DNA from: Lachnospiraceae bacterium
Lineage (GTDB): Bacteria > Bacillota > Clostridia > Lachnospirales > Lachnospiraceae
Length of the DNA: 64,000 nt
Assembly: GCA_023663945.1 (NCBI GenBank)
Contig: JAMPGL010000008.1
Span: forward strand, 1 to 64,000
Reading direction: 5' to 3'
Shown here piece by piece: positions 1 through 64,000 of this stretch. Each line of letters opens with the position of its first letter. Positions within the stretch are counted from its first letter, which is position 1. The notes below the pieces were generated by a model. That model ran no database searches. It worked only from the letters and a program-made list of their open reading frames with translations, and was not told the origin of the DNA. Made by a program: the position numbers and the translations under genes.

Positions 1-126
1 CTTGATACGAGTGGTCGTTTTGATAATACGCCTAATCAAACTAAACCGAAACTTTCACAACCTAAAACCCCCTTTTCACAACATACGCTTATAGGAAATT
101 CCCTGTCTTTCCGATATATTAGTTAA
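1..126 (+). CDS. Possible C-terminal tail of a truncated upstream gene
   Basis: An open frame runs in from the left edge and stops at TAA 124-126, giving a 41-residue tail rich in Thr, Pro, Gln and Lys that ends in SFRYIS. No domain is recognisable. A second frame is also open for much of this stretch, so coding is not certain. The 167 bases between this stop and the next gene hold only the repeat at 167-228 and a ribosome site. It could equally be non-coding. Confidence 0.25.
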   Translation, partial: LDTSGRFDNTPNQTKPKLSQPKTPFSQHTLIGNSLSFRYIS

Positions 127-166
127 CGACATTAAAAATTGCCATTTCGGTCTAGTAAAAGTTTAC

Positions 167-228
167 ATATATGGCTTTTGCAAGAGCCGGAAAGTGCAAT
201 TTGTTATGTCGCTTATTACGACTATAAG
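167..228 (+). repeat. Dispersed repeat, copy A
   Basis: This 62-base segment closely matches 6054-6109, with a 6-base gap and about seven substitutions. Its core GGCTTTTGCAAGAGCC is a near-perfect 16-bp palindrome with one mismatched pair. It lies 65 bases before the LytTR regulator gene. It may be an interspersed repeat or a shared protein-binding site; the sequence does not decide. Confidence 0.6.
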
Positions 229-293
229 AAACTTAATGCAGAACCGAGAAATTCCGGTGAATCCATTGCAAATGACGGGAAGGATGCCAAGGC

Positions 294-1010
294 ATGAAGA
301 TAGCAGTGTGTGACGATGAAAAGGAAATAAGGCAGATTCTTTGCGAAAAAATTAGAAACTTGAACCAGACAGCAGAGCTGGCGGTTTTTGAGTCCGGAGA
401 GGAATTGTTATCTTCCGGTTATACGGCGGATATTTTATTTTTGGATATTCAGATGGAGGGAAAAAACGGGGTAGAGACAGCCAAAAGTCTGCGCAGGCAA
501 AACAAAACAACTGTAATTATTTTTGTGACGGCGCTCAAAGAGTATGTCTTTGAAGCATTTGACGTGGGAGCATTTCATTATCTGGTGAAGCCTTTTGGCG
601 ACGATAAGTTCCGGGAGGTATTTTTGAGGGCAGTAGAACAGTGCAGGCAGGCGGAGGCTGTGATGCGGGAGAAGGAAGACCGATGCATTCTGATTAAGGC
701 AGGCGGCGTGCACACAAGAATATTCTTAAAGGACATTGTCTATGCGGAGGTTTATAACCGAAAGGTAATGATACAGTGCAGAGATAAAAGGATTGAATAT
801 TACGGCAGACTGTCCGATTTGGAGAAACAGACGGGGGAAGACTTCTTTCGCCCACACAGGGCGTACCTGATTCATTTTAAATATGTAGTCCAATACGATG
901 CATCTCGGATTAAAATGGAAAAGGGCACGGCACTTATGGCAAAACAGAAATATTCGGAATTTGTCAAAAGATACATGCAGTACGTTGGGAGGAAAGGAAG
1001 TTGTCTGTAG
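294..1010 (+). CDS. LytTR-family response regulator (AgrA-like)
   Basis: This 238-residue cytoplasmic DNA-binding regulator has a receiver domain at residues 1-120 with acidic pocket D7/D8, phosphoacceptor D51 in LFLDIQM, T79 and K99. A LytTR DNA-binding domain follows at about 130-235, containing FFRPHRAYLIH. LytTR regulators are normally paired with GHKL kinases, and one follows here with a 10-base overlap (TTG start at 1001), so the two are translationally coupled. No agrB or agrD-like peptide gene is visible nearby, so the inducing signal is unknown. The ATG at 294 is preceded by a modest ribosome site (GGGAAGG). Confidence 0.92.
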   Translation: MKIAVCDDEKEIRQILCEKIRNLNQTAELAVFESGEELLSSGYTADILFLDIQMEGKNGVETAKSLRRQNKTTVIIFVTALKEYVFEAFDVGAFHYLVKPFGDDKFREVFLRAVEQCRQAEAVMREKEDRCILIKAGGVHTRIFLKDIVYAEVYNRKVMIQCRDKRIEYYGRLSDLEKQTGEDFFRPHRAYLIHFKYVVQYDASRIKMEKGTALMAKQKYSEFVKRYMQYVGRKGSCL

Positions 1011-2392
1011 AGATGAATATTGATCAATATTGGGAAGCTGCATCTGTGGCAGAAAGTATATTAATTCTTTTGGTGTCGGGCTGTCTTTATGGGCGATTTG
1101 TTAAATTCTTTTTTAATAATAACAGGAGCTGCATTATTGTAGGGGCTTCTTTTTTTCTGACATTGCTTATTCTTTACCTGATTCCTTATGAAATGCTGGG
1201 CATGGCTGCTGATGCTGCGGGCATGGTAGTTATTTTTGTGGTGATGTATCTGCTGGACCGGAGAAATGTACGACAGAAACTGTTTTTGACGATGGTTATG
1301 TATTTGGTAGGGTGGTTTACTCACGGGGTAACTGCGGTTTTTCGGGACATTCTTTTTAGCAGGATTATGTATTCGCAGAGCGTGCTTAGTAAATCCGCGA
1401 TAGATTATTTTTCTTGTTTTCTTTTGACAGAAGGAGTGTGCTTGATTATGCGGTTTAGTCTTATGGCATTTCTGCTATATGTAATTGACCGTATTTACAG
1501 TTACAAAAAGGAGGACTTGACTGCAAAAGAGCTGGCATTAATGGTTTCTACGCCTCTGTCATCCATTGTGGGATATGCGGCATTTACCTTTTTTTCAGAG
1601 TCTTATCTGAATGATACCAGAACATACATTACAGAGGTTTATCATGGATATGACTGGATTAAGGCACTGTATCAGATGTTATCGTTTGCGGCGATTTTTT
1701 CGGCAATTGTATTTTATCAGAAGATTAAGGACGGATACCGGAAGGAAAAAGAAAGCGTTGTGCTCTATGAGCAGATGGAGAATATGAAGAAGCATATTGC
1801 GGAGGTTGAGGCATTATACGGAGACATCCGGGGGCTGAAGCATGATATGGGGAATCATGTAATGATTTTGGAAAATCTTTGCAGGAGGAATCAGCAGCGG
1901 GAGGCAATTGCGTACCTTTCCGGGCTGAGAGAGGAATTTCATGAAATTGCGGAAGAAGTGAAAAGCGGAAATCCGGTAACTGATGTTATTATTGAAGAGA
2001 AGAAAAAGGCAGCGTTTCAGAAGGGCATTCCTTTTTCCAGCAGGTTTATTTATCCGAAAGAGGCGCAGATAAACGCTTTTGATGTGAGCATTATTTTAAA
2101 TAATGGGCTCGACAATGCCTTAGAAGGGGCGCAGTCCTGCCGGGAACCTTACGTGAAGGTTTCATCTTATCAGGAAAACAATGCTTATATGATAGAAATC
2201 GAAAACAGTTTTAACGGCGCGGTTCAGATAGACGAGGAAACGGGAATGCCTGCCACCACCAAGGAGGATAAGGAACAGCACGGATATGGTTTTGCAAATA
2301 TCCGCAGAGTGGCGGGGAAGTATTTTGGAGATATTTCCATCCAGCAGGAGGAAGGGAGGTTTCTCCTTCGCGTAATGCTGATGTTGAAATAA
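1001..2392 (+). CDS. GHKL sensor histidine kinase (AgrC-like)
   Basis: This 463-residue membrane kinase probably phosphorylates the LytTR regulator encoded just upstream. About six hydrophobic helices span residues 15-240. A short coiled segment then leads to the phosphoacceptor motif GLKHDMGNH (H281), followed by a GHKL ATPase domain with N-box IILNNGLDNALEGA (around 365-378) and the glycine-rich GYGFANIRR near 425. The H-D-x-x-N arrangement is typical of AgrC-type kinases. The start is TTG 1001, chosen because GGGAGGAAAGGAAG lies directly before it; ATG 1013 is an alternative. The ligand is not evident from the sequence. Confidence 0.9.
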   Translation: MSVEMNIDQYWEAASVAESILILLVSGCLYGRFVKFFFNNNRSCIIVGASFFLTLLILYLIPYEMLGMAADAAGMVVIFVVMYLLDRRNVRQKLFLTMVMYLVGWFTHGVTAVFRDILFSRIMYSQSVLSKSAIDYFSCFLLTEGVCLIMRFSLMAFLLYVIDRIYSYKKEDLTAKELALMVSTPLSSIVGYAAFTFFSESYLNDTRTYITEVYHGYDWIKALYQMLSFAAIFSAIVFYQKIKDGYRKEKESVVLYEQMENMKKHIAEVEALYGDIRGLKHDMGNHVMILENLCRRNQQREAIAYLSGLREEFHEIAEEVKSGNPVTDVIIEEKKKAAFQKGIPFSSRFIYPKEAQINAFDVSIILNNGLDNALEGAQSCREPYVKVSSYQENNAYMIEIENSFNGAVQIDEETGMPATTKEDKEQHGYGFANIRRVAGKYFGDISIQQEEGRFLLRVMLMLK

Positions 2393-2425
2393 AAATAGCA
2401 GATGTTACAGAAAGGTGGTAAGAAT

Positions 2426-2740
2426 ATGAAAATCAACGGAGCAGGCGGAATAAATTTGACAGCCGGGATAGTGGGAATGAATCCGGCATCGGATTCTGAG
2501 AGCAGGGACTTACAGAGACAAATTGCTGACGAGCAAAAGAAGCTTCAGGAGCTTTCAGCCGATGGAAGCATGAGTATGGAAGAAAAGATGAAAAAGCGTC
2601 AGGAAATCCAGAAGAAGATTAACGAATTGAACATTCAGCTCAGACAGCACCAGATGGAACTGCGCAGACAGGCGGCGCAGAGAACGGAAAAGGAAGAGGT
2701 AAATGCGGAGGGCGGCAAGGAGCAGGACGGAAAGGGGTAA
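2426..2740 (+). CDS. FlxA-like coiled-coil protein
   Basis: This small 104-residue protein has a Gly/Asn-rich N-terminus and a charged helical region (LQRQIADEQKKLQEL through QLRQHQMELRRQ), which resembles the FlxA-like family of unknown function. ATG 2426 is preferred over in-frame ATG 2402 because AAAGGTGG (2411-2418) is well spaced from it. It follows the kinase by 33 bases and probably belongs to the same transcript. The C-terminal residues NAEGGKEQDGKG are encoded by the first unit of a 38-bp tandem repeat, and the stop codon falls at the boundary between the first and second units. Confidence 0.65.
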   Translation: MKINGAGGINLTAGIVGMNPASDSESRDLQRQIADEQKKLQELSADGSMSMEEKMKKRQEIQKKINELNIQLRQHQMELRRQAAQRTEKEEVNAEGGKEQDGKG

Positions 2741-2813
2741 ATGCAGAGGGTGGCAAGGAGCAGGACGGAAAGGGGTAAATGCAGAGGGCGGCAAGGAGCA
2801 GGACGGAAAGGAG
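2700..2813 (+). repeat. 38-bp tandem repeat, three copies
   Basis: Units start at 2700, 2738 and 2776, each beginning TAAATGC and containing GGCAAGGAGCAGGACGGAAA, with only a few base differences between copies; a decayed fourth start follows at 2814. The period is not a multiple of three. The first unit encodes the C-terminus of the FlxA-like protein and its end supplies the stop codon, so the later copies are untranslated in that frame. Confidence 0.9.
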
Positions 2814-2978
2814 TAAAATGTAGAGAACCCCAAAGAACAGGACGTGAAGAAGGGTGTTACCATTTAGTTTCCTCTGAAAATTGAGTTGTTTCTTTTCAGA
2901 TTTGAGGGCTTTTCGTATAATCTTCTCAGCGGGCAGTGATTGCAGACTGCACAGCAAACAAGCAAAGGAGAGTGTGCG

Positions 2979-3923
2979 ATGATTGAATTTGGCGAAAAGA
3001 TAAAACGGCTGCGGGAAGGAAAGGGAATGACTCAGCAGACATTGGCAGACCAGCTATATGTTACCAGACAGGCGGTATCCCGGTGGGAGTGCGGAGCGCG
3101 TTATCCGGAGCTTTTGATGGCAAAAAGGATTGCGGAGGTGCTGGAAACCTCTGTGGATGAGCTTTTATCGGGGGAAGAATTTGTAAGGGACATTGAAAAG
3201 GAGCCTATTCTGCACAGGCAGGGTTCCAATTATATGCAGACGATATTGTATACAATGGGGGCAGTTTCTTATCTGCTGATTGGAATATGTCTGACGTACT
3301 CAATGTTTGTCTGGGGAATTTATGACGTTTTCACGGTCTTAGGGTATGGAATTAGTTTTATGGCAATGGCGTCGGGAATTTATTTTTCAGTAAGAAATGA
3401 AATTTCCCCAAGAAAAACAGGAGTTATTTTATGCGCGGAATTTTTGCGGGCTTGGTTTGTCTTTATCGGCGCATGTACAATGACTATTTTTGTGGGAAAT
3501 GGACGGATAACGCCTCATACATGGGTGTCTTTGGCGTGTCATGCCGTGGAGGCAGTGCTGATTATCCGATATTTTTTAGGAAATTGTTTCATAGGGAATT
3601 TTTTCATAGAAAATTCTTCCCTTGGAAATTCTTTCAAAAAGAAAAAACGAATTTCACCGATACCGGTGTATGTAATAGGAGTCCTTATGGCGGCGCAGGG
3701 GGTACTGCAGTTTCGGTTTTTATTTCAGGATTCTTTTGCATTTATTTCCAGCAAAGAGGCGGATGAAGGGTTAGGAGCTCTTTTGACTATGATGGTCATT
3801 GCATTGGGACAGTTCGCAATTGGGGTGTTGACAATTTATCAGGCATATGTGCTGGATAAGAAAAGGAAATCACTTGCAAAACCTGAGCACGGATGTTATT
3901 CTTTTGGGGAAAATACAGGTTAA
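2979..3923 (+). CDS. XRE-family regulator with membrane domain
   Basis: This 314-residue protein has a Cro/C1-type helix-turn-helix at residues 1-65 (MTQQTLADQLYVTRQAVSRW), then several hydrophobic helices over about 85-300, interrupted by a lysine-rich loop. Such HTH-membrane fusions are common in Firmicutes and are assumed to respond to membrane or envelope signals; the target is unknown. ATG 2979 is preferred over TTG 2940 because AAAGGAG precedes it at good distance. A short degenerate repeat encodes IGNFF, IEN and LGNSF units at about 3590-3640. The malQ gene follows 21 bases later. Confidence 0.85.
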   Translation: MIEFGEKIKRLREGKGMTQQTLADQLYVTRQAVSRWECGARYPELLMAKRIAEVLETSVDELLSGEEFVRDIEKEPILHRQGSNYMQTILYTMGAVSYLLIGICLTYSMFVWGIYDVFTVLGYGISFMAMASGIYFSVRNEISPRKTGVILCAEFLRAWFVFIGACTMTIFVGNGRITPHTWVSLACHAVEAVLIIRYFLGNCFIGNFFIENSSLGNSFKKKKRISPIPVYVIGVLMAAQGVLQFRFLFQDSFAFISSKEADEGLGALLTMMVIALGQFAIGVLTIYQAYVLDKKRKSLAKPEHGCYSFGENTG

Positions 3924-3944
3924 TGGTCAGCACTGGAGGTAAAA

Positions 3945-5435
3945 ATGAGAGCAAGCGGAATTTTACTGCCGATATCCGGAATCCCTTCTGCTTACGGAAT
4001 CGGAACCTTTTCAAAAGAAGCATACGAATTTGTGGATTTTTTGGAGCAGGCGGGTCAGACTTACTGGCAGATTCTGCCTCTTGGTCCAACCGGATATGGA
4101 GATTCGCCCTACCAGTCCTTTTCCACTTTTGCCGGAAATCCCTATTATATTGACTTGGAAGAATTAATCGGACAGGGACTTCTCACGGAGGAGCAATGTC
4201 TGGCATACGATTGGGGCGGAAATGAAGCCTATGTTGACTATGAGAAGGTGTATCGTTCCCGATTTAAAGCGCTTAGAACGGCATTTGAGGCGTCTCATAT
4301 AGAAAAAGAAAGTGAATTTCAGGAGTTTGTCCGCGAAAATGATCATTGGCTTGCGGATTATGCGCTTTATATGGCAGTGAAGGACTCCTTTCAGGGGATT
4401 AGCTGGTCTCAGTGGGAGGAGGACATCCGCCTGCGGAAGCCTAAAGCGGTTTCGGCATATCAGAAGAAGCTGAAGGATGAAATCCTCTTTTATCAATATC
4501 AGCAGTATTTATTTGCATCTCAGTGGGCGCGGCTTAAAAAGTATGCAAATGATAAAGGGATACAAATTATCGGGGATATTCCCATTTATGTCGCTTATGA
4601 CAGCGCGGATACATGGGCAAATCCGGAGCTTTTTCAGCTTGACCAGAACGGTCTGCCTACCGGAGTGGCGGGGTGCCCGCCGGATATTTTTGCTGTTACC
4701 GGACAGCTTTGGGGGAATCCTCTTTACCGTTGGGATTATCATAAAGAAACCGGATATGCATGGTGGACACAGCGAATTGCACACTGTTATAAGCTGTATG
4801 ATGTGGTGCGGATTGACCATTTTAGAGGGTTTGATGAATATTACAGCATTCCTTACGGGGATCCCACGGCAGAATTTGGCACTTGGGAAAAGGGACCGGG
4901 GTACGAGCTTTTTAAGGCGCTTAAAGAAAAACTTGGAACTATGAAAGTAATTGCCGAGGATCTCGGATTCTTGACTCCATCGGTCATTAAACTTGTAAAG
5001 AAAACCGGATACCCGGGAATGAAGATTTTACAGTTTGCTTTTGAGGCGGATAAGGACAACGACTATCTTCCCCATAACTACACGCAAAATTCAGTAGTTT
5101 ACACGGGTACGCACGATAATGACACAACTGTCGGTTGGTTTCAGTCAATGAGCAGAAAGGATCGAAACTACGCCAAACGCTATTTGAACTTTAGGGGTAA
5201 CAAAAATGTTGAATGGGAATTTATCAGGGCGGCGCTTTCCAGCGTGGCAGACACAGCGATTATTCCCATGCAGGATTATCTCGGGCTTGGAAAAGAAGCC
5301 AGAATCAATATTCCTTCTACGCTTGGAAATAACTGGAAGTGGAGAATGAAAAAGGGGCAGGCAGACGATGAGCTTGCTCAAAAGATATATGAGATGACAA
5401 AGCTGTATGCTAGAATACCCAAAAGCAGGAAGTAA
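3945..5435 (+). CDS. malQ: 4-alpha-glucanotransferase (amylomaltase)
   Basis: This GH77 enzyme transfers alpha-1,4-glucan segments between maltodextrins in the cytoplasm. The 496-residue length is normal for the bacterial family. Diagnostic motifs are the N-terminal GILLPISGIPS, the nucleophile region VVRIDHFRGF, the acid/base region VIAEDLGFLTP, and the third carboxylate in YTGTHDNDTTVGW. ATG 3945 follows CTGGAGG closely. No other maltodextrin gene lies beside it. A strong hairpin at 5445-5501 ends the transcript. Confidence 0.96.
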   Translation: MRASGILLPISGIPSAYGIGTFSKEAYEFVDFLEQAGQTYWQILPLGPTGYGDSPYQSFSTFAGNPYYIDLEELIGQGLLTEEQCLAYDWGGNEAYVDYEKVYRSRFKALRTAFEASHIEKESEFQEFVRENDHWLADYALYMAVKDSFQGISWSQWEEDIRLRKPKAVSAYQKKLKDEILFYQYQQYLFASQWARLKKYANDKGIQIIGDIPIYVAYDSADTWANPELFQLDQNGLPTGVAGCPPDIFAVTGQLWGNPLYRWDYHKETGYAWWTQRIAHCYKLYDVVRIDHFRGFDEYYSIPYGDPTAEFGTWEKGPGYELFKALKEKLGTMKVIAEDLGFLTPSVIKLVKKTGYPGMKILQFAFEADKDNDYLPHNYTQNSVVYTGTHDNDTTVGWFQSMSRKDRNYAKRYLNFRGNKNVEWEFIRAALSSVADTAIIPMQDYLGLGKEARINIPSTLGNNWKWRMKKGQADDELAQKIYEMTKLYARIPKSRK

Positions 5436-5444
5436 GATAAATGA

Positions 5445-5501
5445 AAATGCCTCACAGTTTGGCGGGAATTAGGCTGTAATCCGCAAAACTGTGAGGCATT
5501 T
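5445..5501. terminator. Bidirectional terminator between malQ and CYTH gene
   Basis: The arms AAATGCCTCACAGTTT (5445-5460) and AAAACTGTGAGGCATTT (5485-5501) form a long stem with A- and T-rich flanks on both sides. The genes converge here, so the hairpin can serve both. Confidence 0.85.
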
Positions 5502-5518
5502 ATATTGCATAACAAGCG

Positions 5519-6010
5519 TTATATGTTCTGCTGGGAAAGATTGGAGTTGTGATATTGGGGATTTTCTGTCACGTCCTCCAAAAACCAGTCAGGGGGAAGA
5601 AAGGCATTTGCCGTTCTTTCATCCGGAAATTCCACTTCCGCAATGATAAGGGGCGCCAGAGGCGGATCAAAAATATCCAGCTCAATTTTTAAGTCTAACG
5701 GCTTATCGGGAATCGGACAGCCCTCCGCAAAAGAAGGCTTTGCGATAGGGATTAGATACCGCTTTTTGGAGATAACGATGCCGTCTGCCTTTTTAAGAAG
5801 GTGCCGGTAGGCGTGTTCATTTAAGGGGAGGTTGTATTCCTCCCGTGCCAGAAGCCCTTTTCCCTTATAAGTCATATAATAATCCTGATCCTGACGGCGG
5901 ATGCGGACAACCGGATCCGTGCACAGATAAGCCTGCTCTAGTGTAAGGCACTGGTAAGAGGAGAGATTTTCGGGCAGTTCTTTGATTAAAAATTTGCGTT
6001 CAATTTCCAT
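5519..6010 (-). CDS. CYTH domain protein (triphosphate tunnel metalloenzyme)
   Basis: This 163-residue protein starts with MEIERKFL, the ExExK signature of CYTH enzymes, followed by further basic and acidic strands (VRIRRQD, YYMTYKGKG, LKIELDIF, IAEVEFPDE) that form the tunnel in this fold. Bacterial members hydrolyse inorganic triphosphate or related substrates with a divalent metal; the substrate here is not readable. The start at 6010 is chosen over an upstream in-frame start at 6070 because AAAGGA sits just before it and the ExExK motif belongs at the extreme N-terminus. The repeat copy at 6054-6109 lies directly upstream. Confidence 0.9.
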   Translation of the reverse strand: MEIERKFLIKELPENLSSYQCLTLEQAYLCTDPVVRIRRQDQDYYMTYKGKGLLAREEYNLPLNEHAYRHLLKKADGIVISKKRYLIPIAKPSFAEGCPIPDKPLDLKIELDIFDPPLAPLIIAEVEFPDERTANAFLPPDWFLEDVTENPQYHNSNLSQQNI

Positions 6011-6053
6011 AAGGATTCCTTTCCGTACCGTCTTTTCGGACTTGCAGGAGCTT

Positions 6054-6109
6054 ATATATGGATTTTGCAAGAGCCGAAAAGGGCAGTTTGTTGTGTCGTT
6101 TACTATAAG
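6054..6109 (+). repeat. Dispersed repeat, copy B
   Basis: This is the second copy of the element at 167-228, in the same orientation, 6 bases shorter and ending in ACTATAAG like copy A. It lies 44 bases upstream of the CYTH start, on the opposite strand sense from copy A relative to the downstream gene. Nothing coding is seen in it. Confidence 0.6.
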
Positions 6110-6186
6110 TTACCCCATTTTAAATCAATTAGAATAGAAAATCAACGGTGCTGAATGGAAAATGACAGTAATAATGAAAGAATAAG

Positions 6187-6245
6187 TTTAGTCAAGTATG
6201 ATTTGCCAAATCGTAATTGACTAAATGGATAATAGACGATATACT
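6187..6245 (+). promoter_or_regulatory. Sigma-A promoter overlapped by a nested palindrome
   Basis: TTTAGTCAA (6187-6195) and TTGACTAAA (6217-6225) are perfect inverted repeats, and GATTT (6200-6204) with AAATC (6208-6212) forms a second dyad about the same centre. The right outer arm contains the -35 box TTGACT (6217-6222), followed after 17 bases by TATACT (6240-6245). The layout predicts that a protein bound to the palindrome would block this promoter of the ATPase gene. Confidence 0.75.
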
Positions 6246-6292
6246 TAATTTATCGGGTATGAGTTGTAAGAGAAGTGCAGAGAGGTAAAGCG

Positions 6293-7714
6293 ATGTTTAT
6301 TGGAAGAGAGCGAGAGCTGGATTCATTGGATAAGCTGTATGCGTCGGACCGATTTGAGTTTGCCGTAATTTATGGACGGCGCCGGGTGGGAAAAACGGCT
6401 CTGATTAATCAGTTTATCAATAATAAAAGATCAATTTATTTTATGGGTGTTGAGAGTAATGCCAAGCAAAATCTGGAGAATCTCAGCAGAAATATTTTGG
6501 AGTACGGGGCAGGTATTCAGGCGGAAACGGCATTTCTTTCTTTTCAGGCAGCACTTCAATATGTGTTTGAATTGTCAGAAAAGGAACGTCTGGTGCTGGC
6601 GATTGATGAATATCCCTATGTGGCTAGATCTTCGAAAAGCTTTGCATCCACGTTACAGCTTTTGATTGATCAATACAAAGAAAAGTCAAAGCTAATGTTG
6701 ATTCTCTGCGGTTCGTCTATGTCGTATATGGAAGATCATGTACTGGCTTACAAAGCTCCCCTTTATGGCAGGCGAACGGTGCAAATAAAGGTTCTTCCGT
6801 TTGACTTTTTTGATAGCTGTTGTTATTTTAAGCATTTTTCCAATGAGGACAAGGCGCTGGTCTATGGGATTGTGGGCGGAACACCGCAATATTTACTGCA
6901 AATGGATGACAGGATCAGTGTTGAAGATAATATTAAGAAAACATTTTTGAATCCAACTTCCTCTCTTTTTGAGGAGCCGGAAAATCTGTTGAAGCAGGAG
7001 GTGCGTGAACCGGCGTTGTATAATGCAGTTATTACGGCGATTGCAGCCGGCGCGTCGCGTATGTCGGAGATTGCCGCCAAGGTTGGGGAAGATACAAACG
7101 TGTGTGCTTCCTATTTAAAAAATCTGTTGGAGCTTGGACTGATTCAAAAGGAGACTCCTTATGGAGAAAAGACCTCCCGAAAGTCTGTTTATGGGATTGC
7201 CGACAATATGTTCCGGTTTTGGTATCGGTTTGTTCCGGAGAATAGTTCCATTATCGCCCGCGGTGCAACAGAAGCCGCTTATAAGCGGATAGAGCCATTT
7301 CTGGCAGATTATATGGGAAAAGTATTTGAGGAGATTTGCAGGCAGTATCTTTGGGAGCTTTTGCTTAATGATGAATCTCCTGTCAGATTTGCGGAGCTTG
7401 GGCGTTGGTGGGGGACAGACCCGGCGGACAAGAGGCAGACAGAAATTGATATTATGGGAGTACAGGATAAAAGCACCGCTTTGTTTGGCGAGTGTAAATG
7501 GACAAATGAAAAGGTAGATTTGCATGTTTTGGAAACATTGGCTAAGAGGAGCCGACTGTTTCATTACGAAAAGGCATATTTGTATTTGTTTTCCAAAACC
7601 GGGTTTACAAAAGGCTGCATTGAAAAGGCAGACCAGATGGAAAATGTTACGTTGGTGACTTATGCGGAAATTTTGCGCTTTATGGATGAAAAGAAGAATC
7701 CCGGTGGGGAATAA
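6293..7714 (+). CDS. AAA-type ATPase with DUF234 C-terminal domain
   Basis: This 473-residue protein has an N-terminal archaeal-type AAA ATPase domain with Walker A GRRRVGKTALI (about residues 23-33), Walker B LVLAIDEYPYV and sensor-like LILCGSS. A winged-helix segment (MSEIAAKVGEDTNVCASYLK) precedes a DUF234 region with FGECKW near the end, a form often compared to PD-(D/E)xK nucleases. The role of the family is unknown. ATG 6293 is preferred over GTG 6275 because GAGAGG precedes it. The promoter carries a palindrome (6187-6225); with a winged helix in the product, self-control is possible. Confidence 0.88.
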   Translation: MFIGRERELDSLDKLYASDRFEFAVIYGRRRVGKTALINQFINNKRSIYFMGVESNAKQNLENLSRNILEYGAGIQAETAFLSFQAALQYVFELSEKERLVLAIDEYPYVARSSKSFASTLQLLIDQYKEKSKLMLILCGSSMSYMEDHVLAYKAPLYGRRTVQIKVLPFDFFDSCCYFKHFSNEDKALVYGIVGGTPQYLLQMDDRISVEDNIKKTFLNPTSSLFEEPENLLKQEVREPALYNAVITAIAAGASRMSEIAAKVGEDTNVCASYLKNLLELGLIQKETPYGEKTSRKSVYGIADNMFRFWYRFVPENSSIIARGATEAAYKRIEPFLADYMGKVFEEICRQYLWELLLNDESPVRFAELGRWWGTDPADKRQTEIDIMGVQDKSTALFGECKWTNEKVDLHVLETLAKRSRLFHYEKAYLYLFSKTGFTKGCIEKADQMENVTLVTYAEILRFMDEKKNPGGE

Positions 7715-7804
7715 GAGAAGGGCGTAACTTTGTCAATGCGACTTTTAAATTTAATGTATAATGATTTCGCGATATAGTTTGAAAATAATTTGGAGAAAAG
7801 AATA

Positions 7805-7929
7805 ATGATGGCTGTCGCATATGAAAAACTGTCAAAAGCGTTGAAAAGGTGTGCCGCATATTGCGTTGCAATGTAGATGACATGCTAGATTTTATCAATA
7901 AAGATTTAGCAGAGAGTGAGGATAAATAG
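7805..7929 (+). pseudogene. Internally deleted XRE (HTH_26-type) regulator
   Basis: ATG 7805/7808 follows TTTGGAGAAAAG and reads (M)MAVAYEKLSKAL, the usual start of small YozG/HTH_26 regulators. The family's C-terminal part is recognisable in another frame as SVEKVCRILRCNVDDMLDFI, ending at TAG 7927-7929 directly before the mod start. The recognition-helix segment between them is missing and the frame is broken, so the gene is dead. It fits a lost controller of the adjacent restriction-modification operon. Confidence 0.7.
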
Positions 7930-9519
7930 ATGGGTAATAAGTTAGAACTGACATGGTATGGCAAGGAAGAACCGCTAAAAATCGAGCCTCGTCTGTTGAT
8001 TGAAAATGTAAAGTTGTCATATGGATGCGGCAATGAAGGAATAACAGACAATATGCTTATCCATGGAGATAATCTGCTGGCACTAAAGGCATTAGAGAAA
8101 GATTATACTGCGAAAATAAAGTGTATTTATATTGACCCGCCTTATAATACGGGCAGTGCTTTTGAACAGTATGATGATAATATGGAACATAGTCAATGGC
8201 TTAACTTGATAAGACCAAGAATTGAGTTGTTGCGGAAACTTTTAAAAGATGATGGAAGTCTTTGGATTAGCATAGATGATGATGAGCAGGCATATTTGAA
8301 GGTGTTGTGTGATGAAATTTTTGGAAGAAAGAATTTTGTAACATCTGTAGTGTGGCAGAAAAGAACATCTCCTGATATGAGAGCGGTGATAAGTGATGCA
8401 CATGATTATATTTTGGTATATGCAAAAGATAAGGAAAAATTTAAAGAGACAAGAAATAAATTGCCATTGAGTGAAGAACAAGCAAAAAATTATAAAAATC
8501 CAGACAATGATCCAAGAGGACCATGGACTTCAACTGACTGTACAGCACAGGCAGGACATGGAACGGCAAGCCAGTTTTATACGTTTGTTACACCTGCTGG
8601 ACGTGAAATTACCTTACCAGATAGCTTATGTTGGAGATTCACGAAAGAACGGCTTGAAGAGGAAATTGAGGCAGGCAGAATTTGGTTAGGCAAGGATGGA
8701 ATGGGCGTTCCGAGAAAAAAGACATATTTATCGGAGAGTGATGGAGTTACGCCTTGGACATGGTGGACAAATAAAGAGGTTGGTCATAATCAGGAGGCCA
8801 AAAAAGAGAATAATGTTCTTTTTGGAAGCAGTAATGCTTTTACAACGCCGAAACCGGAACGTTTGATAGAACGAATTATTGAAATTGCTACGAATCCAGA
8901 TGATCTTGTTTTAGATAGTTTTCTTGGTTCAGGAACAACGGCAGCGGTAGCGCATAAAATGGGAAGACGGTGGATTGGCATTGAGATGGGGGAACATGCT
9001 TTTACGCATTGCAAAGTCCGATTGGATAAGGTGATAGCAGGAGATGATGCAGGTGGAATCACAAAAGCTGTAAACTGGCAGGGGGGAGGCGGTTATCGTT
9101 TTTATGAACTTGCCTCATCATTGATTGTGGAGGATATGTTTGGTGAAAAGATCATTAACCCTGAATATAATGCTGATATGCTGGCGGCAACAGTTGCGCT
9201 TCATGAGGGATTTACTTATCAGCCTGATGAGAGCTTATTTTGGAAACAATCAAAAGGTAATGAAGATTCATTTCTCTATGTGACAACAAAGCATATAACA
9301 GGTGCATACATAGACTCTATAAGAGATACGATGGCGGATAATGAATATTTAATTATTGCGTGCCGCTCTTATGACAGAGGGATAGAGAAAATTTATAAAA
9401 ATATTACCATCAAGAAAATACCGCAGATGCTCCTTCCAAAATGTGAGTTTGGAAAGGAAAACTATAACTTAAATATCATACATCCATTGGTGTATGATGA
9501 GGAGGATTGTGATGAGTGA
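7930..9519 (+). CDS. mod: Type III restriction-modification methyltransferase (Mod)
   Basis: This adenine-specific DNA methyltransferase is also the specificity subunit of a type III system. Within 529 residues, the catalytic motif IV DPPY lies at 69-72 (YIDPPYNTG) and the SAM-binding motif I DSFLGSGTTAAVAHK begins near 329. Motif IV before motif I is the beta-class order of Mod proteins. The variable region between them probably reads the target site. Sequence and codon use are AT-rich compared with flanking genes, suggesting transfer. It overlaps the res gene by 8 bases. The recognition sequence cannot be deduced from sequence alone. Confidence 0.94.
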   Translation: MGNKLELTWYGKEEPLKIEPRLLIENVKLSYGCGNEGITDNMLIHGDNLLALKALEKDYTAKIKCIYIDPPYNTGSAFEQYDDNMEHSQWLNLIRPRIELLRKLLKDDGSLWISIDDDEQAYLKVLCDEIFGRKNFVTSVVWQKRTSPDMRAVISDAHDYILVYAKDKEKFKETRNKLPLSEEQAKNYKNPDNDPRGPWTSTDCTAQAGHGTASQFYTFVTPAGREITLPDSLCWRFTKERLEEEIEAGRIWLGKDGMGVPRKKTYLSESDGVTPWTWWTNKEVGHNQEAKKENNVLFGSSNAFTTPKPERLIERIIEIATNPDDLVLDSFLGSGTTAAVAHKMGRRWIGIEMGEHAFTHCKVRLDKVIAGDDAGGITKAVNWQGGGGYRFYELASSLIVEDMFGEKIINPEYNADMLAATVALHEGFTYQPDESLFWKQSKGNEDSFLYVTTKHITGAYIDSIRDTMADNEYLIIACRSYDRGIEKIYKNITIKKIPQMLLPKCEFGKENYNLNIIHPLVYDEEDCDE

Positions 9520-12166
9520 CATTGAATTTTCACAATACACGACGGATTATATTGCAGGAGTGATGTCTTTACGTGAACCGCAAAAGGAATCCCTAAAAAG
9601 ATTGGAACAGATTACAGAGGCTGTTACGCTAAATAAAAATACGGATTTGGAAAAGGCACTGGAATGTGTCAGAGGCATGTTTCCGACTTGCTCTGCATTT
9701 GAGAGGTCTTTTCTTTCTGTAACATTTGCATTAGCAACAGGGGTTGGGAAAACCCGGCTAATGGGCGCTTTTATTACATATCTTTATACACAAAAAGGGA
9801 TAAAGAATTTTTTTGTGGTTGCGCCGGGAACGACTGTTTATGAAAAGTTAAAGAATGATTTGGGAAATCCAAGCAATGCTAAATATGTATTTAAAGGGTT
9901 AGGTTGCTTTTCGCTGCCACCCAGAGTCATTACGGACGAAGAATACAGCAGCAGAAATTTATATGCTTTTGATACAGATATTCACATCTATATTTTTAAT
10001 ATTGATAAGTTTAATAAAGAAAATGTCAATATGCGGAAGGAAGATGAATATTTTGGCGGTTCATTTCTACAGTCGTTAGCAGATTTGGATGATTTGATAT
10101 TGCTTATGGATGAATCGCATCATTACAGGGCACAAAAGGGAACACAGGCTTTGGATGAGTTAAGACCTGTACTTGGTTTAGAACTGACGGCGACACCGTT
10201 AGTAAAAGCGGGAACAAAGCAAATTCCATTTAAAAATGTTATTTATGAATATCCGTTGTCAAAAGCGATTGAGGATGGGTATACAAGGACGCCTTATGCT
10301 ATTACAAGGTCAGATATTGATTTTTTCCATTTTGGAAATGAAGCGTTGGACAAGCTGATGTTGCAGGATGGAATTGCGCAGCATGAAAAAACAAAGCAGT
10401 GTTTGGAAGAATATGCTTTATCTCATGATAAGGATAAAGTAAAACCGTTTGTGTTGGTAGTGTGTTCGGACACAGATCATGCCGCATGGGTGGAAAATTA
10501 TATTAAGTCAGATGAATTTAAATCAGGGAAATATAAAAATAAAGTCATTACGGTACATTCCAAGAAAAGCGGAGCGGAAAGTGATTTTAATACCAGATTA
10601 CTGCTTGGCGTAGAACAGGCAGATAACCCTGTGGAAATTGTTATTCATGTAAATATGTTAAAAGAAGGATGGGATGTTAATAACCTTTATACGATTGTTC
10701 CGCTTCGCACTGCTGCTTCAAAAATACTTCGTGAGCAGATGGTAGGGAGAGGACTGCGCTTGCCATATGGGAAAAGGACGGGTGATAAAGCGGTTGATGC
10801 GGTGATGCTGACTGCACATGATAAATTCGAAGAGATACTGGAAGAGGCACAAAAAGGAGATTCCATTTTTAAAAAAGGTAATATTATCAATCTTGATAAG
10901 GAAGAGGAAGAAGAAACGGTTTATACACAGTTATCTTTTAATATAGAAGAAAACCGCAATTTGGATTCCGCATACGAATATACAAAGATTGAGAAAACGC
11001 AGGAAACAGACGCTGTATTAAAACAAGTGACAGAAAAAATATATGAGAAGATTTCGGAACAAATACAAACAAGTTCATGCCATGTGGTTACAGAAGAAGA
11101 TGAAAAAACAATTGCGCAATGTGTAAAAAAAGAATTGGCGGAAGATGTGGACTTGGGAGAAACATTCCGCAAAAATGCAGATCCAATCAGCGCATGGACA
11201 GACTATCAGACAAAAGAAATCCATCGCGCAGTTGTTGATAAGTACATTCCCATACCTAAAATCAAGGTTTCGGATAATGGAGTAGTTGATTATATTTATG
11301 AAGATTTTGATTTGGATTTAGGTAAATTTACGCAGACACCCATAGATAACCAGCTTTTGATACAGAATTTGGAAGATCCGAGTGACTTACAGCGTGTTCG
11401 TGGAGACAAAATAGATTTTGGAGCGTATGAACCAAAGAAAGTCATTTTGGAACAGATAAGAATGCAGCCGGAAGTGGATTATGAAAAATGTTCCGAACTG
11501 CTGTACAAACTGATTACGCAGGTATGCGATTATTTTGAAAACAGATTCGGGCAGAATGGGATGCAGAATATTGTGATGATGAACAAGGTCAGTATCGGGA
11601 AAGAAATATATGAACAGTTGTTGCAGCATTTTAAGGTTACGACAGGATTTTTGGAAGAAGAAGTAATTGATGTTGTAAACTATAATGTCCGCCCAAAGTA
11701 TCATGGCACATATAAATTGAACTTGTTTGCGACATTTGAAACAAGAATCCAAAATATTATATTTACAGGCATTAAAAAGGGAGTGTTTGAAGAAGCAAAG
11801 TTTGACAGTGAACCTGAACTTGTGCTTGCACGTGTTTTAGAGCAGGACAATGATGTCAAAAACTGGCTTCGTCCAGCATCAACTCAGTTCAATATCACTT
11901 ATAATCATGGACATCGGTATGAGCCGGATTTTGTGGTGGAAGCAGAGGATGTTATATATCTTGTTGAGGTAAAAGGCGAGGATAGGATAGATGATGCGGA
12001 TGTCATTGCCAAGAAGGAAAGAGCAATCCGATATTGCAAAGCTGTTTCTGCATGGGGAAAGGCAAGCGGATATAAGAAGTGGCAGTATCTTTTCATTCCG
12101 GCGGGAGAGGTTCATGCTAATTCTTCTTTTGGGCAGTTGGCGAAAAGGTTTATAGATTGCATTTAA
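9512..12166 (+). CDS. res: Type III restriction endonuclease (Res)
   Basis: This 884-residue partner of Mod scans DNA with ATP and cuts unmethylated DNA away from the site. A superfamily 2 helicase core is visible: Walker A ATGVGKT starting at residue 74, motif II DESHH starting at 200, and MVGRGLRLP as motif VI. A C-terminal PD-(D/E)xK nuclease motif has P805-D806 and E819-V-K821. All key residues are present, so the enzyme looks intact. ATG 9512 is preferred over 9494 because GAGGAGG lies just before it. The 8-base overlap with mod indicates coupled translation. Confidence 0.94.
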   Translation: MSDIEFSQYTTDYIAGVMSLREPQKESLKRLEQITEAVTLNKNTDLEKALECVRGMFPTCSAFERSFLSVTFALATGVGKTRLMGAFITYLYTQKGIKNFFVVAPGTTVYEKLKNDLGNPSNAKYVFKGLGCFSLPPRVITDEEYSSRNLYAFDTDIHIYIFNIDKFNKENVNMRKEDEYFGGSFLQSLADLDDLILLMDESHHYRAQKGTQALDELRPVLGLELTATPLVKAGTKQIPFKNVIYEYPLSKAIEDGYTRTPYAITRSDIDFFHFGNEALDKLMLQDGIAQHEKTKQCLEEYALSHDKDKVKPFVLVVCSDTDHAAWVENYIKSDEFKSGKYKNKVITVHSKKSGAESDFNTRLLLGVEQADNPVEIVIHVNMLKEGWDVNNLYTIVPLRTAASKILREQMVGRGLRLPYGKRTGDKAVDAVMLTAHDKFEEILEEAQKGDSIFKKGNIINLDKEEEEETVYTQLSFNIEENRNLDSAYEYTKIEKTQETDAVLKQVTEKIYEKISEQIQTSSCHVVTEEDEKTIAQCVKKELAEDVDLGETFRKNADPISAWTDYQTKEIHRAVVDKYIPIPKIKVSDNGVVDYIYEDFDLDLGKFTQTPIDNQLLIQNLEDPSDLQRVRGDKIDFGAYEPKKVILEQIRMQPEVDYEKCSELLYKLITQVCDYFENRFGQNGMQNIVMMNKVSIGKEIYEQLLQHFKVTTGFLEEEVIDVVNYNVRPKYHGTYKLNLFATFETRIQNIIFTGIKKGVFEEAKFDSEPELVLARVLEQDNDVKNWLRPASTQFNITYNHGHRYEPDFVVEAEDVIYLVEVKGEDRIDDADVIAKKERAIRYCKAVSAWGKASGYKKWQYLFIPAGEVHANSSFGQLAKRFIDCI

Positions 12167-12399
12167 GAAGAATGACAGAATTGTGGCGCATGTTTTTCAG
12201 CATTTTTACTGCCAGCAACTTTGCGTTTGTCAACTTCATATACGATCTGGCTGATGCCCTCTTTTTCAAGGTCAATAAAATAGATATTTGAGAAAATTAA
12301 AATTGAAAGATATTTTTTTGTATTTGCATCACAGTAAAGTTGAAAATCAGAATGTTTAAATGTTGAAATAGTTGAAAAGTTGAAAATTAAATGTTGAAC
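12163..12399 (-). pseudogene. Possible remnant of an unknown gene
   Basis: The roughly 300 bases after res hold no intact gene. On the minus strand one frame is open for 78 codons with protein-like content (IYFIDLEKEGISQIVYEVD, then KRKVAGSKNAEKHAP) ending at 12163, but it has no ATG start and no ribosome site. It may be the C-terminal remnant of a gene disrupted when the island formed. I do not recognise a family. The AT-rich part at 12300-12410 contains repeated GTTGAAA words. Confidence 0.3.
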
Positions 12400-12465
12400 T
12401 TATACGTTGACATATGCTGAAATGAGTGATATTCTTATGAAAAGAGAAGGATTGGAGGAATTATA

Positions 12466-13224
12466 ATGTCGGATTTGTTCAAATTACCGGGATCATCATA
12501 TGATGGTCTTATAAAAATAATTAGAGCATATGGCGCATCAAAAGAAGGAGTGCCTATTTCTTTAGCAGAATTGGCACAGATTTCAGGTATGGATAGGACG
12601 GTTATTAGTAGGAATAACGGATTTTTGACTGAAATGAAATTGATATCAGAAGGAAGTAAAAAGGCAGCTACAGAGATATGCTTTAAGCTTGGTAAAGCAT
12701 ATGCATTGGGAATGGACGAGCAAATAAAGATAATTTGGAATGAAATAGTAAAGAATGATGAGTTTTTAAGTCGCATGATATCAACAGTTCAGATTAAAGG
12801 AGAAATGACTAAACAAGACTTTATAAATCATATTGCTTATTCGTCTTCCAATACTAATACAAATAATACACGAACAGGTGCATCGGCAATAGTTGAAATA
12901 TTGAAGTTGACGCAATTGATTGAAGAGAAGGAAGGGAAAATTATTGCTGGAAATGGAAATGTAAGTTGCAAGGGCACGGAAGAGAGAAAGGATGTTGAAA
13001 CACCTTTGAATGGAGATGAAATTATTATCAAGAAGAATGGAAGCCTAAATAGAGATGTTATTTCTCCTGAGATAGGATATTATATCCAATCGTATACTTG
13101 CGAATCAGGTAAAATGGCAAAGTTTATAATACCAGAAGATGCAACGGAAGATGATTTGCTGGCATTCGAAGATATGCTAAATATTGTTTTAAGGAGAAAA
13201 TTTAAAATTAGATCAAAAATTTAG
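12466..13224 (+). CDS. Winged-helix-like protein, partner of DUF3800 gene
   Basis: This 252-residue soluble protein is not assigned to a named family by me. The N-terminal 85 residues look like a winged helix (VPISLAELAQISGMDRTVIS, then NNGFLTEMKLI). The middle is Ser/Asn/Thr-rich (residues 120-140) and followed by a helical segment and a C-terminal domain ending in RRKFKIRS. GGAGG precedes the ATG. It is AT-rich, 13 bases upstream of the DUF3800 gene, and directly follows the type III system, so both genes probably form one operon in a defence island. It may control or target its partner. Confidence 0.6.
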   Translation: MSDLFKLPGSSYDGLIKIIRAYGASKEGVPISLAELAQISGMDRTVISRNNGFLTEMKLISEGSKKAATEICFKLGKAYALGMDEQIKIIWNEIVKNDEFLSRMISTVQIKGEMTKQDFINHIAYSSSNTNTNNTRTGASAIVEILKLTQLIEEKEGKIIAGNGNVSCKGTEERKDVETPLNGDEIIIKKNGSLNRDVISPEIGYYIQSYTCESGKMAKFIIPEDATEDDLLAFEDMLNIVLRRKFKIRSKI

Positions 13225-13237
13225 AGGAGGAATATGA

Positions 13238-13966
13238 ATGAAAGAATATTATCTTTTTTTAGATGAATCAAAACCCAATACAAATTTTCAAAATTTCACA
13301 TTGGGCGGTGTGGCTATTGAAAAAGAAAAGTATGAATTAGAAATTAAACCTGATGTAAAAAAGATAAAAATAGATTGTTTCGGAAGTGATCAAGTAATTT
13401 TGCATGAAATCGATATTCGTAAAAAGGAAGGAGATTTTGAAGGAATTACGAAACGGCAGCAGAGTGATTTTTTTAATAGGTTGGGACATTTGTTTATCGA
13501 TAATGATTTTCTGACAGTTTTTGCAGTATCAATCAACTTAAGTGATTTAGATAAATTATATAAAGCCGAAGATAGAAATGATATTTATTATATTGCTTTA
13601 CAACTTTTAATGGAAAATTATGTCCAATTTCTTTCAGTGCACGAGGGTAAAGGATATATATACTTGGAAACAACAGATGACGTTAATAATGCTAAATTGC
13701 AGAATTTGTTTCACTTACTAAAGGCTACGGGAACTTTATTTGTAAAGAAGGAAACACTTCAGGCAAGATTGCATACTATCAACTTTGCAATTAAATCAGA
13801 AAATAATATTGGCTTGCAGTTGGCAGATTTTATTCCCAATGCTTTGGCTAGAAAAGCACTTGGTAAATCTCAAAAGCCTTTTTCAATAATTGATGGAATA
13901 AATGAAAGGCTCTATGATGGTGGAGTCGGTTTGCGCGAAAGATTCGGATTCAAGATTATAAAATAG
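13238..13966 (+). CDS. DUF3800 domain protein
   Basis: This 242-residue protein has the DUF3800 hallmarks: an N-terminal strand with FLDESK (D9-E10), a mid-protein region of strands and helices, and the C-terminal NIGLQLADFIPNALARKAL with a conserved Asp. The family has been suggested to have an RNase H-like fold with these acidic residues as the active site, which would make it a nuclease; no function is established here. GAGGAGG precedes ATG 13238. Hairpins at 13992-14070 probably end the two-gene transcript. Confidence 0.8.
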   Translation: MKEYYLFLDESKPNTNFQNFTLGGVAIEKEKYELEIKPDVKKIKIDCFGSDQVILHEIDIRKKEGDFEGITKRQQSDFFNRLGHLFIDNDFLTVFAVSINLSDLDKLYKAEDRNDIYYIALQLLMENYVQFLSVHEGKGYIYLETTDDVNNAKLQNLFHLLKATGTLFVKKETLQARLHTINFAIKSENNIGLQLADFIPNALARKALGKSQKPFSIIDGINERLYDGGVGLRERFGFKIIK

Positions 13967-13991
13967 TTGTTGACATAAGACATATAAATGC

Positions 13992-14070
13992 TGTAAGATA
14001 AAACTTGTAAGAGGAAATGCATAGCTATTCATCTTACATATAAAGAGAGAATTGCATAGCTTTTCTCTTT
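13992..14070 (+). terminator. Two consecutive hairpins after the DUF3800 gene
   Basis: TGTAAGAT (13992-13999) pairs with ATCTTACA (14031-14038). AAAGAGA (from 14042) then pairs with TCTCTTT (ending 14070) and is followed by a T-rich run, as in a rho-independent terminator. A near-repeat of GAAATGCATAGC occurs in both loops. Confidence 0.6.
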
Positions 14071-14142
14071 TTTGCATTTTTTTAAAAGTTTTACATATAA
14101 TATTACCCCGGAGAATTTTATAGTATTTTCAAAGGGAAATGG

Positions 14143-14171
14143 CGGAGTGCATTATATAATTTTGCACTCCG
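14143..14171 (+). terminator. Hairpin with T-run
   Basis: CGGAGTGC (14143-14150) and GCACTCCG (14164-14171) form a perfect 8-bp stem followed by TTTTACC. It may be a second terminator or a relic of a lost gene, since no intact gene ends here on the plus strand. Confidence 0.55.
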
Positions 14172-14357
14172 TTTTACCATTTTATATGTTCTCGGATCTT
14201 TAGCCTTCATTTTGTAAGACCTTTAGGCCTCTCTCACGCCAATAAGTAGACAAAATTGTATTCAGGTTGTTCTGAAGGACAAAACCCAAAAGTATAATGC
14301 GGTCTCAAAGGCTGGCAGCATGGGTGAGTTATTCCGATTGAACATATTTGCAATCAG

Positions 14358-14400
14358 CTATCCATCGGGAACGGGAAACGCCCTAGTCCCCGATGGATAG
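14358..14400. other. Perfect 12-bp stem-loop in a non-coding tract
   Basis: CTATCCATCGGG (14358-14369) pairs exactly with CCCGATGGATAG (14389-14400), and the loop contains GGG/CCC able to pair again. No T-run follows on the plus strand. The tract 14172-14425 has no open frame I can support; it may be a structured RNA, a recombination site or the edge of the island. Confidence 0.45.
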
Positions 14401-14425
14401 ATTGTGCGTGAAACGAACAAAGCTG

Positions 14426-14752
14426 TTACTTAATGTTGACAGACCACTTTGCCAATTTTGATAAGATTGGCAGCAAATCCTGTGTCAGATCTGTCGTTTC
14501 GTACTCCACCCGTATGGGAACTTCCATGTATTCCGTCCGCTTTATAAGTCCGTTATCTTCCAACTCTTTCAAAGATTTAGCAAGCATTGTATTGGAAATT
14601 CCTTTAATTTTGCGTTTCAGGTCATTGTAGCGGGTAGCGCCGCTGGCATTCAGGGAGCACAGGATAGAGAATTTCCATTTTCCACCGAGGGCATCTGACA
14701 CTTTTTGCAGCGGGCATTTTTCCGTACAGGGACAGGCAGCGTTGACTGTCAT
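14426..14752 (-). CDS. HxlR-family transcriptional regulator
   Basis: This 108-residue winged-helix regulator has the HxlR hallmark CPLQKVSDALGGKWKFSIL near the start, and a recognition region with YNDLKRKIKGISNTML. Cysteines C7, C9 and C13 at the N-terminus could sense thiol or redox stress, as in related YodB/HypR proteins, though this is inference. It is divergent from the flavodoxin gene across a 190-base region that carries a consensus promoter (14810-14838), so it probably controls that gene and itself. Confidence 0.9.
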   Translation of the reverse strand: MTVNAACPCTEKCPLQKVSDALGGKWKFSILCSLNASGATRYNDLKRKIKGISNTMLAKSLKELEDNGLIKRTEYMEVPIRVEYETTDLTQDLLPILSKLAKWSVNIK

Positions 14753-14809
14753 AGCTGTTTTCTCCTTCTAACTCAGTTTTTTCTTACTTACTCATAAATA
14801 ACTTTGTAA

Positions 14810-14838
14810 TTGACACCAGATAGGTATGCCAATATAAT
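14810..14838 (+). promoter_or_regulatory. Consensus sigma-A promoter of flavodoxin operon
   Basis: TTGACA (14810-14815), a 17-base spacer and TATAAT (14833-14838) match the consensus exactly. AT-rich TTACTTACT/AACTTTGTAA words just upstream are candidate HxlR-binding sites. Confidence 0.85.
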
Positions 14839-14942
14839 TATATACGGTACGGAAATAAGAGTAAAGCATTTTTTGAGAGCATGAGAAAATTTATAGCCGT
14901 CTATCCTTAAAATTTAGAACGGCAGAGAGAAGAGGTGCGTTT

Positions 14943-15362
14943 ATGAATGTTGCAGTGAGGTATTACACAAGGTCAGGAAACACCAAAAAACTTGCTGAAG
15001 CGGTTGCGCAGGCGGTCGGAGTGGCGGCAGAAACAACCGAAAAGGCACTTGCGGAGGATGTGGATATCCTTTTCCTGTGCAGTTCGGTCTATGCTTATGG
15101 AGTAGATGAAAGTGTCAAAAAGTTCATTTCGGGCATCAATGTAAAGGTTGGGAAGGTTGTCAATGTCAGCACAGCCGCTCTGGTAAAATCTACCTATAAG
15201 CAGGTAGGAAAGCTCCTAAAGGAAAAAGGGATTCCGCAGGCGGAAGAGGAATTTTACTGTAAGGGTTCTTTTGGACCTATGCATAAGGGAAAGCCGGACG
15301 GAGACGACTGCAAAGCGGCGGCTGCGTTTGCAAAGAAAATTGTAGAAAAGAAAGGGATGTAA
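14943..15362 (+). CDS. Flavodoxin family protein
   Basis: This 139-residue protein starts with RYYTRSGNTKKLAEAVA, the phosphate-binding loop for FMN in flavodoxins, followed by LFLCSSVYAYG and the typical alternating strand-helix pattern. It probably carries electrons or acts as a small flavin oxidoreductase in the cytoplasm. It lies under a consensus promoter opposite an HxlR regulator and 2 bases before a membrane protein gene, so the two are probably co-transcribed and redox-controlled. Confidence 0.88.
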   Translation: MNVAVRYYTRSGNTKKLAEAVAQAVGVAAETTEKALAEDVDILFLCSSVYAYGVDESVKKFISGINVKVGKVVNVSTAALVKSTYKQVGKLLKEKGIPQAEEEFYCKGSFGPMHKGKPDGDDCKAAAAFAKKIVEKKGM

Positions 15363-15364
15363 TT

Positions 15365-16084
15365 ATGCAGGCAATCATGGAAACACTGTTTGATATTGTA
15401 TATCTGGCTCTGGTCATAACAGTTGGAATCAGGATGATGTGTGGAAGTCGCGGAGAGAAACAATATTTCCTCTTTGGACTAATGGCGGTCATTCTCGGCA
15501 CGGGCGATGCTTTCCATCTTCTTCCCCGCGCATATGCATTATGCACTACGGGACTGGAAAACTATACGGCGGCGCTCGGCATAGGCAAGCTGGTCACTTC
15601 GATTACCATGACTCTGTTTTATGTGCTGCTTTATTTTATATGGCGGATCCGCTATCATGTGCAGGGAGGAAATGCCCTGACTGCCTGTGTTTGTGTGTTG
15701 GCAGCGGTCAGGATTATTCTGTGTCTTTTTCCACAAAACGGGTGGACATCTGCGGACGCGCCGCTTGCATGGGGGATTTACAGAAATATTCCGTTTGCGG
15801 CGCTTGGACTGCTTATCATTGTCCTTTTCTTCCAAAAGGCATCCGGAGCAAAAGACAGGGGATTTCGGTTTATGTGGCTGGCAATCGTGCTGAGTTTTGG
15901 ATTTTATATTCCGGTGGTTCTTTTTGCGGACGCAGTTCCCATGATTGGAATGCTCATGATACCAAAGACCTGCGCTTATGTGTGGATGATGCTGATGGGA
16001 TATTATGATATGAAAAGGAAGATCGCGGAATGGAAAAGTAAAAGAGAAGGATTCCCTATGGACGAAGCGGCTGGAAGTTTATAA
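15365..16084 (+). CDS. Multi-pass membrane protein of unknown function
   Basis: This 239-residue protein has about seven hydrophobic helices (for example LFDIVYLALVITVGIR at the start and IPFAALGLLIIVLFF near 145-160) and a short charged C-terminal tail. I do not recognise the family. It begins 2 bases after the flavodoxin stop and is probably expressed with it, suggesting a linked membrane redox or stress role. Confidence 0.7.
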   Translation: MQAIMETLFDIVYLALVITVGIRMMCGSRGEKQYFLFGLMAVILGTGDAFHLLPRAYALCTTGLENYTAALGIGKLVTSITMTLFYVLLYFIWRIRYHVQGGNALTACVCVLAAVRIILCLFPQNGWTSADAPLAWGIYRNIPFAALGLLIIVLFFQKASGAKDRGFRFMWLAIVLSFGFYIPVVLFADAVPMIGMLMIPKTCAYVWMMLMGYYDMKRKIAEWKSKREGFPMDEAAGSL

Positions 16085-16105
16085 AAGATATTATTAAGTA
16101 GAGGC

Positions 16106-16158
16106 TTGTTTTTTTACGATTTTCGGCTAAAATAGAAATATAGAATAAATTAGCCGAA
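16106..16158 (+). promoter_or_regulatory. Promoter and inverted repeat of the DUF4143 ATPase gene
   Basis: A weak promoter, TTGTTT (16106-16111), 16 bases, TAAAAT (16128-16133), is overlapped by one arm of a perfect 9-bp inverted repeat, TTCGGCTAA (16122-16130). The other arm, TTAGCCGAA (16150-16158), runs into the ribosome site AAGGAG. A bound repressor would cover both transcription and translation signals. Confidence 0.65.
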
Positions 16159-16168
16159 GGAGTATGAT

Positions 16169-17392
16169 ATGCGGTATTTATCCAGAAGTCTGGAAGCAGT
16201 GGTAAGCCAAGTTACAAAAGAATATCCGGTTGTACTTGTCACAGGTTCAAGGCAGGTAGGAAAAACAACAATGCTGCGGAAGCTGATGGAAGGAACGGAC
16301 AGGGGATACGTGTCTTTAGATGATTGGAATGAGAGAAATACAGCAAAGACAGATCCGGAATTATTTCTGCAGCTGCATAAACCGCCGGTTTTGATTGACG
16401 AGGTTCAGTATGCACCGGAATTATTTGCTTACATTAAAGTATATGCAGATAAAAATCATGAGCCCGGTGCGTTTTGGCTGACCGGCTCACAGGCTTTTAA
16501 GCTGATGCACGGCATACAGGAGTCGCTTGCAGGGAGGGTGGCTGTTCTCACGATGACATCTTTATCCCAAGCGGAAATATATGGCGGGGAAACGGTTCCT
16601 TTTGTAGTTGATCTGGAAGCGCTCACTGCGCGAAAGAAGGACAGGGAGCCGACAGATGTGAAGGGAATTTTTGAACGGATTTATAGGGGTTCCATGCCTG
16701 CGGTGGTGAGCAATGAGGATAGCAGCAGCCAGATTTTTTACAGCAGTTATTTAAGCACTTATATAGAAAGGGATGTAAGGGAATTGTCAAATGCGATAGA
16801 TTCCTTGAAATTTTTGCGCTTTATTACGGCGGTGGCGGCAAGATGCGGTCAAATGCTTAATGTGGCTGATATTGCCAGAGATGCGGATATTGACCAAAAG
16901 CAGGTAAAGGACTGGCTGCTTATTTTGGAGACATTGGGAATTATCTTTTATCTTCACCCATATGCTAACAATTCGCTGAAGCGTCTTGTAAAAACACCCA
17001 AGCTTTATTTTTATGATACAGGGCTGGTCTGTTATCTGACTAAGTGGAGCAGTGCAGAAACGCTGGAATGCGGAGCTATGAATGGGGCGATTTTAGAAAA
17101 TTATGTTACGGCTGAGATTAGAAAAACCTATTTGAGCAACGGAAGAGAGCCGTTTATGTACTATTATCGTGATAAGGATGCAAAGGAAATTGATATTGTG
17201 CTAGAACATGACGGAGCGTTGAATCCTATTGAAATTAAGAAAACCTCTAATCCGGGCACGGAACTGATCCGGGCGTTTACTTTGCTGGATAAATCGGCGG
17301 TGCTGCGTTCCAAGGGCGCGGTGGTTTGTATGAAGCCGGATTTTGGCGCAATTGACAGGAATCATTATGTGATACCAGTGTGGTTAATCTGA
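16169..17392 (+). CDS. AAA_14/DUF4143 ATPase
   Basis: This 407-residue protein has an N-terminal P-loop ATPase domain (Walker A TGSRQVGKTTMLRK; Walker B-like PPVLIDEVQYAPEL), a winged-helix linker (NVADIARDADIDQKQVKDWL), and a DUF4143 C-terminal domain with AKEIDIVLEHDG and NPIEIKK, spacing reminiscent of PD-(D/E)xK nucleases. The family is widespread in gut Firmicutes and Bacteroidetes; its function is unknown. A second, divergent family member lies at 19736. A palindrome spans its promoter and ribosome site. Confidence 0.9.
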   Translation: MRYLSRSLEAVVSQVTKEYPVVLVTGSRQVGKTTMLRKLMEGTDRGYVSLDDWNERNTAKTDPELFLQLHKPPVLIDEVQYAPELFAYIKVYADKNHEPGAFWLTGSQAFKLMHGIQESLAGRVAVLTMTSLSQAEIYGGETVPFVVDLEALTARKKDREPTDVKGIFERIYRGSMPAVVSNEDSSSQIFYSSYLSTYIERDVRELSNAIDSLKFLRFITAVAARCGQMLNVADIARDADIDQKQVKDWLLILETLGIIFYLHPYANNSLKRLVKTPKLYFYDTGLVCYLTKWSSAETLECGAMNGAILENYVTAEIRKTYLSNGREPFMYYYRDKDAKEIDIVLEHDGALNPIEIKKTSNPGTELIRAFTLLDKSAVLRSKGAVVCMKPDFGAIDRNHYVIPVWLI

Positions 17393-17506
17393 TAGGAAAT
17401 TAATTAAGCGCAGGCATCTGCTCCGTTTAGAAATATTTAATTTGGAAATTAGCGCCTGTAATGGTAAAATAAACTATAGGGTTATTTTTTTTAACAATTA
17501 ATATAT

Positions 17507-17523
17507 GCGCCGACGGACGGCGC
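17507..17523 (+). other. Small GC-rich hairpin before DJ-1 gene
   Basis: GCGCCG (17507-17512) and CGGCGC (17518-17523) pair perfectly around a 5-base loop, just upstream of the ribosome-binding area of the DJ-1-like gene. It could affect translation start. Confidence 0.4.
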
Positions 17524-17539
17524 AGAAATGGGGTGCGGC

Positions 17540-18091
17540 ATGAGCAAGGTATGTGTATTTTTTGGGACGGGCTTTGAGGAGATTGAAGCTCTGACAGTGG
17601 TGGATATTCTGCGGAGAGCAGGAATTGAAACCGTTATGGTGTCTGTGATGGACGGACAGGTTGTGGTGGGGTCTCATCAGATTCCGGTCACGACGGATAA
17701 GCTGCTTGCGGAGGTGGACTTTGACACGGTGGACGTGCTGGTGCTTCCCGGCGGGCTTGCAGGAACCAAGAATCTGGAAGCGTGCGATGCGCTTATGGAA
17801 AAGGTAGATGCCTTTGCGGCGGAAGGAAAGAAGGTCTGTGCAATCTGCGCGGCTCCTTCGATTCTGGGGCACAGGGGACATTTGCAGGGGAAACGCGCAA
17901 TTGCATATCCCGGTTTTGAAGATCAGCTTACCGGGGCGCAGATTGTAAGCGAACCGGCGGTGAGGGACGGCAATATTATCACCGGAAGAGGCATGGGCTG
18001 TTCGATTCCTTTTGCATTGGAAATTTTAAAGAGTTTAACGGATGAGGAGACGGCGGCGGCTATGGCAGAGAAGATTGTATATCTGGCATAG
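17540..18091 (+). CDS. DJ-1/PfpI family protein (YajL-like)
   Basis: This 183-residue cytoplasmic protein has the family's conserved features: FFGTGFEEIEAL with the active-site-adjacent Glu near the N-terminus, the nucleophile elbow CAICAAP, and LPGGLAG. Members act as oxidative-stress or glyoxal-related repair enzymes, or as chaperones; the exact role is not readable. ATG 17540 (MSKVCVFF) matches the usual family start; an ATG four codons upstream is the alternative. It precedes the CBS and GreA genes on the same strand. Confidence 0.9.
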   Translation: MSKVCVFFGTGFEEIEALTVVDILRRAGIETVMVSVMDGQVVVGSHQIPVTTDKLLAEVDFDTVDVLVLPGGLAGTKNLEACDALMEKVDAFAAEGKKVCAICAAPSILGHRGHLQGKRAIAYPGFEDQLTGAQIVSEPAVRDGNIITGRGMGCSIPFALEILKSLTDEETAAAMAEKIVYLA

Positions 18092-18131
18092 GAAGAAATT
18101 TCATTATAATAAATAGACAGGAAGGCTTGAA

Positions 18132-18599
18132 ATGAACATATTATTTTTTTTGACGCCCAAAAGTGAGGTGGCGTATCTTTATGACACGGATTCCATTCTT
18201 ACGGCTCTTAAAAAGATGGAAAGCCACAGATATTCCGCTATTCCGATTATAGCCAGAGACAGCGGCAGATATGTAGGTACTTTGACAGAAGGAGACCTGC
18301 TTTGGAATATTAAGGATAATGATAATTTGTCTATGCAGAGCGCCGGAAAGCTGTCGGTGATGGAAATTAAACGGAACCGTGACAATGAGCCGGTGGAAGC
18401 GGACGCAGATATGGAGGATTTGATCAACAAAGCGGTAAATCAAAATTTTGTTCCGGTAGTGGATGGCGGTCAGTGCTTTATCGGGATTATCAAGAGAAAG
18501 GATATTATTCTTTATCTCAGTTCCAGAATTACAGCCGCTAAGACAGCATTAGAACAAAAAGACAGTGAGAGAGAAGCAGAAAAATGTATAATCAGTTGA
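18132..18599 (+). CDS. CBS-pair domain protein
   Basis: This 155-residue protein consists of two CBS motifs (for example HRYSAIPIIARDSGRYVGTL and NFVPVVDGGQCFIGIIKRKD), which bind adenine nucleotides as regulatory sensors. There is no attached catalytic domain. The last 16 bases overlap the greA-like gene, indicating coupled translation. AGGAAGG precedes the ATG. The regulated partner is unknown. Confidence 0.88.
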   Translation: MNILFFLTPKSEVAYLYDTDSILTALKKMESHRYSAIPIIARDSGRYVGTLTEGDLLWNIKDNDNLSMQSAGKLSVMEIKRNRDNEPVEADADMEDLINKAVNQNFVPVVDGGQCFIGIIKRKDIILYLSSRITAAKTALEQKDSEREAEKCIIS

Positions 18600-19087
18600 C
18601 AAAGAAAGATATTGAAGCCATGGAGGCAGAAATCGAAGAGCGCAAGCTGGTAATCCGCCCCAAGCTTTTGGAATCTGTAAAGGAAGCCAGGGCGCACGGC
18701 GATCTCAGCGAAAATTTTGAATATTATGCCGCCAAAAGAGAAAAGAATAAAAATGAGAGCCGTATCCGTTTTTTGGAACGAATGATCAAAACGGCTGAGG
18801 TGATACCTGACGAATCCAAGGAAGACGAGATTGGAATGAATAATACTGTCGAAGTGGAATTTGAAGAGGATGGCAGCAGGGAAAAATACAAGATCGTCAC
18901 GACCATGCGCGGTAATTCGCTGGAAGGGCTGATCAGCGTGGAGTCGCCTATCGGCAAGGCGCTGATGGGGCACAAAGTCGGCGACCGGGTGCATGTGCAG
19001 GTTAATGAAAGCTACGGATATGAACTGATCGTGAGAGCGATTGAAAACACCGAAGACGACGGAAGCGACAAATTAAGAAGCTTTTAA
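18584..19087 (+). CDS. greA: Transcription elongation factor GreA family
   Basis: This 167-residue protein rescues backtracked RNA polymerase by stimulating transcript cleavage. The N-terminal coiled coil carries ARAHGDLSENFEYYAAK, whose acidic tip residues (DLSE) are the catalytic signature, and the C-terminal FKBP-like domain includes SPIGKALMGHKVGD. The length fits GreA. It starts inside the CBS gene and may be a second GreA-type factor, since no other greA context such as lysS is present. Confidence 0.93.
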   Translation: MYNQLTKKDIEAMEAEIEERKLVIRPKLLESVKEARAHGDLSENFEYYAAKREKNKNESRIRFLERMIKTAEVIPDESKEDEIGMNNTVEVEFEEDGSREKYKIVTTMRGNSLEGLISVESPIGKALMGHKVGDRVHVQVNESYGYELIVRAIENTEDDGSDKLRSF

Positions 19088-19106
19088 ATTGAGGAAAAAC
19101 TTACCA

Positions 19107-19135
19107 TCATATTTTTAAAACCACCGTTAATACTA
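19107..19135 (+). promoter_or_regulatory. Candidate sigma-G/F sporulation promoter
   Basis: TCATAT (19107-19112), a 16-base spacer and AATACTA (19129-19135) resemble forespore promoters (GYATA and CATnnTA). It lies 121 bases before the spore protein gene, which in this family is forespore-expressed. Confidence 0.45.
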
Positions 19136-19178
19136 TGAACAAGATAAGTGATACGAAAACGCTTTGAACGAGGAATCC

Positions 19179-19211
19179 CTCAGGATAAGCATTCGGTCAG
19201 CTTATCTTGAG
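19179..19211 (+). other. Leader hairpin before spore protein gene
   Basis: CTCAGGATAAGC (19179-19190) pairs with GCTTATCTTGAG (19200-19211) with one mismatch around a 9-base loop. No T-run follows, so it is more likely a stabilising 5' leader stem or the 3' end of the greA message than a terminator. Confidence 0.5.
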
Positions 19212-19256
19212 GAGACTGAAATATTTGGTCAAAAATAATAACGGAGGTGAAAGAAG

Positions 19257-19457
19257 ATGGCAAGCAGCAAATCTAATAGAGTAGAAGTTCCTGAAGCTAA
19301 GGCTGCTATGGATCGTTTCAAAACGGAAGTTGCTTCTGAGCTTGGTGTTAACTTAAAAGAAGGTTACAACGGCGATTTAACATCCAAGGAAGCCGGTTCT
19401 ATCGGTGGCGAGATGGTTCGTAGAATGATCAAAAAGCAAGAAGAACAGATGAAGTAA
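19257..19457 (+). CDS. Alpha/beta-type small acid-soluble spore protein
   Basis: This 66-residue protein coats and protects forespore DNA. It contains the germination protease cleavage region FKTEVASELGV and the conserved C-terminal GDLTSKEAGSIGGEMVRRMI. Length and composition are typical. ATG 19257 follows GGAGGTGAAAG. A sporulation-type promoter and a leader hairpin lie upstream and a strong terminator follows, so it is a single-gene unit. It is the clearest sign that the organism forms endospores. Confidence 0.97.
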   Translation: MASSKSNRVEVPEAKAAMDRFKTEVASELGVNLKEGYNGDLTSKEAGSIGGEMVRRMIKKQEEQMK

Positions 19458-19500
19458 CTTCGGCTTTTCGATGAAAAATAATGTATTAAGATAAGAAAAG

Positions 19501-19533
19501 TGGTCCGTCTGCACGGTGCAGACGGATCATTTT
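19501..19533 (+). terminator. Terminator of spore protein gene
   Basis: TGGTCCGTCTGCAC (19501-19514) pairs with GTGCAGACGGATCA (19516-19529) and is followed by TTTT. Confidence 0.85.
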
Positions 19534-19562
19534 GCGTCAGGGATACCGGAGCAGGAGCTGGC

Positions 19563-19701
19563 AGGAACAAAGTTCGTTGTAAAAAATGTTGTTAAATACA
19601 TTATTACGTTGTAAAAAGTGTAAGAAGCAACACTTTTACATCGTAAATAATGTTATAAAATCCATTTTTACGTTGCATTTTTTGTTCGCCTGTGACATAA
19701 T
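19563..19701 (+). promoter_or_regulatory. Large imperfect palindrome with embedded promoter
   Basis: Four copies of a 14-bp word like GTTGTAAAAAGTGT occur: two direct (19576-19589, 19608-19621) and two inverted (19630-19643, about 19662-19675), with the same 32-base spacing on each side, so 19563-19688 is one imperfect palindrome of about 126 bp. TTGCAT (19673-19678), 17 bases, CATAAT (19696-19701) form a promoter whose -35 box overlaps the last copy. This reads as an operator array controlling the ATPase gene. Confidence 0.65.
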
Positions 19702-19735
19702 GTAAGTTATACAGAGACATTCAGGAGGTAAATCC

Positions 19736-21037
19736 ATGTATCGTTTGGCAATAGAAAAGCTTAAAAAATGGAAAGAAAGCCGGTACCGCAAGCCTCTTAT
19801 CATTGAAGGTGCAAGGCAGGTAGGTAAGACTTGGCTGATGAAGGAATTTGGACGTTTATATTATTCTAATACCATATATGTAAATTTTGATTCCAATTCG
19901 AGGATGGAGGAGCTTTTTTCATCAGATTTGCAGACAGACAGGATTCTTATGGGGCTGGAACTTTATTTCGGACAAAAGATTAATTCTGAAGATACATTGA
20001 TTATTTTTGACGAGGTGCAGGAGGTACCAAGGGCGCTTACAAGTTTGAAGTATTTTTGCGAAAATTCCCCGGAGTACCATATTATCTGCGCAGGGTCGCT
20101 TCTTGGGATTGCCCTTCATCAAGGAACCTCTTTTCCGGTTGGAAAAGTTGATTTTTTAAAGCTTTATCCGTTATCATATAGAGAGTTTCTTATGGCAACG
20201 GGAAATGAACGGTTTGCTGATTTGCTTGAGAGCTGTGATTTTCAAATGATAACAAGCTTTAAACAGTCTTTTATGGATGCATTAAGGCAGTACTATTTTG
20301 TTGGGGGAATGCCGGAGGCAGTCCTGCGGTTTTCTGAAAATCATGATTTTAGTGAGGTCAGACAGATTCAAAAACGCATACTTGATGCTTATGAGCAGGA
20401 TTTTTCTAAACATGCCCCAAATGAAACGGTTCCCAAAATCAGAATGGTTTGGAATAGTATCCCTTCTCAGCTTGCCAAAGAGAACAAGAAATTCATCTAT
20501 GGACTGGTTCGCGAAGGGGCAAGAGCAAAAGATTACGAGGCGGCAATTATGTGGCTTTCGGACTGCGGACTCGTCCATAAGGTCAGCCGGGTAAATGCAC
20601 CGAATATTCCACTTAAAGCATATGAAGATTTAAAGGCATTTAAACTGTTCTTGGTAGATGTGGGTCTGCTTGGCTGTATGACAGGGTTGAAGCAAAGCAG
20701 CCTGCTTGACGGAAACGGCATGTTTAAGGAGTTTAAAGGCGCATTAACCGAGCAGTATGTTATGCAGCAATTCGCAGCGATTCCAGAGCTGAATACTTAT
20801 TATTACACAAATGACCGCGGTTCTTGTGAGATAGATTTTGTCATAGACAGCGGAGGGCAGGCGGTGCCTGTTGAAGTGAAAGCGGAGGTTAATTTAAGGG
20901 CAAAGAGCCTAAAAACTTATTGTGAGAAATTTGCCCCTAAGACAGCAGTTCGAACATCAATGGCTGATTATAAAAAGGAGAGAAATTTGATTAATCTGCC
21001 ACTTTATGCGGTTGAGGAATTTGCGAAAATACTATAA
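19736..21037 (+). CDS. AAA_14/DUF4143 ATPase
   Basis: This 433-residue protein has Walker A EGARQVGKTWLMKEFG, Walker B LIIFDEVQEVPRAL, sensor-like CAGSLLG, a helical winged-type segment (residues 240-285), and a DUF4143 C-terminus with CEIDFVIDSGGQAVPVEVKA, matching the D...ExK spacing of restriction-type nucleases. Function is unknown. AGGAGG precedes the ATG. The 3' end carries a 31-bp imperfect duplication: TTTGCGAAAATACTATA starts at 21020 and again at 21051, spanning the stop codon. Compare the homologues at 16169 and, more distantly, 6293. Confidence 0.9.
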   Translation: MYRLAIEKLKKWKESRYRKPLIIEGARQVGKTWLMKEFGRLYYSNTIYVNFDSNSRMEELFSSDLQTDRILMGLELYFGQKINSEDTLIIFDEVQEVPRALTSLKYFCENSPEYHIICAGSLLGIALHQGTSFPVGKVDFLKLYPLSYREFLMATGNERFADLLESCDFQMITSFKQSFMDALRQYYFVGGMPEAVLRFSENHDFSEVRQIQKRILDAYEQDFSKHAPNETVPKIRMVWNSIPSQLAKENKKFIYGLVREGARAKDYEAAIMWLSDCGLVHKVSRVNAPNIPLKAYEDLKAFKLFLVDVGLLGCMTGLKQSSLLDGNGMFKEFKGALTEQYVMQQFAAIPELNTYYYTNDRGSCEIDFVIDSGGQAVPVEVKAEVNLRAKSLKTYCEKFAPKTAVRTSMADYKKERNLINLPLYAVEEFAKIL

Positions 21038-21101
21038 AGAAAAAGATGAGTTTGCGAAAATACTATAGAGAAAAGGCAAATTTGCAGACGATCAATCATC
21101 T

Positions 21102-21132
21102 GCGGTCAGGACTTTATTCCTGACCGCTTTTT
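21102..21132 (+). terminator. Terminator between ATPase and ECF genes
   Basis: GCGGTCAGG (21102-21110) and CCTGACCGC (21119-21127) form a 9-bp stem followed by TTTTT on the plus strand. The stem overlaps the last codons of the convergent ECF gene. Confidence 0.85.
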
Positions 21133-21683
21133 AAGTATTTTTTGAGAGGCATCCAAATGATATAAGCAAGCGCGCTCCCGATAAGAGCCGTGATAAGCTG
21201 GGTAATGGAGAAGGTCACTCTGGCTGTTGCCAGCACTTTAGGAAGCGCTTCCGGTTTGGGGAGCTTTCCGGCAATATTATTTCCCCAAAAGGGCAGGATG
21301 ATCAAAACCACAACAACGCCCATAAAAATAGCCTTTAGCACAGAACCGGCAATCAGACCCGCAGGGAGCCGCCAGCTGGCGGACAGCTTCTCCTGAAAAT
21401 ACCAAACGCTTACGGCTAATATGGCGTTGCCAGCCATCACAACGGGGAACATCAGCGGGATTGCCGCCATAATAGGAGAGCCGGTAAAAAAGAATGCGGT
21501 AACAGGCGCAACAATGCTGATCAGAAGACCGCTCCACAACCCTGCCGCAAGCACGGCGATAATGATCGTGGTGTTTACAATCGGCCCGGTAATGTAAACG
21601 GAAAGATTTTTAAAATACTGGCTTGCAATGCAGATAGCGAGTAAAAGTGCTGTCTGGACAAGCCCTTTGGTGGTAAGTTTCAT
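21114..21683 (-). CDS. ECF transporter S component
   Basis: This 189-residue, very hydrophobic protein has about six membrane helices, with an N-terminal MKLTTKGLVQTALLLAI typical of ECF substrate-binding subunits. It would bind a vitamin or similar micronutrient and dock on a shared EcfAAT module, which is not encoded here. The substrate is unknown. It follows the TM1266-type gene by 26 bases with GGAGG before the ATG, so the two form a unit likely controlled by the leader at 21982-22130. Confidence 0.85.
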   Translation of the reverse strand: MKLTTKGLVQTALLLAICIASQYFKNLSVYITGPIVNTTIIIAVLAAGLWSGLLISIVAPVTAFFFTGSPIMAAIPLMFPVVMAGNAILAVSVWYFQEKLSASWRLPAGLIAGSVLKAIFMGVVVVLIILPFWGNNIAGKLPKPEALPKVLATARVTFSITQLITALIGSALAYIIWMPLKKYLKSGQE

Positions 21684-21709
21684 AAAATGATTCCTCCTTG
21701 GCAGTAAAA

Positions 21710-21961
21710 TTATAATTTTGCCTGCATAGCCTTGGCGCTGATTCCTTTGATTCTGCCAAGTTTTCCGGAGAGAGCGCTGATGTCGTCTGCGGAGGCATTG
21801 ATGATGACGGATATGATATTTAAAGATTTTTCCCGGAAGGGAATGCCAATCCGCCCAATAATGCAGTGCGCGTACTCATGCAGCAGTTCGTTGACCTTTG
21901 CGGCAGCATTGATGTCCTGAATAAAAATGCCGATGATGGCTACCTTTTCTTCCATAATCAT
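21710..21961 (-). CDS. TM1266-family protein (putative iron-only hydrogenase system regulator)
   Basis: This 83-residue protein has an ACT/CopG-like small fold pattern (KVAIIGIFIQD, then IIGRIGIPFREKSLNIISVII), matching the TM1266 family annotated near [FeFe]-hydrogenase maturation genes. No hydrogenase genes lie in this window. Two nearby starts, at 21961 and 21955, are both possible after AAGGAG. The ligand is unknown. Linkage to an ECF transporter suggests a nutrient-sensing role, as inference. Confidence 0.78.
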   Translation of the reverse strand: MIMEEKVAIIGIFIQDINAAAKVNELLHEYAHCIIGRIGIPFREKSLNIISVIINASADDISALSGKLGRIKGISAKAMQAKL

Positions 21962-21981
21962 TGGTCTCCTTAAAATTTCAC

Positions 21982-22130
21982 AAAAATACCCCTACCGGCA
22001 TCCGCTGATAAGGGGTGTAATCTTTACCGCAGGAATCCCTTTAGTTCAGAACTTATTTACTGCTGTAAGGACAGAAAATTCTCTCGTTACAGGTTACTAT
22101 CAGTATAAACAATAAAGGGGCAGATGGCAA
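21982..22130 (-). promoter_or_regulatory. Promoter, structured leader and terminator (possible riboswitch or attenuator)
   Basis: On the minus strand TTGCCA (22130-22125), 17 bases, TATACT (22107-22102) form a good promoter. The leader of about 140 bases contains TTACAGCAG, which can pair either with an upstream CTGTAA or with a downstream CTGCGGTAA. It ends in an ACCCC/GGGGT stem with a T-run (21982-22016) before the ribosome site AAGGAG. Competing pairings and a terminator before the gene suggest regulated read-through. I cannot match it to a known riboswitch class. Confidence 0.5.
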
Positions 22131-22147
22131 GTGTCTGCTTGGCTGAA

Positions 22148-23017
22148 TTAAGGCACATGGATGCTGATGCTGCACTGTGCATATTTTTTGGGGGAGATTC
22201 CAACCGCCTTGGTAAATGCCTTGAAAAAGTTACTATAATCCGTAAAACCACTTTTTTCATAGGATTCCATAACGCTCATGCCGTCATTCAGCAGTGTTTT
22301 GGCAATGCTGATTCTCCGCGCGGTAATGTATTTGTTTATGGTAGTTCCAGTTGAAGATTTGAAGATACGGCATAAATAGGACTCACTGAGAAAAAATTGT
22401 GAGGCAAGGTCCCCGACGGAGATAGGCGAAGCAATATTTTGATTGATATAGGTCAAAATATCATCCACCTGTCTATTATAGACAAAGTCTGTCTGTGGAA
22501 GGGCGTCACAAGCCGCAAAGGCAGCGGTATTGACCAGCAGAAGCAGCTCCATGAAGGCAGACTGTTCGATAATGTCCTGCCCGTATCCTTCCGCATTTGT
22601 AATTTTATTGATCAGGTATAAAAATCGCTGCTGCTGTTCTTTTGTGAAGGAAATTTTATGACTGAAATTGTGCGGGCGGTTTGAAAAGCACGCATCCAAA
22701 TTGGTTTTGGAGGTGGAAAGCAGTTTGGCATATTCCGGATGAATGGAAAGCACAATTCGTTCATGAACCATGGAATCTATCTGCGTGAGTTTGTGGCTTT
22801 CGTATTGGTTAATGACAAAAATATTTCCCGGTTCGATGGCATAAAATTCCCGGTCAATCAGAAATTGTTTTCCGCCGGAAATTGAGTAGTAGATTTCGTA
22901 ACAGTCATGGATATGCATGTCCATAGTTTTTTCTTCTTTATAAAGATGTGCTATGGCAAATGTATGGGTCAGGGAACAGGATTCCATTGCCTGTTTGCAG
23001 GAAAATAATTCTTTCAT
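22148..23017 (-). CDS. AraC-family transcriptional regulator
   Basis: This 289-residue regulator has an N-terminal cupin-like sensing domain (MHIHDCYEIYYSISGGKQFL and FVINQYESHKL) and a C-terminal double helix-turn-helix at about 190-285 (ISVGDLASQFFLSESYLCRIF; SGFTDYSNFFKAFTKAVGISP). It is divergent from the reductase gene across 220 bases that contain the palindrome AGAACGTTCT. It probably controls that gene in response to a sugar or uronate. Confidence 0.92.
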   Translation of the reverse strand: MKELFSCKQAMESCSLTHTFAIAHLYKEEKTMDMHIHDCYEIYYSISGGKQFLIDREFYAIEPGNIFVINQYESHKLTQIDSMVHERIVLSIHPEYAKLLSTSKTNLDACFSNRPHNFSHKISFTKEQQQRFLYLINKITNAEGYGQDIIEQSAFMELLLLVNTAAFAACDALPQTDFVYNRQVDDILTYINQNIASPISVGDLASQFFLSESYLCRIFKSSTGTTINKYITARRISIAKTLLNDGMSVMESYEKSGFTDYSNFFKAFTKAVGISPKKYAQCSISIHVP

Positions 23018-23075
23018 AGGGGCTCCTTGTTAAAAAACAGTCGATATTATTGTGAAAGGTAAAGCATCTATTTTG

Positions 23076-23085
23076 AGAACGTTCT
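23076..23085. promoter_or_regulatory. Palindromic operator candidate
   Basis: AGAACGTTCT is a perfect 10-bp palindrome in TGAGAACGTTCTTA, between the divergent AraC and reductase genes. Its shape recalls LacI- or CcpA-type sites, with two mismatches to the cre consensus. Confidence 0.4.
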
Positions 23086-23237
23086 TATAGTGAATGATAT
23101 AATAACTATAAATAGTATAAAAGAATAGTTCAAAATTTGCAATATTTATAAGGATATTTGAAAAGACATGGATATTTTTTTGAGTATACTTAGTTATAGA
23201 AAGAAGTTTATCATGAATTTGAAAAGGAGACGAGGGT

Positions 23238-24044
23238 ATGAATGATTTTATGAAGAAATTTTCATTAGAGGGCAAGACAGCATTGGTAACAGGAGCTTCC
23301 TATGGAATTGGCTTTGCAATTGCAAGCGCGTATGCACAGGCAGGAGCAACTATTGTGTTTAACGATATTAAGCAGGAACTGGTAGATAAGGGGCTTGCCG
23401 CTTACGAAGAAAAAGGAATTAAGGCTCATGGTTATGTATGTGATGTTACAGATGAAGAACAGGTGCAGGCATTTGTGGCACAGGTGGAAAAAGAGGTGGG
23501 AGTCATCGACATATTGGTGAACAACGCGGGAATCATTAAGAGGATTCCGATGTGCGATATGACGGCGGAGCAGTTCCGGCAGGTGATTGATGTAGATTTG
23601 AACGCACCTTTTATCGTTTCTAAGGCAGTAATCCCAAGCATGATCAAGAAAGGGCATGGAAAGATCATCAACATTTGTTCCATGATGAGTGAGCTGGGAC
23701 GTGAGACGGTATCCGCTTATGCGGCGGCTAAAGGCGGACTGAAGATGCTGACAAGAAATATTGCTTCCGAATATGGGGAGTTTAATATTCAGTGCAACGG
23801 CATTGGCCCCGGATATATTGCGACACCCCAGACGGCGCCTCTGCGTGAAATCCAGCCGGACGGAAGCAGGCATCCGTTTGATCAGTTCATCATTGCGAAG
23901 ACACCGGCGGCACGCTGGGGAGTGACAGAGGATCTTCAGGGACCGGCTGTGTTCCTTGCCTCCGATGCATCGGATTTTGTAAATGGCCATGTGCTTTATG
24001 TAGATGGCGGGATTTTGGCTTATATTGGAAAACAGCCGCAGTAA
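23238..24044 (+). CDS. SDR-family gluconate 5-dehydrogenase / KduD-like reductase
   Basis: This 268-residue short-chain dehydrogenase has the NAD(P)-binding GASYGIGFAIA, NNAG at about residue 97, catalytic S-Y-K (SMMSELGRETVSAYAAAKGG) and GPGYIATPQT. The closest named types are gluconate 5-dehydrogenase and 2-deoxy-D-gluconate 3-dehydrogenase (KduD), which reduce keto-uronate breakdown products. Its position beside the uronate-processing locus supports that role. AAGGAG precedes ATG 23238. Confidence 0.87.
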   Translation: MNDFMKKFSLEGKTALVTGASYGIGFAIASAYAQAGATIVFNDIKQELVDKGLAAYEEKGIKAHGYVCDVTDEEQVQAFVAQVEKEVGVIDILVNNAGIIKRIPMCDMTAEQFRQVIDVDLNAPFIVSKAVIPSMIKKGHGKIINICSMMSELGRETVSAYAAAKGGLKMLTRNIASEYGEFNIQCNGIGPGYIATPQTAPLREIQPDGSRHPFDQFIIAKTPAARWGVTEDLQGPAVFLASDASDFVNGHVLYVDGGILAYIGKQPQ

Positions 24045-24058
24045 GCGGCAGCCGGAAT

Positions 24059-25897
24059 TTACTTGATGCGTAATTCCATGCCCACGTCAAGCCCGGCAAT
24101 CAAAATCCGGTAAATCTCATGTTCCCAGGCGGTCTGCAGACGCTTATCGGTAATTGGAATAGTCTCTATTTCAAGCAGGTTTCCGCCGGAGATGCAGATA
24201 GAACCTGCTTCGCCAATCTGAAAGGAGAGAAAGTCCTCCGATTGGGCGGTGACAAGAGGTTTTTCATAGGTCATCAGGCTTAAAATGATGGAATGCTCCG
24301 AGCACTCTTGGTCAAAGGAATAGGAATCAGAAATTGTAATTCCCTGAGATTTTTCAAGCCGGGCTTTTCGGATATAATGCTTTATCCCTGATTCCGGCGG
24401 ATAAGCGGGAGCAATATCCATTTGAATTTCACAGAGAGCAGGGGAGAAGCCGGCGGATGTATTTACCGCTTTAAAGGCTTCTCCGTCTTTCTGCATACAG
24501 CCGTTTATGGTAGGAAGATTATGATAGGCGGACTGCATGGTCCAAATGTCATAGCGCTTGTCGGAAAAGGTTTTTTGGGTGTAAGTCTCCACGCCTGCAT
24601 CGATGAAAAGCGGAAGCCCGTTTTTGTAGACGATAAAGCTCCCGGTGTCGTTATGGTTATGGCTGTCCGCATTATTGCCCGCTTTCATTGCAAGAAAGTA
24701 AGTATCATCCCGGGCAATAAAGAGTCCCGTGCTGGGATAATAAATATCGGGATATTGAATGGGAAGCGGACTGCCGTCGGCATAAGAATGGATTTCCGCA
24801 ATCGTGAAAGCGTTCTGCAGCCGGTAATAGAGATTGTTTTCCTCTGGAAGAATATAGGTTTCCGGGAAGCCATCCCCAAAATCTTTGACGGCAAAGCGCA
24901 TCATATCTGTATTGCCAGTGCGGCGGGCAAACAAAAATTCTCTGGCGCTGCATCTCCCGGCAGCCGGAGAGCAGTCTGCAAAATTCACATAATACTTGTC
25001 ATGAATATGAACATTCATAATATAAGAAGCAATATTTTGAATTTTGGGTTCTTGATATAGGATGTCAAAATGATTTCCGGTCACGGCGTTTAACAGTTCC
25101 AGAGTATTAAACAGGCAGAGTCCGGCATGGCGGTAATAGAGCGCGCCTTCATCGCAGCAACCGTCTTCCCCGTATTCGGCAAGAAAGTAGTCTGCGCTTT
25201 GACATGCCTTTAAAAGGACTTTTTGGCGCATGGATTCATCGGTATCTGCTAAAAAGACGGACAGAAGGATGTTCTGCGTGCACCAGATAGTCCAGTTATT
25301 CATGGGCTCTTTGCCATTGCCCATCCACCAGAAATGACATTCTAAATAAGGGTGGAAAATGCGTTTCGTCAGTTCCTGATGGATCCGCGCACAGATAAGG
25401 GGACTGAACGCGTTCAACTTGTCACCCAGCAGGTAGCTGACTGTGGCAAGGATGCTGCCGGTCTCACAGGCAAACAGATCAAGAACAGGACGCGCGGCGT
25501 CCGGAAGAGGGAGCTGGGGCGTGTCGCGGATATAGGAATTATGGGGAGGAAGCTGCCAGCCGCTTTCCTCACAGATGCAGAAGATGCCGTTGACAATATC
25601 TGCCAGAAACTCTCCGTTATCTTCCACGCACTCAGCCAGAACCAGAGCGTCAAGGGCCCGGCGTCTGGCAAAGTATTTCTCCTCATAGCGCACCCGGTTT
25701 CCGGTTTTGCTAAAATCTAAAAAGTCTTCCGCCAGTATTTGAGGATAGCGGTAGTGCAGATAAGAGCGCCCTAATGAAAGAATCTGTGATTTCCATTGGG
25801 AATCCAGCGCTTCCCAGGCTGCCCGGCAGGATGCCGGGGGATAAAGCATAAAAGGTTTAAAAGGCGGCCGCCAAGTGCCGGCAAGTTCACGAAACAT
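24059..25897 (-). CDS. Heparinase II/III-like polysaccharide lyase family protein
   Basis: This 612-residue protein has an N-terminal (alpha/alpha) toroid region with WWMGNGKEPMNNWTIW and CCDEGALYYRHAG, and the heparinase II/III beta domain with DSHNHNDTGSFIVYKNGLPL around residues 410-430. The family eliminates uronic-acid-containing glycans to give unsaturated products. No signal peptide is visible, so it should act in the cytoplasm on imported oligosaccharides. AAGGAG precedes the ATG. It is encoded head-on against the reductase gene and in line with yesN and yesM. Confidence 0.85.
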   Translation of the reverse strand: MFRELAGTWRPPFKPFMLYPPASCRAAWEALDSQWKSQILSLGRSYLHYRYPQILAEDFLDFSKTGNRVRYEEKYFARRRALDALVLAECVEDNGEFLADIVNGIFCICEESGWQLPPHNSYIRDTPQLPLPDAARPVLDLFACETGSILATVSYLLGDKLNAFSPLICARIHQELTKRIFHPYLECHFWWMGNGKEPMNNWTIWCTQNILLSVFLADTDESMRQKVLLKACQSADYFLAEYGEDGCCDEGALYYRHAGLCLFNTLELLNAVTGNHFDILYQEPKIQNIASYIMNVHIHDKYYVNFADCSPAAGRCSAREFLFARRTGNTDMMRFAVKDFGDGFPETYILPEENNLYYRLQNAFTIAEIHSYADGSPLPIQYPDIYYPSTGLFIARDDTYFLAMKAGNNADSHNHNDTGSFIVYKNGLPLFIDAGVETYTQKTFSDKRYDIWTMQSAYHNLPTINGCMQKDGEAFKAVNTSAGFSPALCEIQMDIAPAYPPESGIKHYIRKARLEKSQGITISDSYSFDQECSEHSIILSLMTYEKPLVTAQSEDFLSFQIGEAGSICISGGNLLEIETIPITDKRLQTAWEHEIYRILIAGLDVGMELRIK

Positions 25898-25922
25898 AAG
25901 GATTCTCCTTTTCCAAAACTGA

Positions 25923-27518
25923 TTACGAGATTGTCTTCATATAATCCCGGGGCGAAAAGCCCGTTACTTTTTTGAATACCCTGCTGAAATAAAATGCGCT
26001 TTCAAAGCCTAAAATATCAGAGATTTCATAGATCCGGTAATCTCCTTCCGCCATCATTTTTTTGGCGGTCTCTATTTTACTCTGGTTGATAAAATCAGAG
26101 AAACCAATATCGTTATACTTGGAGAACAGTACGCTCAGATAGTTAGGGCTGATGCTGAAGACTTCGGCGACATCGTTGAGCGTCAGCTTTTCTTCAATAT
26201 GCTGTGTGATATACTTTTTGGCATTTATGACAATATGGTTTTTGTAATCACGGTTGCGGGCGGCAAATTCAGCGCAAAGCCCGTCGCGGAGCGTTTTCAT
26301 CCAAGAAAGAATCTGATCGACGCCGGACAATTCATAGAGGGAGCGGTACCCGTTATTGTATCCTGCAAAAATCTCCGATACAATCTGTTCGCCGTCGCTA
26401 AGCAGAGACAGGGAGAGATACAGGATATTTCCGGCGGCATCCAGCGCCTGAACATAATGGGCAGGCTGTTCTTCAAACAGCTCAATGATGGAGGAGAACA
26501 CATCGTAAAGAGCCTGTTCGTCCATTTCGGCATAAGCTTTTCGGATGTCATCTTTAAAGAGGGACATGTTAAATACGTTTTTCAGTGGTTTTTCACCGGA
26601 CACATTTTCAAAGAAAAGAATGGGAGTATTTGCGGTAACCTGTGAAAAAATCTGCCGGGCATCCTGATAAGATGAGGCAATCTGCATGGGTTTTTCCACA
26701 GGGGAACCTATGCTGGAGCGGATGGTGACGCTGTAGTAATTAAACAGCATAGCAGAAACCTGTTCCAAGGCTTTTTGAATGTTTTCCCTATAATTGGCAA
26801 CATCATTATTTTTTAGAAAAAAGATGATGCAAAAGTGCCGGATGTCAAGGGAAAGAACATAGCAGGCGATATATTTTGACATTAATTCACTTACCATTTG
26901 CAGACTGCTGGTATACAAACTGATCTGCTGGTCAGCAGTCATTTCGCTTAATTTTTGACTGTTTATCTCGATGTAGCCTGTGGCAAAGGCACCATAATCA
27001 AAATCAATATTTAAATTTTTGGACTGAGACTGAAACTGATGCTCCGATTCAAATAAGTTAAAGATCAGCCTTGTAAAAAACTGCTCCCGAAAAATTGTGT
27101 TGATGGCATAATCGGACGGCATAACACTTCGGGAAAGCTCGGAAATCCTTTTGATGGCGCGTTTTAAGCTCTTAGTCAGTGTCTCGGGCGTAAGCTCCAG
27201 CTTGATCAGATAGTCAATTGCCTGACAGGTGAGGGCTTCCTTGGCATAATGAAAGTCTTCGTAGCTGGTGAGGATAATAAATACGGGAAGGTCAAGCCCT
27301 TCGTCATAGCATTTCCGCGCAAGGTCAAGCCCGCTCATCACCGGCATTTTAATATCGGTGATAACAATTTCCACGTGATACTGCTGAATCATTTCATAGG
27401 CAGCCTGACCGTTAGCGGCAACGCCAGCGATGCTGATTCCCAATTCTTCCCAATTGATCATGGATTTAATTCCAGCCTGAACAAGAGGCTCGTCGTCAAC
27501 TATCAGTAGCTTAATCAT
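25923..27518 (-). CDS. YesN-type response regulator (receiver + AraC HTH)
   Basis: This 531-residue regulator has a receiver domain with LLIVDDEP (D8/D9) and phosphoacceptor D55 in IVITDIKMP, a long middle region, and a C-terminal AraC helix-turn-helix (LNDVAEVFSISPNYLSVLFS; FESAFYFSRVFKKVTGFSP). YesN regulators turn on sugar ABC transporter and degradation operons. The start overlaps the end of the kinase gene by 8 bases, so kinase and regulator are coupled. The likely target is the divergent transporter operon starting at 29643. Confidence 0.95.
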   Translation of the reverse strand: MIKLLIVDDEPLVQAGIKSMINWEELGISIAGVAANGQAAYEMIQQYHVEIVITDIKMPVMSGLDLARKCYDEGLDLPVFIILTSYEDFHYAKEALTCQAIDYLIKLELTPETLTKSLKRAIKRISELSRSVMPSDYAINTIFREQFFTRLIFNLFESEHQFQSQSKNLNIDFDYGAFATGYIEINSQKLSEMTADQQISLYTSSLQMVSELMSKYIACYVLSLDIRHFCIIFFLKNNDVANYRENIQKALEQVSAMLFNYYSVTIRSSIGSPVEKPMQIASSYQDARQIFSQVTANTPILFFENVSGEKPLKNVFNMSLFKDDIRKAYAEMDEQALYDVFSSIIELFEEQPAHYVQALDAAGNILYLSLSLLSDGEQIVSEIFAGYNNGYRSLYELSGVDQILSWMKTLRDGLCAEFAARNRDYKNHIVINAKKYITQHIEEKLTLNDVAEVFSISPNYLSVLFSKYNDIGFSDFINQSKIETAKKMMAEGDYRIYEISDILGFESAFYFSRVFKKVTGFSPRDYMKTIS

Positions 27519-29352
27519 TTTTTCCCTCGCTTTTGTTAAATGGCAGTAATATGGTGATGGTGGTTCCCTCTCCGGGCGCGCTGGTTATGGTCAGCCCGTA
27601 CTTAGAACCAAATTCATATTGAATCCGTTTATGGACATTGCTGATGCCGATTTCTTTAAAAAAGGAATCTGATGCGGAGCAGTCCTGCTCGGTCAGGACG
27701 GAGGCAAGCTCCTGCTTCATCCCTACGCCGTCGTCACAGACGTCAATATGGACATCATCGTCCGAGTCCCGGAAAATATGAATAACAATATTTCCGGCAG
27801 TGCCTTTGGGCTCGATTCCATGAAAAATGGCGTTTTCAATAAGGGGCTGTAAGGTAAATTTAACAATCAGGCAGGATAAAAGCGCCTCCTCATCTGTGGA
27901 AACGGTAAGGGTGATTGTACCGCCGTAGCGGTACTGCTGTATCGTAAAATAGTCCTGTATCAGGTCAAGCTCCTGCTTAAGGGGAATCAGACTGGCAGTT
28001 CCCTTGGAGATATTTTTTAAAAGGCGGGAAAGCGCAGTGGTCATCTCTGCAATTCCGGGAGCGTTTTGAATGGTAGCCATCCACTTGATGGAATTTAATG
28101 TATTATACAAAAAATGAGGGTTAATCTGGCTTTGAAGCATCCGGTATTCGTAATCCTTCTTTTGCTTTTCGTCTTCAATCCGCTGATTCATAAGCAGCAG
28201 GACATTTTCGGATAAATCGTTGATGGTCTTGCCGATGTCTCCCAGCTCATGCTCCCATTCGGTAGAGCTGTCTCTGGAAAAATCGCCCTCCTCAATTCGT
28301 TTCATGCGCTGTTGGAGCTTTTTTACGGGGACATTTACTGTCTGGGAAAGAAATCCGAACAGCAAAAATCCAATCAAGCTTGCAACAGCAATAATAATAA
28401 GAAAAATCAGCGAAAAGCTGTGCATAATATCCTGCGAAAGCTCGTTCTCATCGATACATGCCATGGCGTACCAGCCGCTTATTGCCAGCGGCTGTGAGAT
28501 CATTAGAAACGTTTCACCGGTTTCGCGGTCGTAAATTTTTTGAAGCCGTGTATTTTGGTTCAGAGTGATATTGTGCAGATCACTGATCACCTCCAAAGTG
28601 TCTTCACAGGGAATTAAGGCATTGTCATGGTACTGGTAAAGATGGCTGCCAATCTTAAAATAAAATCGATTGCTGGTCTCCGTGGAATAATTATGGATAG
28701 GGGCGGTTATGGTGTTTACGGACATTTCCATAAAAATATATCCGGTCTCATCTGCTTTGTAAGGATGATAAATTGGGTATACAAAGGGAAGCATGGGAAC
28801 CTGCTTGGTGGTAAAAAAGGGATCGCACAAAATTCCCTCAGAGGATTCCCCGGGATGCTCATGAAGCTCTTCAAAATAAGGAAGAGAAACGATTGCCTCG
28901 GAAGAAACATGAACCGTAGAGTAGGAGGCTTCCGTAAGCTGAACAATATCCGACCTGTTTTTCCCGATGATTACCAGCCGGATCAGGTGGGAGGGAAGGA
29001 GCGCGTTGGAGGCGTAAGTTTCGGTAACAAAATCATGCGCCTCCCGTTTGATGCGGTTATCGGAAGCATCGGTTTCCAGCGCAAAATTTTGTATTTTATC
29101 ACTGTTCTGACAGGAGTGGACATATTCTGCCACGCTTCCTAAGTTAGAGTCGATGGAGGAGCATAGGAAGGAAAGCATGGTCTCGTGGGTCTGAATCAGG
29201 TTCTGCCTAAGGTTATTGGAAACAAGATAATAGCTGATCAGGGTAATGATAACGCTGATTACCACGATCAGAGACACGGTGATAAGTAATATGCGGACAC
29301 GGATGGTGGATAGAATCTTATGAAGCTTTGTATTTTGATGTCTTCCTCTCAT
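27511..29352 (-). CDS. YesM-type sensor histidine kinase
   Basis: This 613-residue kinase has an N-terminal membrane helix, an extracellular sensing domain of about 280 residues, a second helix (LIFLIIIAVASLIGFLLFG), a HAMP segment, the His_kinase motif QINPHFLYNTLNSIKWM and an HATPase with DDGVGMKQEL. ATG 29352 is preferred over GTG 29373 because GGGAGG lies 11 bases before it, while no ribosome site precedes the GTG. It probably senses the glycan or its oligosaccharide outside the cell. Confidence 0.93.
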   Translation of the reverse strand: MRGRHQNTKLHKILSTIRVRILLITVSLIVVISVIITLISYYLVSNNLRQNLIQTHETMLSFLCSSIDSNLGSVAEYVHSCQNSDKIQNFALETDASDNRIKREAHDFVTETYASNALLPSHLIRLVIIGKNRSDIVQLTEASYSTVHVSSEAIVSLPYFEELHEHPGESSEGILCDPFFTTKQVPMLPFVYPIYHPYKADETGYIFMEMSVNTITAPIHNYSTETSNRFYFKIGSHLYQYHDNALIPCEDTLEVISDLHNITLNQNTRLQKIYDRETGETFLMISQPLAISGWYAMACIDENELSQDIMHSFSLIFLIIIAVASLIGFLLFGFLSQTVNVPVKKLQQRMKRIEEGDFSRDSSTEWEHELGDIGKTINDLSENVLLLMNQRIEDEKQKKDYEYRMLQSQINPHFLYNTLNSIKWMATIQNAPGIAEMTTALSRLLKNISKGTASLIPLKQELDLIQDYFTIQQYRYGGTITLTVSTDEEALLSCLIVKFTLQPLIENAIFHGIEPKGTAGNIVIHIFRDSDDDVHIDVCDDGVGMKQELASVLTEQDCSASDSFFKEIGISNVHKRIQYEFGSKYGLTITSAPGEGTTITILLPFNKSEGKND

Positions 29353-29377
29353 GTCTGAAGAATCCTCCCTCACAGGT

Positions 29378-29391
29378 TGAAACCGCTTTTA
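29378..29391. promoter_or_regulatory. cre-like catabolite site
   Basis: TGAAACCGCTTTTA matches the CcpA-site consensus TGWAANCGNTNWCA at all but one position and lies 26 bases upstream of the yesM start. CcpA repression of the locus is a reasonable inference. Confidence 0.45.
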
Positions 29392-29642
29392 CTTTCCTTA
29401 TTTTATCATAATCGGGAATTAGTTGAAAAGAAAATCAATTCAAAGTGGAAAAGTGAATAAAATAATACATCTTTGTCAAAAAAAATGTATTTTAAGGAAA
29501 AAGAACATGAAAAAAAGAGAAAAAATTATGAATAATATCGGAATATTTTCTATGTAAAATGGAATGTGAAATCGATATACTGAATACATAATAACCTATA
29601 GGTGAACAACCAAAAACTTTTAAGAATGGGAGGAAGACATTC

Positions 29643-31031
29643 ATGAAGAAAAAGTTATTAAGCGTTTTACTGACAGTGGCAATGCTGACAACCTTACTGG
29701 CTGGATGCGGTTCCAAGGAGAGCACTGATGCACCAGCGGCAGACACACCGGCGGAACCTGCACAGGAGCAGGAAGCAGAACCGGCACAGGAAGAGGAAGC
29801 GGAGCCGGAAGCTGAAGCAGAAGCGGAGGCAGAGCCTGTCACTTTGAAATGGGCAATCTGGGACAAGGATATTACTCCTTACTGGCAGGCAATCAAAGAT
29901 GAATATGAAGCAACTCACAGCAATGTTACAATCGAAATGACAGACCTTGGTTCTACCGATTATATGACAGTGCTTGCAACAGAATTATCCGGAAGCGGTT
30001 CCGACTTCGACGTAGTTACTATTAAAGATGTTCCCGGATACGCAACACTGGTTTCTAAGAATACCTTAGAGCCCCTTGACAGCTATATCTCAGCGGCAGG
30101 CATTGACCTTGGCCAGTATGGCGGCGTGGATAAGCAGGTGACGGTAGATGGAAGTCTGTACGAACTGCCTTTCCGTAATGACTTCTGGGTTGTATTTTAC
30201 AATAAGGACATTTTTGACGCGGCAGGCGTTGACTATCCGACAAACGATATGACCTTTGAAGAGTATGATGCACTGGCAAGACAGGTGGCGGATCCTACTT
30301 ATGGAGCGCAGATTTATGGAACGCATTATCATACATGGAGAAGTGCAGTGCAGTTGTTTGGCGTTTTAGACGGACAGCATTCCATTTTAGACGGCGAATA
30401 CGATTTCTTTAAACCTTATTACGAGCTGGTTCTTGCTCAGGAGGACGACCAGATTTGTAGAAATTACGCTGACTTAAGCGCAGAAGGTCTTCACTACTCC
30501 GCAGCATTCTCCGGCGGCGACGTTGCAATGATGAACATGGGCTCCTGGTATATTTCTACCTTGATTTCAAGTCTTCAGAGCGGTGAGTATGACGCTTCTC
30601 TGTGCGGAAACTGGGGAATGGTTAAATATCCTCATGCAGAAGGCGTTGAGGCAGGCTCCACGCTTGGTACGATTACGGGCCTTGCAGTGACCAGCGTATC
30701 TGACCAGAAGGATGCAGCATTCGAGTTTGTCAAGTGGGTATCCGGCGCAGAAGGCGCTAAGGTTATGGCAGAAACAGGAAACTTCCCGGCGCTTATGAAT
30801 GATGAGGTTGCAGGAATCATTTCTTCACTGGACGGATTCCCGCAGGATGCAGAGAGCAAGGAAGCATTGAACGTATCCAACCTGTATCTGGAAGTACCTT
30901 ATGCAGAAAACGTATCAGCTGTAAACGATATTCTTGATACCTATCACAAGTCTATCATGAACAGAGAAATCTCGATTGATGACGGCATTGCGGCGATGAA
31001 CGAGGAAGTAGGCAAGGTATTAGGTCAATAA
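29643..31031 (+). CDS. Extracellular sugar-binding lipoprotein (ABC family 1)
   Basis: This 462-residue protein has a signal peptide with lipobox LLAGC (Cys22), then an acidic Glu/Pro/Ala linker at about 28-62 with repeated EPAQE and EAEAE words, then a type I solute-binding fold (LKWAIWDKDI onward). It should capture oligosaccharides at the cell surface for the two permeases that follow. GGGAGG precedes the ATG. A GC-rich hairpin after the gene (31072-31093) separates it from the permeases and may keep its message more abundant. Confidence 0.95.
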   Translation: MKKKLLSVLLTVAMLTTLLAGCGSKESTDAPAADTPAEPAQEQEAEPAQEEEAEPEAEAEAEAEPVTLKWAIWDKDITPYWQAIKDEYEATHSNVTIEMTDLGSTDYMTVLATELSGSGSDFDVVTIKDVPGYATLVSKNTLEPLDSYISAAGIDLGQYGGVDKQVTVDGSLYELPFRNDFWVVFYNKDIFDAAGVDYPTNDMTFEEYDALARQVADPTYGAQIYGTHYHTWRSAVQLFGVLDGQHSILDGEYDFFKPYYELVLAQEDDQICRNYADLSAEGLHYSAAFSGGDVAMMNMGSWYISTLISSLQSGEYDASLCGNWGMVKYPHAEGVEAGSTLGTITGLAVTSVSDQKDAAFEFVKWVSGAEGAKVMAETGNFPALMNDEVAGIISSLDGFPQDAESKEALNVSNLYLEVPYAENVSAVNDILDTYHKSIMNREISIDDGIAAMNEEVGKVLGQ

Positions 31032-31071
31032 TCACCAAAATATATATTAAATGAATATATATTCTCCTTAT

Positions 31072-31093
31072 GGGGCTGGCTTTGGCCAGCCCC
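31072..31093 (+). terminator. Intercistronic hairpin after binding-protein gene
   Basis: GGGGCTGGC (31072-31080) pairs perfectly with GCCAGCCCC (31085-31093) around TTTG. There is no T-run, so it is more likely a stabilising stem or partial attenuator than a full terminator. Confidence 0.7.
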
Positions 31094-31167
31094 AAACTAT
31101 CCAAAAAGGCAAAAGCCTGATTTTAGGACAGACAGATTAAGTAAAAAGAAAGGGGCAGGTTGCAGGA

Positions 31168-32217
31168 ATGAACGAGAAACGGGCAGCACTGGTGAAACAA
31201 CTGGAAACGGATTCTGAGCAGCTCATGCAGAAGATCCGGGAAGAAGGGGATATTAAAAAGAAACAAAAGCTGATTGTAGAAAGAGAAAAAAAGCAGAGAA
31301 AATTGACAGCGGTCAAAAACAACCGGGTGATCAGCAGGGAAGCCAAACGTGATTTGGTGGCGTATTCGTTTATTGCGCCAAATTTTATTGGTTTTGCAGT
31401 GTTTACGTTGGTTCCCATTGTTTTTGCTTTTGCGCTTGCATTTATGGATTGGGATGGAAGTAATGCCATCACTTTTGTAGGATTAAATAATTTTATCCGG
31501 CTCGGTGATGATACCTTCTTTCTGGCGGCTCTCAAAAATACGGTTATTTACGTAATCGGCACGGTTCCGCTGACCATGGTTGCATCCCTTGCGCTGGCAA
31601 TTGTTTTAAACCAGAAGATTAAAGCAAGGGGGCTGTTCCGGACAATCGCGTTTTTCCCTTATGTAGCTTCTTTGGTAGCGGTTACTGCGGTCTGGAGCAT
31701 GATTTTTCACCCGTCGAAGGGACCGGTCAATTATCTGCTCCTGAATCTGTTTGGGGTTCCGCAGGAGAATCTTCCCAAATGGTTCAGCGGTAATCTGGTA
31801 CTGGTAACGTTGATTTTATTCAGTGTATGGAAATACATGGGATATTACATGGTCATTTATCTCGCGGGCCTTCAGGGCATTTCAGCAGAACTCTATGAGG
31901 CGGGCTCTTTAGACGGGGCAAACACATGGCAGAAGTTTTGCTATATTACCTGGCCGCAGCTGCGTTCCACAACCTTTTTTGTGGTGGTCATGCTGACTAT
32001 CAACTGTTTTAAGGTTTATGACATTGCTGTCATGCTTGCCGGCGGAGGTGACGGAAAGCTCAGCACATCGGCGACCGTACTGGTCTACTATATTTACCAG
32101 AACGCTTTTAATTACTGGGATCTGGGATATTCCAGCGCAATTGCAATGGTATTATTCCTTATGGTATTGGTGATTACATTGATACAGTTCCGGTATGAAA
32201 AGAAATTAGGTGAGTAG
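31168..32217 (+). CDS. Sugar ABC transporter permease (MalF/UgpA-like)
   Basis: This 349-residue membrane subunit has six helices after residue 65 and the cytoplasmic EAA loop EAGSLDGANTWQKFCYITWP that contacts the ATPase. The first 55 residues are a highly charged helical extension (LVKQLETDSEQLMQKIREEG and onward), longer than in typical MalF-like permeases. It pairs with the next gene 24 bases later. No ATPase gene is in the locus, so a shared MsmX-type ATPase is expected elsewhere. Confidence 0.94.
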   Translation: MNEKRAALVKQLETDSEQLMQKIREEGDIKKKQKLIVEREKKQRKLTAVKNNRVISREAKRDLVAYSFIAPNFIGFAVFTLVPIVFAFALAFMDWDGSNAITFVGLNNFIRLGDDTFFLAALKNTVIYVIGTVPLTMVASLALAIVLNQKIKARGLFRTIAFFPYVASLVAVTAVWSMIFHPSKGPVNYLLLNLFGVPQENLPKWFSGNLVLVTLILFSVWKYMGYYMVIYLAGLQGISAELYEAGSLDGANTWQKFCYITWPQLRSTTFFVVVMLTINCFKVYDIAVMLAGGGDGKLSTSATVLVYYIYQNAFNYWDLGYSSAIAMVLFLMVLVITLIQFRYEKKLGE

Positions 32218-32241
32218 TGGATTGGGAAAGGAGGAGAGCCG

Positions 32242-33108
32242 ATGAGCAGACAGACAGAAAATAAAAAATTCAGATCAAAAAAGAGAAATGCAATTGCAGG
32301 GAAAACAGCGGTCTACATCATTCTGCTGTTGATTACCGCAGTGATGATCATTCCCTTTTTGTGGATGCTTTCCGCATCTATTAAGTCAAACCGAGAGGTA
32401 TTTCTGATGGATCCCTTTGTATGGATTCCGGAAGTGCCTAAGTGGGATAATTACATTAAAATATGGACTAAGATTCCCCTGCTGAAATTTGTGGAGAATA
32501 CGGTTCTGTTGACTATCATAGTCACAATCTTACAGCTGCTGACGTCCAGCTTTGCCGCATATTCTTTTGCAAAACTGGATTTTAAACACAAAAATGCCTT
32601 ATTTCTGGCTTACATTGCAACCATAGCAATGCCCTGGCAGGTGTATATGGTGCCTCAGTTTATTATGATGAGGAACATGGGGCTGAATGATAAACTGCTG
32701 GCAATGATCTGTCTTCAGGCATTTTCAGCATTCGGCGTCTTTTTGATGAAGCAGTTTTATGAGGGGATTCCCAGTGAACTTTGTGAGGCGGCGCGGATTG
32801 ACGGCATGAGCGAGTATAAGATTTATGCAAAGATTATGCTTCCCTTGTCCAAACCGGCATTGTCCACATTGACAATCTTTACTTTTGTAAATACGTGGAA
32901 TGACTATCTTGGTCCATTGATTTATCTGAAAACGGAGAGCAAAAAGACGATTCAGCTTGGGCTTAAGATGTTTATCGGTCAGTATTCGGCAGAGTATGGG
33001 CTGATTATGGCAGGTTCGGTAGTGTCATTGATTCCAGTGATCATCGTATTCCTCTGCCTGCAGAAATATTTTGTGGAAGGAGTAGCCTCCACGGGCCTGA
33101 AAGGTTAA
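32242..33108 (+). CDS. Sugar ABC transporter permease (MalG/UgpE-like)
   Basis: This 288-residue second membrane subunit has six helices and the EAA loop EAARIDGMSEYKIYAKIMLP. AAGGAGG precedes the ATG. Together with the upstream permease and lipoprotein it forms a CUT1-type importer for oligosaccharides. Confidence 0.95.
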   Translation: MSRQTENKKFRSKKRNAIAGKTAVYIILLLITAVMIIPFLWMLSASIKSNREVFLMDPFVWIPEVPKWDNYIKIWTKIPLLKFVENTVLLTIIVTILQLLTSSFAAYSFAKLDFKHKNALFLAYIATIAMPWQVYMVPQFIMMRNMGLNDKLLAMICLQAFSAFGVFLMKQFYEGIPSELCEAARIDGMSEYKIYAKIMLPLSKPALSTLTIFTFVNTWNDYLGPLIYLKTESKKTIQLGLKMFIGQYSAEYGLIMAGSVVSLIPVIIVFLCLQKYFVEGVASTGLKG

Positions 33109-33189
33109 AATAAGAATAGAGTGTGCATGAGCATAACGGATAATAAGAGAGGGGAGAGGAAATCTCCCCTGCTCAATTTGGAGGTCAAA

Positions 33190-34377
33190 ATGAAAATAGT
33201 ATATCAAGATATGCCGTTGATCACAGAGGAGGAAGTGAAGGACGCGCTTTCCTTTTCCAAGGAGCAGGTGGTGCGGAATCTTCCGCAGTTTACAGAGAAG
33301 TTTCAAAAGGCATACAGTGAAAACGGCTTTTATCAGCCGATAGACAATAATTACTGGACTACCGGGTTTTGGACTGGGGAAATCTGGCTTGCATATGAGC
33401 ATGCTTTGGAAAACAAAGACCCGGATGCGGAAAAACTGCGAAATGCCGGAGAGATTCAGGTAAAGAGCTTTTTAAACCGGATTGACCAAAAGATAGAGGT
33501 GGATCACCACGACATGGGATTTTTGTACTCCCCTTCCTGCGTGGCGGCATATAAGCTGACGGGAAACAGGCTGGCAAGGGAGGCGGCAGTCAAAGCGGCG
33601 GATCAATTGATCACGAGGTATCATCCGGTAGGAGAATTTATTCAGGCTTGGGGATCTATGGATGAGCCGGAAAATTATCGGCTGATCATCGACTGTCTTT
33701 TAAACCTCCCGCTGCTTTATTGGGCTTCGGAGGAGACCGGAGATGAGAAATACCGGCAGATTGCCGAAAAGCATATCCATACTGCGGTTAAGAATGTGAT
33801 CCGGGAGGACTATTCTACCTGGCATACATTTTTCTTTAATATGGAGACAGGCGCCCCCGACCACGGCGCTACCTGCCAAGGATACCGGGACGGCTCTGCG
33901 TGGGCGCGGGGGCAGGCATGGGGGATTTATGGATGCGCCCTGGCATATAAATATACCGGCTGCAAAGAGTATATTGAACTTTTCCGCGGGGTAACGCAGT
34001 ACTTTTTGGAACATCTGCCTAAAGATATGGTTCCTTTTTGGGACTTGGAATTTACGGATGGAGATGAACAGCCCAGAGATTCCTCGTCTGCATCCATAGC
34101 GGCGTGCGGCATGTTGGAAATGATTAAGTATATGGATAAGGAAGAGGCGGAAATTTACGAGAAGTACGCCAGACAGCTGATGAAGTCTTTGTATAGTGGT
34201 TATGCGGTAAAAAATCCGGAGCAGTCCAATGGTCTGGTGCTGCACAGCACTTACTCCAATCATTCCCCGTATAATACCTGCAATCATTACGGCGTGGATG
34301 AATGTAATTCCTGGGGGGACTATTTTTATATGGAGGCAATGACAAGACTCCATAAGGACTGGAACTTATATTGGTGA
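33190..34377 (+). CDS. GH88 unsaturated glucuronyl hydrolase
   Basis: This 395-residue cytoplasmic enzyme removes the unsaturated uronic acid left by polysaccharide lyases. It is an (alpha/alpha)6 barrel with VDHHDMGFLYSPSC (D108) and LIIDCLLNLPL (D168), matching the two catalytic Asp residues of Bacillus UGL in identity and spacing, plus SAWARGQAWGIYG. There is no signal peptide. ATG 33190 follows TTGGAGG; an upstream GTG (33121) has no ribosome site. Its presence implies that the imported sugars are lyase products such as those of the heparinase-like protein. Confidence 0.92.
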   Translation: MKIVYQDMPLITEEEVKDALSFSKEQVVRNLPQFTEKFQKAYSENGFYQPIDNNYWTTGFWTGEIWLAYEHALENKDPDAEKLRNAGEIQVKSFLNRIDQKIEVDHHDMGFLYSPSCVAAYKLTGNRLAREAAVKAADQLITRYHPVGEFIQAWGSMDEPENYRLIIDCLLNLPLLYWASEETGDEKYRQIAEKHIHTAVKNVIREDYSTWHTFFFNMETGAPDHGATCQGYRDGSAWARGQAWGIYGCALAYKYTGCKEYIELFRGVTQYFLEHLPKDMVPFWDLEFTDGDEQPRDSSSASIAACGMLEMIKYMDKEEAEIYEKYARQLMKSLYSGYAVKNPEQSNGLVLHSTYSNHSPYNTCNHYGVDECNSWGDYFYMEAMTRLHKDWNLYW

Positions 34378-34391
34378 CGGGAGGAAGGAAC

Positions 34392-36116
34392 ATGAGAACG
34401 GATTGGGAAGGAAAACTTAGAGGAAAAGAGGATTTCAGGGAGCTTTTGATGGAGCTTCTTAAGCCTCTGCTCCCGTATTACAGTGAGGGCGGCGCGGAAC
34501 TTATTCTCGGCGTAACGGCGACCAACTATGACCAGAAGGCCATCCGGCTTGAGGCATTTTCCCGACCCTTATGGGGACTGGTTCCCTATTGGGCGGGAGG
34601 GGGTCAGGCTCCGGAATTTGAAGCAATTTATCAAAAGGGGCTGGCAAGCGGAACCGACCCGGAGAGCGCGGAGTATTGGGGCGGATTTCACGCGTTTGAC
34701 CAGCGGTTTGTGGAGATGGCGGCGATTGCTTACGGGCTTATCTTAGCGCCGGAGAAGCTGTGGAACCCCTTGAGTGATAGGGCAAAGGATAATCTTGTAA
34801 AGTGGCTTGGCGGAATCAATCAGTATGAGCTTCCAGTCTGCAACTGGGTACTTTTTGCAGTGCTGGTTAATCTGGCTCTGAAAAAGCTGGGCAGGGATTA
34901 TGACGCGGAGAAGCTGGAAAAGTATCTTGCCGGTGCGGAGAGCTTTTATTTAGGGGACGGCTGGTATCAGGATGGCGATTCCGGGCAGAAGGATTATTAT
35001 GTGTCCTTTGCAATCCACTTTTACAGCCTGTTTTACGCAAAAGTGATGAAGGAGGAGGATCCGGAGCGCAGCAGGCGTTATCTGGAACGGGCGGAACTGT
35101 TTGGAAAGCAGTTTATTTATTGGTTTGATGAGGCGGGAGCGGCGCTTCCGTTCGGACGCTCTCTCACTTATCGGTTTTCACAGGTGAGCTTCTTCTGCGC
35201 CTGCCTGATGGCAGGAGCACAGCCCTTTTCCGTCGGCGTTATGAAGGGGCTGATTGTGCGTCATCTCTGTGATTGGATGAAAAAACCGATTTTTGATAGG
35301 AGCGATATTCTTACCGTGGGGTACGGATACCCTAATTTGGTGATGGGAGAGCGTTATAACGGCCCGGGTTCCCCCTATTGGGCGATGAAAACCTTTGCGG
35401 TTCTTATGTTGCCGGATGAGCATCCCTTTTGGCAGGCGGGGGCAGAGCCGCTTCCGGAGCTTTTAGAGCAGAAGGAGCTTCCTTATGCCGATATGCTGAT
35501 TCACCGCTATCCGGGACACGTTTCTGCTTTTGTGCCGGGAAAGTACAGCCCTGCAGGGCATGGGCAGACCCCTTCTAAGTATGCGAAATTTGTCTATGAC
35601 ACAGGGTTTTCTTTCCACGTATCTAAATCCTCTTGGGAGATTCACGAAGCGGCTCCCGACAGTATGCTTGCATTTGTGATTAACGGGTATGTTTATGTGC
35701 GGAGAATCTGTGAGGAGTTTCAAGTATCCGAAAAGGCGGTAGTGTCTAAGTGGAGCCCCTTTGAGGGAATTGTGGTGGAATCGGTCATCATTCCCGATGA
35801 GAGAGGGCATATGCGTAAGCACATCATTGAAAGCAGCCGTGAGTGCACCGCATATGACTGCGGATTCGGCGTGGAGATAGATGTGCCGGAGGAAGAACTT
35901 GGTCAAAATGAGACTTCCGCATGGGTGAGGAATTATTACAGTAATTGTCAAGTGTCATGTATCAGCGGCGCCGGGCAGGGGGAGGTCATTATCGCAGATC
36001 CCAATACCAACCTGCTCCATCCCATGTGCAGAATCCCCGCTGTCCGTTATCAAATAGGGAAAGGGAAAAGTGAGATTATCACAGAGGTAAGGGCGGAATA
36101 CCGAAAGCATGACTGA
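34392..36116 (+). CDS. DUF2264 domain protein, probable glycoside hydrolase
   Basis: This 574-residue cytoplasmic protein matches DUF2264 (RPLWGLVPYWAGGG; WYQDGDSGQKDYYVSFAIHF; LPFGRSLTYRF). The N-terminal half looks like an (alpha/alpha) barrel and the rest is beta-rich. From memory, DUF2264 proteins include the GH154 beta-glucuronidases, which would fit a uronate locus, but this assignment needs a CAZy comparison. ATG 34392 is preferred over TTG 34371 because GGGAGGAAGG precedes it. Confidence 0.82.
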   Translation: MRTDWEGKLRGKEDFRELLMELLKPLLPYYSEGGAELILGVTATNYDQKAIRLEAFSRPLWGLVPYWAGGGQAPEFEAIYQKGLASGTDPESAEYWGGFHAFDQRFVEMAAIAYGLILAPEKLWNPLSDRAKDNLVKWLGGINQYELPVCNWVLFAVLVNLALKKLGRDYDAEKLEKYLAGAESFYLGDGWYQDGDSGQKDYYVSFAIHFYSLFYAKVMKEEDPERSRRYLERAELFGKQFIYWFDEAGAALPFGRSLTYRFSQVSFFCACLMAGAQPFSVGVMKGLIVRHLCDWMKKPIFDRSDILTVGYGYPNLVMGERYNGPGSPYWAMKTFAVLMLPDEHPFWQAGAEPLPELLEQKELPYADMLIHRYPGHVSAFVPGKYSPAGHGQTPSKYAKFVYDTGFSFHVSKSSWEIHEAAPDSMLAFVINGYVYVRRICEEFQVSEKAVVSKWSPFEGIVVESVIIPDERGHMRKHIIESSRECTAYDCGFGVEIDVPEEELGQNETSAWVRNYYSNCQVSCISGAGQGEVIIADPNTNLLHPMCRIPAVRYQIGKGKSEIITEVRAEYRKHD

Positions 36117-36136
36117 AAAAGGAGGCGCACAGGGCA

Positions 36137-36751
36137 ATGGCAAGATTGTTTGATTATCAAAATCCGGTATGGAGGTTTATGGGAAGACTGGCGGATTTGT
36201 TCTTTCTCACATTGCTTTGGATTTTGGGAAGCCTTCCGGTGATTACCATTGGAGCCTCAACCACGGCGCTTTATTATGTTGCGCTTAAAATGGTTAAGAA
36301 TCAGGAAGGGTATCTTTGGAAATCCTTTTGGCATTCCTACCGGGAAAACCTAGGGATTGCAACGGGAATCTGGTGCGTGATGCTGTTAGCGGGAGGTATT
36401 TTTGCAGGCGGCTTTGCATACGTTTTCCGGATGGAAACTGTGGCGGCATCCTTTTTCTTCTGGTGGCTGTTACTGCTTGCACTGCTGTATCTGTTTGTGC
36501 TTACTCTGGTCTTTCCCCTTACGGCGCGGCTGGATGCCGGAATAGGCAGGCTGCTTGGAATGACGTTTATGACTGCCGTGAAAAACTTTTCCTGGGTGAT
36601 GCTGATGCTTGTGATTACGCTGTGTGTGCTGGCGCTTGGGATTTTTGTGTTTTGGCCGCTTCTTCTTTTGGGGGCGGGCGTGATTGCTTACGCACACGCG
36701 CTGATTTTGGTTCATGTGATTTTTCCGAAATATAATTGGAACAATATCTGA
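36137..36751 (+). CDS. YesL/DUF624 membrane protein
   Basis: This 204-residue protein has about five membrane helices and the DUF624 N-terminus (FDYQNPVWRFMGRLADLFFL). Family members sit in YesMN-controlled pectin and sugar ABC loci in Bacillus and relatives; the function is unknown, possibly transporter assembly or signalling. AAAGGAGG precedes the ATG at 11 bases. It lies inside the operon. Confidence 0.88.
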   Translation: MARLFDYQNPVWRFMGRLADLFFLTLLWILGSLPVITIGASTTALYYVALKMVKNQEGYLWKSFWHSYRENLGIATGIWCVMLLAGGIFAGGFAYVFRMETVAASFFFWWLLLLALLYLFVLTLVFPLTARLDAGIGRLLGMTFMTAVKNFSWVMLMLVITLCVLALGIFVFWPLLLLGAGVIAYAHALILVHVIFPKYNWNNI

Positions 36752-36815
36752 TGCTTTGCCTGCTTGCGGCGGGGCATCTGGTCAGAAAATAGGAAGATAA
36801 GAGAGGGTGATAATT

Positions 36816-37619
36816 ATGGCGGTACTGGCGCTTAAGGTTTTGGATCAAAGCGGGAAGACAATCTGCGTGAGCAGAGGAGAGGATCAGGTAAGTCTGGTGT
36901 GCACGGCGGAATACCATGAGGGTGACAGAATTGTGCTGGAAACCTCCGAAAAGAATGTGCACATATGGCTTCAGGCAGATGATGCGCTGGGAGCTTCCCT
37001 GTGCTATGTGACAGATAACGTATCTTACGAGATTCCTTTTGGGGAAAAGAGAATCTGCTATTCGCCAAAGGTTTTTTCGGGGAACCGGCATTACTTATAT
37101 GCGCGGTGCGCAAGGGAGGATGAGGTTTATGCCTATAGAAATCTGGCATTAAATGTGTGCGACCAGCATGGGGATACTCATTGTTATCCTCACGCCTCTG
37201 CCAATGTGGAGACAAGAGGGGAATCGGTCTTTGCCGCCCGCAATGCCATTGACGGAGTCTGCGAAAACCGCTCTCACGGAGAGTGGCCTTATGAATCCTG
37301 GGGAATCAACATGCAGGATGATGCGGAGATGACGGTGGATTTTGGGCGCATGGTAGAAGCGGACCGCATTGTGCTCTATACACGGTCGGATTTTCCGCAC
37401 GACAACTGGTGGAGACAGGTGACGCTGACATTTTCAGATGGAACACAGATTCAGTGGGACTTGGAAAAGAGCAGACTTCCTCATGTTTTGACTTTTCCAT
37501 CAAAGAGAATTACCTGGGTGAAGCTGGAAAAGCTGATTAAGGCGGATGACCCTTCTCCGTTTCCAGCGCTGAGTCAGATTGAGGTGTACGGGAGAGATGC
37601 CGGTAAGGAGCAGGAATAA
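36816..37619 (+). CDS. Carbohydrate-binding (discoidin-like) protein
   Basis: This 267-residue protein has an N-terminal beta domain (ALKVLDQSGKTICVSRGEDQ) and a C-terminal F5/8-type C (galactose-binding-like) domain from about 120 (ASANVETRGESVFAARNAIDG; WGINMQDDAEMTVDFG). There is no signal peptide, so it works in the cytoplasm, perhaps binding or presenting sugar chains to the enzymes of the locus. ATG 36816 is preferred over GTG 36807. A similar arrangement in known loci is not familiar to me. Confidence 0.6.
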   Translation: MAVLALKVLDQSGKTICVSRGEDQVSLVCTAEYHEGDRIVLETSEKNVHIWLQADDALGASLCYVTDNVSYEIPFGEKRICYSPKVFSGNRHYLYARCAREDEVYAYRNLALNVCDQHGDTHCYPHASANVETRGESVFAARNAIDGVCENRSHGEWPYESWGINMQDDAEMTVDFGRMVEADRIVLYTRSDFPHDNWWRQVTLTFSDGTQIQWDLEKSRLPHVLTFPSKRITWVKLEKLIKADDPSPFPALSQIEVYGRDAGKEQE

Positions 37620-37647
37620 TAGAAAGGATGCCAAAGGAGGAGGAAAA

Positions 37648-37959
37648 TTGATAAAAGGATTTAAGATGAAGCTTTTTCCGGGGCAGGAGGAAGAATATGA
37701 GCGCCGTCATAATCTCCTGTGGGATGAAATGAAAGAGATGATTCACGAGTACGGCGGGAAAAATTACTCTATTTTTCTGGACCGGGAAACCAATGTGCTG
37801 TTCGGTTATTTAGAAGTTGAGGACGAGGCAAGGTGGGCGGAAAGCGCGCAGACGGAAATCTGCCGGAAATGGTGGGATTATATGGCAGACATTATGGAGA
37901 CCAATGAGGATAACAGCCCTGTGAGCGTGGATCTGCAGAGAGTATTTCATTTGGATTAA
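37648..37959 (+). CDS. rhaM: L-rhamnose mutarotase family protein
   Basis: This 103-residue enzyme interconverts sugar anomers. It matches E. coli RhaM along its length: EEYERRHNLLWDEM with the active-site His, NYSIFLD, CRKWWDYMADIM and DNSPVS. The start is TTG 37648 after AAAGGAGGAGG, because the family begins at the KGFKMKLFPG segment. Rhamnose is the expected substrate; related uronic acid sugars remain possible. A hairpin follows and ends the operon. Confidence 0.9.
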   Translation: MIKGFKMKLFPGQEEEYERRHNLLWDEMKEMIHEYGGKNYSIFLDRETNVLFGYLEVEDEARWAESAQTEICRKWWDYMADIMETNEDNSPVSVDLQRVFHLD

Positions 37960-37967
37960 GAGATGGC

Positions 37968-37993
37968 AAAGGGACAAGGAGACTTGTCCCTTT
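37968..37993 (+). terminator. Terminator of the glycan operon
   Basis: AAAGGGACAAG (37968-37978) and CTTGTCCCTTT (37983-37993) form an 11-bp stem with a GAGA loop and a short T-run inside the stem end. Confidence 0.75.
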
Positions 37994-38035
37994 GGCGTTG
38001 GAGGGCTTATTTATATTGCTTTGAGGAGGAGAACT

Positions 38036-38068
38036 ATGATGAAAATAATTGTAATCGGAGGACGCTAA
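38036..38068 (+). pseudogene. Start fragment of an FAD-dependent oxidoreductase
   Basis: After a good ribosome site (GAGGAGGAG), ATG 38036 reads MMKIIVIGGR and then TAA. MMKIIVIGG is the usual opening of CoA-disulfide reductase type flavoproteins, with the dinucleotide-binding Gly-rich turn just begun. The rest is missing, so this looks like the stub left when the gene was lost or replaced by the next one. Confidence 0.5.
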
Positions 38069-38196
38069 TGCTATAATTAAGTTGAAAAGTTGGCTTGATT
38101 TTGAATGAAATAGGATAAAGACGACTGGAAAAGAAATAATAAATATAGATTTTTAGAGGCATGGATGCTGTGAATGTTCATAGAAAGAGGAAATAG

Positions 38197-39623
38197 ATGA
38201 ACCTTACAAATATGACAATTAAAGAAATGTGCACAACAACAGAAAAGCAGTTATTTGATCGTAAAAGCGCCAAAATTGATGCAAAGGCAATTGTTGCTCC
38301 GATGATTGCTTTTGCAAATGCGGATGGAGGTCTGCTGGTGATAGGAATAGAGGACAATGGTGAAATCACGGGAATTGACGACTTCATTAAAAATGTAAAT
38401 GAGATTCTTAGAGCTCCTTTTGATTTTTGCCAGCCATCTATTTTAATTGAAACAGAAACGGTAGGCTGCATGGATAGTAAAGGCAGAGAGAACCATATAT
38501 TGTTAATACGTGTTCCGCAAAGCAGTGAACTTCATGCCAGCCACCGGGATGAAGTGTTTTTGAGGATTGGAGATAAATCAAAGAAACTTTCTTTTGATGA
38601 AAGATTACAGTTAATGTATGCCAAGGGTGCAAGGTATTATGAAAATGAGCCAGTATACGGCAGTACTATTGACGACATTGATATGTCGGCAGTTGCAGAG
38701 TACTGCCATAAAATTGGTTATGGAAAATCACCGGAAGTATATATGAGACAAAATAAAAAATATATTGTTGATGTCAACGGACGTAAGGAAATGAGCGGTG
38801 CTGCGATTTTGCTTTTTGGAAAAAATCCGCAGTTATTTTTTGAACGTGCCAGAATACGTTTTATACGATATGAAGGTACAGAAGTTAAGGTCGGCGCAGA
38901 GATGAATGTGATTAAAGATAAGATTTTTGAAGGGCGCGTTCTGGAACTGGTAGAAAAACGATTGAATTTGTAAGAAGTCAGATAAGAGAACATACTTATT
39001 TAGGACCGGATGCCCGATTTGTTACTGAGCCCGAGTATCCGGAATTTGTTTGGAAGGAACTTATTGTGAATGCGGTTGCGCATCGCGATTACAGTATTAA
39101 AGGTACTGACATTCAGATAAAAATGTTTGATGATCATATGACAGTGGAAAGTCCGGGAACACTTCCGGGAATAGTCCGTTTAAATAACATGAGAGAGATT
39201 CATTTTTCAAGAAATCCGAAAATTGCCAGCTTGCTTCATGAATACGAGTATGTACGTGAATTTGGTGAGGGCATTGACCGTATGTATTTTGAAATGGAAC
39301 AGGCGGGATTGCCAGAGCCCCAATATAGTACAGAAGCTTTTATGGTATATGCGACAATAAAAAACAAAAAATATTTAAATAGTAACAGTCTGAGTAACAC
39401 CCAAGACAACACCCAAGACAACACCCAAGACAACACCCAAGACAAAATTTTAGAGTATTGCAAAGTACCGCGAAGTAAGGTTGAAATTACTGCATTTTTA
39501 GGGTATAAAGATGCCAGAAGCGTTGCTAAAAACTATTTAAGGCCTCTTGTTCAGGCTGGAAAATTGGCAATGACAATTCCTGATAAGCCAACCAGCAGAA
39601 ATCAAAAATATGTGATTAACTGA
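38197..39623 (+). pseudogene. AlbA_2/RecG-like ATP-binding protein, frameshifted
   Basis: The first frame (38197-38973) encodes an AlbA_2 (Schlafen-type) domain, with ESxxEFK replaced by LFDRKSAK and VAPMIAFANADGGLLVIGIED. The second (to 39623) encodes the C-terminal HATPase-like half (KELIVNAVAHRDYSIKG; VESPGTLPGIVR; REFGEGIDRMYFEME) and a wHTH tail. Adding one A to the five-A run at 38954-38958 joins them as VEKTIEFVRSQIREHTYLG, so it is one gene with a single-base loss. It may be dead, phase-variable or a sequencing error. The tail holds four NTQD repeats. Confidence 0.85.
39396..39443 (+). repeat. 12-bp tandem repeat, four identical copies
   Basis: AACACCCAAGAC occurs four times without change and encodes (NTQD)4 in the linker before the C-terminal winged helix of the frameshifted gene. 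The period is in frame, so copy changes alter only linker length. Confidence 0.95.
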
Positions 39624-39649
39624 TTCTGCAAATAAAGATTATAGTCAAA

Positions 39650-41029
39650 TCACCGCACAAACAGGCGTATCAGACTGCCGTAAAATTTATTATAGGGCTG
39701 ATAACGCATAGGCAGATCCAAGAAGGTCTTCTTATCCACAATGCTCTTTCGATGGGAAAAGGCATCAAATCCGCATTTTCCGTGATAAGAGCCGATACCG
39801 CTTTCGCCCACGCCTCCAAAGCCCATTTGGCTGGTGGCAAGGTGAATCAGGGTGTCGTTAATGCAGCCGCCTCCAAATTGAATGCGCTCCTTTACAAACC
39901 GAATCTTCTGCCGGTTGGAAGAAAAGTGGTAGAGCGCCAGAGGAGAAGGCAGGGAATTGATTTTGGCGGCAGCTTCCTCAAGATTTTGAAAGGTCAAAAC
40001 GGGAAGGAGCGGTCCAAAGATTTCTTCCTGCATAATAGGATCCTGCCAAGTAACCCGGTCCAAAATTGTGGGAGCAATCTGCAGGGTCTGGGGGTCTGAT
40101 TCACCGCCATAGACAACTTTGCTTCGGTCAATCAGACCGCACAGCCGGTCAAAATGTTTTTGATTCACAATCTTTCCATAATTGGGATTTTGAAGAGCAT
40201 TTCCGCCGTATTGTTTTTGGATTTGCGCTTGGAGCTCTTTTATCAGATTTTCACGGATGTTTTCTGCGCAATAAATGTAGTCCGGCGCAACGCAGGTTTG
40301 TCCGCAATTGATAAACTTGCCGAATACGATTCTGCGGGCGGCAAGCTTAATATCTGCCGTCTCGTCCACAAGGCAGGGGCTTTTGCCGCCAAGTTCCAAG
40401 GTGACGGGAATCAGACGCTCCGATGCCTTGCACATCACTTTTTTGCCTACGGATTTACTTCCGGTAAAGAAAATATAATCGAAAGGAGCGTCCATCAGTG
40501 CAGTGTTTTCTGCACGTCCGCCGGTGATAACGGTTACAAGCTCCGGCGAAAAGCAGGAGGAAATTAGTTTTTGAATCTGGTCGGAGACGGCAGGGGCATA
40601 AGCACTGGGCTTAATCACTGCGGTGTTTCCGGCGGCAATGGCGTCTGCTAAAGGTTCTAAGGATAATAACAGGGGATAATTCCACGGGCTCATAATGAGA
40701 ACGCTGCCGTAGGGAACAGGTTTTACAAAACTGTGGGAAAAGGTCTGCCCTAAGGGCGTGTGAACCCGATGCTCCTTTGCATAGCCTGCCACATGGCGCA
40801 GAAGATAGCGGATTTCGCTTTTGATAAGGGCGATTTCGCACATATAGCCCTCCTGAGCGCTTTTGCCCAGATCTTTTTTTAGTGCGGTAAGCAGAGCTTC
40901 TTCATTGGTTTCCAGCCCGCGGAGCAGTGCGTTGAGCGCCGTTTTTCTGGCACGAATGGGCAGGGTGGCGCCGGAAGAGAAATATTCTTTTTGCTTTTTT
41001 ATAATTGCTTCTATTTTTACCGAATCCAT
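39650..41029 (-). CDS. Aldehyde dehydrogenase (class 3-like)
   Basis: This 459-residue NAD(P)-dependent enzyme oxidises aldehydes to acids. Key features are SPWNYPLLLSLEPLADAI, the catalytic Glu in VTLELGGKSP and the catalytic Cys in FGKFINCGQTCVAP. The C-terminus has hydrophobic residues as in fatty aldehyde dehydrogenases. The ribosome site GGAGGT lies inside the end of the upstream alcohol dehydrogenase gene, 1 base apart, so both form an operon under MarR. Confidence 0.93.
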   Translation of the reverse strand: MDSVKIEAIIKKQKEYFSSGATLPIRARKTALNALLRGLETNEEALLTALKKDLGKSAQEGYMCEIALIKSEIRYLLRHVAGYAKEHRVHTPLGQTFSHSFVKPVPYGSVLIMSPWNYPLLLSLEPLADAIAAGNTAVIKPSAYAPAVSDQIQKLISSCFSPELVTVITGGRAENTALMDAPFDYIFFTGSKSVGKKVMCKASERLIPVTLELGGKSPCLVDETADIKLAARRIVFGKFINCGQTCVAPDYIYCAENIRENLIKELQAQIQKQYGGNALQNPNYGKIVNQKHFDRLCGLIDRSKVVYGGESDPQTLQIAPTILDRVTWQDPIMQEEIFGPLLPVLTFQNLEEAAAKINSLPSPLALYHFSSNRQKIRFVKERIQFGGGCINDTLIHLATSQMGFGGVGESGIGSYHGKCGFDAFSHRKSIVDKKTFLDLPMRYQPYNKFYGSLIRLFVR

Positions 41030-41030
41030 G

Positions 41031-42227
41031 TTAACAACATACCTCCTGATAAATTACTTCCAGTTCCTTAGCATCCCACAAAACGGGCACCGGGTAAAGC
41101 GGGTTTGCCTCCTTATCGGCATGAGAAGCCAAAAGCGGGATGTCTTCTTTACGGACAGCGTCAATATGACAGGGGATGTCGTAAAGGCGGTTCTTTTCTT
41201 CGATAGCGCTGATAAACCGCTCGGCAAGAATATTATCCCCTTCTTCGGGAGTTCCAAGCCCGGCACAGACGGCAAGCTTTGCAAGCTTTTTCCAGACGGC
41301 GCTGCCATAGCGTTTTAAAACAAGGGGAAGCAGTACGGCGTTAGTCCAGCCGTGGGGCAGGTCATATTGACCGCTGAGACTATGGGAAACAGCATGGATA
41401 TAGCCCACGTAAGAGCGGGTAAACGCCCTGCCGGCATAATGGGAAGCTTTCAGCATGGCGCGTTCCGCAGTAACGGTCTCGTGGCGCACAGCGGTGTCAA
41501 AATTTTCAAAAATAAGTTTGACGGCTGTCTCCGCATCCGCCCTTGTCTGACGGGTGGTAGATCTGCCGATATAAGCTTCCACAGCATGGGTTAAGGCATC
41601 AAGCCCGGTGGATGCCGCAATGGAGACTGGCAGAGTGTGAATGGTGGAAGGGTCTAAAACAGCGTATTTAGGAATCAGAGGGAAATCATTGATGGTAAAT
41701 TTGTGGCGGGTGTCGGCGTCAATCAACACGGCGGCAAGGGTGGTTTCGCTTCCGGTTCCAGCAGTGGTGGGAATTGCAATCAGTACCGGAAGTTTCCGGT
41801 GAACCTTCAAAATCCCGGCAAGCTTTTCTAAGGGTTTGTCCGGTCTTGCAAGCATAACGCCCACGGCTTTGGCAAGATCCATGGGGGAGCCTCCGCCAAA
41901 GGCAATCAGCCCATCGCACTGATTTTTCCGGTAATAGGCGGAAGCCTGCCGGGCAAGGGCAGTGGTGGGATTGGGAAATGCTCCGTCGAACAGCGCATAA
42001 TCCGTGCCGCTTTGAGTAAGGGATTTTTGCAGACCATCAACAGCGCCGATAGAAGAAAGCGTCTGGTCGGTAATGATGAGAGGCTTGACGACAGCTTCTT
42101 TTTTCAAAATTTCAGGTATTTCTGAAATATGCTCCCGGACTTCCGGATTTCGGTAGGGAAGTACGGGGAGGGCAATGCGGAATGCGGTCTGAAAACAACG
42201 GCAGTATATCTTTTTGAAAATATTCAT
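41031..42227 (-). CDS. Iron-containing alcohol dehydrogenase
   Basis: This 398-residue group III dehydrogenase interconverts alcohols and aldehydes with NAD(P). It shows GGGSPMDLAKAVGVM in the nucleotide-binding part and metal-ligand His residues in YVGYIHAVSHSLSGQYDLPHG. The start overlaps the MarR gene stop (ATGA), and it precedes the aldehyde dehydrogenase, so the pair can move carbon between alcohol, aldehyde and acid. The physiological substrate is unknown. Confidence 0.94.
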   Translation of the reverse strand: MNIFKKIYCRCFQTAFRIALPVLPYRNPEVREHISEIPEILKKEAVVKPLIITDQTLSSIGAVDGLQKSLTQSGTDYALFDGAFPNPTTALARQASAYYRKNQCDGLIAFGGGSPMDLAKAVGVMLARPDKPLEKLAGILKVHRKLPVLIAIPTTAGTGSETTLAAVLIDADTRHKFTINDFPLIPKYAVLDPSTIHTLPVSIAASTGLDALTHAVEAYIGRSTTRQTRADAETAVKLIFENFDTAVRHETVTAERAMLKASHYAGRAFTRSYVGYIHAVSHSLSGQYDLPHGWTNAVLLPLVLKRYGSAVWKKLAKLAVCAGLGTPEEGDNILAERFISAIEEKNRLYDIPCHIDAVRKEDIPLLASHADKEANPLYPVPVLWDAKELEVIYQEVCC

Positions 42228-42682
42228 TCTAGTTCTTCCTTTCCCTGCAGGTATTGTGACAAATTATCAAGAATGCGATCCATGGTATCATAAAAACCGC
42301 TGCGTTCTTGTTCGGAGAGTCCCCTGCCTCCGGTCATAAGGGCATGCTCTATCCGCTCGTTCATTTTGGACACCAAAATTCTGCCCTTATCGGTCAGATA
42401 GTGTAGCGTGCGGTAGGAGCGTTTGTCCTCCGGAAGCTTACAGCAGACAAGTTCCTTTTGGATAAGCTGGCTGAGGCTCCGGGAAACCGCGGATTTATCT
42501 TCCCGGCAGAGCTTTGTGAGCCGGGCGGCGGTAAGCCCCTCCTGATGCTGACCAAGATAGTATAGGCACATGGTATGGGTGCCCCGCAAGCCAAACTTTT
42601 TCATTTCCATATCTTTTATTTTTTGCAGACAGCGGTTTAGTTCCAGAATGGAGCCTGCAAAGGATTCAAAACGGTTTCTCAT
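42224..42682 (-). CDS. MarR-family transcriptional regulator
   Basis: This 152-residue winged-helix repressor has GLTAARLTKLCREDKSAVSR as the recognition helix and RSYRTLHYLTDKGR as the wing. The ATG giving MRNRFESF is preferred because GGAG lies about 6 bases before it; earlier in-frame TTG and ATG codons have no spaced ribosome site. It heads the operon with the two dehydrogenases and probably represses it through the palindrome at 42723-42744, released by a small phenolic or aldehyde ligand. Confidence 0.92.
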   Translation of the reverse strand: MRNRFESFAGSILELNRCLQKIKDMEMKKFGLRGTHTMCLYYLGQHQEGLTAARLTKLCREDKSAVSRSLSQLIQKELVCCKLPEDKRSYRTLHYLTDKGRILVSKMNERIEHALMTGGRGLSEQERSGFYDTMDRILDNLSQYLQGKEELE

Positions 42683-42722
42683 GGACATCTCCAATTAATC
42701 AATTTTGGGTATTGTAACATAT

Positions 42723-42744
42723 AGATGTTGAAAAATCAACATCT
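42723..42744. promoter_or_regulatory. MarR-type operator
   Basis: AGATGTTGA (42723-42731) and TCAACATCT (42736-42744) are perfect 9-bp inverted repeats around AAAA, about 40 bases upstream of the MarR gene. Size, AT-richness and position fit a MarR dimer site. Confidence 0.8.
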
Positions 42745-42776
42745 TATATTGTGGGACGCAGACAAACAAAAATCAA

Positions 42777-42871
42777 CAAATCTTGTTTTTGTGCAAAATA
42801 TGAAATTAAAGAAATCAAAAATCTTGTTTTCGTGCGAAATTTGCGGTTTAAAAATCTTGTTTTCGTGTAAT
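42777..42871 (+). repeat. Three short direct repeats
   Basis: The word AAATCTTGTTTTCGTGCGAAAT or close variants starts near 42778, 42817 and 42850; the last two are 33 bases apart. The surrounding region 42745-43030 has no supported gene. The repeats could be protein-binding sites or decayed sequence. Confidence 0.6.
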
Positions 42872-43030
42872 TTATTCGAATCATTAAGCACGACTCCCCC
42901 TTTTTGGTAATTTTTCACTTTAAAATAATAACTATGCTCTGAGTAAGAAAAGAAATATATGACAGAAAACGTCACAGAGTATATAATGAAACTATAGATA
43001 AAAATTGGGGGATACCTATAAGGAGAACTT

Positions 43031-43138
43031 ATGATAAAACTAATTTATCCGGCAATGGAATATGGAGATGCCGTTTGGGAACTTCGCAGAGAATTTCTTG
43101 AGGAGAACCCGGACATATATGAAGCGTTTTTGGATTAA
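43031..43138 (+). pseudogene. N-terminal stub of a GNAT acetyltransferase
   Basis: After AAGGAGAACTT, ATG 43031 encodes 35 residues (MIKLIYPAMEYGDAVWELRR onward) resembling the first helix region of Firmicutes GNAT-family acetyltransferases, then stops at 43136-43138. The catalytic part is absent. A TATAAT-like promoter lies upstream (about 42982). It is either a remnant or an unrelated small peptide. Confidence 0.5.
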
Positions 43139-43164
43139 GTTATAGTAAGGAAAAGAGGAAAGTT

Positions 43165-43650
43165 ATGTATCTTTTATCAGTTATTGCAGTTTTCGCATTA
43201 TTTTTACTTTATTGTGCCTGGGTGGTGGATTTTCGGTTTCATTTCCTGTCGGGGTTTTTTCATTTTCCAACGCTGATGGTGATTGTTTTGTCTCCGATTC
43301 CCATTTTGGCGCTTAACAGGCTCCTAAAGGATTTCGGAAATGCTTTTTTATTTGTGCGCAATAAGAAAGAAGCGGAAAGCCTGATGGAATTAAAGCGTGC
43401 CCAAAAGGCGGTGAATCTTACCAAGAATACAGTGCTTGCGTTTGCTGTGTTTATTGCCTTTGTGCAAGGAGTGCTTGCACTGTATCTGTATAGCGATCCA
43501 AGCTCGGCAGGATATTTGCTGGTTCCCATCCTTCTTTCAATGGTGTATGGGATGCTGGGGGTTCTGCTCTTACAGCCTTTGCAGACAGCCCTTGACATTA
43601 AAATTCTTGAACAGGAAGACGAGATTTGTGAGGAAAATCGTTGTGATTAA
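43165..43650 (+). CDS. Small multi-pass membrane protein
   Basis: This 161-residue protein has about four hydrophobic helices: two at the N-terminus up to residue 55 and two between about 88 and 145, with a charged loop (RNKKEAESLMELKRAQ) between the pairs and an acidic C-terminus. I do not recognise the family. AGAGGAAAG precedes the ATG. It stands between gene remnants and the DUF1016 gene. Confidence 0.7.
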   Translation: MYLLSVIAVFALFLLYCAWVVDFRFHFLSGFFHFPTLMVIVLSPIPILALNRLLKDFGNAFLFVRNKKEAESLMELKRAQKAVNLTKNTVLAFAVFIAFVQGVLALYLYSDPSSAGYLLVPILLSMVYGMLGVLLLQPLQTALDIKILEQEDEICEENRCD

Positions 43651-43704
43651 GTGTGATATAATATAAAATATTTTATTGCGCAAAATTATCATCGGAGGCG
43701 GCTT

Positions 43705-44835
43705 GTGAATAGTAAAAAAATGAACATAATAAACGATATGGAATTTGCTTCTTTATTTCAAAAATCAAAAAGTCTGATTGATAATGCCCGAAGCAATATG
43801 GGGCAAATGGCAAATACAATTACAGTTATTACAAGTTTTTTGCTTGGACGTTATATTGTTGAACAGGAACAGCAGGGACAGGAACGTGCGAAATATGGAT
43901 CGAAGGTTATTGATTCCTTGTCTGCATATCTTACGAAAGAATACGGAAGGGGATTTTCCAGAAGTAATGTTGCGGGAATGAGACAGTTCTATATAATTTA
44001 TAAGGACAGAGAAAGTGAAATTATCCAATCGCAAATTGGACAATTAGGACAGGAAATCGAAATTGTCCAATCTGGAATTGGACAATTGGACATAGCATAT
44101 TCCAAATTTCCATTTAAACTGAGCTGGACACATTATCAGATACTTATGCGCATTGAAGATAAGGATGAGAGGGACTTTTATGAAAAGGAAGCGATGCGTT
44201 CCGGTTGGAATGTATCTACCTTAAAAAGGCAGTATCATTCCAGCCTTTATGAAAGGCTTGCTTTAAGCAGGGATAAAGATGATGTACTACGGTTGGCAAA
44301 TGAGGGTGCAATACCACAAAAGCCGGAGGATATTTTGCATACACCGTATGTTCTTGAATTTGCTGGTTTGGAAGATAAGGCATCTTATCATGAAAGTGAC
44401 TTGGAATCGGCAGTTATTGAAAAAATGCAGAAATTTTTGTTGGAATTAGGAAAAGGATTTTTATTTGAACAACGCCAGAAACGTTTTACATTCAATGACA
44501 AAAATTTTTATGTTGATTTGATTCTATACAATCGCTTGTTACGGTGCTATGTACTTATTGACTTTAAAGCAGATGAACTGACTCATCAAGACTTAGGGCA
44601 GATGCAGATGTATGTCAATTATTATGACCGCTATGAAAGAATAGAAGGGGAAAATCCGACAATCGGCATTTTACTTTGCAAAAAGAGTGATGAAGCGCTG
44701 GTTGACTTGACATTGCCGGAAGATGCCAATATTTATGCAAAAGAGTACAAGTTGTATCTGCCAGACAAAAAAGTATTACAATCAAAGTTAAAGGAATGGC
44801 TTGATGAGGAACGAGACAAGAATAGCGAAGCATAA
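43705..44835 (+). CDS. DUF1016/YhcG-type nuclease-like protein
   Basis: This 376-residue protein has an N-terminal DUF1016 helical domain (GRYIVEQEQQGQERAKYG; SRSNVAGMRQFY) and a C-terminal PD-(D/E)xK-type domain (FEQRQKRFTFNDKNFYVDLI, then CYVLIDFKADELTHQDLGQM) with the D...D-x-K core. YhcG-like proteins are often near restriction or mobile genes and are suspected nucleases. A Q/I/G-rich repeat (QIGQLGQEIEIVQSGIGQLD) sits in the linker near 120. The start is GTG 43705 after GGAGG. It is AT-rich relative to its surroundings. Confidence 0.88.
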   Translation: MNSKKMNIINDMEFASLFQKSKSLIDNARSNMGQMANTITVITSFLLGRYIVEQEQQGQERAKYGSKVIDSLSAYLTKEYGRGFSRSNVAGMRQFYIIYKDRESEIIQSQIGQLGQEIEIVQSGIGQLDIAYSKFPFKLSWTHYQILMRIEDKDERDFYEKEAMRSGWNVSTLKRQYHSSLYERLALSRDKDDVLRLANEGAIPQKPEDILHTPYVLEFAGLEDKASYHESDLESAVIEKMQKFLLELGKGFLFEQRQKRFTFNDKNFYVDLILYNRLLRCYVLIDFKADELTHQDLGQMQMYVNYYDRYERIEGENPTIGILLCKKSDEALVDLTLPEDANIYAKEYKLYLPDKKVLQSKLKEWLDEERDKNSEA

Positions 44836-44915
44836 AAGGTTTTCTGATACAAAAATTAGGAATTAGGAATGCTTTTTTGAAAAGAAAGTTTTTATGAAAA
44901 AACAAGGAGGCAATT

Positions 44916-45746
44916 ATGAGAAAGAAATTGGGAGTAATCAGCATCGTCATTGTAATTATTTTGATTTTGGCGGGCGCGTCCGCATGGATAATATTAGGAA
45001 AAGGCGGTAAGGAGGATATGGAAAAGGAAGCAATCACGGCAATGTATATCCCGTTTGGCGAGGACGGACACATTTTTGTAAGTGAACAGGCAGGAGTTTT
45101 CACGGTTACGTTTCCGGAAGAGATTTACGACATCGATGGAAACAAGATTACCAGAGAACAGCTGGCAAAGGGAAATATAGTCAAAATTTACGGAAATGGA
45201 ATGATGCTGGAATCTTATCCGGGTCAGTATCCGGGCGTTACCCAAATAAAGGTTGTAGAGCAGGGGAATCCGTCGGATGCAGATGCATATCAAAACCTAG
45301 TGGATGAGATTTATGTGGAACCGGATCCGGCACAGCCGCCCAGCATGCACTTGGGATACACTACGGATCTGGCATCCGTTGCTGTGATGGTAAACCGCGG
45401 CGGATATGAATGGACTTATATTGATCAGGATTATTTGAGCAATGCGGTGATGGCGGATTCAGCGCCTGTGCTTCAGTGGAAGGTAGGAGAAGAATTGGCT
45501 GACGTGAAAATCACAGAGCCTTTGGATATTACGTTGTATTTTTCCAAGATGCCTGACGAGGTGGAGGTGGTCCGCTATGATGCGGCGTTACTTGGGACGA
45601 CGGAGGCAGTGGAAGGCGAGAACGTTGCCGTCGCGAAGGAGAATGGGGAATTTGTGCTAAACGGCGTTACCGGCGGATATGTGTATGATGTGACAGGCAT
45701 ATGGGAGAACGGCAGGGCTGAGTACGGATTTATTACGGTGGAATAG
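44916..45746 (+). CDS. Membrane-anchored or secreted protein of unknown function
   Basis: This 276-residue protein has an N-terminal hydrophobic helix (KLGVISIVIVIILILAGASA) with no lipobox, so it is anchored or exported. The outside part is beta-rich with an OB-like segment (GVFTVTFPEEIYDIDGNKI; KGNIVKIYGNGMML), as in some YobA-like proteins, followed by a second domain (VAVMVNRGGYEWTYIDQD). I cannot assign a role. AAGGAGG precedes the ATG. Confidence 0.7.
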   Translation: MRKKLGVISIVIVIILILAGASAWIILGKGGKEDMEKEAITAMYIPFGEDGHIFVSEQAGVFTVTFPEEIYDIDGNKITREQLAKGNIVKIYGNGMMLESYPGQYPGVTQIKVVEQGNPSDADAYQNLVDEIYVEPDPAQPPSMHLGYTTDLASVAVMVNRGGYEWTYIDQDYLSNAVMADSAPVLQWKVGEELADVKITEPLDITLYFSKMPDEVEVVRYDAALLGTTEAVEGENVAVAKENGEFVLNGVTGGYVYDVTGIWENGRAEYGFITVE

Positions 45747-45855
45747 GCAGTTTCATAATTTGCTTACTTGGCAATAGTTCGGTCTTGCAGTTTCTGACAG
45801 GCAGAAGTTACAAGCTGACTTATCACAAATATTGGCAAGGAATCATGCATAATAA

Positions 45856-45884
45856 TTGACAAGTGTAATTCTATTCGGTAAATT
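45856..45884 (+). promoter_or_regulatory. Sigma-A promoter of the receiver/kinase unit
   Basis: TTGACA (45856-45861), 17 bases and TAAATT (45879-45884) form a promoter. It supports the start at 45919 over an in-frame GTG at 45856, which would sit inside the promoter. Confidence 0.65.
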
Positions 45885-45918
45885 TATGAATGGAGAAAGT
45901 GATTACGGAGGGATTGTT

Positions 45919-47022
45919 ATGAAGTACAAGATTCTTATTACAGGAAAGAACGATTCTGCTATAGATGGTTTCTTTGCGCAGATGAGCGATTATTTTGAAA
46001 TTCTGAGCACTTCTATCCGCTATGAGGATGTGACTGCACATATGAATTATTTTGTGCCGGATGTTTTTGTATGCTGCCTCTATAAGGAATCACAGGAGCA
46101 AATTAGTAAGACAGCTGCGATAAAACGGCGGCTGTCACAGCTTAATATCCCTTTTATGGTAATTGGAACCAGAGAGGACTGTGCGCGGTTTGAAGCCGGA
46201 GCCCCCAGAGTTTCGGACTTGACGATAGCTCTGCCGTCAGATGTCAACACCATCAAAGGGGAAATTCTGAAACTGATACAAAAATCGAAAATGTCGGCGA
46301 AAGCGTCTGCGCCGTCCGTGAATCCGGAGCCGGCCAAGCCAGCAGCACCGTCAGCAAGCCCGGCATCAGCCAAGCCGACTGCACCGTCGGCAAGCCAAGA
46401 ACCAGCCAAGCCGGCTGCACCGTCAGTAAGCTCAGAGCAGGATAAGCCGACTGCCGCGCCGATAAGCCAGAGCGTAAGCCCGGAGCGGGCTAAGGAGGCG
46501 GCACCGTCAGTAAGCCTGGAGCCGGAGGTTCCCAAAGCGCCAGAGAAAAGAGAACTGAGCACCGGTCTGATAAACGAGGCGCTTACATCAGAAAAGGCTT
46601 ACGTGGAATTGGTCGATGCCATAGAACGTCATGTGAATTTGTTAGAGGCAGGGATTGTCCGCCGGAAGCATATTCTGATTGTGGATGACGATGCTATGAT
46701 GTTAAAGCTTATGAAAGAATATTTACATGATAATTATGATGTGGCGACAGCGTTAAACGGCAAGATTGCCCTAAAATTTCTGGAGAGAAAGAAGACGGAT
46801 TTAATTTTGCTGGATTACGAGATGCCGGGCGAAAACGGTCCCGCCGTTTTGGAGCAGCTCCGTGCGTCCGTGGATACCAAGGGCATTCCGGTCATTTTCC
46901 TGACCGGCGTTACGGAGGGCAAAAAAATACAGGAGGTGCTTGCGTTAAAACCGCAGGGTTATCTGTTAAAGCCGGTTCAGAGGGGAAAACTGGTGGAGGC
47001 AATTGAAAAGGTCATTAGATAA
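45919..47022 (+). CDS. Response regulator with degenerate N-terminal receiver and Pro/Ala linker
   Basis: This 367-residue protein has three parts: a receiver-like N-terminal domain (about 1-125) lacking the acidic pocket, a low-complexity linker at about 130-215 with repeated AKPAAPSAS-type units, and a canonical C-terminal receiver (HILIVDDDAMMLKLM; phosphoacceptor in LILLDYEMPG; LTGV; LLKPVQ). No output domain is present, so it probably acts by protein contact. GGAGGG precedes ATG 45919. It is followed 33 bases later by a hybrid kinase, the likely partner. Confidence 0.88.
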   Translation: MKYKILITGKNDSAIDGFFAQMSDYFEILSTSIRYEDVTAHMNYFVPDVFVCCLYKESQEQISKTAAIKRRLSQLNIPFMVIGTREDCARFEAGAPRVSDLTIALPSDVNTIKGEILKLIQKSKMSAKASAPSVNPEPAKPAAPSASPASAKPTAPSASQEPAKPAAPSVSSEQDKPTAAPISQSVSPERAKEAAPSVSLEPEVPKAPEKRELSTGLINEALTSEKAYVELVDAIERHVNLLEAGIVRRKHILIVDDDAMMLKLMKEYLHDNYDVATALNGKIALKFLERKKTDLILLDYEMPGENGPAVLEQLRASVDTKGIPVIFLTGVTEGKKIQEVLALKPQGYLLKPVQRGKLVEAIEKVIR

Positions 47023-47055
47023 AATGAGGCAGAAGCCGAAAGGAGCGGACCGCAT

Positions 47056-49758
47056 ATGGACACGAACAACGAATTACGACTGACCGATTTGATTGATATA
47101 AATATTTTACAGAACATACAGGATGACTTTGCAGAGATGAGCGGTATGGCGGCGGTTACCAAGGATGCGGAAGGCATTCCGATTACGCTTAGCTCCAAGG
47201 CTCCTGATTTCTGCGAGAAATATACCAAGGGCTCCAAGGAAGGGTGCCTGCGCTGCGAACAGTTTTACCGCGAAGGGGCGGAGCAGGTAATGAAAACCGG
47301 AAAGGCGGCAGTTTATTTCTGCCCGATGGGTCTTATTGTATTTTTAGCTCCGATTATGGCAGGCGGAGAATTTATGGGCTGTTTTATCGGGGGACAGGTG
47401 CTGATCAGTGACCCGGATCCGGAGCAGATGGGCGGAATCGCGGAGGAAATAGGCGTAGATCCGGAGGAATATCTGGAAGCCGCCAGGCGGGTCAGCGTGA
47501 TCAGTCAGGACAAAATCGACAAGGCGGCAAGGTTTTTGTATACGATCGTGGATGGCTTGTCCAATATTGCTTACAACAAGTATCTGGTTTATCAAAGTAA
47601 TATCGAGTTAGAGCGGTCGGGAAATATGAAGTCGGATTTCCTTGCCAATATGAGTCATGAAATCCGGACTCCCATGAATGCGGTAATCGGTATGGCGGAG
47701 ATGGCGCTCAGGGAGGAGCTTCCCCCGATTGCCAGAGATTATATTACGCAGATCAAGGAAGCGGGACGCTCCCTGCTTACGATTATCAATGATATTCTGG
47801 ACTTTTCTAAGATTGAATCCGGCAAGATGGACATTATCGACGAGGAATACGAGCCGATGTCCATTGTATATGATGTTGCCAACATTATTATGACAAGGCT
47901 GAGGGAAAAGGACGTAGAATTAATTTTGGACATTGATCCCAATCTGCCCAACAAGCTGCTTGGGGACAATATCCGGATTAAGCAGATATTGTTAAATCTT
48001 GCCAACAATGCGGTGAAGTTTACTTCCCAAGGAAAGATTGTCATCCGGATGGACAGTGAAGAAAGGGCGGATGGAGATATTCTGCTTCAAATTTCGGTGG
48101 AGGATACCGGCATCGGCATTAAGCAGGAGGATGTCGGAAAGCTGTTCCAGTCCTTTCAGCAGGTGGACAGCAAGAGAAACCGCAATATTGAGGGAACCGG
48201 GCTGGGGCTTGCCATTTCCAAACGGCTGTTGGATTTGATGCAGGGCGAAATCCGGATGGAGAGCGAATATGAACAGGGAAGCTGCTTTTCCTTTGCGGTT
48301 CCTCAGAAGGTTGTTGACAAAACTCCGAGCATCAGTGTGCGGGAACCGGAAAAGATATTGCTGGCAGGGCTGATTTCCAATCCGTATATCAGAGAGAGTC
48401 TGTATTCCGATGCGGAGGATTTGGGAATTGAGAGCATCCGGCTGTCCTCTTCCAGAGATCTTTTAAATCTTTCCAATCTTTTCAATGAAAAGAGGCTGAT
48501 TCTTTTTATTGAGCATCCCATGTTTTCACAGGCGGTGGAGGGCTTTGTGCGTCAGCATCCGGATGTCACGGCGGTTCTTTTAACTGATTTTTATGATCAT
48601 ACAGAGTATGAGATACCAAATCTGCGGGTGATAAAAAAGCCGCTCTTCATATTAAATATAGCGACAATCTTAAATGGGGAGGAGCTGTATTTTTCAGACG
48701 ATATACAGGAGAAGGAATTTGAATTTATTGCGCCGGATGCCAATGTCCTTATTGTGGATGACAATGCAGTGAATCTGACGGTGGCGGAAGGGCTTTTGGA
48801 GCCTCTGAAAATGAAGATTGAGACAGCCGTCAGCGGTAAGGAGGCAATAGAAAAAATTACATCCTTCCATTATGATATCGTCTTTATGGATCACATGATG
48901 CCGGAACTGGACGGGGTGGAGACCACCCATATTATCCGCCGGTTTCACCCGGAGTATGACAATGTTCCAATCATTGCCCTTACGGCAAATGCGGTGGAGG
49001 GAACCAAGGAAATGTTCTGCCGGGAGGGGATGAATGACTTTGTGGCAAAACCTATTGAGATCCGGATGCTGGTTGCCAAGGTGAAACAGTGGCTTCCGGT
49101 TGAAAAGATTCAAAGAGTTTTTGACAAAAGGGGCACTGTCAAGAAGGAAAAGGAAGAGATTCAAATTACAATAGGCGACTTGGATGTAAAGTCCGCAGTA
49201 GATTTTCTGGTCAGTGAGGAATTATTCTGGAAAGTATTAACGGTGTTCTATCACAGCATTGACAAGAAGGTAAAGCTTATCCGGACGCTGCTTGAGCAGG
49301 AGGACTGGACGAACTACACCGTGGAAGTCCATGCTTTGAAAAACGCGGCAAAGCAGATTGGTGCTATGAGCCTGTCGGAAAAGGCGGCGGCGCTGGAGAT
49401 TGCAGGAAATGCCAGAGACCTTCAAACCATCCACCGGGACACGGAAGAAATGCTGATTCAGTATGCGGGGTATCTTCCGGTGCTGGCGCCTTTCTGTGAA
49501 GAGGAAGCAAAGGACGAGGAAGGAAAAGAGGAAATTTCTAAAGAGGTTCTCTCAGAATACTTCCGCGACATGAAAGAAGCGCTTGATGATCTGGATATGG
49601 ATAAGATGGAAGCGGTGGTTGAGCAGCTGGGGCAGTACCATTATGAGGGCTGGATGCATGAGGTATTCGAGGAGCTGAAAGAGGCGGTAGAGGAGATGGA
49701 CGTGGAGCTTTGCGAAACCGTTCTGGAAAAGTGGCAGACAAAGTCCGAAATAGAGTGA
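47056..49758 (+). CDS. PocR-domain hybrid histidine kinase
   Basis: This 900-residue kinase starts with a PocR ligand-binding domain (LTDLIDINILQNIQDDFAEM; cysteines in GCLRCEQFY) and has no membrane helix, so it senses a cytoplasmic ligand. Then come HisKA (FLANMSHEIRTPMNAVIGM), HATPase (DTGIGIKQEDVGKLFQ; GTGLGLAISKRL), a degenerate receiver without Asp, a full receiver (VLIVDDNAVNLTVAEGLL; FMDHMMPELDG) and an HPt domain (VEVHALKNAAKQIGAMSL). The chain HisKA-REC-HPt implies a multistep relay that may end on the receiver protein encoded upstream. Confidence 0.93.
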   Translation: MDTNNELRLTDLIDINILQNIQDDFAEMSGMAAVTKDAEGIPITLSSKAPDFCEKYTKGSKEGCLRCEQFYREGAEQVMKTGKAAVYFCPMGLIVFLAPIMAGGEFMGCFIGGQVLISDPDPEQMGGIAEEIGVDPEEYLEAARRVSVISQDKIDKAARFLYTIVDGLSNIAYNKYLVYQSNIELERSGNMKSDFLANMSHEIRTPMNAVIGMAEMALREELPPIARDYITQIKEAGRSLLTIINDILDFSKIESGKMDIIDEEYEPMSIVYDVANIIMTRLREKDVELILDIDPNLPNKLLGDNIRIKQILLNLANNAVKFTSQGKIVIRMDSEERADGDILLQISVEDTGIGIKQEDVGKLFQSFQQVDSKRNRNIEGTGLGLAISKRLLDLMQGEIRMESEYEQGSCFSFAVPQKVVDKTPSISVREPEKILLAGLISNPYIRESLYSDAEDLGIESIRLSSSRDLLNLSNLFNEKRLILFIEHPMFSQAVEGFVRQHPDVTAVLLTDFYDHTEYEIPNLRVIKKPLFILNIATILNGEELYFSDDIQEKEFEFIAPDANVLIVDDNAVNLTVAEGLLEPLKMKIETAVSGKEAIEKITSFHYDIVFMDHMMPELDGVETTHIIRRFHPEYDNVPIIALTANAVEGTKEMFCREGMNDFVAKPIEIRMLVAKVKQWLPVEKIQRVFDKRGTVKKEKEEIQITIGDLDVKSAVDFLVSEELFWKVLTVFYHSIDKKVKLIRTLLEQEDWTNYTVEVHALKNAAKQIGAMSLSEKAAALEIAGNARDLQTIHRDTEEMLIQYAGYLPVLAPFCEEEAKDEEGKEEISKEVLSEYFRDMKEALDDLDMDKMEAVVEQLGQYHYEGWMHEVFEELKEAVEEMDVELCETVLEKWQTKSEIE

Positions 49759-49766
49759 GAAAGGGT

Positions 49767-49795
49767 TTGTATTTTATTTTTAGATATGTTATAAT
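49767..49795 (+). promoter_or_regulatory. Promoter of the tig-clp region
   Basis: TTGTAT (49767-49772), 17 bases and TATAAT (49790-49795) give a strong sigma-A promoter, with a leader of about 140 bases before trigger factor. Confidence 0.75.
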
Positions 49796-49938
49796 CGCAT
49801 AATGACTGTGAGTATGCGTAAATTTGTTACAGCAGGCTGTGACGCTGGCGGAAAGGCACCCTGACGGAAGCAGGCAGAGTCGGTTTCACGCGTAAAGAGA
49901 TAGAAGAACACAGGATTTATTAAGGAGGATGTACTTAG

Positions 49939-51225
49939 ATGAGTGTACAGATTGAGAAATTAGAAAACAGCATGGCAAAGCTCACTATTGAGACTTCTGC
50001 AGAGGAACTGGAAAAGGCACTGGAGAATGCATATCAGAAGAACAAAAACAAAATCAGTATTCCCGGATTCCGCAAGGGCAAGGTGCCCCGTCAGATGATA
50101 GAGAAGATGTACGGTCCGGCGATTTTTTATGAGGATGCGGCAAATGCACTGATTCCGCAGGAATATGAGAAGGCGCTTGATGAATGTGAAGAGGATATTG
50201 TATCTTCGCCGGAAATCGACGTGACGCAGATTGAAAAGGGCAAGCCCTTTATCTTTACGGCAACGGTTGCGTTAAAGCCGGAAGTAAAGCTTGGCAAATA
50301 CAAGGGCGTTAAGGTTGACAAGGCAGACACGGAAGTGACCGACGAGGAAGTGGATGCAGAGATTAACAGAGAGAGAGAGAATAACGCAAGAAATATCGAG
50401 GTAACTGACCGCGCGGTCAAGGACGGCGATATGACGGTGCTTGACTTTGAAGGATTTATAGACGGTGAGGCATTCGAGGGCGGAAAGGGCGAGAATTATC
50501 CCCTTACGATTGGCTCCGGCACGTTTATTCCCGGATTTGAAGAACAGCTCATAGGAGCGGAGCTGAATCAGGAAGTGGAAGTAAACGTGACCTTCCCGGA
50601 GGATTATCAGGCAGCGGAATTACAGGGAAAGCCTGCGGTGTTCAAATGTACGGTTAAGGAGATTAAAGAAAAGGAGCTTCCGGAGCTTGACGATGAATTT
50701 GCCAGTGAAGTTTCTGAATTTGAGACGCTTGCGGAATATAAGGCGGATGTTAAGGATAAACTGACAGAGAAGAAGGTAAAAGAGGCAAAGGACGCCAAGG
50801 AAGCGGCAGTGATTGAAGCGATTGTCAGCGATTCCGAGATTGAAATACCGGGACCGATGCTGGAAACACAAAAGAGACAGATGGTTGATGAGTTTGCACA
50901 GAGAATGCAGATGCAGGGCTTATCCATGGAGCAGTACTTCCAGTTTACGGGAGCTACCTACGACAAGATGATTGAACAGGTAGAGCCTCAGGCGGAGAGA
51001 AGAATCCGTTCAAGACTGGTTCTGGAAGCAATCGCCAAGGCGGAAAAGATTGAGGCAGGCGAAGAGGAGTACGAGGAAGAGTTAAAGAGCATGGCAGAAG
51101 TTTACCAGAAAGAAGTGGATGAGATCAGGGAAATGCTCCCTGAGAAGAGTGCGGCGCAGATTAAGCAGGACATTGCAGTGCGCAAGGCAGCTGAATTTGT
51201 AGTGGAGCATGCAAAAGAAAAATAA
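49939..51225 (+). CDS. tig: Trigger factor
   Basis: This 428-residue ribosome-associated chaperone and peptidyl-prolyl isomerase binds nascent chains at the exit tunnel. It has the N-terminal ribosome-docking signature (GFRKGKVPRQMIEKMYG), a central FKBP-type domain (GDMTVLDFEGFIDGEAFEGG) and a helical C-terminal arm domain. Length is normal. AAGGAGG precedes the ATG. It is the first gene of the conserved tig-clpP-clpX-lon cluster. Confidence 0.98.
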   Translation: MSVQIEKLENSMAKLTIETSAEELEKALENAYQKNKNKISIPGFRKGKVPRQMIEKMYGPAIFYEDAANALIPQEYEKALDECEEDIVSSPEIDVTQIEKGKPFIFTATVALKPEVKLGKYKGVKVDKADTEVTDEEVDAEINRERENNARNIEVTDRAVKDGDMTVLDFEGFIDGEAFEGGKGENYPLTIGSGTFIPGFEEQLIGAELNQEVEVNVTFPEDYQAAELQGKPAVFKCTVKEIKEKELPELDDEFASEVSEFETLAEYKADVKDKLTEKKVKEAKDAKEAAVIEAIVSDSEIEIPGPMLETQKRQMVDEFAQRMQMQGLSMEQYFQFTGATYDKMIEQVEPQAERRIRSRLVLEAIAKAEKIEAGEEEYEEELKSMAEVYQKEVDEIREMLPEKSAAQIKQDIAVRKAAEFVVEHAKEK

Positions 51226-51253
51226 AGCAGAACAGAAATAGGAGGAGTGTAAA

Positions 51254-51850
51254 ATGAGTTTAGTGCCTTATGTCATTGAGCAGACCAGCAGGGGGGAACG
51301 TTCTTACGATATTTATTCCAGGCTTTTAAAGGAAAGGATTATCTTTTTGGGCGAAGAGGTCAATGATGTGACCGCAAGCCTGGTCGTGGCGCAGATGCTG
51401 TTTTTGGAAGCGGAAGACCCGGAAAAGGATATTCAGTTCTATATCAACAGCCCCGGGGGAAGTGTAACGGCAGGCATGGCAATTTATGATACCATGCAGT
51501 ATATTAAATGTGATGTTGCCACAAACTGTATGGGTATGGCAGCGAGCATGGGCGCATTCCTTTTAGCCGGCGGAGCCAAAGGAAAGAGAATGGCTCTTCC
51601 CAATGCGGAGATTATGATTCACCAGCCTCTTGGAGGAGCGCAGGGTCAGGCGACCGAAATTGAGATTGCCGCAAAGCATATTTTACAGACAAAACAAAAA
51701 TTAAACAAAATCTTAGCCGAGAACACCGGCAAGGATTATGATGTAATCGCGGCGGACACGGAAAGAGATAATTGGATGACGGCGGAAGAGGCAAAAGAGT
51801 ACGGCTTGATCGACAAGATTCTCTATAAGCGTCCGAATGAGGACAAATAA
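51254..51850 (+). CDS. clpP: ATP-dependent Clp protease proteolytic subunit
   Basis: This 198-residue serine peptidase forms the 14-mer barrel used by ClpX. The catalytic triad is visible: Ser in [11 protein letters not shown], His in MIHQPLGG and Asp in [24 protein letters not shown] precedes the ATG, 28 bases after tig. Confidence 0.98.
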
Positions 51851-51913
51851 AAGAATATTTTCAAAAGCGGCCTTGTGTGATACCCATACAGGGCTGTGGT
51901 CTTGGAAAGGTGC

Positions 51914-53179
51914 ATGGATAGAAAGATGGCAGGCAGAAATTCAGATAATATCAGGTGTTCTTTTTGTAATAAGACACAGGATCAGGTGAGAAAATTGATT
52001 GCGGGCCCGGCAGGGGTCTATATCTGCGACGAATGCGTGGAAATCTGCGCAGATATTGTAGAAGAGGAATACGAGGAAGAGTTTGACGATGAGGAGTTTG
52101 ACATCAACCTCTTAAAGCCCGTTGAGATTAAAGATTTTTTGGACGAATATGTGATTGGGCAGGAGGAGGCAAAGAAGGTTCTCTCCGTTGCGGTCTATAA
52201 CCACTATAAGCGCGTGACGGCGCCCAAGGACATGGATGATGTGGAGCTTCAAAAGAGCAATATTATTATGTTAGGACCCACCGGTTCCGGCAAAACCTAT
52301 CTTGCCCAGACGCTGGCAAAGATTATCAACGTGCCCTTTGCCATTGCGGATGCGACCACGCTGACGGAAGCCGGTTATGTGGGGGAGGATGTAGAAAACA
52401 TTCTTCTGAAGCTGATACAGGCGGCGGATTATGATGTGGAACGGGCGCAGCTTGGAATTGTGTATATTGACGAGATTGACAAGATTACCAAAAAGGGCGA
52501 AAATGTTTCCATAACCAGAGACGTGTCCGGTGAGGGCGTGCAGCAGGCGTTATTGAAACTGATTGAGGGAACCGTGGCAAGCGTTCCGCCTCAGGGAGGC
52601 AGAAAGCACCCGCATCAGGAGCTGATTCAGATTGATACCACCAATATCCTATTTATCTGCGGGGGAGCCTTTGACGGTCTTGAAAAGATTGTGGAGAACC
52701 GCTTAAACCGCAACTCTATCGGGTTCGATGCCCAGATTGCCAGCAAGAGCAACCGTGAGATCAGCGACCTTTTGCAGGAGGTAACTCCTCAGGATTTGGT
52801 GAAATACGGCGTGATTCCTGAGTTTGTGGGGCGTGTGCCTATCAGCGTATCCCTGCGGGGGCTTGACAAGGAGGCGCTGGTTCAGATTCTGACGGAGCCT
52901 AAGAGCGCATTAGTGAAGCAGTATCAGAAGCTTTTTGGTTATGACAACGTGAAGCTTTCCTTCGAGGATGATGCTGTGGATGCCATTGCAAGTCAGGCGT
53001 TCGAGCGCAAGACGGGGGCAAGAGGACTCCGCTCCATTATGGAAAAGGTGATGATGGATGTGATGTTCCGGATTCCGTCCGACGATACAATTGAAGAGTG
53101 TGTTATCACAAAGGGTGCGGTGGAAGGTACCAGTGAACCTTTATTGATACATCGTGAAGTGCTTAGAAGAGCAAAATAG
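51914..53179 (+). CDS. clpX: ATP-dependent Clp protease ATP-binding subunit ClpX
   Basis: This 421-residue AAA+ unfoldase feeds substrates to ClpP. It has the N-terminal zinc finger ([11 protein letters not shown], then [10 protein letters not shown]), Walker [12 protein letters not shown], Walker [11 protein letters not shown], the pore-loop region and the IGFDAQI/ClpP-contact area. ATG 51914 follows GGAAAGG; an ATG 12 bases later is possible. A terminator lies between clpX and lon. Confidence 0.98.
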
Positions 53180-53201
53180 CGAAAGCGCTGTCTATTTGTA
53201 A

Positions 53202-53224
53202 ATGCCGCCTCATGGCGGCATTTT
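53202..53224 (+). terminator. Terminator between clpX and lon
   Basis: ATGCCGCC (53202-53209) and GGCGGCAT (53214-53221) form a perfect stem with a TCAT loop, followed by TTT. It ends 21 bases before the lon start, so lon has either its own promoter further up or depends on read-through. Confidence 0.85.
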
Positions 53225-53244
53225 GCGTACATACGAGGGTAACT

Positions 53245-55608
53245 ATGAGCGATAAAATAATAGAAAACGGACAACTTTTATGTCTCCCGGTGATTCCCTT
53301 AAGGGGAATGACGATTATGCCGGAGGCGGTCATTCATTTTGAACTGAACAGGGACCGGTTTATGCAGGCGTTGGAAAGCGCAATGCACAGTCAGGGAAAG
53401 ATCTTTTTGCTTACGCAGAGGGACGGCAGTGCCGAAAATCCCCGGCGGGAGCAGCTCTATCGGGTGGGCACGATTGCCCAGATTAAGCAGATTACCAAAA
53501 TGCCAAACCAGACGGTGCGGGTACTGATTGAAGGCAAAGGCAGGGGAATCCTGCACAGCTTTAATGAGGAGCAGAGCAGGTTTTCGGAGGCATTTGTGGA
53601 GGAGGTGCCCAGCAGGGAGCCGGAAGAGGAGGAGCGCATCCGTCAGGAAGCAATGCTGCGCCAGCTGAAGGATATGTTTGCGGAGTTTGCGGCGCATTAT
53701 CCCAGACTGGATAAAAACGCCGTCCAGCGTTATGCACGGGTAAAGGCACTGGAACCGTTGATTGACCAGATTACCATGAACATGCCCGTTGATTATGAGA
53801 AGAAGCAGAAGATATTGGAGGCGCTGGAGCTTAACGAGCGGTATGAGATTTTAATTGAACTTTTACAGCAGGAAATCGAGATTGCCCGCGCCAGAGAGGA
53901 AATCACTGCCAAGATTAAAGGACGGGTAGAGCAGAATCAAAAGGAATATCTGCTCCGGGAACAGCTCCATTATATTAAGGAAGAGCTGGGAGAGGACGGC
54001 TCCTTTTCCGATGCGGATCAGTTTGAGGAGAGCCTTGCCGCCCTTCAGGCGCCGGAACAGGTAAAAGAAAGGATACAAAAGGAAATTTCCCGTTTCAAAA
54101 GCCTTGCGGGGAACAGCTCCGAGGGTGCCGTGGAGCGTGGATATATTGAAACGCTATTGGAGCTTCCCTGGGATAAAGCTTCCGCCGATAACCAAAGCAT
54201 CCGGCATGCCAGAGAGATTCTGGAGCAGGATCATTACGGGCTGGATAAGGTGAAGGAACGGATTTTGGAGTTTTTGGCGGTGCGCTGTCTGACGGAAAAG
54301 GGACAGAGCCCGATTATCTGTCTGGTGGGGCCGCCGGGAACCGGCAAGACTTCCATTGCAAGAAGCGTGGCAAGGGCACTGGGCAAAAAGTATGTGCGCA
54401 TCTGCCTTGGAGGCGTGCGCGACGAGGCGGAAATCAGAGGACACAGGAAGACCTATGTGGGCGCTATGCCGGGCAGGATTGCAGCCGGCTTAAAGCAGGC
54501 GGGCGTCAAAAATCCGCTGATGCTCCTTGACGAGATTGACAAGGTGAGCAACGATTATAAGGGGGATACCTTCTCCGCGCTTTTGGAGGTTTTGGACAGC
54601 GAGCAGAACGTGAGGTTCCGGGATCATTATGTGGAAATTCCCTTAGACCTTTCGGAGGTGCTTTTTATTGCCACGGCAAACACCACGCAGACAATCCCAA
54701 GGCCGCTCTTAGACCGCATGGAAATCATTGAGGTGAGCAGTTACACGGAGAATGAGAAGTTCCATATTGCCAAGGAACATTTGGTGAAAAAGCAGATGGA
54801 AAAGAACGGAATCACCAAAAAGATGCTGGCTATCCAAGATGGAGCCCTTAAAAATATTATCACTTACTATACCAGAGAGGCTGGCGTTCGGGAACTGGAA
54901 CGGAAAATCGGGGACATCCTGCGCAAAGCGGCAATTGAGATTTTGGAAAAGCAGGAAGCGGGAGAAGAACCGTCAAAGATTTCCGTTACGGCGGCATCGC
55001 TGGACCATTATCTTGGGAAAAGAAAATACATGCTGGATAAGGCAGACCGGAAGCCGCAGATTGGCATCGTCCGTGGTCTGGCATGGACCAGCGTAGGCGG
55101 AGATACCCTTCAGATTGAGGTGAACCGGATGCCCGGCAAGGGCGAGGTAGAGCTGACCGGACAGATGGGAGACGTGATGAAGGAATCTGCTATGATTGGG
55201 ATAAGCTTTGTCCGGTCTATCGGCGAAACGTATGGAATCCGTCCGGAGGTTTTTAAGGAAAATGACTTCCACATTCATATTCCCCAAGGGGCAGTGCCCA
55301 AGGACGGACCTTCCGCGGGAGTTACCATGGCGACGGCGTTGTTTTCCGCTATCACGGAAAAGGAGGTGCGGAGCGACCTTGCAATGACCGGAGAGGTTAC
55401 CTTAAGGGGCAGAGCGCTTCCCATCGGCGGATTAAAAGAAAAGCTCTTAGCCGCCAAGACGGCGGGAATCAAAGAGGTGCTGGTTCCTTTTGAGAACCGG
55501 AAGGACGTGGAGGAAATCTCTGAGGAAATCAGGGAGGGGCTCACGATTACTTATGTAAAGGACATGAAAGATATTTTAAAACGGGCACTGGTGAAAGGGC
55601 TGGACTAG
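53245..55608 (+). CDS. lon: ATP-dependent protease Lon
   Basis: This 787-residue homo-oligomeric protease degrades misfolded and regulatory proteins. It has the N-terminal substrate domain (LPVIPLRGMTIMPEAVIHFE), AAA+ module with Walker A GPPGTGKTSIA, and the Ser-Lys catalytic dyad in KDGPSAGVTMATAL and LPIGGLKEKLLAAK. ATG 53245 is preferred over an upstream start at 53212, which falls in the terminator. It is followed by engB after 2 bases. Confidence 0.98.
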   Translation: MSDKIIENGQLLCLPVIPLRGMTIMPEAVIHFELNRDRFMQALESAMHSQGKIFLLTQRDGSAENPRREQLYRVGTIAQIKQITKMPNQTVRVLIEGKGRGILHSFNEEQSRFSEAFVEEVPSREPEEEERIRQEAMLRQLKDMFAEFAAHYPRLDKNAVQRYARVKALEPLIDQITMNMPVDYEKKQKILEALELNERYEILIELLQQEIEIARAREEITAKIKGRVEQNQKEYLLREQLHYIKEELGEDGSFSDADQFEESLAALQAPEQVKERIQKEISRFKSLAGNSSEGAVERGYIETLLELPWDKASADNQSIRHAREILEQDHYGLDKVKERILEFLAVRCLTEKGQSPIICLVGPPGTGKTSIARSVARALGKKYVRICLGGVRDEAEIRGHRKTYVGAMPGRIAAGLKQAGVKNPLMLLDEIDKVSNDYKGDTFSALLEVLDSEQNVRFRDHYVEIPLDLSEVLFIATANTTQTIPRPLLDRMEIIEVSSYTENEKFHIAKEHLVKKQMEKNGITKKMLAIQDGALKNIITYYTREAGVRELERKIGDILRKAAIEILEKQEAGEEPSKISVTAASLDHYLGKRKYMLDKADRKPQIGIVRGLAWTSVGGDTLQIEVNRMPGKGEVELTGQMGDVMKESAMIGISFVRSIGETYGIRPEVFKENDFHIHIPQGAVPKDGPSAGVTMATALFSAITEKEVRSDLAMTGEVTLRGRALPIGGLKEKLLAAKTAGIKEVLVPFENRKDVEEISEEIREGLTITYVKDMKDILKRALVKGLD

Positions 55609-55610
55609 GT

Positions 55611-56216
55611 ATGGTAATAAAGAATGTAAATTTGGAAACTGTCTGCGGAATCACAAGCAAGATTCCGGAAAATGAGCATATGGAGTTTGCATTTGCAGGC
55701 AAGAGCAATGTGGGAAAGTCTTCCCTGATTAACGGGCTGATGAACCGAAAATCGCTGGCGCGGACCAGTTCACAGCCGGGAAAGACCCAGACCATCAACT
55801 TTTACAATATTAATGATCAGATGTATTTTGTGGATCTTCCGGGCTACGGCTACGCTAAAGTGAGCGAGCGGGAAAAGGCAAAATGGGGAAAGATGGTGGA
55901 AAACTATCTTCATAGATCCAGACAGCTAAAGGCGGTGTTTCTGCTGATTGACATCCGCCACGAGCCTTCGGGGAACGACCGGCTGATGTACGACTGGATT
56001 CTGCATCAGGGATTTGAGCCGGTCATTATTGCGACTAAGCTGGATAAGATTAACAGAAGCCAGATTCAGAAGCATATCAAGATGATCCGTGAGGGTCTTA
56101 AGGTAGTCAAAAATACGACGATAATTCCTTATTCCGCCCTGAGCAAACAGGGGCGTGAGGAGATTTATCAGCTTTTGGACTCTTATCTGGAAACCGGGGA
56201 GGCGGAACATGAGTGA
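55611..56216 (+). CDS. engB: Ribosome biogenesis GTPase EngB/YsxC
   Basis: This 201-residue GTPase is needed for 50S assembly. GTP-binding motifs G1 GKSNVGKSSLING, G3 DLPGYGYAKV and G4 TKLDKI are present. The position after lon is the standard Firmicutes order. It overlaps the next gene by 8 bases. Confidence 0.97.
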   Translation: MVIKNVNLETVCGITSKIPENEHMEFAFAGKSNVGKSSLINGLMNRKSLARTSSQPGKTQTINFYNINDQMYFVDLPGYGYAKVSEREKAKWGKMVENYLHRSRQLKAVFLLIDIRHEPSGNDRLMYDWILHQGFEPVIIATKLDKINRSQIQKHIKMIREGLKVVKNTTIIPYSALSKQGREEIYQLLDSYLETGEAEHE

Positions 56217-57492
56217 CAAGACGAAGCTCTGGACGTATTTAAAAGTGCTGATTAACCTGTCTATTATTCTGGTGCTGTGCCTGCTGCTTATTTTTGTAGT
56301 TCCCAGGCTGGTGGTCTACTTTATGCCTTTTGTGGTGGGGTGGATTATCTCCCTGATTGCAAGCCCGTTAGTGCGGATACTGGAAAAGACCTTTAAGGTG
56401 AGGAGAAAAGCCGGTTCCGCATTTGTAATCATTGCGGTAATTGCGCTGGTTATTTTTGCGGGTTATATGACGGTTGCCAAGCTGACGGAACAGGCAGTCG
56501 AGTTTGTGAGCGAGCTCCCTGAAATGTGGGAGGGCATTCAGCAGGATTTTGTGCAGGTGGGAGAAAAGCTGGAGGTGGCAATGCGCTTTCTGCCTAAGGA
56601 GGTAAGTGCGGCAATCAGCGGATTTACCGCCAACATCGGCGCGTATCTGGGAGACATTGTAGGAAGTCTGAGCAGTCCGACCTTAGAAGCTCTCAGCCGG
56701 TTTGCCCAGAACATTCCTTCCATCATTATCGGGACGATTATGTGCCTGTTATCCGCCTACCTGTTTGTTGCGGACCGGGAGTATATTCCCAATCTGCTTT
56801 CCAAGATACTGCCGGATTCAATTTTGGATCGGTTCCGTCTGATAAGGCGGGGACTGCGCAGGGCGGTGGGAGGCTATTTTAAGGCGCAGCTTAAAATTGA
56901 GCTCTGGATGTACCTGCTTCTTGCAGTAGGATTTACCATTCTGCGGGTGCGCTATGCATTTTTTATAGCAGTGGGAGTTGCCTTTTTGGATCTGCTTCCC
57001 TTTTTTGGAACCGGAACCGTATTACTGCCCTGGGCGATTGTAAAATTCTTAGGCGGTGATTATACCATGGTAATCGGGCTTTTGGTCATCTGGGGCGTGG
57101 GACAGCTTGCAAGACAGCTGATTCAGCCGAAGATTGTGGGAGAGTCGGTGGGACTTTCGCCCATTCCTACCTTGATTCTGCTGTATGTGGGATATAAGGC
57201 GGCGGGCGTGGTTGGAATGATCATTGCAGTTCCCATTGGAATTATTGTTCTCAATATGTATGAGGAGGGCGTTTTTGATACCTTTTTAAACAGCCTGAAA
57301 ATCTTGTATGCCAGCGCCAGCAATTTTCGGCATCTGAATTATGAGGACATGGAGGCTGTGCGCATCTACCGGGAACGGGAGAAACGGCGTTTTGAGGCGG
57401 AGGCGGAGAAGGAAAACCGCCGTCTCATGGAAGAGGAAAAGAAAAAGAATCAGAAAGGAAGTTTGAAGAAACATGAAAGTAACCGTTTATAA
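56209..57492 (+). CDS. AI-2E family transporter-type membrane protein (YtvI-like)
   Basis: This 427-residue protein has about eight membrane helices and the AI-2E/YtvI family pattern (YFKAQLKIELWMYLLLAVGF; FFGTGTVLLPWAIVKF). In spore-formers YtvI-type members are linked to sporulation; others export signals or ions. ATG 56209 after GGGGAGG is chosen over 56155, which would overlap engB deeply. The charged C-terminal tail (EAEKENRRLMEEEKKK) is longer than usual. Confidence 0.85.
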   Translation: MSDKTKLWTYLKVLINLSIILVLCLLLIFVVPRLVVYFMPFVVGWIISLIASPLVRILEKTFKVRRKAGSAFVIIAVIALVIFAGYMTVAKLTEQAVEFVSELPEMWEGIQQDFVQVGEKLEVAMRFLPKEVSAAISGFTANIGAYLGDIVGSLSSPTLEALSRFAQNIPSIIIGTIMCLLSAYLFVADREYIPNLLSKILPDSILDRFRLIRRGLRRAVGGYFKAQLKIELWMYLLLAVGFTILRVRYAFFIAVGVAFLDLLPFFGTGTVLLPWAIVKFLGGDYTMVIGLLVIWGVGQLARQLIQPKIVGESVGLSPIPTLILLYVGYKAAGVVGMIIAVPIGIIVLNMYEEGVFDTFLNSLKILYASASNFRHLNYEDMEAVRIYREREKRRFEAEAEKENRRLMEEEKKKNQKGSLKKHESNRL

Positions 57493-58459
57493 TTGCAGAG
57501 CTTTTGACGAGAAGGCACTGTTTGAGCAATATGGAAAAGAATTAGGGATAGAGCTTGTTTTATGCCCGGATGCGCCGGATAAAGAGAATGCCGCGCTGGC
57601 AAAGGGAGGAGAGTGTATTGACGTTATCACCTCCAAGATGCCCGCCGGCCTTTTGAAGGTATTTGCAGATTACGGCATAAAGTACGTCACCACAAGAACA
57701 ATAGGTTATGACCATATCGATGTGAAGGCCGCGAAAGAGCTTGGGATGACAGTTGCCAATGCGCCCTACGGACCATGCGGCGTTGCAGATTATGCGGTGA
57801 TGTTGATTTTGATGACCATAAGGAAGATGAAGCGGATTTTGGAGCGCACCAATATTCAGGATTATTCTCTCTGCGGGATTCAAGGGCGGGAATTAAAGGA
57901 CTTGACAGTGGGCGTCATCGGCACAGGGCGGATTGGAAGAACGGTGTTAAAGAATCTGTCCGGCTTTGGCTGTGAGCTGATAGCCTATGACCTGTATGAG
58001 AGCGCGGAGGTAAAGGAGAGCGGAGTTCCCTACGTGACGCTTGATGAAATGTGGAAACGCGCGGACGTGATTACTTTACATGCGCCGCTGACCGATGACA
58101 ATTATCATATGATAGGCAGGGAAGCCATCTCCAAGATGAAGGACGGAGTGATGATCGTGAACACGGCGCGGGGCGGACTGATTGACTCCGAGGCGTTGAT
58201 TTCGGGGATTGAATCCGGCAAAATCGGCGGAGCAGGTCTGGATGTAGTAGAAAATGAGTTTGGTTTGTATTATTATGACCACAAATCAGATATACTAAAT
58301 AACAGGGAGCTTGCTGTCCTTCGGGGATTTCCCAATGTGACGGTAAGCCATCATATGGCTTTTTATACCGACGACTGCGTTAAGACGGTGGTGAGAGATT
58401 CCCTCCTTGGCTGTAAATACTTTGTAGAAGGCAGGGAAAATCCCTGGGAGGTAGCGTAA
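57473..58459 (+). CDS. D-isomer specific 2-hydroxyacid dehydrogenase (D-lactate dehydrogenase-like)
   Basis: This 328-residue NAD-dependent enzyme reduces 2-keto acids to D-2-hydroxy acids. It shows the Rossmann motif VGVIGTGRIGRTVLKNL, catalytic Arg in VNTARGGLIDSEAL, Glu in GLDVVENEFG and His in VTVSHHMAFYT. The closest group is D-lactate dehydrogenase, but the substrate could differ. It overlaps the upstream gene by 20 bases. Confidence 0.9.
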   Translation: MKVTVYNCRAFDEKALFEQYGKELGIELVLCPDAPDKENAALAKGGECIDVITSKMPAGLLKVFADYGIKYVTTRTIGYDHIDVKAAKELGMTVANAPYGPCGVADYAVMLILMTIRKMKRILERTNIQDYSLCGIQGRELKDLTVGVIGTGRIGRTVLKNLSGFGCELIAYDLYESAEVKESGVPYVTLDEMWKRADVITLHAPLTDDNYHMIGREAISKMKDGVMIVNTARGGLIDSEALISGIESGKIGGAGLDVVENEFGLYYYDHKSDILNNRELAVLRGFPNVTVSHHMAFYTDDCVKTVVRDSLLGCKYFVEGRENPWEVA

Positions 58460-59227
58460 TTGGGAAATTATAAAATGACGCTTCAATATGAGGGAACCAG
58501 ATATCAGGGCTGGCAGAGGCAGGAGAGCACCGGCAACACCATTCAGGGCAGGCTGGAGGCGCTTTTGTCCAAAATGACCGGACAGCAGATTGAAGTACAG
58601 GGATCCGGAAGAACCGACGCGGGAGTACACGCGTTAGGGCAGGTGGCGAATTTTCATGCGGATACGGAGATGACGCCGGAGGAGATGCTGGAATATATCA
58701 ACCGCTATCTGCCGGAGGACATTGGAGTGATTTCCCTAGAACGTGTTCCAGAGCGGTTTCACAGCAGGCTTAACGCCAAAGGGAAGACCTACTGTTACCG
58801 GGTAATCGGTTCCGGACTGCCTCATGTGTTTGACCGCCGTTTTGCACATATAACTGCGGAGAAATTGGATGTGGATGCGATGCGCCGGGCATCGGAATAT
58901 CTTCTTGGGACTCATGATTTTAAGGCGTTTACTTCAAATAAACGCGGAAAAAAGTCTACGGTGAGAACGATTGAGGAGATTCGGGTGGAAAAGGCGGACA
59001 GCTTTTCCATGAGGGGAAAGAAAGCAGGGGATGAAATCCGCTTTATCTATCGTGGAAACGGCTTTTTATATCATATGGTACGGATTATGACGGGAACACT
59101 CTTGGAAGTGGGAACACACAAAAGAAAACCGGAGGAGATACCGGAGATTTTGGCATCCGGGAACAGGGAAAATGCAGGAGAACTGGCGCCTGCAAAGGGA
59201 CTCACTTTGATGGAGGTTCGTTATTAG
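58460..59227 (+). CDS. truA: tRNA pseudouridine(38-40) synthase
   Basis: This 255-residue enzyme modifies the anticodon stem-loop. The catalytic Asp is in GSGRTDAGVHALGQVANF, and the N-terminal KMTLQYEGTRYQGWQ and C-terminal FLYHMVRIMTG motifs are typical. The start is TTG 58460, right after the preceding stop, with GGGAGG 9 bases upstream; TruA proteins begin here. Confidence 0.97.
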   Translation: MGNYKMTLQYEGTRYQGWQRQESTGNTIQGRLEALLSKMTGQQIEVQGSGRTDAGVHALGQVANFHADTEMTPEEMLEYINRYLPEDIGVISLERVPERFHSRLNAKGKTYCYRVIGSGLPHVFDRRFAHITAEKLDVDAMRRASEYLLGTHDFKAFTSNKRGKKSTVRTIEEIRVEKADSFSMRGKKAGDEIRFIYRGNGFLYHMVRIMTGTLLEVGTHKRKPEEIPEILASGNRENAGELAPAKGLTLMEVRY

Positions 59228-59748
59228 TGAAAAAGGCTGCTTGGGATGGCGGAAGCAGAAAACTCCGCATGATATTTGGTTTATATCTGCTGCTTGTGAT
59301 CCGGCTGATTATTTTTAAATATCCTTACGCCAAGCTTAAGGAAATCGCGGGCGCATGGGAAAAGGGCGTGATACTGGAAGGACTGGATACGGCGAATTTT
59401 ACATTGTTTAAGACTATCCGAATGTACATCGATTATTCTTATATGCTGAACAGCTTCGAGAATCTGGTGGGAAATGTAGCTGTATTTATTCCCTTTGGGT
59501 TTCTATTTCCGTATGTGTTTCAGCGGGGCAGAAACTTTTTTATCATGTTTCTGAATGCCTTTTTGTTCGTCTTGGGAATTGAGGTGTTTCAGTTATTCAG
59601 CGCTTTTGGAGCGTTTGACGTGGACGATATTCTGCTGAACTGTATCGGTGCAGTAATTGGTTACGTATGTTATTTTTTATTTGAAAAGTTTAGAAGCTGT
59701 CATAGGAAAAGAAAAAGCGGAAAGCCTTTGCAGGGCAGAAGGAGGTAA
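59227..59748 (+). CDS. VanZ-family membrane protein
   Basis: This 173-residue protein has four membrane helices and the VanZ pattern (NLVGNVAVFIPFGFLFPYVF; GIEVFQLFSAFGAFDVDDIL). VanZ-like proteins are linked to glycopeptide tolerance or phospholipid-related functions, poorly defined. The GTG start at 59227 overlaps the truA stop by one base. Confidence 0.9.
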   Translation: MKKAAWDGGSRKLRMIFGLYLLLVIRLIIFKYPYAKLKEIAGAWEKGVILEGLDTANFTLFKTIRMYIDYSYMLNSFENLVGNVAVFIPFGFLFPYVFQRGRNFFIMFLNAFLFVLGIEVFQLFSAFGAFDVDDILLNCIGAVIGYVCYFLFEKFRSCHRKRKSGKPLQGRRR

Positions 59749-59751
59749 AAC

Positions 59752-60348
59752 ATGGGAGATTTTTTGAAAGGGCTTAAAGTAAATTACACAGCGTCGGCGC
59801 TTATGTGCGTGGTGATTGGGCTGGTGCTGTTAATCTGGCCGGGAACCACGACTCAGATTGTATGCATGCTGCTGGGAGCCGTACTGCTTCTTTACGGAGC
59901 GGTTCAGGTGATTTTGTATCTGATAAGCAGGGAGAAGAATATTGTTTCTCATGGAATGATGCTTCTTGGGATTGTGGTAGCCGTGATCGGCATCTGGATT
60001 TTGGTAAAGCCTGAGATGATCATTATGGCGGTTCCGGTGATTGTGGGAATACTGATTGCAATACATGGTTTACATAATATCGTACAATCCATCTCCTTAA
60101 AAAAGGACGGATATGAGGGATGGTGGATTGCCTGCCTGATGGGAGTGCTCACAGCTGTGCTGGGAGGCGTTCTAATCTACAATCCATTCAAGGTGGTAGA
60201 CATGGTTGTAAGATTTATCGGGATTTTTCTGGTTTACGATGGACTGTCTGATATGTGGATTATATCCAGACTGTTTAAAGTGAAAAAGGAGAAAGATAGG
60301 ATTATCGATGTGGAAGCCGTGGAGGTGGACGGGGATGAAGGCAGGTGA
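59752..60348 (+). CDS. DUF308/HdeD-like membrane protein
   Basis: This 198-residue protein has six helices in three similar pairs (CVVIGLVLLIWPGTTTQIVC; GIVVAVIGIWILVKPEMI; GVLTAVLGGVLIYNPFKV), the internal repeat of the HdeD/DUF308 family. AAGGAGG precedes the ATG. Function is uncertain, possibly acid or envelope stress. The last 14 bases overlap the DUF3990 gene. Confidence 0.85.
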   Translation: MGDFLKGLKVNYTASALMCVVIGLVLLIWPGTTTQIVCMLLGAVLLLYGAVQVILYLISREKNIVSHGMMLLGIVVAVIGIWILVKPEMIIMAVPVIVGILIAIHGLHNIVQSISLKKDGYEGWWIACLMGVLTAVLGGVLIYNPFKVVDMVVRFIGIFLVYDGLSDMWIISRLFKVKKEKDRIIDVEAVEVDGDEGR

Positions 60349-60979
60349 TAAAATCATAACTCTTTATCATGGTTCTAAATCGGGCATTCAAGGCGCTATT
60401 GCACCGATAAGCCGGAAGCATTGTGATTTTGGCAGAGGATTTTATATGGGGACAGAACAAACCCAGCCGCTTACTTTGATTTGTAATTATCCGGATGCCA
60501 AAATATACACATTGAGTGTTGACTTGTCAGAACTTAAAATTTGCAATGTGGAAGTGGGTTTGGAATGGGCATTTCTCATTGCTTATAACCGTGGCAAAAT
60601 GGAAGCAGTCAAAAACTTGCCGATTTATGACAAATATGCGGGTTTAAGCAGCGGTTATGATATGATGGCTGGCTCTATCGCCAATGACAGAATGTTCGTG
60701 GTTCTGGACCGGTTTTTTAATGGAGAGATTACAGATCTTGCATTGATTAACAGTCTTTCCGCATTAAAGCTTGGTAAACAGTACGTTGCCCTGACTCAAA
60801 GGGCGTGTGAGAAAATAACAATTCTTGATGAGAAAAAGATTTCGGATAAAGAGCGTGAAAAGTTAAAGCAGGAAAGTTTAATGAACCGCTCTAGCGGTAT
60901 TGCATTGGCGGACAATATCTGCCGGAAGTACCGTCGTGAGGGACGATTTTTTGACGAGATATTAGAGGCGGGGGAATGA
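60335..60979 (+). CDS. DUF3990 protein, ADP-ribosyltransferase-like
   Basis: This 214-residue soluble protein matches DUF3990: LYHGSK near the start, DFGRGFYMGTE in the middle, and a C-terminal helical part. The H...Y layout resembles H-Y-E ADP-ribosyltransferases, and the domain has been grouped with that clan, so a toxin or protein-modifying role is possible. ATG 60335 is chosen over 60308 because of spacing from the GGAGG. A gene of unknown function follows after 4 bases and could be its antidote. Confidence 0.75.
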   Translation: MKAGDKIITLYHGSKSGIQGAIAPISRKHCDFGRGFYMGTEQTQPLTLICNYPDAKIYTLSVDLSELKICNVEVGLEWAFLIAYNRGKMEAVKNLPIYDKYAGLSSGYDMMAGSIANDRMFVVLDRFFNGEITDLALINSLSALKLGKQYVALTQRACEKITILDEKKISDKEREKLKQESLMNRSSGIALADNICRKYRREGRFFDEILEAGE

Positions 60980-60983
60980 CAGG

Positions 60984-61418
60984 ATGGAACTTACACTTGA
61001 AAAGCGCCAGCTTTGCGGCATACAGGGCAGATTGTTTGAGCTTGCAGTTAAAAACGGCTATGATTGTCCGGCATTTATAGAAGCTTTTATGAACAGTTCA
61101 GCGGCGGCGGCTCTCGATGATGTTTATGACCGCCTGCAATGGGCTGGTGAAGAATATATCCTGGAGGAACTGAATGAGGAAGCGGGCGGTTTGAAAAAGG
61201 CTGGCATAACTTATGATTTGGAAGTTATGTATTGGGCAGGATATGTTTACCGCTACTGGCATTATTATACCCATGAATACAGCCGTGAAATTTATCGGAC
61301 TGCCGATGCGAAAATGATGGATGAATGCTGGCTTGGATTTCACACTCTCGATGTGGAGATGGCTATTGATGATTTGAGAGAAATTGGGAGACGGCGCAGA
61401 GCAGGGAAACAGCCTTGA
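60984..61418 (+). CDS. Protein of unknown function, partner of the DUF3990 gene
   Basis: This 144-residue, mostly helical, acidic protein has aromatic-rich segments (YWAGYVYRYWHYYTHEYSRE). I do not recognise the family with confidence; DUF3990 genes are often accompanied by DUF3791-type small proteins, and this may be a longer relative. It starts 4 bases after the DUF3990 stop and so is translationally coupled. An antitoxin role is inference only. Confidence 0.6.
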   Translation: MELTLEKRQLCGIQGRLFELAVKNGYDCPAFIEAFMNSSAAAALDDVYDRLQWAGEEYILEELNEEAGGLKKAGITYDLEVMYWAGYVYRYWHYYTHEYSREIYRTADAKMMDECWLGFHTLDVEMAIDDLREIGRRRRAGKQP

Positions 61419-61487
61419 TAAACGAATTTATTCCCGCGAGCAACGAGTCAAAGTCATGCTTGCATGACCTTGACGACTGCCGCGAGG

Positions 61488-61555
61488 GTCAAATACCCCG
61501 CAGCTTGCTGCGTTACAAGTTTGATGCCCCGTCAGCTTGCTACGGGGTATTTGAC
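61488..61555. repeat. Inverted repeat with GC-rich palindromes
   Basis: GTCAAATACCCCG (61488-61500) and CGGGGTATTTGAC (61543-61555) are perfect 13-bp inverted repeats around a 42-base loop holding CGCAGCTTGCTGCG and GTCAGCTTGCTAC hairpins. The flank 61430-61487 has further CGCGAG/TTGACG-type pairs. This looks like a repetitive extragenic element or strong terminator after the DUF3990 pair. Confidence 0.7.
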
Positions 61556-61642
61556 TGCAGAACAGATAGGAATTATACCCTTAAATATGTTTAGACAAGA
61601 TTTGCATAATATTTCATGTCTGCGCAAAGCGAAAGGGAAAAA

Positions 61643-62482
61643 ATGAAAATTATTTTGAGTAGAAAAGGATGTGATTCTGATTTCGGCGGGCTGCCAAGCC
61701 TTATATTGCCTAACGGAGACATCGCATATATTCCAATCCCTGGAGATGATTTTGAAACGATTGCTTATAGAGATGTTATGATGCGGACAGGACAGGAAAA
61801 TTTAGTTGATGTTATTTCCCAAGTGTCTCCTTATATGAAAATGTACGGGAAAAAGTTTGCTGTTGATGCTGACACAAAATGTCATTTGGATCCGGATTTG
61901 GATTGCAGATTATTTCCAAGAAAAGAAGGATGGCAAGGCTGTTTTGGTCAAGCTGATGCGGCTCAAACCGTTCTAGAACATGCTGGCATATCCATTGGGG
62001 ATGTTTTTTTGTTTTTTGGCTGGTTTAAACATACATATTTTGAAAATGGGAAATTAAAATATTGCAAAGAACAAGGAATACACATGATTTTCGGCTGGCT
62101 GCAAATTGAGAGGATTCTATATACAGCAGAGGAAGAAATTCCCGAATGGCTGCTTTATCATCCGCATTCTATTCAGAGGCGTATTTCTAGACCGAGTAAC
62201 TGCATCTACATAGGAAAAAAATATGTTTCATGGAATGACCAGATTAAAGGCTATGGGATATTTAATAAAGAAAATGAATCATTAATTTTGACCAAAAAGG
62301 GAATGAGCAGGAGTAAATGGCAATTACCGGAAAACTTTAGAAATATATCAATAACATACCATAAAGCAAGTTCATGGAAAGAGGATTATTTTCAGTCCGC
62401 ATGCAGAGGACAGGAGTTTGTATTTGATGAAAATGATATTGTTGAAAGCTGGGCTTGTAATATAATCGATAAAAATCAATGA
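61643..62482 (+). CDS. Nmad3 domain protein (putative nucleotide modification)
   Basis: This 279-residue protein starts with MKIILSRKGCDSDFGGLPS, then LPNGDIAYIPIPG and FFGWFKHTYFENGKLKY, which match the Nmad3 family proposed to act in modified-nucleotide metabolism of phages and mobile elements. A direct biochemical function is not known to me. ATG 61643 after AAAGGGA is preferred over an upstream start. It is AT-rich, stands alone behind an inverted repeat and has no phage genes nearby. Confidence 0.72.
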   Translation: MKIILSRKGCDSDFGGLPSLILPNGDIAYIPIPGDDFETIAYRDVMMRTGQENLVDVISQVSPYMKMYGKKFAVDADTKCHLDPDLDCRLFPRKEGWQGCFGQADAAQTVLEHAGISIGDVFLFFGWFKHTYFENGKLKYCKEQGIHMIFGWLQIERILYTAEEEIPEWLLYHPHSIQRRISRPSNCIYIGKKYVSWNDQIKGYGIFNKENESLILTKKGMSRSKWQLPENFRNISITYHKASSWKEDYFQSACRGQEFVFDENDIVESWACNIIDKNQ

Positions 62483-62637
62483 TAGTTACCAGAAAAAAGG
62501 ATAAGGAATTATCTATTTGTGAGTGGTAAAGGCGAGCTGTACTTGTTGATTATTATACTTGAAATTATTATAATGTGGATTATTATTTGTTGAAATCAAA
62601 TAAATTAAAAAACAGGAGAATTTTTGCGAGAGAATGC

Positions 62638-62748
62638 ATGCTGTTCAACCAGCAGTTGAGCCGTCAGATAAGATTCTCTTTCTGCGTTATTGTGAAAACA
62701 GCCTATTACAATTATTATAAAGGCGAAAGCTATAGTGTGACGGAGTGA
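62638..62748 (+). CDS. Possible small ORF in a gene-poor gap
   Basis: The 311 bases between the Nmad3 and HTH-methyltransferase genes are AT-rich. A 36-codon frame from ATG 62638 (MLFNQQLSRQIRFSFCVIVK, then AYYNYYKGESYSVTE) is the only protein-like content. The ribosome site CAGGAG is about 20 bases away, too far for confidence. It may be a gene fragment. Otherwise the gap shows AGAGAAT/ATTCTCT arms around it, which could be a hairpin. Confidence 0.25.
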   Translation: MLFNQQLSRQIRFSFCVIVKTAYYNYYKGESYSVTE

Positions 62749-62793
62749 TTTAAAAGCGCAGTGCGATAGACGATCAGAAAAGAGGAAGCGAAA

Positions 62794-63633
62794 ATGAATT
62801 ATTTGAAAACAGGAGAAATAATCTGCAAAAGACGCAAGGAATTGGGACTGACGCAGAATCAGCTTGCCGGGATACTCAGCATTTCATTTCAAGCAGTATC
62901 AAAGTGGGAAAATGGAGCGGCATATCCGGATATTGAAATCCTTCCCAAGCTGGCGGAGGCTTTGAATACGACGGTGGATGCCCTGCTGGGTTATCAAAGC
63001 GCGGCAACGGGCTATGATAAAAAGTATTCTGCAGAAGGATATTATTGGGGATTAAAGCCTAATAACATGTGTTATGATATTATGAAGGTTCTTCCGCCTG
63101 TTATGCCGTACCGTGTGCTGGATATGGGATGCGGTGAAGGGAAGGATGCGGTTTTTCTAGCGAAATGTGGATATGTCGTGAGCGCTTTTGACACTTCCCG
63201 GCAGGGACTTGAAAAGGCAAAAGCGCTTGCAGACCATAATCAGGTGGAAGTCAACTTTTTCCGGGCGGATATTTGGGATTATCTGCCGGAGCAGGAATTT
63301 GACATTATTTTTTGCAGTGGGGTGCTTCACTTCCTGCCTATGAGCAGGCGGAAGGAATTATGCGGCAGTCTGAAAGAGCATACCGCAGACGGAGGAATCA
63401 ATGCGCTGAATGTGTTTGTGAAAAAGCCGTTTGTTGCCCCGGCTCCAGATAACACAAAGGAAGAGGAAGAAATGGAGCCGTGGTATTCCGGGGAACTGTT
63501 TCAGTATTATCATGATTGGCTGTTTCCGGTCTGCCGGGAGGATTTGTTTGACTGCAACAGCGGAGGGATACCCCATAAGCACTGTATGGATACCTTGATT
63601 GCGCAAAAGGTGGAGCAGGAGGAAACAACATGA
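62794..63633 (+). CDS. XRE HTH-methyltransferase fusion (TehB-like)
   Basis: This 279-residue protein joins a Cro/C1 helix-turn-helix (LTQNQLAGILSISFQAVSKW, residues 1-65) to a class I SAM-dependent methyltransferase domain (VLDMGCGEGKDAVFLAKCGY; VNFFRADIWDYLP; FCSGVLHFLP), similar to TehB-type enzymes. Such fusions may sense and modify toxic oxyanions or a small molecule, unproven. AGAGGAAG precedes the ATG. The stop overlaps the racemase start (ATGA). Confidence 0.85.
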   Translation: MNYLKTGEIICKRRKELGLTQNQLAGILSISFQAVSKWENGAAYPDIEILPKLAEALNTTVDALLGYQSAATGYDKKYSAEGYYWGLKPNNMCYDIMKVLPPVMPYRVLDMGCGEGKDAVFLAKCGYVVSAFDTSRQGLEKAKALADHNQVEVNFFRADIWDYLPEQEFDIIFCSGVLHFLPMSRRKELCGSLKEHTADGGINALNVFVKKPFVAPAPDNTKEEEEMEPWYSGELFQYYHDWLFPVCREDLFDCNSGGIPHKHCMDTLIAQKVEQEETT

Positions 63634-64000
63634 AAAAGTTAGGTTTAGTGGGAGGAATGGGACCGGAGTCAACAATTCCCTATTATCATGACATTGTTTA
63701 TGGGGTACAAAGCAGGCTGGGAACGAAATTTTTCCCTAATTTAACAATTGAAAGCGTAAATGTATTTGAGGTTTTGCGGTTGTGCGGGGAACAAAAATAT
63801 GAGGAACTGACAGATTATCTGATGAAAGCAGTGGATAATCTGGTCAACAGCGGGGCGGATTTTGTGGCGTTAAGTGCCAACACTCCGCATATTGTCTTTG
63901 ACAGGATGAAAGAAAGAGCAGCGGTTCCTCTCGTGAGCATTATTGAAGCGTCGCGTGATGAAGCCCTTCGGCGAAATATGCATAAGGTAGGTCTGCTCGG
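63630..64000 (+). CDS. Aspartate/glutamate racemase family protein (partial)
   Basis: The reading frame runs off the right edge after 123 codons. It begins MKKLGLVGGMGPESTIPYYH and contains LSANTPHIVFD with the family Asn/Thr-Pro site; the first catalytic residue region (SANT) has Thr where many members have Cys at the nearby position. Members interconvert L- and D-amino acids or related substrates. GGAGG lies upstream inside the preceding gene, with ATGA coupling. Confidence 0.88.
   Translation, partial: MKKLGLVGGMGPESTIPYYHDIVYGVQSRLGTKFFPNLTIESVNVFEVLRLCGEQKYEELTDYLMKAVDNLVNSGADFVALSANTPHIVFDRMKERAAVPLVSIIEASRDEALRRNMHKVGLL

Follow-up and report, generated by a model that had tools for sequence, protein, structure and literature searches.

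A DUF3800 protein with a conserved acidic site and a conserved 3' tandem-hairpin RNA, behind a predicted winged-helix regulator in a Lachnospiraceae inserted block

In the 64-kb stretch of Lachnospiraceae DNA analysed here (the window), a gene for a DUF3800 protein, P2, follows a gene for a protein, P1, that we predict from weak HTH matches to be a winged helix-turn-helix (wHTH) protein, and is itself followed on the same strand by a tandem-hairpin RNA element. Comparison of sequences identifies this 3' RNA, rather than P1, as the conserved partner of DUF3800. The acidic site of P2 is conserved, the structure of the RNA is maintained by compensatory changes, and like hairpins are found 3' of DUF3800 genes in six loci belonging to one part of the family. 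Judged from sequence, P2 is most likely a nuclease with an activity tied to the hairpin RNA, and P1 its upstream switch. The original prediction was of an undescribed P1-DUF3800 system; the conserved acidic site is in keeping with it, but the search for a conserved gene pair went against it, as DUF3800 adjoins P1 in only one of 16 P1 loci, the window, and P1 is absent from the fetched flanks, up to 4 kb, of all 64 DUF3800 loci that the viral collection supplied.

The P1 and P2 genes are both intact and lie, as predicted, 13 bases apart, with the AGGAGG ribosome site of P2 directly after the P1 stop codon. The pair is also as AT-rich as had been claimed, with GC of 0.35 and 0.31 in its two 1-kb bins compared with 0.36-0.52 elsewhere in the window. 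The 13-bp gap, the position of the ribosome site and the common low GC are the points at which P1 and P2 appear coupled; what speaks most strongly against their forming a tight system is that they were found paired a single time. The upstream mod and res genes form a type III restriction-modification (R-M) system, with overlapping genes and methylase and helicase domains, the nuclease domain of res scoring under the Pfam cut-off. This mod-res pair is intact, as had been stated, but P1 does not follow it immediately: 299 bp and a promoter-like site lie between the res stop codon and P1. The same separation argues against P1-P2 being an accessory arm of the adjacent R-M system, a reading that we consider highly improbable. 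It draws on the adjacency seen here, on a type II/III-like methylase gene that precedes the P1-HEPN unit (described below) of locus L013 and on a type II R-M pair that comes after the P1 unit of L018. However, PADLOC gives no match for the large gene that lies upstream in L013 (PADLOC scans of neighbours covered chosen proteins: 10, a further 10 and a few more), and by eye R-M genes are missing from the stretch read at most of the other P1 loci. The features of the region are collected in Table 1.

Table 1. Features of the P1-P2 region and the surrounding inserted block (window coordinates)
Feature	Position	Strand	Remarks
CYTH-like gene	5519-6070		in 35/37 same-genus genomes, own included
Inserted block	6071-17527	.	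11.4 kb between CYTH-like and DJ-1-like genes
DUF234 ATPase	6275-7714		PADLOC PDC-S27, 7.5e-64
Type III R-M mod	7930-9519	+	PADLOC MTase_III, 2.6e-175; a neighbour rather than an established member of the P1-P2 unit
Type III R-M res	9494-12166	+	PADLOC REase_III, 2e-136; neighbour in inserted block
Array of six RTTGA repeats	12339-12410	+	candidate P1 operator; last repeat within -35 box
Promoter-like site for P1-P2	12407-12435	+	TTGACA-17-TATTCT; 10/12 matches
P1	12466-13224	+	252 aa; predicted wHTH regulator or sensor; family matches weak
P2	13238-13966	+	242 aa; DUF3800; D9, E10, H56, E144 and D197 conserved
Promoter-like site before RNA	13970-13999	+	TTGACA-18-TAAGAT; just past P2 stop
RNA hairpin 1	14007-14037	+	apical motif GC-AUA-GC
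RNA hairpin 2	14042-14072	+	same GC-AUA-GC tip; T-rich end; one G-C to A-U double compensation in G829, a genome of another genus
Further strong hairpin	14141-14173	+	may be a terminator; double compensation of one pair, G-C to U-A
HxlR	14426-14752		Pfam domain
Flavodoxin-like gene	14943-15362		by eye
DUF4143 ATPase	16169-17392		PADLOC PDC-S01, 1.3e-108
DJ-1-like gene	17528-18091		right edge of inserted block

P2 is a DUF3800 protein by its match to PF12686 (E 1.3e-10; 42.5 bits, where the cut-off is 21), and its PADLOC match is PDC-M04A (E 2.5e-11). The N-terminal DE motif and C-terminal Asp of the original prediction are present as D9-E10 and D197, and the site to which they belong is well conserved: among 53 distinct DUF3800 sequences, the window's included, D9 and E10 are found in 51 (two gaps each), H56, Q194 and D197 in all 53, and E144 in 52. 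This conservation supports the suggestion that P2 is a nuclease, as do published statements, DUF3800 being called an RNase H-fold nuclease in the accessible text of PMC10910872 and PMC12669027, the latter placing it in some VI-F and V-A2 CRISPR loci. The available part of PMC3710099 predicts NamA to be an RNA-cutting RNase H-fold toxin, names phage P1 RlfA with it and describes its co-localisation with HEPN and KorC-like HTH genes. Because RlfA is named together with NamA and is itself a DUF3800 protein, by record annotation and by Pfam (3.5e-14), we equate NamA with DUF3800; P2 and RlfA are not alignable by BLASTP (E 0.29). In the accessible portions of the literature consulted we met no bench-tested DUF3800 function.

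The original prediction had the gene pair closed by hairpins, and these are indeed found directly 3' of P2, in an element about 170 nt in length. The first two fold better than 199 of 200 shuffles, with z of -3.3 and -3.9 for the window and G829 copies, and further folding z values are -5.2 for 14085-14190 and -1.8 for the longer stretch 13965-14080. The G829 copy belongs to the closest P2 relative found, a C-terminal remnant with 74% identity over residues 165-241 and with no P1 in the stretch available. Its 3' flank is recognisably the same element: TTGACA and a -10-like box, TATAAT, occupy the same place after the stop codon and are followed by the tandem hairpins, with a mean column identity of 84% to the window. 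The consensus fold, which is that of two sequences only and was predicted on the same alignment, has 34 pairs, two of them double-compensated, three with one-sided changes and none broken. At the tips of hairpins 1 and 2, GC-AUA-GC and its neighbours are the same in both genera. Promoter-like sites number 10 in the region, which is equal to the shuffle mean.

These observations bear on whether the hairpins are ordinary terminators and the DUF3800 gene a lone gene of no special system. The hairpins are AT-rich, a T run comes after the second, and the low z of 13965-14080 would suit such a reading. It is nevertheless improbable, as the two genera have the same tips on these two hairpins but stems that differ by compatible changes, and in both the window and G829 a promoter-like site separates the gene from the hairpins. 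A simple terminator scan listed no terminators at the hairpins 3' of P2.

As far as our searches go, the tandem-hairpin RNA would be a new RNA family. Rfam gave no match at gathering in the window, and its DUF3800 families gave none up to E 10 either in 11900-14900 or in the 3' flanks of L043 and L046, two further DUF3800 loci. A model of 73 positions (R1), built from the window and G829, scores its own parents at 99 and 101 bits by construction; over 44 sources the next same-strand match at a DUF3800 locus is L044, 48 nt past the stop codon (26.3 bits, E 0.004), followed by weaker matches 6 nt past the DUF3800 stop in L046 (E 0.063) and 14 nt past it in L045 (E 0.14). In 160 family genomes R1 found no further member of the same quality: six reach E 0.001, the window and G829 among them, and we rejected the other four, which score 33-36 bits, no better than R1 gives its two parents when they are read on the wrong strand (33-35), and have no DUF3800 in the flanks available. 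Five viral contigs with an exact 17-base pattern were likewise dropped as chance matches, there being no DUF3800 in the stretch examined.

What recurs at other DUF3800 loci is the apical motif G-Y/RUA/R-C, found twice in each of the L044, L045 and L046 flanks and four times in L043. Four contigs of the viral collection have hairpins with such a tip after their DUF3800 gene. In 300 nt of 3' flank from each of 18 DUF3800 loci there are 15 motifs compared with 2.2 expected from shuffles, and 14 of these occurrences sit in six loci, where about 0.9 would be expected, counts that are descriptive, the general tip pattern having been widened after L043-L046 were seen. The motif is absent from 11 of the 18 flanks. 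In its strict form the motif is present in 4/36 distinct viral DUF3800 3' flanks and in 2/226 other 3' flanks, three of the four being near relatives. The six loci have 14 units, of which all but one (the first of L045) fold as a hairpin with the motif at the tip; one stem position pairs in all 14, and the remaining positions beyond the fixed tip do so in 4 to 12. Since L044-L046 are near relatives of each other, the independent groups number about three. Proteins whose loci bear the motif fall close to P2 in a tree of all 18, a placement matched by 4 of 500 shuffles and helped by near-copies. They do not form one clade, because L041 and L034 fall among them; the tree requires two changes, and a single change is found in 6% of bootstrap trees. 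Among the RNAs already in Rfam, DUF3800-XI is matched just 5' of the L146 DUF3800 gene and DUF3800-V about 160 bp beyond that of L072, on the other strand. Known DUF3800 RNAs were matched in 2 of 30 searched loci, so such an RNA cannot be recognised beside every DUF3800 gene.

P1 belongs to a rare family. The protein has no Pfam match above cut-off and no NCBIfam match, its best PHROGs match is at E 0.077, and its PADLOC matches, BrxP (2.5e-5) and Cmr6 (0.0027), are weak. Kinship with Pfam DUF5343 was a conjecture of ours that we do not use: no P1 scanned matches DUF5343, its name is absent from the literature searched, and none of its members is found among 60 relatives, although none is found among 14 controls either. 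Used directly as a query, P1 had no match in genome contigs, plasmids, phages or the viral collection. P1 matches occur in 6/392 genomes of the order (counting the own genome and a match to the tail alone) and in 5/397 of the family (the own genome and one weak match included), and an alignment of five P1s led to 12 loci in GTDB genomes. We count 16 distinct loci, the window included, after merging duplicates (L003 with L015, L008 with L013, L009 with L014) and leaving out one tail-only match (G146) and two partial ones (G455 and G421, E 1.9e-4). The hosts of the 12 GTDB loci are Lachnospiraceae, other Bacillota, Chloroflexota, Verrucomicrobiota, Spirochaetota and Ignavibacteriota, with one unplaced. 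No P1 was found on plasmids with the P1s of the window, L018 and L017, in phages with that of the window, or in the viral collection, where the HEPN-like partner described below was not found either; the tails alone gave nothing on plasmids in one search and one chance-level match (E 5) in another.

Thirteen aligned relatives have 28-47% identity to the window P1, and profile A3, of which the window P1 is a member, scores it at about 1e-88. The N-terminal ~165 residues are conserved, with an invariant KLP.SSY near the start; the linker and the C-terminal tail vary. Four P1s, the window's included, share a tail that we call type B, with CESGK..AK..IPEDA..DDL in the clearest three. These four cluster in the P1 tree with weak support (57/91) and in 61% of bootstrap trees.

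The usual neighbour of P1 is of a different kind. In 11 of the 16 loci P1 is adjoined, with short gaps, by an HEPN-like protein of ~320 residues with an RNxxxH motif, detected by profile A2, itself derived from four of these proteins; one of the 11 is truncated at a contig end. When ten of them are aligned with a homologue from Haladaptatus, the C-terminal RN...HG does not vary, apart from an R-to-H spacing one residue longer in the homologue; this homologue, the one found on plasmids, has no adjoining P1. Three of seven HEPN-like partners scanned have a weak DUF4145 match under the cut-off. A search starting from the HEPN-like protein found it in 1/149 genomes of the phylum, where the preceding, overlapping gene encodes a 258-residue protein that the P1 profile does not match. 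In L018 P1 is followed by a different protein, of 178 residues, with RNQCAH and without a Pfam or PADLOC match. The HEPN-like protein is absent from the window's own genome by profile A6, DUF3800 occupying the P1-adjacent place. As P2 thus stands where an HEPN-like protein stands after other P1s, P1 would be a regulator with different nucleases attached. We did not find the P1-HEPN pair described in the accessible parts of the open PubMed Central literature, PMC3710099 and PMC12839542 included, and to that extent it is new.

This arrangement raises the possibility of a two-protein sensor-effector system in which P1 senses and, by its tail, holds P2 much as other P1s would hold their HEPN-like neighbour; the RNA would then be no more than a stable 3' end or terminator. 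The 13-bp spacing and the ribosome site at the P1 stop codon are consistent with it, as are the short-gapped P1-HEPN adjacency and the difference between the tails of HEPN-linked and type-B P1s, the latter a weakly supported group. The other three type-B loci show no DUF3800, however. L012 and L110 have enough sequence to tell: L012 has a DUF4417 gene (Pfam) 470 bp after P1 and L110 a DUF4417-like gene (27% identity to that of L012) about 220 bp after it, each with small genes as well; the L111 contig runs on for only ~300 bp past P1, no DUF3800 begins there, and a search with P2 gave no match in this contig. Moreover, the RNA has a promoter-like site and is kept beside the G829 DUF3800 remnant without P1. 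We therefore regard the sensor-effector reading as possible but doubtful.

The role of P1 that we prefer is that of a regulator, which may act on its own promoter through a set of RTTGA repeats. Six are found in the 140 nt before the window P1 (shuffle mean 1.65, p 0.0035), and before the P1s of L110, L012 and L013 there are six (p 0.001), four (p 0.06) and three (p 0.04), p values that are uncorrected and refer to a pattern picked after reading the sequence. The remaining 12 P1 loci have none or one. The densest 140-nt stretch of the whole window, with seven repeats, overlaps the array, and the next, with six, lies inside P1. That P1 is a DNA- or RNA-binding switch, as originally proposed, stands in part: the promoter repeats would suit a DNA-binding regulator, and the wHTH reading depends on weak HTH matches.

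P2 relatives are found in 64 loci of the viral collection, in 40 plasmid records and in 5/194 related genomes, the own genome included, and among the DUF3800 loci checked for P1 the window alone is positive (L035 has just 465 bp upstream). The own genome holds a second DUF3800 protein, 39% identical to P2 and without P1, which by eye adjoins mobilisation-like genes. Phage P1 RlfA is annotated in its record as possibly associated with lytic replication. All of this would fit DUF3800 and its RNA being a mobile-element or phage accessory, for replication or selfish maintenance, that came to lie behind P1 by chance. We think this unlikely, given that P2 shares a chromosomal block with an R-M system and candidate defence genes, that the corresponding site of the best-matching congener also has a DUF3800 gene, an RNA and an SLFN_AlbA_2 protein, and that the accessible text of PMC12669027 and PMC10910872 has DUF3800 as an accessory of some CRISPR systems as well.

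The block in question lies between two genes that we take to be CYTH-like and DJ-1-like. In nine of ten same-genus genomes fetched, the DJ-1-like gene comes 115-240 bp after the CYTH-like gene with no insert; the flanking genes being neighbours there, the 11.4 kb were either gained here or lost elsewhere. The tenth congener, which has the best match to the CYTH-like gene, carries 3.5 kb of other cargo at the same site, namely the SLFN_AlbA_2 protein and a different DUF3800 with a DUF3800-XI RNA just upstream of it. The defence-type setting of the original prediction is therefore present, P1-P2 sharing the inserted block with the R-M system and candidate defence genes.

Several known systems resemble the locus in part. 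RNAs adjoining DUF3800 genes are already on record in Rfam, of which we met families -I, -V, -IX and -XI. The Rfam series extends beyond these four. The window RNA matches none of the families and differs from the arrangement of DUF3800/NamA with RNAs in that it stands 3' of the gene in the same orientation, preceded by a promoter-like site; nor is P1 described as a partner of the family in the available text of the literature consulted. A link between HTH, NamA and HEPN genes was already noted in 2013 (PMC3710099, in the part accessible), and with DUF3800 RNAs also on record the window locus joins a known kind. PDC-M04 is approached through the weak match of P2 to gene A; phage P1 RlfA and RlfB match PDC-M04A (1e-95) and PDC-M04B (1.3e-51). 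We rejected this assignment for lack of gene B: P1, res and three ATPase genes match no M04B model, mod has no M04B match among the 25 of its 69 matches listed, and one M04B model has no match in the window's own genome. Type III toxin-antitoxin systems, ToxIN among them, have toxins of the ToxN/CptN/TenpN families. They share with the locus a nuclease gene and an RNA with tandem structured repeats, but the window RNA lies 3' of the gene with its own promoter-like site and the protein family is another, P2 having no ToxN/CptN/TenpN match in Pfam or NCBIfam. Finally, the usual partner of P1 has the RNxxxH of HEPN RNases, such as the abortive-infection and toxin proteins of PMC3710099. That partner is missing from the window, whose P1 belongs to the family of the P1-HEPN module but is adjoined by no RNxxxH protein, and the P1-HEPN pair was not met in the accessible part of that paper.

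We tentatively favour, at somewhat less than an even chance, a nuclease-plus-RNA module at the core of the locus, composed of P2 and the 3' RNA made from its own promoter, with P1 as regulator and the stopping of a phage or of the cell as outcome. The tandem-hairpin RNA would be transcribed directly 3' of P2, and P2 would bind its repeated apical G-Y/RUA/R-C hairpins. The RNA might restrain P2 as an RNA antitoxin would, or might direct it. P1, probably an autoregulatory wHTH protein, would bind the RTTGA repeats of the promoter and hold P1-P2 low. On infection, loss of a short-lived RNA or displacement of P1 could free or boost P2, which would then cut RNA or RNA-DNA hybrids, so that the phage or the cell is stopped; in this way the P2-RNA module may contribute to phage defence.

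A wider proposal, which we regard as speculative and rather unlikely, is a modular immune platform in which P1, as regulator or sensor, can be fitted with one nuclease or another, and in which an RNA to control or guide the nuclease comes along with DUF3800. The P1 family of such a platform is rare yet present across several bacterial phyla, with an HEPN RNase in most of its loci and the RNase H-fold DUF3800 in the window.

On this platform reading, one part of the DUF3800 family would form an immune complex of protein and RNA that is recognised through the triloop hairpins, a part common to a gut bacterium and phage-like contigs. The locus also brings up a P1-HEPN gene pair that spans several phyla. 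As a predicted nuclease, DUF3800 occurs in phages, plasmids, CRISPR loci and islands, and the locus offers a compact case in which its RNA binding, its restraint and its target may be approached with a 242-residue protein, an RNA of ~170 nt and a clear motif.

A second subgroup of DUF3800 genes, found in the relative loci L035, L047 and L048, has a different 3' hairpin in common, in which the tip ACC-GUG...-GGU is followed by TTTTGTGTT or a similar sequence; this hairpin is possibly one more undescribed DUF3800 RNA. The mini-hairpin UUA(A)GCGAAAGCG is conserved in the 3' flanks of the DUF3800 genes of L043 and of L044-L046, and in both cases it is positioned immediately ahead of the last large hairpin.

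Two relative loci, L012 and L110, each carry a type-B P1 gene, whose product has a C-terminal tail like that of the window protein, followed by a hairpin-bearing spacer and then by a DUF4417 gene and two small genes. The small genes are not related to one another, and one of those in L012 is weakly PDDEXK-like. Fragments of one reading frame, with the stretch SGATTAFIDSTNKS in common, are repeated on both sides of the L110 P1 cassette, an arrangement that looks as if the cassette had been inserted by or between direct repeats.

At the HEPN-containing locus L157, the HEPN homologue is overlapped by an upstream gene of 258 aa which, though similar in size to P1, is not matched by the P1 profile and may represent another type of regulator. 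A 295-aa protein is encoded 56 bp upstream of P1-HEPN in L014; it has no family matches at the thresholds used and is a possible third component. In L018, the P1 gene has a different HEPN-like partner, and a type II restriction enzyme and a methyltransferase are encoded downstream of it.

Three genes for ATPases, located within the window's island or close to it, give strong hits to the PADLOC candidates PDC-S27 and PDC-S01. The RlfA/RlfB pair carried by bacteriophage P1 (NC_005856, our locus L159) is the counterpart of the PADLOC candidate PDC-M04 A/B.

Coordinates of the features, by locus
Feature	Locus	Position	Source
ATPase gene matching PDC-S27/PDC-S01	window	6275-7714	PADLOC
ATPase gene matching PDC-S27/PDC-S01	window	16169-17392	PADLOC
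ATPase gene matching PDC-S27/PDC-S01	window	19736-21037	PADLOC
Mini-hairpin	L043	near 4687	
Type-B P1, DUF4417 and small genes	L012	919-2875	
Type-B P1, DUF4417 and small genes	L110	836-2456	
P1 cassette between repeated reading-frame fragments	L110	371-4626	
258-aa gene and HEPN homologue	L157	6253-8020	
P1, HEPN-like partner and type II genes	L018	964-5620	
295-aa protein	L014	16-903	
SLFN_AlbA_2 protein and DUF3800	L146	10856-13586	
RlfA/RlfB	L159	51740-52908	

In a close congener (L146, G032:C44), the window's insertion site is occupied by an SLFN_AlbA_2 protein and another DUF3800 gene, with a DUF3800-XI RNA just 5' of the latter. The site between the CYTH-like and DJ-1-like genes may be a defence hot spot.
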